Origin: Phycisphaerales bacterium
GTDB lineage: Bacteria; Pseudomonadota; Gammaproteobacteria; Competibacterales; Competibacteraceae
Reading direction: 5' to 3'
DNA length: 32,417 nucleotides
Assembly: GCA_014879435.1 (NCBI GenBank)
Contig: JACSSB010000236.1
Location: 1 to 32,417, forward strand
Below the pieces are notes generated by a model. The model was not told the DNA's origin, ran no database searches, and saw only the letters and a program-made list of their open reading frames with translations. Position numbers and translations under genes: made by a program. This document shows, one piece after another, positions 1 through 32,417 of this stretch (its first letter is position 1; every line of letters starts with the position of its first letter).

Positions 1-124
1 ATTAATCACTTTTCTTCGTGCTGCGCCTTGCCTCATACGGATTCAGTGTCTAGATTTTGAGAACGTCGCTCCCTGTGACGGTGTGTTGAAGATCGAAATA
101 ACGAAACCCGAAAGAGGCTGATTG

Positions 125-622
125 ATGAATAAGAAAATGCTGATGGGTGTAGCTGCGTTCTGCACCATAGGTTTATCTTCTAGCGCTTGGGCAGCCGATG
201 CCGCGACGGCTGACGAAGTGGTCACTAAAGTCAAGGCAGCCGCCGTCGAAGTCAAGGCGCAGGCCGATGTCACCCTGTCGGAATTCGACAAGAAAGACGG
301 CAAATGGGCGTGGAAGGACACCTATGTGTTCGTGCTCGACTGCAGCAATGGGATCATGAAGGCGCATCCGAACGAGAAGGTCAAAGGTATGAAATTGACC
401 GATCTCAAAGATAAAGAAACCGGCAAAGAATTTGGTACCGCGCTGTGCAATGCTGCCAAGGACACCAACGGTGGCTGGGTTGAATACATGTGGACCAAGC
501 CCGGTGCCGAAGGCAATCACCGCAAGGTTGCCTACGTATTGACGGCGGGTGACTATCAGGTCGTTGCTGGCGTCTACGACGACAAATTAACGGCAGATGA
601 GTTGAAGGCTAAGACCAAGTAA
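125..622 (+). CDS. Secreted single-Cache-domain protein
   Basis: Small exported protein of 165 residues. The ORF track begins at a TTG (122), but the ATG at 125 is preceded by GAGG seven bases upstream and starts a clean signal peptide (MNKKMLMGVAAF..., cleavage after SSAWA). The mature part has an N-terminal helix and then a segment typical of single Cache (sCache_2-like) domains: a W-K-D-T-Y-V-F-V-L-D core near residues 60-75, a 'MKAHPN' turn and 'GWVEYMWTKPG' near 120. Cache domains normally sense small molecules outside the cell as part of chemoreceptors or kinases. Here no transmembrane anchor or signalling domain is attached, so it would be a free periplasmic ligand-binding protein. Ligand and partner cannot be inferred. 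The family call is from motif appearance only. Confidence 0.75.
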   Translation: MNKKMLMGVAAFCTIGLSSSAWAADAATADEVVTKVKAAAVEVKAQADVTLSEFDKKDGKWAWKDTYVFVLDCSNGIMKAHPNEKVKGMKLTDLKDKETGKEFGTALCNAAKDTNGGWVEYMWTKPGAEGNHRKVAYVLTAGDYQVVAGVYDDKLTADELKAKTK

Positions 623-638
623 TACGGACTATTTCTGA

Positions 639-680
639 CTGCGCGCGCATCCCCGTCAGCCGTCTGGCGGTGGAGCGCAG
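639..680 (+). terminator. Possible stem-loop after the Cache gene
   Basis: An outer CTGCGC/GCGCAG stem encloses an inner CCGTCAG/CTGGCGG stem (one G-U pair) with a CCGT loop, starting 16 bases after the stop codon. There is no immediate T-run, so it is only a weak terminator candidate. Confidence 0.35.
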
Positions 681-737
681 CAGTTTGTCACCTTATCCCT
701 ATTTTTGTTTCATTTTCTAATCATTCGTCATCTCGTT

Positions 738-743
738 TATACT
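738..743 (+). promoter_or_regulatory. Possible -10 element for the gamma-CA gene
   Basis: TATACT matches the sigma-70 -10 consensus at five of six positions and lies 37 bases before the GTG start at 780. The matching -35 region is poor (TTCTAA at 715-720, 17-base spacer). This is an inference from sequence only. Confidence 0.3.
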
Positions 744-779
744 GACCCGGTTTTTCCACGCTCGATACAGGAGAACCCG

Positions 780-1304
780 GTGATCTATTCTCTCGGCGAC
801 CGCAAGGTCGAATTTCATGGTGAAGATTGGTTCATTGCCGATAACGCGACCGTCATCGGCTCAGTGATACTCAAGCAAAACGCCAGTATTTGGTTCAATG
901 CCGTGGTACGTGGCGACAATGATGTCATCACCATTGGCGAGAACTCCAACATCCAGGACAGTTCGGTCCTACACACTGACCCCGGTATTTTGTTGACCAT
1001 CGGTCGCGATGTCACCGTCGGTCATTTGGCCATGCTCCACGGTTGTGTGATCGGTGATAACAGTCTGATTGGGATCAAGAGCCTGATCATGAATCGCGCA
1101 GTAATCGGCAAAAACTGCTTGATTGGTGCCAACAGCTTGATCACCGAAGGTCAGGTCATTCCAGACGGTTCATTGGTGAAAGGCGCGCCCGGCAAGGTCG
1201 TGCGCACGCTGAGCGAGCAGGAAATCGAAGGTTTGCGCTTGACCGCTGGTCGCTACGTAGAAAACTTCAAGCGTTTCCAGCGCCACCTCTGTCGGCAGGA
1301 TTGA
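780..1304 (+). CDS. Gamma-carbonic anhydrase-like hexapeptide-repeat protein (YrdA family)
   Basis: Left-handed beta-helix protein of 174 residues when started at GTG 780. That start has AGGAG (769-773) six bases upstream. The longer track ORF from 705 has no ribosome binding site and its extra N-terminus ([12 protein letters not shown]...) is not family-like. The hexapeptide pattern [LIV]-G-x4 runs through most of the chain (for example '[14 protein letters not shown]', 'IGANSLI'). Three histidines, H65, H82 and H87 ('LHTDPG', 'GHLAMLHG'), sit where gamma-class carbonic anhydrases bind their metal. YrdA-type proteins keep the metal site, but many lack measurable anhydrase activity, so the biochemical role is uncertain. 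The stop codon is one base before the moxR start, so the genes may be co-transcribed. Confidence 0.9.
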
Positions 1305-1305
1305 T

Positions 1306-2238
1306 ATGACCACTGTTTTGGAAGATCGTCTGGATCTGACTATCCAGCAGGTAGGTTCTACTATCCTCGGCAAGGAGCGCGCCATTCGTTTGGCGCTGAG
1401 TTGTTTGCTGGCGCGTGGCCATTTGTTGATCGAAGATTTACCGGGCATGGGCAAGACCACCCTGGCCCACGCGCTGGCGCGCTGTCTGGGCTTGCAATAC
1501 CAGCGCATCCAGTTCACCAGCGATCTGCTACCCGCAGATATCCTCGGGGCGGCAGTGTATGAGCGTCAGCGCGAGACTTTCGTATTTCATCCTGGACCGA
1601 TTTTTGCGCAATTGATCCTCGCCGATGAGATCAACCGTGCCACGCCCAAGACCCAGAGCGCATTATTGGAGGCCATGGAGGAAGAGCAGGTCACCATCGA
1701 AGGGGAAACCCGTGCGCTGCCGGAACCATTCTTCGTGATCGCCACCCAGAATCCAGCCTATCAGATCGGTACTTTTCCCTTGCCAGAGTCGCAGCTGGAT
1801 CGTTTTCTGATGCGGATCGAATTGGGTTACCCCGATGCCCAGGCGGAACGCGCCTTGCTGGAAGGCGAGGATCGCCGCGAAATTCTGGCGCGGTTACCGG
1901 TGTGCATGACCCCGACACAATTGCGCGAATTACAGGGGCGCTTGCGCGGGGTACATATTGCGGCGCCCTTGTTGGATTATGTGCAGGCATTGCTAGCATT
2001 TTCTCGCCAATCCAGCCGTTTTCGTGGTGGGTTGTCGCCACGCGCCGGTTTGGGACTGCTGCGGGCAGCCCGCGCCTGGGCGCTGCTACATCGTCGTAGC
2101 CATGTCCTGCCGGAAGATGTGCAGGCGGTATTACCAGCCGTAGTGGGACATCGTTTGCATCCCAATGATGATCATCTGGAACACTCATCCACCGATCTGG
2201 TCAGCCAGTTGCTGAGCGCCGTAGCAGTGGCGGTCTGA
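1306..2238 (+). CDS. MoxR-family AAA+ ATPase
   Basis: A 310-residue AAA+ ATPase of the MoxR group, which act as chaperone-like ATPases, often with von Willebrand-factor or DUF58 proteins. Visible motifs are Walker A 'GMGKTT' (about 47-52), Walker B 'LILADEINRA' (103-112), sensor 1 'ATQNP' (146-150) and 'PLPESQLDRFLMRI', typical of MoxR. The start ATG has AGGA six bases upstream and lies just after the preceding stop. The next gene encodes a DUF58 protein, and in many proteobacteria these two are followed at once by a TgpA transglutaminase. Here that third gene is displaced to 14602. Length is normal for the family. Confidence 0.93.
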   Translation: MTTVLEDRLDLTIQQVGSTILGKERAIRLALSCLLARGHLLIEDLPGMGKTTLAHALARCLGLQYQRIQFTSDLLPADILGAAVYERQRETFVFHPGPIFAQLILADEINRATPKTQSALLEAMEEEQVTIEGETRALPEPFFVIATQNPAYQIGTFPLPESQLDRFLMRIELGYPDAQAERALLEGEDRREILARLPVCMTPTQLRELQGRLRGVHIAAPLLDYVQALLAFSRQSSRFRGGLSPRAGLGLLRAARAWALLHRRSHVLPEDVQAVLPAVVGHRLHPNDDHLEHSSTDLVSQLLSAVAVAV

Positions 2239-2251
2239 GGTCTTGGCTGGC

Positions 2252-3199
2252 ATGTTTAAGACGTTGCGACAACGCTTCGAGGCGTGGGTGATGCGCAATC
2301 ATCGACCGGCCAATCAGCCGGTTCGACTGGACCGCCGTCGTATCTATATTCTGCCAACCCGCCAGGGTTATGCCTTTGCCCTGCTGCTACTGCTGCTGTT
2401 TCTGTGGTCGATCAACTACAGCAACAGTATGGGGTTCGCCTTCACCTTTCTGTTGTCGGCGGTGGCGCTGAACAACATGTGGCGTGCGCATAATAATCTG
2501 CAGGATTTGGTGCTACGGCCGGGTGCTACCGAAGCGGTATTCGCAGGTCAGGATGCCCACTTTGACTACTGGTTGGATAATCCCGATTCCAAGCCGCGTT
2601 ACGGCATCGGCTTGCAATGGCAGGATCGACCGCCTTGCTATGCCGATGCCCCGGCGCAGGGTTCGGCGACCATTGTCCTAAGTGTGCCCGCCAAACGCCG
2701 GGGGCGATTGCGGCCCGGTCGGCTGCGGGTATTCACCCGTTTCCCCATGGGTTTATTGCAGGCGTGGAGCTGGGTGGAGTTTGAACAGGATTGTCTGGTC
2801 TATCCGCGACCGCGAGGGGGGCGACTACTACCTGCAGCCATGGCCAAGAGTATCGGTAGTGGCGTAGGCGAACAGGGAGTTGGCAGTGAGGATTATGTCG
2901 GCTTCCGGCCCTATGCGCCCGGTGACTCCCCGCGTCGGATTGCCTGGCGGGCCACGACTCGTACCGATCAATTGCTGGTCAAGCGTTTTAGCGATCAGGC
3001 GCAGCCGGAACTATGGCTAGATTGGCGATTGCTGGAAGTAGAGGCGGTCGAGCCTCGCCTGGAACAGCTATGTCAATGGGTCTTGAAGGCGGAGCGCGAG
3101 GAATACGAATACGGTTTGCGCCTGCCGGGTCGGGAAATTCCACCGGCACATGGCGAAATCCACCGGCGCCGCTGTTTGGAAGCCTTGGCCTTGTTCTGA
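2252..3199 (+). CDS. DUF58-domain membrane protein
   Basis: Protein of 315 residues from ATG 2252, with GAGG 11 bases upstream. The track start at 2243 is a TTG only two bases from that GAGG and is less likely. Two adjacent hydrophobic segments near residues 30-70 ('FALLLLLLFLWSI', 'FAFTFLLSAVALN') form the membrane anchor, followed by a soluble region with the DUF58 signature 'DYVGFRPYAPGDSPRRIAW' near residue 215-235. DUF58 proteins accompany MoxR ATPases; their molecular role is poorly defined. The chain ends at 'CLEALALF', close to where family members normally end. Convergent foreign-looking genes begin only 37 bases later, so the last few codons may have been altered by an insertion; that is an inference. 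Confidence 0.9.
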   Translation: MFKTLRQRFEAWVMRNHRPANQPVRLDRRRIYILPTRQGYAFALLLLLLFLWSINYSNSMGFAFTFLLSAVALNNMWRAHNNLQDLVLRPGATEAVFAGQDAHFDYWLDNPDSKPRYGIGLQWQDRPPCYADAPAQGSATIVLSVPAKRRGRLRPGRLRVFTRFPMGLLQAWSWVEFEQDCLVYPRPRGGRLLPAAMAKSIGSGVGEQGVGSEDYVGFRPYAPGDSPRRIAWRATTRTDQLLVKRFSDQAQPELWLDWRLLEVEAVEPRLEQLCQWVLKAEREEYEYGLRLPGREIPPAHGEIHRRRCLEALALF

Positions 3200-3236
3200 T
3201 CTTGCCACGTTTTGTCATGGAGTGCAGATAGGCTAG

Positions 3237-4475
3237 CTACGCCGTAAATCTATGATCGATCTCTGCCAACGCTTTGCCGATGGTGGAGATCCGGGTTCTG
3301 GCGACGCCCCATTCCTGTGCCAGAGAACGCCATTGCACGGTAGCGGCTCTGGTCTGTTCGATAATCTCGCGCCAGTTTTTGATACCAGTTTGATGGGCGA
3401 TTTGCTTGATCTGCCTCAAGTTGGGATTACCGCTGCCAGCGATGTCCGTTGCATGTTCGTTGCGCATTCCGGTGCTGAAAGTGAGATCGTAAGCTGGAGC
3501 CAGCCGCCAGCCGTTCTCTTGGTGGATGAATGAGAAGTTACGGGTATGATCATCCTTGTTGTGGGCCAGGACATTAAACACCATCAGGCGAAACGCCCTT
3601 GCAACTTCTCGGACATCTCGGGTTAGATGAAGAGTTGCGCCGAGAACACTGTCGTAGCCTACTGAGGGATAGCGATGACTGGCGTACAGGTAGCCAGATA
3701 GGGTCAGGATGTGGTGTTTGTCATTGCCGTCACGGTCAAAGCGGCGTGTGGCGAACAGTGCTTCCGTGCTCCGGCCAATGCGCACTGGGATCAGCCGCGA
3801 TTCTGGCATCTCGATGTTGGCTAGGTGTGCCATGGCTGCGTAAGCCTGTTCAATACGTCCCATATCCAGTGGGTCATCCCGCGACCGAAATTTGACCAGC
3901 CAATGGTCATAACCTTCGGATAGGGGACTGAATCCCGATTGACAAGTTGTCGTATCGTCCGAGAGCGCAACCGTCACCTTGGGCCGGGCGCCGCCAGGCG
4001 AACCGCCCTGAATATACAACTGCTGTAATACATCCGGTGTTTTACCCGCTAGCATGGCCTGCGCCGCCCGCGCCAAGGTAGTGATATCAACCGTTTCAGA
4101 AATATTCCCTGTAGGCAAGGCTGGTTCGTATTCAAGGGCGCCCATTCCCCGATCACCCAGATAGGCCAAACGGTCCAGAGGAGTGATTTCTTGCATCCGC
4201 TCACCAAGAGTCTGGCGGAAAAAGCGATCCATCAACAACAGTCCCCAGCCGTCTGGTAGCGAGTCGTGGAAAACTCCGTGCAAGCCATCAAACACCTCTA
4301 TGCGCTTGGGTAACTGGACACTTGGGTTAAAGTCCAGCGCGCTCGGCGCAAGATCAAAACCTCGTGCGATCCAGTCGGGATCATATTGAAAGTAAATGCG
4401 CCCACGTTCACCCAGCCCAAGTTGTCCCACCTTGTGGCCAGCGAGACGGACGCTCAGGCGCGTGACGGGAATCAT
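3237..4475 (-). CDS. hipA: HipA-family serine/threonine kinase toxin
   Basis: Protein of 412 residues resembling HipA toxins, kinases that in E. coli inactivate glutamyl-tRNA synthetase and cause growth arrest. The N-terminal HipA domain is seen near residues 5-110 ('GRIYFQYDPDWI', 'FDGLHGVFHDSLPDGWG'). The glycine-rich 'GGSPGGARPK' loop is at 157-166. The kinase core includes 'HNKDDHTRNFSF' (305-316, catalytic Asp/Asn) and 'PAYDLTFS' (327-334, metal-binding Asp). The key kinase residues appear intact, so the enzyme is probably active. Its ATG overlaps the stop of hipB as ATGA, indicating translational coupling. It is the last gene of the minus-strand block and converges on the DUF58 gene. 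The target protein cannot be told from sequence. Confidence 0.88.
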   Translation of the reverse strand: MIPVTRLSVRLAGHKVGQLGLGERGRIYFQYDPDWIARGFDLAPSALDFNPSVQLPKRIEVFDGLHGVFHDSLPDGWGLLLMDRFFRQTLGERMQEITPLDRLAYLGDRGMGALEYEPALPTGNISETVDITTLARAAQAMLAGKTPDVLQQLYIQGGSPGGARPKVTVALSDDTTTCQSGFSPLSEGYDHWLVKFRSRDDPLDMGRIEQAYAAMAHLANIEMPESRLIPVRIGRSTEALFATRRFDRDGNDKHHILTLSGYLYASHRYPSVGYDSVLGATLHLTRDVREVARAFRLMVFNVLAHNKDDHTRNFSFIHQENGWRLAPAYDLTFSTGMRNEHATDIAGSGNPNLRQIKQIAHQTGIKNWREIIEQTRAATVQWRSLAQEWGVARTRISTIGKALAEIDHRFTA

Positions 4476-4765
4476 CCGCGTCCGCGCTGGCGCGGGGTGA
4501 GGCAGACCTGTTTGATTAAAACTGGTGGTTTTTCTGGGAACAGCGCAGCGAATTCATCCAGACCATCTAGGATGCTGGCCAGCTGCAGTAAACGGTTCAG
4601 AGCAATATGACCGGTGGTTTCGAATCGCTTGATAGTGCTTTCCGGCACGCCAGACCGAGCGGATAGGCTGCGACGTGACAGGTTTTCGGCTAGGCGGCGG
4701 GCCTTGGCGTGGGCGGCGATTCTCCCACGCACAGCTTCAGGAGTTTGAAAAATAAGAGGCCTCAT
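4472..4765 (-). CDS. hipB: HipB-like XRE-family antitoxin/repressor
   Basis: Helix-turn-helix protein of about 97-100 residues. The HTH is clear: 'LSRRSLSARSGVPESTIKRFE', then 'ALNRLLQLASILDGLDEFAALF', typical of antitoxins paired with HipA. Two ATGs are possible, 4774 (track) and 4765. Neither has a strong ribosome binding site; 4765 has GGA four bases upstream. A TATAAT lies just before 4765, so a leaderless message from that codon is possible. The product would neutralise HipA and repress its own promoter; an 8-base inverted repeat upstream could be the operator. It overlaps hipA by four bases. It is 60 bases downstream of druE on the same strand, so read-through from the defence genes is also possible. 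Confidence 0.82.
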   Translation of the reverse strand: MRPLIFQTPEAVRGRIAAHAKARRLAENLSRRSLSARSGVPESTIKRFETTGHIALNRLLQLASILDGLDEFAALFPEKPPVLIKQVCLTPRQRGRG

Positions 4766-4772
4766 GCTATCC

Positions 4773-4778
4773 ATTATA
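4773..4778 (-). promoter_or_regulatory. TATAAT -10 candidate for hipBA
   Basis: Perfect TATAAT on the minus strand. Counting seven bases downstream puts transcription start at about 4765-4766, exactly at the second in-frame ATG of hipB. No convincing -35 hexamer is seen 16-18 bases upstream, so a regulator or chance could be involved. Confidence 0.4.
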
Positions 4779-4780
4779 AC

Positions 4781-4825
4781 CAGGAAAAGCTCTTAATAGA
4801 TCACTGGTAGTCTGTAATTTTCCTG
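4781..4825. promoter_or_regulatory. Inverted repeat, possible HipB operator
   Basis: CAGGAAAA (4781-4788) and TTTTCCTG (4818-4825) form a perfect 8-base inverted repeat with 29 bases between the arms. It lies in the 60-base gap between the druE stop and hipB, just upstream of the -10 candidate. HipB proteins bind inverted repeats at their own promoter, so an operator role is reasonable. The wide spacing would require two dimers or a DNA loop. A weak hairpin is the alternative. Confidence 0.4.
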
Positions 4826-4834
4826 ATTTACTTT

Positions 4835-7800
4835 TCAGTCAGCGTCCGCACAGTACCAATAAGTCGGGTAGTTAACATTCAGCGGTTCTATGATGAGATT
4901 GGTTCCCCGCAATTTTCCGATCTGTTGCGCCACATCGTGGTCGAAGGGAAAGTCGGGTCGTGTTCCAGACGCTGTACCCCAGTAACCAAAGCCTTGATCC
5001 AAACGGATCGACCAACGTTCGCCGTTGCTCCAAGTTAACACGAGTTCTCGAGCATGAGGCAATGTACGGGGAGTCGCCTCGTGCCACGTGAAGGTCGGCC
5101 AGCTTTGCTGGAACCACTGTTTGACTACCTGCTGGCGATCATAGCTGTCTCTCCAATCGTGGAATATTCGTCGGGGTTGTTCGGTTCCTGAATGATGCAG
5201 CGTAGCAGTTTCCACTCGCACTTCGGTCGTCGGTGTCAAACCACCGGAATAGTGAGCCAAACCCTGCAACAAATCGTGAAGCAGTAGGAGGGTGAACGGT
5301 GAACGCAAATAGCGGTCAGTGTACCGCACGGCTTGTAACGGTGTGGCACGGCTCAGGCGCTCAGCTAACCGGGGTGCCTGCTTTTCCAGGAATATCCAGG
5401 CACGTTCGCCGAAAGTGGCGGATGGTCCATTGAGCTCGGTGGTAATGGTCAGAGTGATCAAACCGGAAGTAGCGGGACGCAGTTCTTCCGGTGCCAAGCG
5501 TTGCCACGGTTCCGGCAACGGCGACAGTGGTTGCTTTTCGGTGGCACGGATGAACGGGCCGCCAGCTTGGCCGCTACCCCAAAGCGGACCGGGTAGCAAC
5601 GCGGTGGATTCCCTCGCCGCCCAGCGTACCCGCCGATTCGTACTGCCTAGTTCCAGAATCGGTGGCAAATTTGCGGTTGTTGCCAGATTCAAAGCAGAGA
5701 CGCAGTACAGTTCCGCGCCGCTGTAGGCGGTCAGCGCGGCCAGTTCGTTGCGCTGGCTGGCGTTCAGAGCATCCAGGTTCGCCGCCGAAGCGATCAGGCG
5801 CACGTTGACTCCGGCTTGTCGCCATCGTCCCAGATCGTTGCGCAATCGCCAAGCCAGTGGTTCCCAGTCCGGCACTGCGCCACCCAGATAAACTCGCAGT
5901 TCGGTAGCTTCCATCTGTTGCCCTTCGCGATTTAACGCCAGGGTGAGCGGCTCTATTTCCAGTTGGCTGTTAGTTCCGAAAGCTCGCAGATTATCGGGCA
6001 GATCCAGCGCGGCCAGGAAGTCCGTCGCCAGTAGAGCAATCGCAGTGTGACGGTTAAGATAATCCCGATGGTGTTGCGTATCGTGAGTTAGCAGGCAACT
6101 TTGACAGGCGGCGTCGCAGTCATGTGGACAATCTAGCGCTTGGCGGGCTTGCCGTAGCAACTTGGGCAGGAGAGCAGCAATCTGGCTGACATAGCCCGCA
6201 CCACCGGTGGCTGTGTCGTAAAGATACAGAGAGTACGTCGCTTCCTGGTTTTCCACGGCACGACTGGGTGCTGCTGCCACGCCTACCTCGGTTTCCTCGA
6301 TCCCCAGCGTCTTACACAAGGCGCAGCGCAACGCTACCGCCAGAGTGTAAGCGGCCGTCCGGTCAATGGGCTTGCCGACGAAGTTGAGGGGTTGCAATTC
6401 AAACACTTCAGTACGAGTGGCGATGCCCAGCCGCACTTCGCGCTGAATTGCCCAGCTTGCTTCTTGGTTGCCTGGACAAAATTTTTCTCGATCATTAAAA
6501 CGTCCACCTCGCAGGCGTTTGTGATTCTTCAGTGCCGAGTCCTGTTCGTTTTCTGAATCAGCTCGCCCACAACGTAAACACAATGCATAGCCTTTACCAT
6601 ATAAACCATCACTGTAGTGAAACAGCGAACCCTGCATGGTCGTTCGGTGGTAGCCCAAGGTTGCATTGGGCAAGGGCATCCAGTCTGTACCTTCCAGAGA
6701 AATTAGCGGATCGCGGACCGGAATATACTTCGGGAGAGTAATGTCATTATGTGGCTCCTGGCGGATATCTACGGCGAAACCGGCTGGCTGGATATAGCGA
6801 TAGCGGGTGAGCTTGCTAGCCGCTCCGCAATGCGGACAGCGCTCCGGTGGGGTAAGCCGCGTTCCGTTATGGCCACATTTTCGGCAGCGCCAGGCCCAGC
6901 GCAGATTTTGAATTTCCGGTTCGGCCTCGGCTTCAGCGGGAATTTGCCAGTTCAGAGTCACGCCGCCGCTACGATAAACTCGCCCATCCAGCACGGTATC
7001 GGTGCCTGGTGCGTAGTCGCGGATGGCGATGGCGAGGTGGCGGCTGGGATAACCCGCCCGACGCGAGCGGTTGTCTTCGCGCTCGTTGTCACCACTCTTC
7101 CGCTTCAAATCCTCTATCGTCGTGGTGACGAAAGGCACAACACCAGTGGGAAAACCGTAGCCGGGCAGGAATCCCAGATTGGCTAATTCGCTCAGCAGAT
7201 ATTCGCCACGCAGGCGCTGCAGCTGAATAGCAATGGCTTGCTCCGGTTTGCTGTTGCCTTCGCGGGTTGCAACGACCTTCTGTTGATCCAGTAGCACGTC
7301 CAGTTCCTGTCGCCAGTGTTTGGCAACCCGGCGCATGGCCTGAGAGGTGCGAGTGAGCAGGTACGCGGCAGACCGACCTGCCAGCACCGTGTGGTGGGTC
7401 AGGGTGGTTAGCCCTTCGGTCATTTGATCAGCGGATGGGGTTTCTTCGCACCAGCCAGCAAAACATTCCCAAGGTGCTGAAGTTATCGCGTCGGTGGATT
7501 CAAAGAACCAACCGGTGTGTAGGCGGCGAATATCGGGTGTGCGGTCGTGCAGGAAAGCAGCCAACGACAGGGCGTTCAGGTGGCGTTGCACGATGGGTTC
7601 GCTTTGCAGGGCGATCTGTGGCAAGCCCAGTCGGCTGGCAAATGGCCACAGTGGATTTTGAAACACTGCTTCTCCTTGAGGTGTAGCTTTGCACAAGGTA
7701 AAACTCAGGGCAGCGGTTTCACCTCGGCGTCCGGCCCGTCCAGCCCGCTGCAGGAAATTGGCTGGATGTGGCGGGACATTATTCATGGCGACAGCGGTCA

Positions 7801-10800
7801 GGCCGCCGATGTCTACGCCCATTTCCATGGTAGTCGAGCAACTCAATAAGTTAATCTTGCCAGTCTTGAATTCTGTTTCACGTCGGCTCAGGTTCGCACC
7901 GGCAATTTGTGCCGAGTGTTCCATGGCGCGAATGTAGCGGCGATGCCGGGCCAAACGATCACTGAGATCGGGCCAAGCGCTCAATGCCCGCAAGGCGCGA
8001 ACCTGCGGATCAGATTCCAGCCAGGTATCTGCCTCTTCCGGATCGCGGCCTAGCCAGAATGGATGTGGAACGCGAGGCATCATCACCCGCTGGCATTGCG
8101 CCAACGTACCGGGTGCAGGCAGGCTGGGAAGATATGGTGTGGTCTCGCGGAATGCCACTGGCAGTAGTCGGCGGGCCATCGGACAGAACCAGGCTTCGCG
8201 TACTTCGGTGAGCACAGCCTGCTTGTCCAGTTCCAATTGAAAGCCGTTTTCGGTCTGAGAAAGCAGGGGACGGATGCCGTCCCAGATGGCGATGAGCATT
8301 TCGTCAATCTGACCGCGCTGTTCTGCATCGTCAACATCTAGGCGAAACACATGACTGAGCAGGCGAATCAGCCGGTTGCGTTTGGCTTGAGATGAACAGG
8401 TTGAAGGCCAAGCGCGTTGAATTTTCCGATTGGTGACTGACACACCCGGTGTGAGCAGGAAGCTTGGCCAGCCGGGATAGCCCAGCCAACGAATTATGTC
8501 CGGCGGCGCTTGGATTGCAGGTTTGCCACTTCGCAAAAAGTAATCGACCGCGACTTGCAGCAATGACCGCCATTCTTCAGGCTTGACGCTGCGCTGTTTC
8601 ATCACTGCCGGTACATCAGTCTTTTCTAAAGCTGGATAGCACAGTTGCACCAATCCTAAACCTTCCAGCGAGAATTGGCGCTTGGGACGCAGGAAGAATT
8701 CCCGCAACAGGCATAGCCTGACCAATAATCGGTCTGACAATAGATCAAAGGTCAGCTCCTTGAGTGCTGGCAACAGCCAACGATTGAAGTCGTCCGCGCC
8801 AAACAACCTATTTTCGGCTTCTTCCCAGGTCAGCCGACCCACGGGTGGCACTTCTAGTTTCATCAACTCCTGACGTTTCTGCTCCAGCAGATCGTACAGT
8901 ACCGGTTTCGGGTTAGCGTGAACCAATGGTTCCAGAGCCTCGATTTCCGATCGGATCTTTCTAACCCGTGCGGAATCAGCAGGCTGGGCGCTGGCGATCA
9001 GGGAGTGGTAAAGTAAACTTCGTACATAGTCGCGTTCACTTTCCTGCTGCAATTTGGCGGCAAAGCGGGCGGTACCTTGGCGGCTATCGGTGAAGGTGAT
9101 CAGTCGCCGCCCATCGAGTGGGCGAGGTTCTTGTCCCTCGGTCAATGGCGGCATGGCTTCCAGTAGGGTCGGAATCGCCGTGCCCAACAGGAATGGTGCT
9201 CCGATCCGTACCGGTTGGAACTGCGTTCGTTTGCGCTCTTTATCTCCGCAGACTGCGCATTCCAAACCCTTTTCGCCAGGAAAACGCAAATGTACGTGAA
9301 TACCGGTGGAGCCTGACGGATCAAGACGACCATCAGGAGCCAATCCCCAGTTGCGTTGGGTAGCCTGATCAAGTCGAGTTAAGAGGCGAGGTTGTTTTAC
9401 CGTTGGTTCGGGTGGTGCTTCGGTTTCGTCCTCATTCTCATCCTCGCTGATCGGTTCCAGTTCTTGCTGAAATTCGTCCTCGTTCAAATCGTATTCATGT
9501 GGAACCAGCCAATCGTGGCCGTTCTCGTGCTTTTCGGCAGTGGACAGGTACTCCGCCCCGCATTCTCCACATTGCACCAGTTCAAAAACTGAGTTTTGGC
9601 AATGCCGACAATGCGCGCGCCGTTCCAAAAAGATCGCACCAAACGGCCAACCTGGCTGATCCAGCTCCGTGCCCGTTCGCCCGGAACAATTGCTATTGGC
9701 GCATGCCCACAAGCCGCTGACGGTGCGTTGGAATAGGTGGCCGCGCAATGGTAGGAATGGTTCGCCCTGATCGTTCACCGCCTGGGTACAGAGATCCAGC
9801 CACTGCAGAGTCTCGCGCTGGGCCGAGGCATCGGCGCGGCCTTTCAAAATTTCGGCAAGTTGACTCAACAGGCTAGGCTGAGAGGCCAGTTGGGCACGCA
9901 CGGCGTGCATTCGCCCATCACTCATCAGAGCCTGGAAACGCTCCTGGGGAGATTGCGCACGTAGCGTTTCCAGGTTGGGGCAAAGCAAGTTACTATTGAG
10001 CAACAATTTCGGCAGGGTGGGAGTTTCCCGCTGACCTTCGATGACGTGCACTCGGTCCACCGATACACCGGCCACATAGGTCAGAAATTCCGCTAGGTGC
10101 TGGCGGGATGCTGCGCTGGCGTCGCCAAGTGTGGCTGAGGTGGCAATAAAGCGTACATCGCCGGGGCGGCAGCCAAAGGTGTGCAAAACCCGCCGCAACA
10201 ACAGAGTTAATTCCGCCGCCTGAGAACCGATGTAAGTATGTGCTTCGTCAATCACGATCCAACGCAACTGGCCCTGAGATTGTTCGATGATGGGTCGGTC
10301 TTCATTGCGTACCAGCAGGTATTCGAGCATGGTTGCGTTAGTGACCAGCAACGGCGGTGGATTGGTCCGCAGGGTACGGCGGTCAGCTACTTCACATTGC
10401 CAGTCGCTGCGAGCCTGCTCCGGCGTGTCGCCGTTGTAGAGACAGAAACGGATGCCGCCCTTGAATGGTTCCGACCAAGCGATCAGCCGATCCTTCTGGT
10501 TTTTGATCAGCGCGTTGAGCGGGTAGAGAAACAACGCCCGTACCCCGGTTAGCGGTGCGTTCTGCCGCTGTTCGAGTTCTGCCGCTAGATCGTTGAGAAT
10601 CGGGATCAGGAAACATTCGGTTTTGCCAGAGCCGGTGCCACTGGTGACCAATACCGAACGTGGTGGCTGACCCTGAATCAGGGCTTGCCAGGCTTCCAAC
10701 TGATGGCGGTACGGCCGTTGCTGGGCGGGGAAGCTGTAGTCCTCGTTTAATCTTGCTTTCTGCGGGCCGAGTAAGGTGCGCACCAAGCTGGGATGCAGCA

Positions 10801-11029
10801 ATTTCCCTTCTAGGCTGCTCAAGGTTTGCTCCGCTGGTTGCCAACCGAAGCTGGCCTCGAAAACCGGATCGGCCAAAAATGCGCCCGGCGTTCCCGCCTC
10901 CCGATCAAACAGCGTGCGCAGATACTCGCGTAGGGTATCGTTGCGGAAACCGCACAAACTCAAGACCGCGCGAGTGGCGCGGCGGCCCAGTTGTTCGATC
11001 AATGTGTTGTAAAACTGTGTGTGTTCCAT
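4835..11029 (-). CDS. druE: DruE-like giant DEAH helicase with DUF1998 region (Druantia type III)
   Basis: Very large superfamily 2 helicase of 2064 residues. Visible motifs are Walker A 'TSGTGSGKT' (129-137), Ia '[11 protein letters not shown]' (about 169-179), DEAH (261-264), 'TSAT' (297-300), motif V '[10 protein letters not shown]' and VI '[10 protein letters not shown]' (about 1065-1103). Several probable zinc-binding cysteine clusters occur near 440-490, 590 and 1380-1405. A DUF1998-like segment near 1570-1645 includes 'DTATGGAGY' and '[12 protein letters not shown]'. An acidic linker lies near 510-540. The last ~400 residues match nothing I can name. Size, domain order and pairing with an ~1100-residue partner fit DruE of Druantia anti-phage systems, where this helicase is the shared component. 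YprA/MrfA helicases are far shorter and DISARM would need further genes. The ATG lies three bases after the druH stop, so the two are co-translated. The helicase and DUF1998 calls are firm; the Druantia assignment is by family knowledge. Confidence 0.8.
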
Positions 11030-11032
11030 GAT

Positions 11033-14000
11033 TCAGCTTTCCAGTGGTTGTTGAGCCAGACCCAGCGTCAAGGTGATCGCATAGATGTTGTCAAACCACT
11101 CCCGGTCGAAGGCGCGCAGCAGACGTAGCTCGTAGATCAATTGCTCGTTGGGAGTGATACCGTTCAGGCTCAGATGTGCAGCTATGAAGGGCGCGCATCG
11201 CACTGGCTGGTAAAAGGGATCGAGGTGGGTATAGCGGTATTCTGAAGCAATGTCCTGTTGCCAGCGCATCATTTCAGGGCTTTCTGGCCATTTTTCGCCA
11301 GATACATGCCGTCCTTGAAGTTCCTGTTCCATCAATGCAATTTGCTGCTCCAAGCATGACGGATAGCAGCGCGCTATAATCAGTTCGCTGTTTTTCAGTG
11401 GCTGTTCGGGGAATAACAACTCCTGGAGCCAGTCGCATAGCGGTCGCCAATAAGAACGACGGGCGTTGGCGCGTTCGCGAAAACTCTGGAATAGTTCAAA
11501 AACAAACTTGCTGTCTGAGTCCACTTCGGCCAGCGTAACTTGAAGCCCTCTGAAATAGGTGGTTGCCGCCTCCCGCCAGTTGTTGAGCGTCAGCAAAACC
11601 CATAAGAACGGCATTTGCTGAGAGAGCGACCAAACGGACTCGAAGGTTTTATCATCGGCCTTGAATAAGGCGAGTGCCAATGTGCGTGGATACGCCGGTA
11701 ACTGGCGCAACACATCCAGCGAGCTGGGCGGAAATTCGTGCGCCAATCGCACATAGTCAAACAGTAACAGCCAGTCGGGATGATCGGGATTTTCTCCCAG
11801 TTCCGTGAGTAGAGTGTTTAATCGTTGTTCCCGTTGATCATGGTTGGATTCTCGGATAGCGCCAGCCAGTGAGGAATCAATGCCTTCGGCAGGCGAACTA
11901 TTCTTCGTGGTGGCAACCCACAGCAAAGGCCGGAACCGTGCCCAGTCGTCATCGCGCCCCACAATCCACCATGGTCCAGGTTCCAGATCGGCGGGAATAT
12001 CCCAACAGGTGATTTGGCTGGGGCTGGCGTGTAAAACCACGGGTAGCTCCGCTGGTGCCCACAGCCGGATCATTTCTAGACGGATATGCGTTTCCCAGGC
12101 TGGGCCGAGGTGGGTCAGAACGGGTTCGGGAATACGCACCTGCCTTGTCGCCTTGTCGGGTTCGAATAGAGCATCGAAGCGAGTAACCCGAATCAGAGCT
12201 AGGCGATGATATGCGGTCTCGATTACCAGTCGTACCTGAGCTTCCAGATCTTGGCTACTGGCTAGCAGCGAGGCAATGCGGTCCTGCCAGGGAAACAAGG
12301 CCGTTTCCAGTTGGCCTCGGTCGAGTGGGGGCAGGCGATCATGGAAACGTTGGCGAAAGCGTGGCTTAGGCTCGCTTTTATGCGTGATCAATTCGCCCTC
12401 CAGCCAAAAATGCTGACCGCCCATCGGATCTTGCACTACGAGATGCAGTCCGCCCAACCGATCCAGAGGAATCCAGTCATCATTGGGTAGTGGTCGCCCG
12501 GCCTGCTGGAAAAATGCACCACGCTGAGGATAGGGTAAGTCCAGCGTGATCGGTTCCGAACCTGCCCAATGCAAGACTAAACTGAGCAGTAACGGCAGAG
12601 TACTCGGTGTGGGCGGACAGACTATTCGTGCCTGCTCGGTAGTGGCTTCTATGGAAACGTCAGCAAAGCTGTTTGAATCGATTTGGACACATGCCCCGCC
12701 CAGTCCACTCAATTGCACGACACCAACTTGGTTACCAGTCCCGATATCAGCCTCAATGTAGAAATCGTGGGGTGCCACATCAACCTGCCGCCGACAGCGC
12801 TCTGCACCACTGGTATCGATCAGTCGCAGCCAGATCCGGCCTCGCGCTGTCTCGTGGGTTTCCCGCCAGATGGAACCGTCGCCAATTGATCGCCACTGAA
12901 TGTGCCCTGTCACAGATTGTCGCCGACCTTCTCGATCCAGCACCTGAATACGTGGAAGACCGCGATACAGCGGACGCTGTTGAAGGGATTGCGGAACGAG
13001 ATCACCGCTGACGAGGAAACTTTCCTCGGATTCAGATTCCGCACGACAGCTAATGCGATAGCGATCTTGCTGCGCTGTGAGGAAATCTACTTCACCACTA
13101 ATCTGATATATCATACGGCCTAATTCGGTGACGATGCCTATGCATTCGCAAGCGCCGTTCACCACTTGTGGAGCAATCTTTGGCGCCACTGCCACCCAGG
13201 CCGATTCCGCACGGGTCTGGGCCGAGCCTTCAGTCAGCCATTCTCGCGCTCCCGTTGTCCCCCGTTCGACAAATATCCACGGGGAAGTACCCCATGATTC
13301 GCTGCCGCGCACTGATAACGGATAATCTCGTTGCCCATCATATAGACTCAGCCGATGCATCTGCTCGACCGCCGCGCCGACGAGTACTAATCCGCTACGC
13401 CGTAACCATTCCCGGCGATAACGGGCAGAGGATCCCGCGCCTTCGGCCAGTGTCAACCACGCAATAGTTTCGATCTCGGTGCATGTATGCAACAAAAGTC
13501 GCCACCGCGGATGTTCCACGCCGGATGCGCCGATCCATTCCGCGATCTGCTGAGCGGTTGGCTGTTCGGGAAATTTCAGACATTTCTCCACGATCCAGCC
13601 AGTATTCGTTTTACGCAACAGTCCTTGCCAGCGCAGTTGCACCGTCGTTTCGCGAGCTAATTCCCCGTAACGGCGTACCAAACCGGCCAACAGGGTTTCC
13701 GCTACCCGGTCATCCAATCGTAATGGCAAATCTCGTCGCCAGTCCGATCTCTGCTGATCGAGTGCCGCAATCAGATCTGTCGCTTCGCCAATACACGCTT
13801 GCAATTCACCGATTTTGGTAATCAATTTGGCGGCTAGGTAGAACACTGGCTCTTGGCGTAAGCTGCGGGGTAAAAGGTGGGACTGTTGCCGAGCGATGGT
13901 TTCGGCACTCTGCTCGCTGCCTTGACCGGACCGGTAATAGCCTTCCAGGACGGTACGGAAAAACTGTGTAAGATGAGCGTTCTCTTGTTGCAACAATCGC

Positions 14001-14416
14001 AGAGGTAATCCGCCCTCACAGGCTATCGTTATTAAAAAGAGACGATAATCGCTGATACTGCGCAGCAAGGGGGGGCGTCCCCACCACTTCAAGCCCTTTT
14101 CTACCCACTCTGTAATTCGCTGATGGGAAGGGGTGTCTATGTTGAGCGACCCGAAGATGGTTTCCCAGGTCCAGGGGCCTGCGGTATGTTTCCGGCGAAA
14201 GGTTTCAGCGGCATACAGACAGAAAATCGGAGCAAAGTGTATTGTTGGCTTCCTATCTGGATTGTTGAGAATTATTTGGTTAAATAATGTTCTCAATTCC
14301 TCGTAAATGACATCACTCATCTTATAGGCATACAGCGGACGACCGTCTGGCGAAGTCTGACGAGTATGAGTGAAGAGAAAGTGTGTCAGCCAATCCCTGT
14401 TAGTATTGCCGCGCAT
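11033..14416 (-). CDS. druH: DruH-like protein (STY4851/ECs_5259-type), Druantia type III
   Basis: Protein of 1127 residues with no nuclease, ATPase or methylase motif that I can find. Near the N-terminus 'DGRPLYAYKMS' (24-34) resembles what I recall of the STY4851/ECs_5259 family, the partner of DruE in type III Druantia. The N- and C-terminal thirds are leucine-, tryptophan- and arginine-rich and look helical. The middle (about 430-720) is rich in short alternating strands and looks beta-structured. No signal peptide or membrane segment is seen, so it is cytoplasmic. The ATG has an excellent GGGAGG seven bases upstream and follows an AT-rich intergenic region likely to hold the promoter of the four-gene block. 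Its molecular role in phage defence is not established. The assignment relies mainly on the gene pair and sizes. Confidence 0.68.
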   Translation of the reverse strand: MRGNTNRDWLTHFLFTHTRQTSPDGRPLYAYKMSDVIYEELRTLFNQIILNNPDRKPTIHFAPIFCLYAAETFRRKHTAGPWTWETIFGSLNIDTPSHQRITEWVEKGLKWWGRPPLLRSISDYRLFLITIACEGGLPLRLLQQENAHLTQFFRTVLEGYYRSGQGSEQSAETIARQQSHLLPRSLRQEPVFYLAAKLITKIGELQACIGEATDLIAALDQQRSDWRRDLPLRLDDRVAETLLAGLVRRYGELARETTVQLRWQGLLRKTNTGWIVEKCLKFPEQPTAQQIAEWIGASGVEHPRWRLLLHTCTEIETIAWLTLAEGAGSSARYRREWLRRSGLVLVGAAVEQMHRLSLYDGQRDYPLSVRGSESWGTSPWIFVERGTTGAREWLTEGSAQTRAESAWVAVAPKIAPQVVNGACECIGIVTELGRMIYQISGEVDFLTAQQDRYRISCRAESESEESFLVSGDLVPQSLQQRPLYRGLPRIQVLDREGRRQSVTGHIQWRSIGDGSIWRETHETARGRIWLRLIDTSGAERCRRQVDVAPHDFYIEADIGTGNQVGVVQLSGLGGACVQIDSNSFADVSIEATTEQARIVCPPTPSTLPLLLSLVLHWAGSEPITLDLPYPQRGAFFQQAGRPLPNDDWIPLDRLGGLHLVVQDPMGGQHFWLEGELITHKSEPKPRFRQRFHDRLPPLDRGQLETALFPWQDRIASLLASSQDLEAQVRLVIETAYHRLALIRVTRFDALFEPDKATRQVRIPEPVLTHLGPAWETHIRLEMIRLWAPAELPVVLHASPSQITCWDIPADLEPGPWWIVGRDDDWARFRPLLWVATTKNSSPAEGIDSSLAGAIRESNHDQREQRLNTLLTELGENPDHPDWLLLFDYVRLAHEFPPSSLDVLRQLPAYPRTLALALFKADDKTFESVWSLSQQMPFLWVLLTLNNWREAATTYFRGLQVTLAEVDSDSKFVFELFQSFRERANARRSYWRPLCDWLQELLFPEQPLKNSELIIARCYPSCLEQQIALMEQELQGRHVSGEKWPESPEMMRWQQDIASEYRYTHLDPFYQPVRCAPFIAAHLSLNGITPNEQLIYELRLLRAFDREWFDNIYAITLTLGLAQQPLES

Positions 14417-14601
14417 GTTAATCCTCCCAAAAAGCCATTTTTAATTTATGTATATCCCCAAATGTAGCATAAAAGTGAAATTATTATGAAAGAAGTGGCA
14501 TCTGTAATATAGATTTTCAGAAAACAGTCAAAGATGATAATTTTTGGTAATTTATAAAATGTTATTTAATTGTTACTCATGATTTGAGGAAGTCTTCCCT
14601 G
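14417..14601. promoter_or_regulatory. AT-rich divergent intergenic region between druH and tgpA
   Basis: About 170 bases much richer in A and T than both flanks, lying between divergently transcribed genes. For druH, TTGACT (minus strand, 14531-14526) and TATTAC (14509-14504) are 16 bases apart and could be a sigma-70 promoter. For tgpA, 'TTTATAAAAT' near 14552-14561 could contain a -10. The low GC suggests it came with the island or is a silenced, transferred promoter. No border repeat was recognised. Confidence 0.4.
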
Positions 14602-16611
14602 ATGAAACTCTGGAAGCGCCAACGTTCCCCTCATGTCGTACCCTCTTCAAAACGACCCGAAGAACTACTAAGTCGCACCACGCTGCTTTGGCTACTGGCC
14701 GCATTGGTGTTGGCGGTGGCGCCGCATGCTACCGAGTCGCCGATTTGGTTGAGTATCCTGTTCCTCGCAGCGGTAGGCTGGCGCGCTTTCATTGCTTGGC
14801 GCGCCAAATCCTTGCCACCACGTTGGCTGTTGTTGTTGCTGGTGCTACTGGCCGGTGCCGGGGTGTTGATCGATTATCGGACACTATTTGGCCGCGATGC
14901 TGGGGTGGCGCTGCTGATTGCAATGGCTGCCTGCAAGCTGCTGGAAACCCGCGTATTACGTGACGGTGTGGTGCTGATATTTCTGGGCTACCTGCTGGTG
15001 ATGAGCAACTTGCTCTACAGCCAGGAAATTCCGATGGTGCTTTACCTGCTGGGGGTGATACTCGTCATGTTGGCGACACAATCCCTGATTCCTAGCCAGC
15101 ATGCGGGTTTGCGGGGATTGGCACCGCTACGGTTGGCGGGTGGGATGGTGTTGCAAGCGATCCCGGTGATGCTGATTTTGTTCATCCTATTTCCCCGTAT
15201 TCCCGGCCCACTGTGGGGTCTTCCCAAAGATGCCTACAAGGGACGTACCGGATTGTCCGATGAAATGATGCCCGGTACGGTCAGTGAGCTGGCCCAGTCT
15301 GACGCCGTGACGTTTCGCGTGCGATTCACCAGCGCCGTGCCACCGCCAAATCAGCGTTATTGGCGGGGGCCGGTGTTGTGGCGTTTCGATGGCCGCCGCT
15401 GGACTCGCCTTGATGAGTTGCCTGCAAAGACGCCCAGAACCTTTATGCCAGACGGGGCCGCAGTGGATTATGCGGTCATTCTGGAACCGAACAACCGGCA
15501 CTGGCTATTTGCGCTGGATCTGCCTGCACGTTTACCACCGCGTGCCGGGATGACCGCCTCGTTTCAATTGTTGCGCGATCAACCGGTTAACGAGGTATAC
15601 CGCTACGAGATGCGGTCTTTTCCAAGCTATCGTACCGGCGAATTGACGGAAATAGAGCGCCAGCGTGGCTTGCAGTTACCAGCATATGGTAATGCCCGCG
15701 CTCGGGAATTGGCGGGGCAATGGCGTGAGCGCCTGACCCGCCCTGAGGATCGGGTTAACGCAGCTTTATCTTTATTCCGAGAACAGGAATTTTATTACAC
15801 CCTAAATCCACCACTACTGGGTGCTAATGGCGTGGACGATTTTCTATTTCGGACACGACGAGGTTTCTGCGAGCATTATGCCAGTGCTTTCGTTTTTCTG
15901 ATGCGAGCGGCGGGAGTCCCAGCACGGGTAGTCACCGGCTATCAGGGTGGGGAAATCAACAAACAAGGTGGCTATTTCATCGTGCGCCAGTCCGACGCCC
16001 ATGCCTGGGCCGAGGTTTGGTTGGCCGAGCGGGGCTGGGTACGGGTCGACCCCACAGCGGCGGTGGCACCCGGTCGGATACAGGATGGTTTATACGCGGC
16101 GGTAGCCGACCCAGAGTCGCTGCCTTTCCTGGCGCGACGAGGCGGTCAAGGCGACTACGAGTGGTTGCGGCAACTGGCGTTGAGCTGGGATTCATTGAAT
16201 AACAGTTGGAATGAATGGGTCCTGGCCTATGGTCCCGACCGACAGAAAGAGTTTTTGTCAGGGCTTGGCTTTGGGCCTGTGGATTGGGCCGAGATGACAG
16301 TGGCGATGACCGTGACTCTGGGGGGAGTCGGCTTGCTCTTTATCGGCTGGCGCTGGCGTCAGCGCGGTCCTCGCGACCCAGTAGCGCGAGCTTGGCAACG
16401 ATTCTGTGCGCGATTGGCTCGACATGGTTTGACACGTGAGCCACAGGAGGGGCCGCTGGATTTTGGTGAGCGGGTGGCTGCCAGTCGACCGCACGCGGCT
16501 GCTTCAGCGCGGAAGATTGCGCAACTCTATGCCCGTCTGCGTTATGGGCCGATCAGAACTCCATCCGATCTGCATTTGCTGCGGCATTTGGTGCGGCAGT
16601 TTCGCGTCTAA
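14602..16611 (+). CDS. tgpA: TgpA-type membrane transglutaminase (DUF3488/transglutaminase-like/DUF4129)
   Basis: Protein of 669 residues when started at ATG 14602; GAGGA is 11 bases upstream, and the track start at 14584 is a TTG overlapping that GAGGA. The N-terminal ~190 residues hold five or six hydrophobic helices (DUF3488/TgpA_N), then a periplasmic transglutaminase-like domain with the triad C423 ('RRGFCEHYASAF'), H467 ('DAHAWAEVW') and D483 ('WVRVDPTAAV'). One more membrane helix is seen near 560-580 ('TVTLGGVGLLFIGW') and a short DUF4129-like tail closes the chain. TgpA is essential in Pseudomonas aeruginosa, with an unclear substrate in the envelope. It normally follows MoxR and DUF58 genes directly; here about 11.4 kb of opposite-strand genes lies between. 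It must use its own promoter. The catalytic residues look intact. Confidence 0.93.
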   Translation: MKLWKRQRSPHVVPSSKRPEELLSRTTLLWLLAALVLAVAPHATESPIWLSILFLAAVGWRAFIAWRAKSLPPRWLLLLLVLLAGAGVLIDYRTLFGRDAGVALLIAMAACKLLETRVLRDGVVLIFLGYLLVMSNLLYSQEIPMVLYLLGVILVMLATQSLIPSQHAGLRGLAPLRLAGGMVLQAIPVMLILFILFPRIPGPLWGLPKDAYKGRTGLSDEMMPGTVSELAQSDAVTFRVRFTSAVPPPNQRYWRGPVLWRFDGRRWTRLDELPAKTPRTFMPDGAAVDYAVILEPNNRHWLFALDLPARLPPRAGMTASFQLLRDQPVNEVYRYEMRSFPSYRTGELTEIERQRGLQLPAYGNARARELAGQWRERLTRPEDRVNAALSLFREQEFYYTLNPPLLGANGVDDFLFRTRRGFCEHYASAFVFLMRAAGVPARVVTGYQGGEINKQGGYFIVRQSDAHAWAEVWLAERGWVRVDPTAAVAPGRIQDGLYAAVADPESLPFLARRGGQGDYEWLRQLALSWDSLNNSWNEWVLAYGPDRQKEFLSGLGFGPVDWAEMTVAMTVTLGGVGLLFIGWRWRQRGPRDPVARAWQRFCARLARHGLTREPQEGPLDFGERVAASRPHAAASARKIAQLYARLRYGPIRTPSDLHLLRHLVRQFRV

Positions 16612-16687
16612 AGTGGCCTTTCCGTATCGATTTCTTCGGTGAACCACACGGCGGCTGACAGTGTGGGTGATATCCGAACAAAGTAAA

Positions 16688-16717
16688 TTATCGATCCTCC
16701 AAGAGGAGGATCGATAA
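16688..16717. repeat. Perfect 13-base inverted repeat between tgpA and pepN
   Basis: TTATCGATCCTCC and GGAGGATCGATAA pair perfectly around an AAGA loop. There is no run of T on the plus strand after it ('CACTTTC'), so it is not a textbook terminator for tgpA. It could be a factor-independent weak terminator, an mRNA-stabilising stem or a protein-binding palindrome. Confidence 0.75.
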
Positions 16718-16751
16718 CACTTTCATACTCACTCCAACCCTGTGATTCGCC

Positions 16752-19406
16752 ATGCTGACCAATACGCACAAGACCACCTATCTGAAAGATTACACGCCAC
16801 CTGCCTATCATTTGCCGACAGTCGATCTGCATTTCGATCTGGGCGAGGAATTCACCACAGTGCGCTCCCGCCTGCGGCTCGAACGCGCCGATACCACAGC
16901 CGCCGACACGCCGCTGGTGCTGGACGGTCAACAATTGGAGCTGATCGCCCTGGAAATGGACGGTGCACCGCTGGCGGCTGATCGTTATCAGGTCGAGGAT
17001 GACTACCTGACACTGTTGCATCCACCGGCATCTTTCGAATTGACGGTAGTGACGCGGATTCGGCCGCAGGACAATGCTTCGTTAGAAGGCTTGTATCAAT
17101 CCAGCGGCAACTTCTGCACCCAATGCGAAGCGGAAGGCTTTCGCAAGATCACTTATTTTCTGGACCGACCGGATGTGATGGTGGTTTTCACCACGACCTT
17201 GGTCGCGGACAAAGCCCGCTACCCGGTGCTGTTGTCCAATGGCAATCCGGTGGACAGCGGCGAGTTGGACGGCGGTCGGCATTGGGCCACTTGGCACGAT
17301 CCTTTTCCTAAGCCCTGCTATCTGTTTGCCCTGGTCGCTGGCAATCTTCGCCATCTCGAAGACACCTTCCGCACTCGCTCCGGCCGCGTGGTGACGCTGC
17401 GTATTTACGTCGAACCAGAAAATATCGATCAGTGTGAACATGCGATGTATTCGCTCAAGCAGGCCATGGCCTGGGATGAGCGACGCTTTAGGCTGGAATA
17501 CGATCTGGATCTCTATCAGATCGTCGCCGTTGGCGATTTCAACATGGGGGCGATGGAGAACAAGGGCCTCAATGTTTTCAATACCAAGTATGTGTTGGCC
17601 AAACCAGAAACGGCCACCGACGCGGATTATCAGGGTATTCTCGGGGTAATCGGCCACGAGTATTTTCACAACTGGACCGGTAATCGGGTGACCTGCCGCG
17701 ATTGGTTCCAGCTCAGTCTCAAGGAAGGGTTGACCGTATTCCGTGATCAGGAATTTTCCTCCGATCTCGGTTCGCGTGGGGTCAAACGTATTGAAGATGT
17801 GCGGATTTTGCGCACCAGTCAGTTCTCGCAAGATGCTGGACCGATGGCACATCCGGTGCGACCGGACTCCTACATCGAGATCAACAATTTCTACACCGTC
17901 ACCGTGTACAACAAGGGTGCCGAGGTGATCCGGATGATCGAGACTCTGCTCGGTCGGGACGGTTTCCAGCGCGGCATGGATCTTTATTTCCAGCGTCACG
18001 ACGGCCAGGCGGTCACTTGCGACGATTTCGTGGCGGCGATGGCCGACGCCAATGATGCCGATCTGAGCCAGTTCAAGCGCTGGTATCATCAGGCGGGTAC
18101 CCCGGAATTGACCGTCCACGATGATTACGATGCGGCAACTCATACCTATACCCTAAGCGTGCGCCAATCTTGCCCACCAACACCGGGCCAACCCGATAAG
18201 GAGCCGTTTCATATTCCATTGGCGATGGGGTTGTTGGATGCCACTGGCTGCGATCTACCGCTGCAATTGCAGGGAGAGGATGCAGCGCAAGGCACGAGTC
18301 GGGTGCTGGAATTGCGCGAACCAGAGCATATTTTTCGCTTCGTCAATGTTCCGGCACGGCCCGTACCTTCACTGCTGCGCGGTTTTTCCGCTCCAGTGAA
18401 GCTAAATAGCGCCGAGAGTGACGCCGATTTACGATTCCGATTGGCTTATGACCACGATGATTTCAACCGTTGGGATGCGGGCCAAAGCTTGGCGGTGCGT
18501 ATCATCCTAGGTTTGATTGCGGATCGTCGCCAGGGGCGTAGCTGGGCGCTCCCTGAATCGTTCAGTGACGCTTTTGGAGAGGCGCTAGAATCCGGGGTCG
18601 ACTCAGCACTGCTGGCACAGGTATTGACGCTACCCAGCGAAATCTATCTGGCCGAACAGATGGATGTAATAGACGTGGATGGTATCCATGATGCCCGACT
18701 CTTCGTGCAGCAGACGCTGGCGCAACGCTTGCGCGAGGCCCTGTTGGCGCGTTACCAAACTTTGCATTCCAGTGAGCGAGACGGTTATCGCGCCGATGCT
18801 GCTGCCATCGGGCGGCGGGCGCTCAAGAACGTTTGCCTGGAATACCTGATGCGGCTCGATGAGGCCAATCTACTCGATCTCTGCCTTGAGCAATTTCAGA
18901 CGGCAGGTAACATGAGCGATCAGTTAGGTGCGTTGGTTTCGCTCGCCAACCACGATGGCCCAGAGCGGAGCGCCGCCCTGACGGCTTTTTATGAGCGCTG
19001 GCGAGGTGAGGCGCTGGTCGTAGATAAATGGTTGACGCTACAGGCGACTTCTTACTTGCCGGATACCTTGAATCTGGTGAAGACGCTGATGGGGCATGAG
19101 GCGTTCAGCCTTAAAAATCCCAACAAGGTCCGGGCACTGATCGGTGCATTTTGTCAGTCCAACCCCGTGCATTTTCACGCTGTCGATGGGAGTGGCTATA
19201 CTTTTCTTGCTGATCAGATTTTGGCGCTCAATGCGTTCAATTCCCAGATCGCTGCCCGGCAGGTGGCTGCGTTCACCCGCTGGCGAAAATTCGATCCGAT
19301 CCGGCAGCAGGGTATGCAGGATCAATTGGAGCGTATTTTGGAGGCGCCAAAGTTATCCCCGGATGTCTACGAGATCGTCGCCAAGAGCTTGGGGCGACAA
19401 GAATGA
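16752..19406 (+). CDS. pepN: Aminopeptidase N (M1 family)
   Basis: Zinc aminopeptidase of 884 residues that removes N-terminal amino acids from peptides in the cytoplasm. The zinc site is H302-E-x-x-H306 ('GHEYFHNW') with the third ligand E325 in 'LKEGLTVF'. The 'GAMENKG' substrate-anchoring motif lies near residue 265. The stretch 'RDWFQLSLKEGLTVFRDQEF' closely matches what I know of E. coli PepN, and length is near its 870 residues, so this is a true PepN. The domain order is N-terminal beta domain, catalytic domain, small Ig-like domain (about 450-550) and helical C-terminal domain. The ATG has no recognisable Shine-Dalgarno sequence, which is unusual beside its neighbours. No signal peptide is present. 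Confidence 0.97.
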   Translation: MLTNTHKTTYLKDYTPPAYHLPTVDLHFDLGEEFTTVRSRLRLERADTTAADTPLVLDGQQLELIALEMDGAPLAADRYQVEDDYLTLLHPPASFELTVVTRIRPQDNASLEGLYQSSGNFCTQCEAEGFRKITYFLDRPDVMVVFTTTLVADKARYPVLLSNGNPVDSGELDGGRHWATWHDPFPKPCYLFALVAGNLRHLEDTFRTRSGRVVTLRIYVEPENIDQCEHAMYSLKQAMAWDERRFRLEYDLDLYQIVAVGDFNMGAMENKGLNVFNTKYVLAKPETATDADYQGILGVIGHEYFHNWTGNRVTCRDWFQLSLKEGLTVFRDQEFSSDLGSRGVKRIEDVRILRTSQFSQDAGPMAHPVRPDSYIEINNFYTVTVYNKGAEVIRMIETLLGRDGFQRGMDLYFQRHDGQAVTCDDFVAAMADANDADLSQFKRWYHQAGTPELTVHDDYDAATHTYTLSVRQSCPPTPGQPDKEPFHIPLAMGLLDATGCDLPLQLQGEDAAQGTSRVLELREPEHIFRFVNVPARPVPSLLRGFSAPVKLNSAESDADLRFRLAYDHDDFNRWDAGQSLAVRIILGLIADRRQGRSWALPESFSDAFGEALESGVDSALLAQVLTLPSEIYLAEQMDVIDVDGIHDARLFVQQTLAQRLREALLARYQTLHSSERDGYRADAAAIGRRALKNVCLEYLMRLDEANLLDLCLEQFQTAGNMSDQLGALVSLANHDGPERSAALTAFYERWRGEALVVDKWLTLQATSYLPDTLNLVKTLMGHEAFSLKNPNKVRALIGAFCQSNPVHFHAVDGSGYTFLADQILALNAFNSQIAARQVAAFTRWRKFDPIRQQGMQDQLERILEAPKLSPDVYEIVAKSLGRQE

Positions 19407-19424
19407 CGGGTGCCGGGCAAATTG

Positions 19425-19498
19425 CTGCACTGCAAAAAAATAGTTGACTCCCAGAATGGTGCGGTGCAGAATAAGCCTATCGATGTTGCAGTGCACAA
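19425..19498 (+). promoter_or_regulatory. Three TGC-rich repeats in the phasin promoter, possible PhaR operators
   Basis: Three 13-base copies align as NTGC(A/G)(C/G)TGCANAA: CTGCACTGCAAAA (19425-19437), GTGCGGTGCAGAA (19459-19471) and TTGCAGTGCACAA (19486-19498), starting 34 and 27 bases apart. A candidate -35 TTGACT (19444-19449) lies between the first two, and a weak -10, CAGAAT (19467-19472), overlaps the second. In other PHA producers the repressor PhaR binds TGC-rich sites before phasin genes and is released when polymer granules form. The operator role here is inferred; no phaR gene is in the window. Confidence 0.55.
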
Positions 19499-19527
19499 AT
19501 TAAACCGATTAACGAGGAATAAACCCC

Positions 19528-20001
19528 ATGTCGACCAACAATCCCTTCAATCCTTTCGCCAATGTTGATTTCAGCAAGTTCGATTTCAGTAAGTTCGATT
19601 TCAGCAAAATGATGGGTGATGTCAAAATCCCTGGTATCGATATGAGCTCGGTGATGGACGCCCAGCGCAAGAATATCGAAGCGCTGACTGCGGCCAACCA
19701 AGCTGCGGTACAAGGCATGCAGGCAGTAGCGCAGCGCCAGGCTGAAATTCTCAGTCAGGCCATGAGCGAGGTTTCTTCGGTTGCCCAGCAGCTGGCCAGC
19801 GCGGGCAGTAACCCGCAAGAAATGACCACTAAGCAGGCTGAATTGGCCCGCAAGGCTTTCGAGCAAGCGCTGGCTAATATGCGCGAACTGGCCGAGATGG
19901 TTAGTAAATCGAACACCGAAGCGTTTGCCATTATCAACAAGCGCGTCACCGAGAGCTTGCATGAGCTGAAGACTCTGGTCGCCACCCCTGGGACCAAATA
20001 A
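19528..20001 (+). CDS. phaP: Phasin family protein (PHA granule-associated)
   Basis: Protein of 157 residues that would coat polyhydroxyalkanoate granules and limit their size. The body is an amphipathic helical chain rich in Ala, Gln and Glu ('ALTAANQAAVQGMQAVAQRQAEIL'-type heptads, abridged), typical of the TIGR01841-type phasin family, with no membrane helix or signal peptide. The N-terminus is unusual: DFSKF-DFSKF-DFSKM is a three-copy, 15-base tandem repeat. GAGGAA lies about nine bases before the ATG. It precedes the PHA synthase gene but ends in its own strong terminator, so it can be expressed to a different, higher level than phaC. The family call is secure on composition and context. 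Confidence 0.9.
   Translation: MSTNNPFNPFANVDFSKFDFSKFDFSKMMGDVKIPGIDMSSVMDAQRKNIEALTAANQAAVQGMQAVAQRQAEILSQAMSEVSSVAQQLASAGSNPQEMTTKQAELARKAFEQALANMRELAEMVSKSNTEAFAIINKRVTESLHELKTLVATPGTK
19567..19611 (+). repeat. Three-copy 15-base in-frame tandem repeat in the phasin
   Basis: Units GATTTCAGCAAGTTC, GATTTCAGTAAGTTC and GATTTCAGCAAAATG encode DFSKF, DFSKF and DFSKM. Copies differ only at one wobble base and in the last codons, so the duplication looks recent or is kept uniform. Slippage could change the copy number between strains. Confidence 0.9.
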
Positions 20002-20028
20002 GGGTTCATTACTGGATGTTTTCTGAGA

Positions 20029-20080
20029 GTGGGCAGGCCATGCGGGGTTTCCGTGATGGCCTGCCCGCTTGTCGTTTTTT
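20029..20080 (+). terminator. Rho-independent terminator after the phasin
   Basis: GGGCAGGCCAT (20031-20041) and ATGGCCTGCCC (20056-20066) form a perfect 11-base stem, extended by a G-U and a G-C pair, and TTTTTT follows at 20075-20080. It separates phasin transcription from phaC. Confidence 0.88.
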
Positions 20081-20161
20081 AAGTGGCTAATGACGCTGGC
20101 TCATGAGCGTGGCTAAAATAACGATTGCTGTCTAACGAACCACCATAAAGAGGAATCACGC

Positions 20162-21976
20162 ATGGCTGAACAGAAAACCCCTGAGCGCAGTTTGCCGGAA
20201 ATCAAAATGCCCGACCCAGCACAGATGGCCCAGCTCTTCTCTCATGTGGCCGAGAAGAGTCAGATCATCGTCAAGGAATTCCTGAATCGGCAGGCAAGCA
20301 GTGGTGCTTTTGATTTGCAGGACACCTCCAGTCTGGGCAAATCTTTCCTTGAGCTGACTCAAAAGATCATGGCCGATCCGGCTAAGCTGGCCCAGGCACA
20401 GATGGGCCTGTGGCAAAATTATTTTGATTTGTGGCAGAAGACTTTGCCGGCTATGTTTGGCCAACCGGTAGAGCCTGTAGTGCGCCCGGAGAAAGGCGAC
20501 AAGCGCTTCAAGCACGATGATTGGCAGGATAACGTCCTGTTCTCCTATATCAAGCAGTCCTATTTGATGACGGCAGGTTGGATTCAGGACATGGTTGCGG
20601 ACGTCGAGGGCTTCGACGACAAAACCAAGAAGAAATTGATGTTCTACACCCGTCAATTCATTGACGCTTTGTCTCCCACCAACTTCGTGATGACCAATCC
20701 CGAAGCGCTGCGGGCGACCATCGAGTCTGGCGGTGAGAATCTGATCAATGGATTGAAAAACATGCTCGATGACATCGAGCGTGGCAAAGGCAAGCTCAAC
20801 ATCCGGATGACGGATCTCAATGCCTTCGAACTGGGTAAAAATGTCGCCACCACACCCGGTAAGGTCATCTATCAGAACGAAATGATGCAGCTTCTGCAAT
20901 ACGATCCCACGACACCGGACGTATTCAAGAAGCCGCTGCTGATCTTCCCGCCGTGGATTAACAAGTTTTACATTATGGATCTGCGGCCAAAGAACTCCTT
21001 GATCAAGTGGGCCGTAGATCAAGGATTCACCGTCTTTCTGATGTCCTGGATCAACCCGGACGAAAAGATGGCTGATAAGGCCTTCGATGATTATCTCCGC
21101 GATGGTCCGCTGGCGGCGCTGGATGCGATCGAGAAAGCCACGGGTGAGCACGAAGTCAACGCGCTGGGCTACTGCCTGGGTGGCACGCTGCTGGCGATCA
21201 CCAACGCCTATCTAGGGGCGAAAGGTACTCCGCGCATCAGTTCTGGAACCCACCTGACCACCATGTTGGATTTCACCCATCCGGGTGAGTTGGAGGTGTT
21301 CATCGAGGAAGAGCAGATCTCCTCGCTGGAAAAACGGATGGAACAGCAGGGCTATCTTGATGGCAGCGAGATGGCAACTACTTTCAGCATGCTGCGCGCC
21401 AATGATTTGATCTGGTCGTTCTTCATCAACAACTACCTGTTGGGCAAAGATCCGTTCCCCTTCGATCTGCTGTACTGGAACTCGGATTCCACCCGGATGC
21501 CGGCGAGGATGCACAGCTTCTATCTGCGCAACTTCTATCAGCATAATCGGCTGAAGAATCCAGGTGAAATTTCCCTGCTGGGCACTCCGATTGATCTGAG
21601 CCAGGTCAAGGTACCGACTTACTTCCTGTCGGCTATCGAAGATCATATCGCGCCCTGGAAGTCCAACTATGCCGGTACCCTGCTACTCGGTGGTCAGGTG
21701 AAGTTTGTGCTCAGTGGTTCCGGCCACATCGCCGGCCCGATCAATCCGCCAGCAGCGAATAAGTACTTCTATTGGACCAACCCCAAGCATCCGGTCGATC
21801 CGGATGAGTGGCTGAAGGAAGCCAAGCAGACCGAAGGCTCCTGGTGGCCGGATTGGTATAAGTGGCTGAGCAAGAATTCGGGCGAGAAAGTGCCCGCTCG
21901 GGTACCCGGAACCGGCCAATTGCCAGTGATCGAGGATGCTCCAGGCTCTTATGTCAAGATGCGTTTGGTCAAGTAA
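20162..21976 (+). CDS. phaC: Class I poly(3-hydroxyalkanoate) synthase
   Basis: Enzyme of 604 residues that polymerises 3-hydroxyacyl-CoA into PHA on granule surfaces. The alpha/beta-hydrolase core carries the lipase-box-like 'GYCLGGT' with nucleophile C338, aspartate D494 ('IEDHIAPW') and histidine H522 ('GSGHIAGPIN'), the complete triad of PHA synthases. The N-terminal ~190 residues form the poorly conserved region typical of class I enzymes, which work without a PhaE or PhaR subunit. AGAGGAA lies seven bases before the ATG. The phasin is just upstream, but no phaA or phaB lies in the window, so monomer supply is encoded elsewhere. A strong terminator follows the gene. Confidence 0.96.
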   Translation: MAEQKTPERSLPEIKMPDPAQMAQLFSHVAEKSQIIVKEFLNRQASSGAFDLQDTSSLGKSFLELTQKIMADPAKLAQAQMGLWQNYFDLWQKTLPAMFGQPVEPVVRPEKGDKRFKHDDWQDNVLFSYIKQSYLMTAGWIQDMVADVEGFDDKTKKKLMFYTRQFIDALSPTNFVMTNPEALRATIESGGENLINGLKNMLDDIERGKGKLNIRMTDLNAFELGKNVATTPGKVIYQNEMMQLLQYDPTTPDVFKKPLLIFPPWINKFYIMDLRPKNSLIKWAVDQGFTVFLMSWINPDEKMADKAFDDYLRDGPLAALDAIEKATGEHEVNALGYCLGGTLLAITNAYLGAKGTPRISSGTHLTTMLDFTHPGELEVFIEEEQISSLEKRMEQQGYLDGSEMATTFSMLRANDLIWSFFINNYLLGKDPFPFDLLYWNSDSTRMPARMHSFYLRNFYQHNRLKNPGEISLLGTPIDLSQVKVPTYFLSAIEDHIAPWKSNYAGTLLLGGQVKFVLSGSGHIAGPINPPAANKYFYWTNPKHPVDPDEWLKEAKQTEGSWWPDWYKWLSKNSGEKVPARVPGTGQLPVIEDAPGSYVKMRLVK

Positions 21977-22052
21977 TTAGCCCCAAGTGCGGAGAGTGAA
22001 AACTATCTCTATGATAGGTTTCAAAATCCTACTGGGTTGAGATAATATCCCT

Positions 22053-22088
22053 ATGACCGCCGTGGTTGCACGGTGGTCATTTTTTTTC
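22053..22088 (+). terminator. Rho-independent terminator after phaC
   Basis: ATGACCGCCGTG (22053-22064) pairs with CACGGTGGTCAT (22069-22080), with one G-U pair, around a GTTG loop, and a run of eight T follows. Confidence 0.9.
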
Positions 22089-22115
22089 TGGTAAGCAGCG
22101 AGGATATTGAGACTC

Positions 22116-22589
22116 ATGAGCAAATTTGTCGAATGGTCCAATGAACTCAGCGTGGGCGTTGAAGAGATCGACGAGCAGCACAAGATGCTGGTGGATTTAT
22201 TGAATCAGATGCACCAGGCAGTCCTGGAACGACATGCCGCGCAGATTACCAACAGCATCCTTGAGCGATTGGGTGAATATACCCGAGTGCATTTTGCTGT
22301 CGAAGAAAGTCTGATGCACATCACGCATTGTCCAGACTATGCATGGCATAAAGTAGAACACGATCAATTGATCGCGCAGTTGCAGGATCTACGTGAGAAG
22401 TTAGCCGATGGAAGACACTCCATCAGCTTCGAATTAGTTCATTTTTTGAAGGTTTGGTTAACCAAGCACATCATGGAATCGGATAAACGCTATAGTAAGC
22501 ATTTCTTAGCGTACGGTATCAATCCGGAATTGGTGCCACAGAACACTTCTTGGGTACGACGTTGCTGGAGATTCTTACGCGGTGGCTGA
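22116..22589 (+). CDS. Bacteriohemerythrin
   Basis: Di-iron oxygen-binding protein of 157 residues from ATG 22116. The track start at 22107 is a TTG only two bases from AGGA (22101-22104); the ATG is 11 bases from it and begins the family-typical 'MSKFVEWSNELSVGVEEIDEQH'-like start (abridged). All seven iron ligands are visible: H22 (DEQH), H59 and E63 (HFAVEE), H78 and H82 (WHKVEHD), H118 and D123 (HIMESD). Such proteins store, sense or carry oxygen, or protect iron enzymes from it, in the cytoplasm. The chain is a single domain with a ~25-residue basic C-terminal tail ('WVRRCWRFLRGG'). It stands alone between two terminators. Confidence 0.95.
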   Translation: MSKFVEWSNELSVGVEEIDEQHKMLVDLLNQMHQAVLERHAAQITNSILERLGEYTRVHFAVEESLMHITHCPDYAWHKVEHDQLIAQLQDLREKLADGRHSISFELVHFLKVWLTKHIMESDKRYSKHFLAYGINPELVPQNTSWVRRCWRFLRGG

Positions 22590-22645
22590 ACTGTCGTTCG
22601 CATAAGGGTGCCGGATAAGTACGATTTCGGTACTGAAGGAAGACC

Positions 22646-22684
22646 AAAAAAAACCGGCCCATAATGAAGAGGCCGGTTTTTCAG
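22646..22684. terminator. Bidirectional terminator between hemerythrin and pccA
   Basis: AAAACCGGCC (22650-22659) and GGCCGGTTTT (22671-22680) form a perfect stem. A run of A on the left and T on the right gives a U-tail on either strand, so it can end both convergent transcripts. Confidence 0.92.
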
Positions 22685-22742
22685 TATAAAGGGTGAGCCA
22701 AATGTGCAGCCCACCCGCCAAGCAGGTCGGCCGCACACACGA

Positions 22743-24728
22743 TCATTCGAATTCGATGATCGGTTGATCCACGGCCAGACTATCACCCGGCGCCGCAAGA
22801 ACCTTGGCAACCTTGGAGTCGTGATCGGCGCGCAACACGTTTTCCATCTTCATCGCTTCAATCACGGCCAGATCTTCGCCTGCCTTGACTTCTTGGCCAA
22901 CCGTGACGTTAAGCTTGGTCAGCAGACCTGGCATCGGTGACAGCAGAAATCTGGAGAGATCCGGTGGTGCCTTGATTGGCATCAGCGCCTGCAGTTCGGC
23001 CATGCGTGGCGACAATACCATCACATCCGCCTGGGAACCCCAGTGGAATAAACGGTAGACCATGTCGCGACGCTCGACCTGAATACAGATCTCGGTGCCA
23101 TTCAGCGTGCCCTTGAACAGCGGATAACCGAACTGCCAGTTGCTGCGCACCTGGTAGTTTTCTTCCATGTACACCACATCGTAGCCACCTTCTGCTGGCT
23201 CGATATGCACCGGATGCTGTTCGTCACCCATGAACACCACCCAATCGTTGTTGACTACCCGTTCATGGCCGGGCAGTTGCCCATCGATCTTAGCAGCGCG
23301 ATCCAGATAGCGGCGGTGCAAGAAGGCGGCCACCGAGATCAGCAATGCCGGATCGTCATGGGGAACATCAGTGGCATGGAAGCCATTGGGATATTCCTCG
23401 GCGATCATATTGGTGCTGATCCGACCGGTCATGAACCGAGTGTGGACCATCAAAGCCGCTAGGAAGCTGATATTGTGCTGGACGCCACGAATGAAAAATT
23501 CGTTCAAGGCATCGCGCATGTGGGCGATGGCGCGGTCGCGGGTCGAACCGTAAGTGATCAGCTTGGCGATCATCGGGTCGTAATACATCGACACTTCGCT
23601 GCCTTCGTAAATGCCGGTGTCCACTCGGACCACTTCGCTTTCCTTCGGCGGCAGATACTTGACCAAGCGGCCGATGGAAGGCAGGAAGTTGCGGAAGGGA
23701 TCTTCGGCATAAACGCGGGCTTCGATTGCCCAACCCTTGAGACGGACATTTTCTTGGGTCAAGTTCAATCTTTCGCCAGCGGCGATGCGGATCATCTGTT
23801 CGACCAGATCCAGCCCCGTGATGTATTCGGTCACCGGATGTTCGACCTGCAAGCGCGTGTTCATTTCCAGGAAGTAGAAATTACGCTTGGCATCGACGAT
23901 GAACTCGACCGTACCGGCCGATTGATAATCTACCGCCCGCGCCAGTGCTACGGCTTGTTCGCCCATTGCCCGGCGTGTTTTCTCATCCAGGAACGGAGAA
24001 GGCGCTTCCTCGATCACCTTTTGATGGCGGCGTTGTAAGGAGCACTCGCGCTCACCCAGATAGATGATATTACCGAAGCTGTCGCCCAGTATTTGGATTT
24101 CGATGTGGCGCGGTTCTTCGATGTATTTCTCGACAAACACCCGGTCGTCACCGAAGGAAGAGCGCGCTTCGTTGGTGGCACGCTCGAAACCGTCGACGCA
24201 TTCGGCATCATTCCAAGCCACGCGCATGCCCTTGCCACCGCCGCCCGCACTGGCTTTCAGCATGACGGGATAGCCGATATCGCGAGCGATCTGCAAGGCA
24301 TGATCGGCATTTTGGATGATATCGGTGTAGCCGGGCACGGTATTGACGCCCGCTTCCTTGGCTAAGATCTTGGAGGTGATCTTGTCGCCCATCGCCTCGA
24401 TGGCTCGGACCTTCGGGCCGATGAAGGCGATCCCTTCCTGTTCCAATGCCTCGCAAAAGGCCGAGCGCTCGGATAAGAAGCCATAGCCGGGATGGACCGC
24501 TTCGGCACCGGTGTCCTTACAGGCTTGAAGGATGCGTTCCATCACCAGATAGCTTTGCGCGGTGGGCGGTGGCCCGATGAGTACGGCTTCGTCGGCCATT
24601 GCCACATGCAGCGCGTCGCGATCCGCTTCGGAGTAAACGGCTACGGTTTTAATGCCCATTTTGCGGGCCGTTTTGATGACACGGCAGGCAATTTCGCCAC
24701 GGTTGGCGATAAGAATCTTCTTAAACAT
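22743..24728 (-). CDS. pccA: Propionyl-CoA (acyl-CoA) carboxylase alpha subunit: biotin carboxylase plus biotin carrier
   Basis: Subunit of 661 residues that carboxylates its own biotin using ATP and bicarbonate. The start is ATG 24728 ('MFKKILIANRGEIACRVIK'), with GGAGAAG upstream; the six extra residues of the track ORF are not family-like. The order is biotin carboxylase N-domain (1-110), ATP-grasp domain with 'KASAGGGGKGMRVAW' near 160, C-domain to about 445, a linker/BT domain, and the biotin-carrier domain with the biotinylated lysine K627 in 'EAMKMEN'. The length and BT region favour propionyl-CoA carboxylase over 3-methylcrotonyl- or acetyl-CoA enzymes, though substrate choice lies largely in the partner. 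It follows pccB by 14 bases in one operon. In a PHA-forming cell it would link propionate to methylmalonyl-CoA. Confidence 0.92.
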   Translation of the reverse strand: MFKKILIANRGEIACRVIKTARKMGIKTVAVYSEADRDALHVAMADEAVLIGPPPTAQSYLVMERILQACKDTGAEAVHPGYGFLSERSAFCEALEQEGIAFIGPKVRAIEAMGDKITSKILAKEAGVNTVPGYTDIIQNADHALQIARDIGYPVMLKASAGGGGKGMRVAWNDAECVDGFERATNEARSSFGDDRVFVEKYIEEPRHIEIQILGDSFGNIIYLGERECSLQRRHQKVIEEAPSPFLDEKTRRAMGEQAVALARAVDYQSAGTVEFIVDAKRNFYFLEMNTRLQVEHPVTEYITGLDLVEQMIRIAAGERLNLTQENVRLKGWAIEARVYAEDPFRNFLPSIGRLVKYLPPKESEVVRVDTGIYEGSEVSMYYDPMIAKLITYGSTRDRAIAHMRDALNEFFIRGVQHNISFLAALMVHTRFMTGRISTNMIAEEYPNGFHATDVPHDDPALLISVAAFLHRRYLDRAAKIDGQLPGHERVVNNDWVVFMGDEQHPVHIEPAEGGYDVVYMEENYQVRSNWQFGYPLFKGTLNGTEICIQVERRDMVYRLFHWGSQADVMVLSPRMAELQALMPIKAPPDLSRFLLSPMPGLLTKLNVTVGQEVKAGEDLAVIEAMKMENVLRADHDSKVAKVLAAPGDSLAVDQPIIEFE

Positions 24729-24742
24729 GAGTCGCTTCTCCC

Positions 24743-26275
24743 TCACAGCGGAATGTTGCCGTGCTTACGCCACGGATTTTCGAGTTCCTTATCCCGTAGC
24801 ATGGCCAACGAGCGGCAAATCCGCTTGCGGGTACCGTGCGGCATGATGACATCGTCGATGAAGCCGCGATGACCAGCGATGAACGGGTTGGCGAATTTTC
24901 TACGATATTCTTCGGTACGAGCCTCGATCTTGGCCGGATCGCCGATGTCTTGGCGGAAGATGATTTCCACCGCACCTTTGGGTCCCATCACCGCGATTTC
25001 GGCGGTCGGCCAGGCGAAATTGACGTCGCCGCGCAAGTGCTTGGAACTCATAACGTCATAGGCGCCACCGTAGGCCTTGCGGGTAATAATGGTGACCTTA
25101 GGAACGGTGCATTCGGCATAGGCGTACAGCAGCTTGGCGCCGTGCTTGATGATACCGCCGTATTCCTGCGCCGTACCCGGCATGAAGCCAGGGACATCGA
25201 CGAAAGTGATGATCGGAATATTGAAAGCATCGCAAAAGCGTACGAAGCGGGCGGCTTTGATCGAGGACTTGATGTCCAGACAGCCTGCCAGAACCATGGG
25301 TTGATTGGCGACAATACCTACAGGCCAACCATCCATGCGCGCCAGACCGACGATGATATTTTTGGCGTTGTCGGGTTGGATCTCGAAGAAATCGACGTCG
25401 TCCACGACCTTCAGGATCAATTCCTTCATGTCGTAGGGTTTATTGGCATTATCGGGAATCAGGGTATCCAGCGAGAAATCCATGCGGTCCACCGGATCAG
25501 GCGTGGGCCGGAACGGGGGCTTTTCCTTGTTGTTGGCAGGCAGGAAATTGATGAAGCGACGCAGCATCAGCAGCGCATGGATATCGTTCTCGAAGGCCCG
25601 ATCGCACACGCCCGACTTGACTGAATGCGACATGGCACCGCCCAGCTCTTCGGCGGTGACTTCCTCATGGGTCACGGTCTTCACCACATCGGGACCGGTG
25701 ACGAACATGTAGGAGGTGTCCTTGACCATGAAGATGAAGTCGGTCATGGCCGGTGAATACACCGCGCCGCCCGCGCAGGGACCCATGATCAGGGAAATTT
25801 GTGGAATGACCCCAGAGGCCATGACGTTACGCTGGAAAACGTTGGCATAACCTGCCAGCGAGTCCACACCTTCCTGGATACGGGCGCCACCGGAGTCGTT
25901 CAGGCCAATGACCGGTGCACCGACCTTCATGGCATGGTCCATGATCTTACAGATTTTTTCGGCGTGAGGTTCAGAGAGCGAACCGCCAAGTACGGTGAAA
26001 TCCTGACTGAAGACGAAGACGATGCGACCGTTGATGGTTCCGTAGCCGGTGACTACGCCATCGCCTGGAATCGAAGTATCGGCCATACCGAAATCGGTAC
26101 AGCGATGCTCCACGAACATATCCCATTCCTCGAAGCTGCCTGGGTCGAGCAGTACTTCGATGCGCTCCCGCGCACTGAGCTTGCCCCGCTTGTGCTGTGC
26201 ATCGATGCGGCGTTGCCCCCCGCCCATGCGGGCAGCGGTTCGTTTTTGTTCTAATTGATGGATGATGTCTTGCAT
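24743..26275 (-). CDS. pccB: Propionyl-CoA carboxylase beta subunit (carboxyltransferase)
   Basis: Protein of 510 residues that transfers the carboxyl group from biotin to the acyl-CoA. The track ORF begins 77 codons upstream, but that part reads as noncoding. ATG 26275 ('[12 protein letters not shown]') has AAGGAG ten bases before it and gives the normal family length. Both crotonase-fold halves are seen, with oxyanion-hole glycines in '[18 protein letters not shown]' and '[17 protein letters not shown]'. These motifs are typical of PccB-type carboxyltransferases. It is the first gene of the pccB-pccA operon and is preceded by a long leader with inverted repeats. Acetyl-CoA as an additional substrate cannot be excluded. 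Confidence 0.92.
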
Positions 26276-26666
26276 GGATGCTCTACTCCTTATCATGGCG
26301 GCCACCGCTGGCAGGACCGGCGGCGGGGGAGCTTGAAAGCCCGTCCGAATGGGGAAACGGGTTGTTAAAATTGGATTATTGCGTCGAGCATGGACTTCCA
26401 AGGTGTTAATGTCGTTATATTTTTTTTGGACGGGTGCGTGGTAGATAGGATCACCCGTCATCGCAATAAGCTTCGCCAAATATAATAAGGTTTTTGACGA
26501 AGCCACGCCATGCGCGCTGGCCTGATTTTAACGTGAATTCTGGGCGAGATAGGGAGCTCGCCCCTATGATCGTGGTGATCAGGGGCAAGCCGATTGGATA
26601 AAGCGGAAGTGGGAAGCGGGATCGGGTTGAGCTTTCAGCCTCCAAAAGAGGCCCTAAAGTCTGCAT
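26276..26666 (-). promoter_or_regulatory. 391-base leader upstream of pccB with several inverted repeats
   Basis: No credible gene is present. From the nif3 side, GGGCGAG/CTCGCCC (26542-26548, 26557-26563) overlaps a second hairpin GCCCCT/AGGGGC (26560-26565, 26581-26586), so only one can form at a time. Next is an imperfect GCTTCGCCAAA/TTTGACGAAGC repeat (26470-26503), then GACGGGTG/CACCCGTC (26429-26436, 26452-26459) beside eight T on the plus strand. None has a U-run in the minus-strand sense. The region probably holds the pcc promoter; specific elements are not clear. Confidence 0.5.
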
Positions 26667-27425
26667 TCAAACCGGATTGTCGATGTCGATGAATGCAAAT
26701 TGCAGATCAAACTGCCGTGCCAGATGCGCACCCAGCGCCTGTACGCCGTAACGCTCGGTGGCGTGATGACCGGCGGCAAAGAAATGCAGGCCGTTTTCGC
26801 GGGCGAAATGTACGGTTTGCTCCGATGCTTCGCCGCTCAGGAATGCATCAACTCCGGCCTCGTGGGCAGTGACGATGAAGGATTGTGCCCCACCACTGCA
26901 CCAGGCTAGTCGGCGGATGGGAGCATCGCTACCTGAGATATGCAGGGGTGATCGACCAAGCCGTTCGGTGATCCGATTGGCGAAAGCCGTCGCATCGACC
27001 GGGGTGGCCGGTTCTCCCAGCATCACCAGATCGGGACTGCGACCGTTGCCACCGATAGTACCGGTAACGAGCAAATCCAGCTTCTGAGCAAGCTGGGCGT
27101 TGTTGCCCAGTTCCGGGTGCGCATCCAACGGTAAATGATAAGCCAGTAGGCCGATGTCGTGGCGGAGCAGGGTGGCCAGTCGCCGGTACTTCATACCGAT
27201 CAGGCGTGGATCTTCGCCTTTCCAGAAATAACCGTGGTGCACCAGTAGGGCATCGGCGCCACACTCCACCGCCGCATCCAGCAGCGCTTGGCAGGCGGTG
27301 ACGCCGCCAATCAGCGTGCGGATCTCTCTTCGACCTTCGACCTGCAAACCGTTCGGGCAGTAATCACTGAAACGGTCGATTTCCAGCAGACGATCGGTAT
27401 AGGCGGCCAGTTCGCGCAGTTGCAC
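26667..27425 (-). CDS. Nif3-like dinuclear metal-centre protein (YbgI/GTP cyclohydrolase I type 2 family)
   Basis: Protein of 252 residues of the widely conserved NIF3/YbgI family, which forms toroidal hexamers with a two-metal centre; some members hydrolyse GTP or nucleotides, but the cellular role is poorly known. Metal-binding motifs are 'LLVHHGYFWKGE' (H63, H64) near the start and 'GHHATERYG' near 220. The start codon is GTG; GGAGGG lies seven bases upstream inside the end of hisC, and only three bases separate the genes, so translation is coupled. Length is normal for the short form without an inserted PII-like domain. No link with histidine synthesis is obvious. Confidence 0.92.
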   Translation of the reverse strand: MQLRELAAYTDRLLEIDRFSDYCPNGLQVEGRREIRTLIGGVTACQALLDAAVECGADALLVHHGYFWKGEDPRLIGMKYRRLATLLRHDIGLLAYHLPLDAHPELGNNAQLAQKLDLLVTGTIGGNGRSPDLVMLGEPATPVDATAFANRITERLGRSPLHISGSDAPIRRLAWCSGGAQSFIVTAHEAGVDAFLSGEASEQTVHFARENGLHFFAAGHHATERYGVQALGAHLARQFDLQFAFIDIDNPV

Positions 27426-27428
27426 GCT

Positions 27429-28532
27429 TCAACCCTCCGTCAGCATGTGCGTCAACGCGGCGAGTAGTGCCGCATTCTGATCGGGACGACCGACCGTGAT
27501 CCGCAGAAATTGCGCGATACGCGGTTGATGAAAGTGGCGAACGATCACCTGCTGTTCGCGCAGCGCCGCAGCCAGTGCGGCAGCGTCATGCTTCGGGTGA
27601 CGGGCGAACACGAAATTGGCCGTCGAGGGAAGAACCTCGAAGCCGAGCTGACTCAGCGCCACCGTCAGCTCGGTGCGGCTGGTCATCACTTTTTGTCGGG
27701 TGTGCTCGAAGTGTTGGCGATCCTCGAATGCGGCGACTGCCCCAGCGATGGCCAACCGATCCAGAGGATAGGAATTGAAACTGTTTTTGACCCGTTCCAG
27801 GGCTGTGATCAGATGCTCGTGACCGACTGCCAGCCCGACCCGCAATCCCGCCAGTGAGCGCGATTTGGACAGAGTTTGTACCACCAGCAAATTCGGGAAA
27901 CGGTCCACCAGGGGAATGGCGGTGTCGCCGCCGAAGTCGATATAGGCTTCGTCTACCACCACGACTGAATCGCGGTTACGTTCCAGCAACCACACAATGT
28001 CGGCCAGCGGCAGCAGGCGACCGGTGGGGGCGTTGGGGTTGGCGAAAATGATGCCGCCATTTGGCCGTAGATAATCGGCGATGTGCAGCGTGAAGTCCTC
28101 GGCCAACGGCACCGTGGTGAAATCGATAGCGTACAGTCCGCAGTAAACCGGATAGAAACTGTAGCTGATGTCGGGAAATAGCAAAGGCGTTGAATGATTC
28201 AGCAGAGCCTGAAAGGCGAAGGCCAATATCTCATCCGAACCATTGCCCGTGAACACCTGAGCGGGCGTGATGGTGTAGTAATCGGCGATGGCCTGCTTTA
28301 GCCGTTCGGCATTTGGGTCTGGATAGAGGCGTAGGGTATCCGCCAGCTCGGCATGAATGGCATCCAGCACCTTGGGAGAGGGGCCATAAGGATTTTCGTT
28401 GGTGTTGAGCTTGACTGGATGGCTCAACTTGGGTTGCTCCCCAGGCACATAAGGGGTAAGCCGATGGACCACTGGACTCCAGTAGGTATCGAGCGGATAG
28501 GTAGAAGAAGAGTGCGTAGTTTCGACGGTCAT
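27429..28532 (-). CDS. hisC: Histidinol-phosphate aminotransferase
   Basis: PLP enzyme of 367 residues that transaminates imidazole-acetol phosphate to histidinol phosphate in histidine synthesis. Fold-type I signatures are '[13 protein letters not shown]' near 41-53, 'FANPNAPTG' (163-171), 'VVDEAYIDF' (192-200) and the PLP lysine K223 in '[14 protein letters not shown]'. The N-terminal extension of about 15 residues is Ser/Thr-rich. The ATG has no clear Shine-Dalgarno sequence; the family alignment allows a start only near here. No other his genes are adjacent, so this may be the main or a second copy; substrate specificity toward other aromatic amino acids cannot be excluded. Confidence 0.93.
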
Positions 28533-28640
28533 GACGGATGCGTGTGGATGAACGTGGCGTGGAGCCGAGTGGATAGGCTCCGGGAATCGGGTGCTGGGAA
28601 TGGCTCAATGAAACGGTTGGTGGATGTCCGCACTTGCAAT

Positions 28641-29600
28641 TCAAACGCGACAATCCGGGGATGCCCATGCCGGTAGCTTGGCCAGCACCGGATCGTGATC
28701 GCTGACCGGTTCTGGATCGCCTGGGGCACTGTTGCTATTGACGTGTGGGATATACACCATCGCTTCGCGCCGCAGCACCGGGCTGACCAGAATATGATCC
28801 AGCGCCTGCAGGTGAGTACCGTGTCGGTGAGTATAAACTCGCCCCTGCGGGAAATCTTCCAGCAGGTTATGAAACAGCTCACCCTTGAGCAGTTTTAAGG
28901 TCTTGGAGCCTAGTACATCGTTGAGGTCGCCCAGCAACACAATCGCCGCCTTCGGGTCGCAAGCCAGTAAATCGGTGGCGAAGTCATGGATGATCTCGGC
29001 TTGGGTATGGCGCTGTTTTTTGGCGTAATCCTCTTCGCGGCGCGTCACTGAGCGCATCGATTTGAAATGGCAGACGATCACAAATAAGCGTTGTCCATTC
29101 CATTCAAATTCCGCCGCCAGGGTTTTGCGACAGGGTACCCAATGATGGCGTGGATCACCGGCAAAAGCCGGGTGTAGCGGAGCAATGCGGCCGGGGTTGA
29201 GCGTCAGACTGGGGTAACCGCCACTGAAGCGAATGCCGGTGCTATCTCCGGGGCCAGCGTGCCCGCGATCGGGAAAGTGGATTCGTGATGGATCAAACAG
29301 GAGCCCAACCCGAATATTGGCACCAGCCATGCCCCCATCCTGATGAGCCAACGGTGGAATCTCACGAAAATCATAGCGCGGACCACCCGCATCAGCGATG
29401 GCCGTACTCAATGCTTGGTACGCGGAGTCGGCGGGAACTTGTCCATCTGACAACGGCGCATTTTCCGCCATGATCTCTTGCACGGCCAGGATATCCGGGC
29501 CACCCAAATCACGAGCGATGATCGTGCCGAGCTGCGATAGCCGAGTGGGTGCGGCGTCAACACCGAGATTGCACAGGTTGAAGGTGGCGATGGACAGCAT
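28641..29600 (-). CDS. Endonuclease/exonuclease/phosphatase-family protein
   Basis: Protein of 319 residues starting at ATG 29600, with AGGAGG six bases upstream. The track start 18 codons earlier is unsupported. EEP (DNase I-like) motifs are 'LSIATFNLCNLG' at the N-terminus, 'DILAVQEI' with the metal-binding Glu near residue 36-40, 'GDLND' near 230 and 'SDHDPV' with the catalytic His near 305. Such enzymes cleave phosphodiester bonds in nucleic acids, lipids or sugars. No signal peptide is visible, so it is probably cytoplasmic. The insert between the second and third motifs ('GRIAPLHPAFAGDPRHH') is longer than in exonuclease III. The substrate is unknown. Confidence 0.85.
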   Translation of the reverse strand: MLSIATFNLCNLGVDAAPTRLSQLGTIIARDLGGPDILAVQEIMAENAPLSDGQVPADSAYQALSTAIADAGGPRYDFREIPPLAHQDGGMAGANIRVGLLFDPSRIHFPDRGHAGPGDSTGIRFSGGYPSLTLNPGRIAPLHPAFAGDPRHHWVPCRKTLAAEFEWNGQRLFVIVCHFKSMRSVTRREEDYAKKQRHTQAEIIHDFATDLLACDPKAAIVLLGDLNDVLGSKTLKLLKGELFHNLLEDFPQGRVYTHRHGTHLQALDHILVSPVLRREAMVYIPHVNSNSAPGDPEPVSDHDPVLAKLPAWASPDCRV

Positions 29601-29697
29601 GACAAGCCTCCTATTTATTTTATTTGTTTCCAGAAAGATGGGGCACGCAGGCAAAGCGGTTTTTATCTTGGGCTTCTCACTCCCAATTGGGTTGTTT

Positions 29698-31071
29698 CTA
29701 GTGCTTTCGACGGTTTAACTGGGAGCGCAGCCGAGCCTGTACCAGCGCTCCGCCGAGGCGACCGCGGCTGATATTGAGCTGGCCGTAATACACTTCTTCG
29801 ACCAGATCGCGCACGACGGCTAGGCCGATACCGTGTCCGGCCACGCTAGGATCGGCGCGTTGGCCTCGATCCAGCAGGAGTGGCGCCTGATCCGCTGGAA
29901 TGCCGGGTCCGTCATCCTCAACTTCAAGCACCAACTCGCCGCGCTCACCGGGATAGGCGCGGACCACTACTCGGTGCCGACACCATTTGCAGGCGTTGTC
30001 GGCCAGATTGCCCAGGATTTCCAGCAGATCGCCCTCATCACCATGAAACAGGGTGGTTTGGCCGACTTCGCTGCTCAGGCGCGGCGCCCGGTCGGCATAG
30101 ACCTTGGCCAGCGAATCCAGAATCTTGCGTGTCAGCGGTGCGACGGGCAGCGGTGTACTCAGAGCGATGGGTCCCGAGGCAGCGGCCCGTTGCAACTGAT
30201 AGTCCACCGTGCGATTCATCCTTTCCAGTTGCTCTTGCAGGGTTCGCCGCTGTTCGCGGTGGTTTGCCTCGTTTTCCAGAGCGCTATGTATCACTGCCAG
30301 TGGCGTCTTCAGGCTATGCGCCAGATTACCCAGCGCATTGCGATAACGTTCCACATGGGCGTGGCTCTGGCGCAGCAGCGCATTCAGATTGGTGGTCAGG
30401 GGTTGCAGTTCCTCGGGATAATCACTGCTAAGTTCGGTGCGGCGGCCCGCTTCGATCTCGGTGACTTCAGCGGCGACCCGTCGTAGCGGTTGCAAACTCC
30501 AGCGCAGGATTAAGCCCTGTGCTGCCAGCAGTACCCCAGTCGCCGCTAGCAGCCAGCCCCATAAACTGCGACGGAAGCTCCACAGTTGATCGAGGAAGTT
30601 CCATTGGGTTTCGGCGACTCGAAAAGTGTAGAGCCGATACTGATTGGCGGTGGTTTCCCAACTGACGGTAAAAGCCAGCACGAACAACGGCGTTCCATTC
30701 GAGGCATCCAGCGGTGCGAACTGGGTATCGCCGGGCGTTCGCACCGCCGGGAAAAAGGGCAGCGCCATGCCCAATAGCGAGGGCGAGCGCCAGACCAAGT
30801 TTCCTTGGCTGTCCATCACATCGGCGTACAAACCAGAATCCGGGGTGGAAAAGCGGGCTTCTGGCAGGGCTTGCGGTAAGGTGAGGCGGTTGAAGGTATC
30901 CAGATTAGCCGCACCCAGCAGCATGTAAACTTGCGCTTGCAGACGCTCATGGACGGCGGCCATCGCACTGTCACGAAAGGCCCGATCCAGAGTCAGGCCG
31001 GTCAAGCCGAGAAAAGCAACCAGTACCCCGCTGGCGGCGATGCGTAGGCGACCGCTGAGGGATTTCATCAT
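29698..31071 (-). CDS. phoQ: PhoQ-like sensor histidine kinase
   Basis: Membrane kinase of 457 residues. The first membrane helix is at about 10-30, a periplasmic sensor of about 130 residues follows, the second helix is at 170-190, then a HAMP linker, and the dimerisation/phospho-acceptor domain with H252 in 'NLAHSLKTPLAV', a form typical of PhoQ-type kinases. The ATPase domain has the N-box 'NLADNACKW' near 350, the G1 box 'DDGPGIP' and G2 'GHGIGLAVV'. Its ATG overlaps the TGA of the regulator gene (TGATG), so the pair is translationally coupled. By analogy it would sense divalent cations, cationic peptides or envelope stress; the signal here is unknown. The symbol means 'PhoQ-like', not proven orthology. 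Confidence 0.9.
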   Translation of the reverse strand: MMKSLSGRLRIAASGVLVAFLGLTGLTLDRAFRDSAMAAVHERLQAQVYMLLGAANLDTFNRLTLPQALPEARFSTPDSGLYADVMDSQGNLVWRSPSLLGMALPFFPAVRTPGDTQFAPLDASNGTPLFVLAFTVSWETTANQYRLYTFRVAETQWNFLDQLWSFRRSLWGWLLAATGVLLAAQGLILRWSLQPLRRVAAEVTEIEAGRRTELSSDYPEELQPLTTNLNALLRQSHAHVERYRNALGNLAHSLKTPLAVIHSALENEANHREQRRTLQEQLERMNRTVDYQLQRAAASGPIALSTPLPVAPLTRKILDSLAKVYADRAPRLSSEVGQTTLFHGDEGDLLEILGNLADNACKWCRHRVVVRAYPGERGELVLEVEDDGPGIPADQAPLLLDRGQRADPSVAGHGIGLAVVRDLVEEVYYGQLNISRGRLGGALVQARLRSQLNRRKH

Positions 31072-31754
31072 CAGCCAGCGGAGCGTTCCAACCGAAGCCG
31101 GTAGCCGCGTCCTCGCAAGGTTTCGATGGGGTTCAGCTCTCGATCAGGATCGAGTTTGCGGCGTAGGCGACCGACCAGTACCTCCAGCACGTTGCTGTCA
31201 CGATCTTCGTCTTCCTGGTAGAGGTGCTCGGTCAGCTCGGTTTTGGAGATCACGGTGCCGGCATGCAGCATCAGGTATTCCAATAATTTGTACTCATAAG
31301 CGGTGACTTCGATTGCTTGACCGGCCAAGGTCACCAGTTGTGCACCAGTATCGAGGGCAATCGGTCCACAACTTAGGATCGCCTGGGTCCAGCCGCCGGT
31401 ACGGCGGATCAAGGCGCGTAGCCGCGCTAGCAATTCTTCCATGTGGAAGGGTTTGACCAGATAGTCATCAGCACCGGCTTCTAGGCCCTCGACCTTATCC
31501 TGCCAGCGACCGCGGGCGGTAAGAATCAGAATCGGGAAGCGTCGTCCATCGGCCCGCCAGCGGCGGATCACCTCGATCCCCGATAAATCCGGTAAGCCAA
31601 GATCGACCACCGCCGCATCTATCGGGTATTCCTGACCCAGATAGAGACCGGTGCGACCATCAATGGCGGTATCTACGGCGTAGCCTTGCTCTCGCAGTTG
31701 GGCGGTCACCCGATCCAGCAGCGGGGGTTCATCTTCTATGATAAGAATGCGCAT
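31071..31754 (-). CDS. phoP: PhoP-like OmpR-family response regulator
   Basis: DNA-binding regulator of 227 residues. The receiver domain has the acidic pair in 'IIEDEPPLL', phospho-acceptor D51 ('AVVDLGLPDLSG') and K101 ('YLVKPFHMEELL'). The C-terminal winged helix ends in 'GYRLRLE', typical of OmpR/PhoP proteins. It is followed by its kinase with overlapping codons and preceded, 27 bases away, by a PepSY gene on the same strand. Paired 11-base-periodic direct repeats upstream of the PepSY gene and of the divergent gene are candidate binding sites, suggesting autoregulation. Confidence 0.93.
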   Translation of the reverse strand: MRILIIEDEPPLLDRVTAQLREQGYAVDTAIDGRTGLYLGQEYPIDAAVVDLGLPDLSGIEVIRRWRADGRRFPILILTARGRWQDKVEGLEAGADDYLVKPFHMEELLARLRALIRRTGGWTQAILSCGPIALDTGAQLVTLAGQAIEVTAYEYKLLEYLMLHAGTVISKTELTEHLYQEDEDRDSNVLEVLVGRLRRKLDPDRELNPIETLRGRGYRLRLERSAG

Positions 31755-31781
31755 GAGGGAATATTGGGTTGGAGAGGAGAT

Positions 31782-32093
31782 TCAGTCGCGCATGGCGCCG
31801 CTGCTGGAGTCGTAATGCAGGCTGCGTACACGGCCATCCTGTTGCAGGATGCGAACTTGATAGCCGGGTCGGCCATCGCGCTCGGTACCCTGCACGCCCA
31901 GCACGCGCCCGCCCGTAGCTTGACGTGCGGCGTTGGCGGCTCGATCAGGATCGGCAGACTGACGAAGCGACGACCTACGCTCATCATTCCCCTGCTGCCG
32001 GTAATCGGATTGTGCCGACACGCTGGTAGTGGCCAGAAGGCCAGTGAGCACGAGGAGCGGCAGGTACCGCCATCGCTGGGAAGTTTGGGACAT
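31782..32093 (-). CDS. Small exported PepSY-domain protein
   Basis: Protein of 103 residues with a signal peptide ('RWRYLPLLVLTGLLATTSVSA', cut before QSD at about 27-28) and a PepSY-like domain in the second half ('AANAARQATGGRVLGVQ...GYQVRILQQDGRVRSLHYD', abridged). PepSY proteins often sit next to PhoP/PhoQ or Car-type systems and are thought to inhibit proteases or modulate the kinase from the periplasm. It is the first gene of a probable PepSY-phoP-phoQ operon, 27 bases before the regulator. The charged stretch 'NDERRSSLRQSADPDR' separates the signal peptide from the domain. Confidence 0.8.
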   Translation of the reverse strand: MSQTSQRWRYLPLLVLTGLLATTSVSAQSDYRQQGNDERRSSLRQSADPDRAANAARQATGGRVLGVQGTERDGRPGYQVRILQQDGRVRSLHYDSSSGAMRD

Positions 32094-32151
32094 GAGCGGA
32101 TAATTTCTCTATAAAAAATATAAATTAGCTTACAGGCTAACAGGTTAATAA

Positions 32152-32168
32152 TGAATCTGGACTGAATC
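32152..32168 (-). promoter_or_regulatory. Leftward direct repeat, candidate PhoP-like regulator box
   Basis: On the plus strand TGAATC-TGGAC-TGAATC, read leftward as GATTCA-GTCCA-GATTCA. Two identical hexamers with a five-base spacer (11-base period) are the classic layout of OmpR/PhoP-family sites. The box lies 58 bases upstream of the PepSY start. Confidence 0.55.
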
Positions 32169-32224
32169 GAACAGGTTCTCTATTAAGAGGCGAAAAGGAC
32201 AAATTTGGAAAATTATGCTGGATG

Positions 32225-32241
32225 TTCAGTACAGATTCAGT
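32225..32241 (+). promoter_or_regulatory. Rightward direct repeat, candidate PhoP-like regulator box
   Basis: TTCAGT-ACAGA-TTCAGT, a perfect 6-5-6 direct repeat. It shares the GATTCAGTCC core with the leftward box; the two cores form a perfect 10-base inverted repeat (32159-32168 and 32234-32243). A weak -10 (TACGAT, 32264-32269) follows 20 bases after the core. Confidence 0.55.
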
Positions 32242-32325
32242 CCTTTCTTCCTAGGCTGAGGCATACGATAAAAATCGTGGATTTGAAAACTGCGAACTGA
32301 AAAATTCGACGAGGAGTTAGGTGCG

Positions 32326-32417
32326 ATGAAGAAGATGAAGTGGTCAGCATGGCTGGCGGCAATATTAGCATTATGGATTCCGGTTCTGGCCGGAGCGCAG
32401 CAACTCGATAGCGGCGA
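32326..32417 (+). CDS. Partial exported protein, truncated by the window end
   Basis: Only the first 30 codons are visible. GAGGAG lies nine bases before the ATG. The product starts with a clear signal peptide (MKKMKWSAWLAAILALWIP..., probable cut after LAGA), so it is exported. It is divergent from the PepSY-phoP-phoQ genes and has a candidate regulator box in its promoter, so it may belong to that regulon. The family cannot be told. Confidence 0.7.
   Translation, partial: MKKMKWSAWLAAILALWIPVLAGAQQLDSG

Follow-up and report, generated by a model that had tools for sequence, protein, structure and literature searches.

Two PhoP-type boxes between divergent genes and a small predicted PhoP regulon in Competibacteraceae

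The window analyzed here is a whole contig (C20) of 32,417 bp from a bacterium found in sewage sludge and belonging to the Candidatus Competibacter family; the close relatives of this genome are Candidatus Competibacter and other Competibacteraceae. A 232-bp intergenic region (32094–32325) lies between a minus-strand operon, which encodes a small PepSY-like protein, an OmpR-family response regulator and a sensor kinase, and a plus-strand gene for an exported protein. Two direct repeats in this region face away from each other, raising the question of whether they form a single element or two separate sites, and of which regulator would read them.

Two boxes and their promoter geometry

The left repeat, TGAATC-TGGAC-TGAATC, occupies positions 32152–32168 and the right repeat, TTCAGT-ACAGA-TTCAGT, positions 32225–32241, as the initial annotation had reported. 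The core that it considered common to both is also present, since GGACTGAATC (32159–32168) and GATTCAGTCC (32234–32243) constitute a perfect 10-bp inverted pair with 65 bp between them. The term "mirror-image" was a misnomer, as the arrangement is inverted. The proposal that the repeats are oppositely directed, one for each divergent gene, is borne out by the orientation of each box to its own −10 element, which is kept in relatives.

In the register common to both sites, each is a copy of (R)TTCAG-N5-(R)TTCA, and the two are inverted: the minus strand reads ATTCAGTCCAGATTCA and the plus strand GTTCAGTACAGATTCA. The left PhoP-type box (32152–32168, minus strand) reads GATTCAGTCCAGATTCA toward the operon, and the right box (32224–32240, plus strand) reads GTTCAGTACAGATTCAG toward the exported-protein gene. 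The PhoP consensus of P. aeruginosa is GTTCAGNNNNNRTTCAG (PMC3156716), and the PhoP motif obtained there by ChIP-seq is G/ATTCAG (PMC7916210). The right box, GTTCAG-TACAG-ATTCAG, is an exact match to the P. aeruginosa PhoP box GTTCAG-N5-RTTCAG; the left box, ATTCAG-N5-ATTCAT, is one base off this consensus in the ends of each half-site. Neither the enteric GTTTA boxes nor the BqsR (CarR) operator TTAAG-N6-TTAAG is found within 32094–32325.

Shuffling the 232-bp region 5000 times with its dinucleotide composition preserved produced at least two perfect 6-N5-6 repeats in 2.0% of cases, a 10-bp inverted match of any kind in 9.4%, and two perfect repeats together with a 10-bp inverted match in 0.12%, while an inverted pair of 6-N5-6 repeats was never obtained (0/5000). 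Because the repeat pair is also conserved in relatives, its existence is beyond remaining doubt.

A predicted −10 element lies 12 nt past each box: TAGCCT (32134–32139, minus strand) for the pepSY-phoP-phoQ promoter and TAGGCT (32252–32257, plus strand) for the exported-gene promoter. Both hexamers are poor, as would be expected of activator-dependent promoters. This is the geometry of PhoP architecture I (class II), in which a directly oriented box precedes the −10 by about 12 nt; the architecture I promoters of Salmonella (phoP, slyB, mgtA), for which class II is the prediction, have the same 12-nt arrangement (PMC3335776). This spacing is nearly invariant across Competibacteraceae, where TANNNT begins exactly 12 nt past the second TTCA at all but one of the sites on either side (left, 26/27; right, 25/26); no TANNNT is present at offsets 8–11 or 13–17 past the box in these 27 left and 26 right sites. 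The left box of one relative (G005) has an extra third half-site, and its proximal pair is still 12 nt from the −10. A second TANNNT, about 19 nt past the box (GTAAGCT), occurs in 16 of 27 operon-facing promoters and is possibly an alternative −10.

Conservation and natural rearrangements

Orthologs of the regulator, mostly 84–94% identical, were found in about 30 genomes of the family. Both boxes, in opposed orientation, are present in nearly all of the orthologous loci that retain flanking DNA (about 25 family genomes). The distance between them ranges from 32 to 85 bp across family genomes, which argues for two separate promoters. Since selecting sites by similarity inflates the apparent conservation of the TTCA bases themselves, we relied on where the boxes lie and how they are oriented, on how rare they are genome-wide, and on the −10 next to them. 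Across 39 genomes, exact matches to RTTCAGTNNNGATTCA number about two per genome, and the reversed control pattern has none.

Natural rearrangements separate the two boxes. In G034, the operon has a different divergent neighbor (RecB-like by sequence) and the operon-facing box only; the exported-protein gene is located on another contig, where an exact box and a −10 precede its start by about 50 bp. In G021, the exported-protein gene and the regulator are on separate contigs, and the former has a box. The boxes thus follow the separated genes, indicating that each box belongs to one gene and that the pair is not a single element. The operon-facing box was not found in genus g11 (G014 and G021), where only the box facing the exported-protein gene is present, and several deeper relatives (G007, G011) yielded no box. 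One locus, L159 (JAAUTD010000029.1, the same contig as C381 of G034), is titled "Synechococcaceae cyanobacterium" despite its placement in Competibacteraceae, and is probably from a mislabeled assembly.

The repeat extends to the wider Gammaproteobacteria. Of 68 wider loci, 26 have the 11-bp repeat ahead of the related regulator, those of Ectothiorhodospira and Azonexus among them, compared to at most two for any other spacing; a repeat followed by a −10 occurs in 19 of these 68 loci with the 11-bp spacing and in none with other spacings. In about 15 wider gammaproteobacterial loci (L137, L141, L147, L189, L196 and others), a SlyB-like glycine-zipper gene lies just upstream of, and co-oriented with, the PepSY-regulator genes.

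The regulator operon, its divergent neighbor and the predicted regulon

The operon begins with the gene for the PepSY-like protein (31782–32093, minus strand; 103 aa), assigned by a weak NCBIfam PepSY match and a structure model, and continues with the regulator (31071–31754, minus strand; 227 aa; Pfam Response_reg and Trans_reg_C) and the kinase (29698–31071, minus strand; 457 aa; H-box HSLKTPLAV). The regulator, with its receiver and winged-helix domains, adjoins the kinase as expected for an OmpR-family system. It shares 43% identity with E. coli PhoP and is the top PhoP match of the genome (224 bits, vs. 169 for the runner-up). Its best NCBIfam model is also PhoP, at 224.8 bits against an equivalog cut-off of 336, and the kinase reaches 206.6 bits against the PhoQ equivalog cut-off of 497; these curated thresholds may be fitted to enteric proteins. 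In its core, the kinase shares 37% identity with PhoQ, and the HSLKTPLAV H-box is present in both; the alignment spans residues 170–442 only, leaving the sensor region unaligned. As a result of the scores below the cut-offs and the unaligned sensor region, we use the name PhoP/PhoQ-like and do not claim the strict family name. The model of the PepSY-like protein has a PepSY-like fold with an α-β-β-β order, and its nearest solved structures are the PepSY-type proteins YpmB, CD1622 and Rv0603, with weak E-values. Its gene is conserved in relatives, and 40 of 69 wider loci have a PepSY-like gene ahead of the regulator. The PepSY-like gene stands directly upstream of the regulator and kinase, as in DbfQRS-like operons.

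The exported-protein gene starts at 32326 (32326–32417, plus strand) and runs off the contig; contig C355 carries its 3′ end, and the protein is about 275 aa long in relatives. Pfam gives a marginal DUF7918 match alone, and the structure model is poor (mean pLDDT 44.5). Predicted PhoP-type control gives this protein a testable context.

Genome-wide statements are based on pattern searches with reversed-pattern controls. In the 2.76-Mb genome, TGAATCNNNNNTGAATC occurs once and RTTCAGTNNNGATTCA twice, both within 32094–32325. A box followed by a −10 (TTCAGNNNNNRTTCA, 11–12 nt, TANNNT) occurs three times, at the two intergenic sites and upstream of slyB. The genome scan that had been suggested for defining the regulon therefore points to the operon, the exported-protein gene and slyB. 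Scanning with TGAATC-N5-TGAATC at two mismatches was too unspecific to define a regulon (201 sites, vs. 41 for the reversed pattern), and one-mismatch sites beyond the intergenic two were rejected, as they are mostly intragenic or wrongly oriented.

The slyB box is found in about 14–15 of 21 close orthologs, usually about 114 nt upstream of the start codon, and a clear box is missing in about a third of the 21. One SlyB from Competibacteraceae is 38% identical to that of E. coli. The phoPQ operon and slyB are the two targets common to all ten enteric species compared (PMC2650801), and in P. aeruginosa PhoP acts directly on slyB (PMC7916210). Both parts of this core PhoP regulon, the putatively autoregulated operon and slyB, have boxes here. 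In two deeper-branching genera (G010, locus L274; G017, locus L087), a PhoP-type box and a −10 are followed by a small PepSY gene and then a cytochrome b561 gene.

A predicted PhoP-like circuit and its relation to known systems

Judged from sequence, it is very likely that the adjacent PhoP-like regulator acts through two independent PhoP-type boxes, each driving one of two back-to-back class II promoters. The phosphorylated regulator would bind each 11-bp direct repeat as a head-to-tail dimer, at a site that overlaps the −35 position and precedes the −10 by 12 nt. Binding at the left box would result in positive autoregulation of pepSY-phoP-phoQ, binding at the right box in co-activation of the exported-protein gene, and binding at the third copy of the box, elsewhere in the genome, in activation of slyB. 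We infer that the regulator binds the boxes, needs phosphorylation and activates rather than represses, and that the PepSY protein controls the kinase; the last is suggested by analogy to DbfQRS. The initial annotation had foreseen PhoP-like control of both the operon and the exported-protein gene, in agreement with one PhoP-type box per promoter, the best PhoP match next to them, and the box retained by the exported-protein gene where it lies elsewhere. Its PhoP-type reading stands, and it had missed the identity of the box with that of P. aeruginosa, the −10 elements at 12 nt, the PepSY gene heading the operon and the slyB target.

The adjacent regulator could be a bystander, with the boxes read by another OmpR-family regulator of the same genome, since paralogous regulators about 50% identical exist in family genomes and direct repeats with an 11-bp period are general to the OmpR family. 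We consider this improbable: the boxes adjoin orthologs of the adjacent regulator across the class, no such repeat was seen at the sampled paralog loci, and P. aeruginosa PhoP is known to read this motif, while that of BqsR is absent. Repression of one or both promoters by the bound regulator appears equally improbable. P. aeruginosa PhoP does repress retS and rsmZ, where its boxes lie past the −10 and before the start codon (PMC3156716), but both boxes here are upstream of the −10, with the spacing and orientation of activated Salmonella promoters, and the poor −10 hexamers also fit activation.

The perfect 10-bp inverted match might instead suggest an RNA hairpin, a terminator, a looped operator or a mobile-element end. 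This reading was dropped as extremely improbable because the separation of the boxes varies and single boxes occur (G034, slyB); each box also keeps a fixed distance from its own −10.

The two promoters predicted to be activated by the PhoP-like regulator resemble several known systems in part. The box is that of P. aeruginosa PhoPQ, identical at the right site, and slyB, a predicted target here, is a direct target there (PMC3156716, PMC7916210). P. aeruginosa PhoPQ differs in acting on many more promoters (oprH, arn, pagP and others), and the exported protein of Competibacteraceae is no reported target there. To our knowledge, no PepSY gene heads phoPQ in P. aeruginosa. Architecture I of Salmonella and E. 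coli shares the 11-bp direct repeat in direct orientation 12 nt upstream of the −10, and its targets phoPQ and slyB are the counterparts of two predicted targets here (PMC3335776, PMC2650801). However, the enteric half-site is (T/G)GTTTA rather than (R)TTCAG, the core of the Competibacteraceae box being one base away from the GTTTA core, and in Competibacteraceae two such promoters stand back to back.

The gene layout (PepSY gene, response regulator and kinase in one operon) is that of DbfQRS in V. cholerae, whose PepSY protein binds the sensor domain of the kinase and for which positive autoregulation is reported; in contrast, neither slyB nor the exported protein is among the named DbfQRS targets, and a search of the same paper located no DbfR binding motif (PMC12714742). 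PepSY genes also adjoin the OmpR-family regulator and kinase in BqsRS/CarRS of P. aeruginosa (PMC4682146, PMC12714742), but BqsR reads the TTAAG-N6-TTAAG operator, which the intergenic region lacks.

The type of switch is thus known, while its owner, Competibacteraceae, and one target, the exported protein, are new. The locus combines a Pseudomonas-type PhoP box with a PepSY-headed, DbfQRS-like two-component operon and a small predicted regulon. It joins two literatures, on PhoP boxes with slyB and on PepSY-paired kinases. More speculatively, the ancestral gammaproteobacterial PhoPQ may have been PepSY-headed (DbfQRS-like) with GTTCAG-N5-RTTCAG boxes, and the enteric GTTTA form derived; the Competibacteraceae circuit might then comprise about three envelope promoters with a new exported output, PepSY genes being recurrent targets. 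A literature search on Competibacter and PhoP returned nothing specific, and the predicted regulon is unusually small and well supported for a wastewater lineage in which we found no PhoP study. Its three promoters are few enough for complete testing.

The same contig encodes a Druantia type III anti-phage defense pair (4835–14416, minus strand), consisting of a DruE-like helicase (2064 aa; 2336.7 bits to PADLOC DruE3) and a DruH-like protein (1127 aa; 322.6 bits). It also carries a PhaC-type polyhydroxyalkanoate synthase gene (20162–21976, plus strand), which fits the storage-polymer metabolism of Competibacter.
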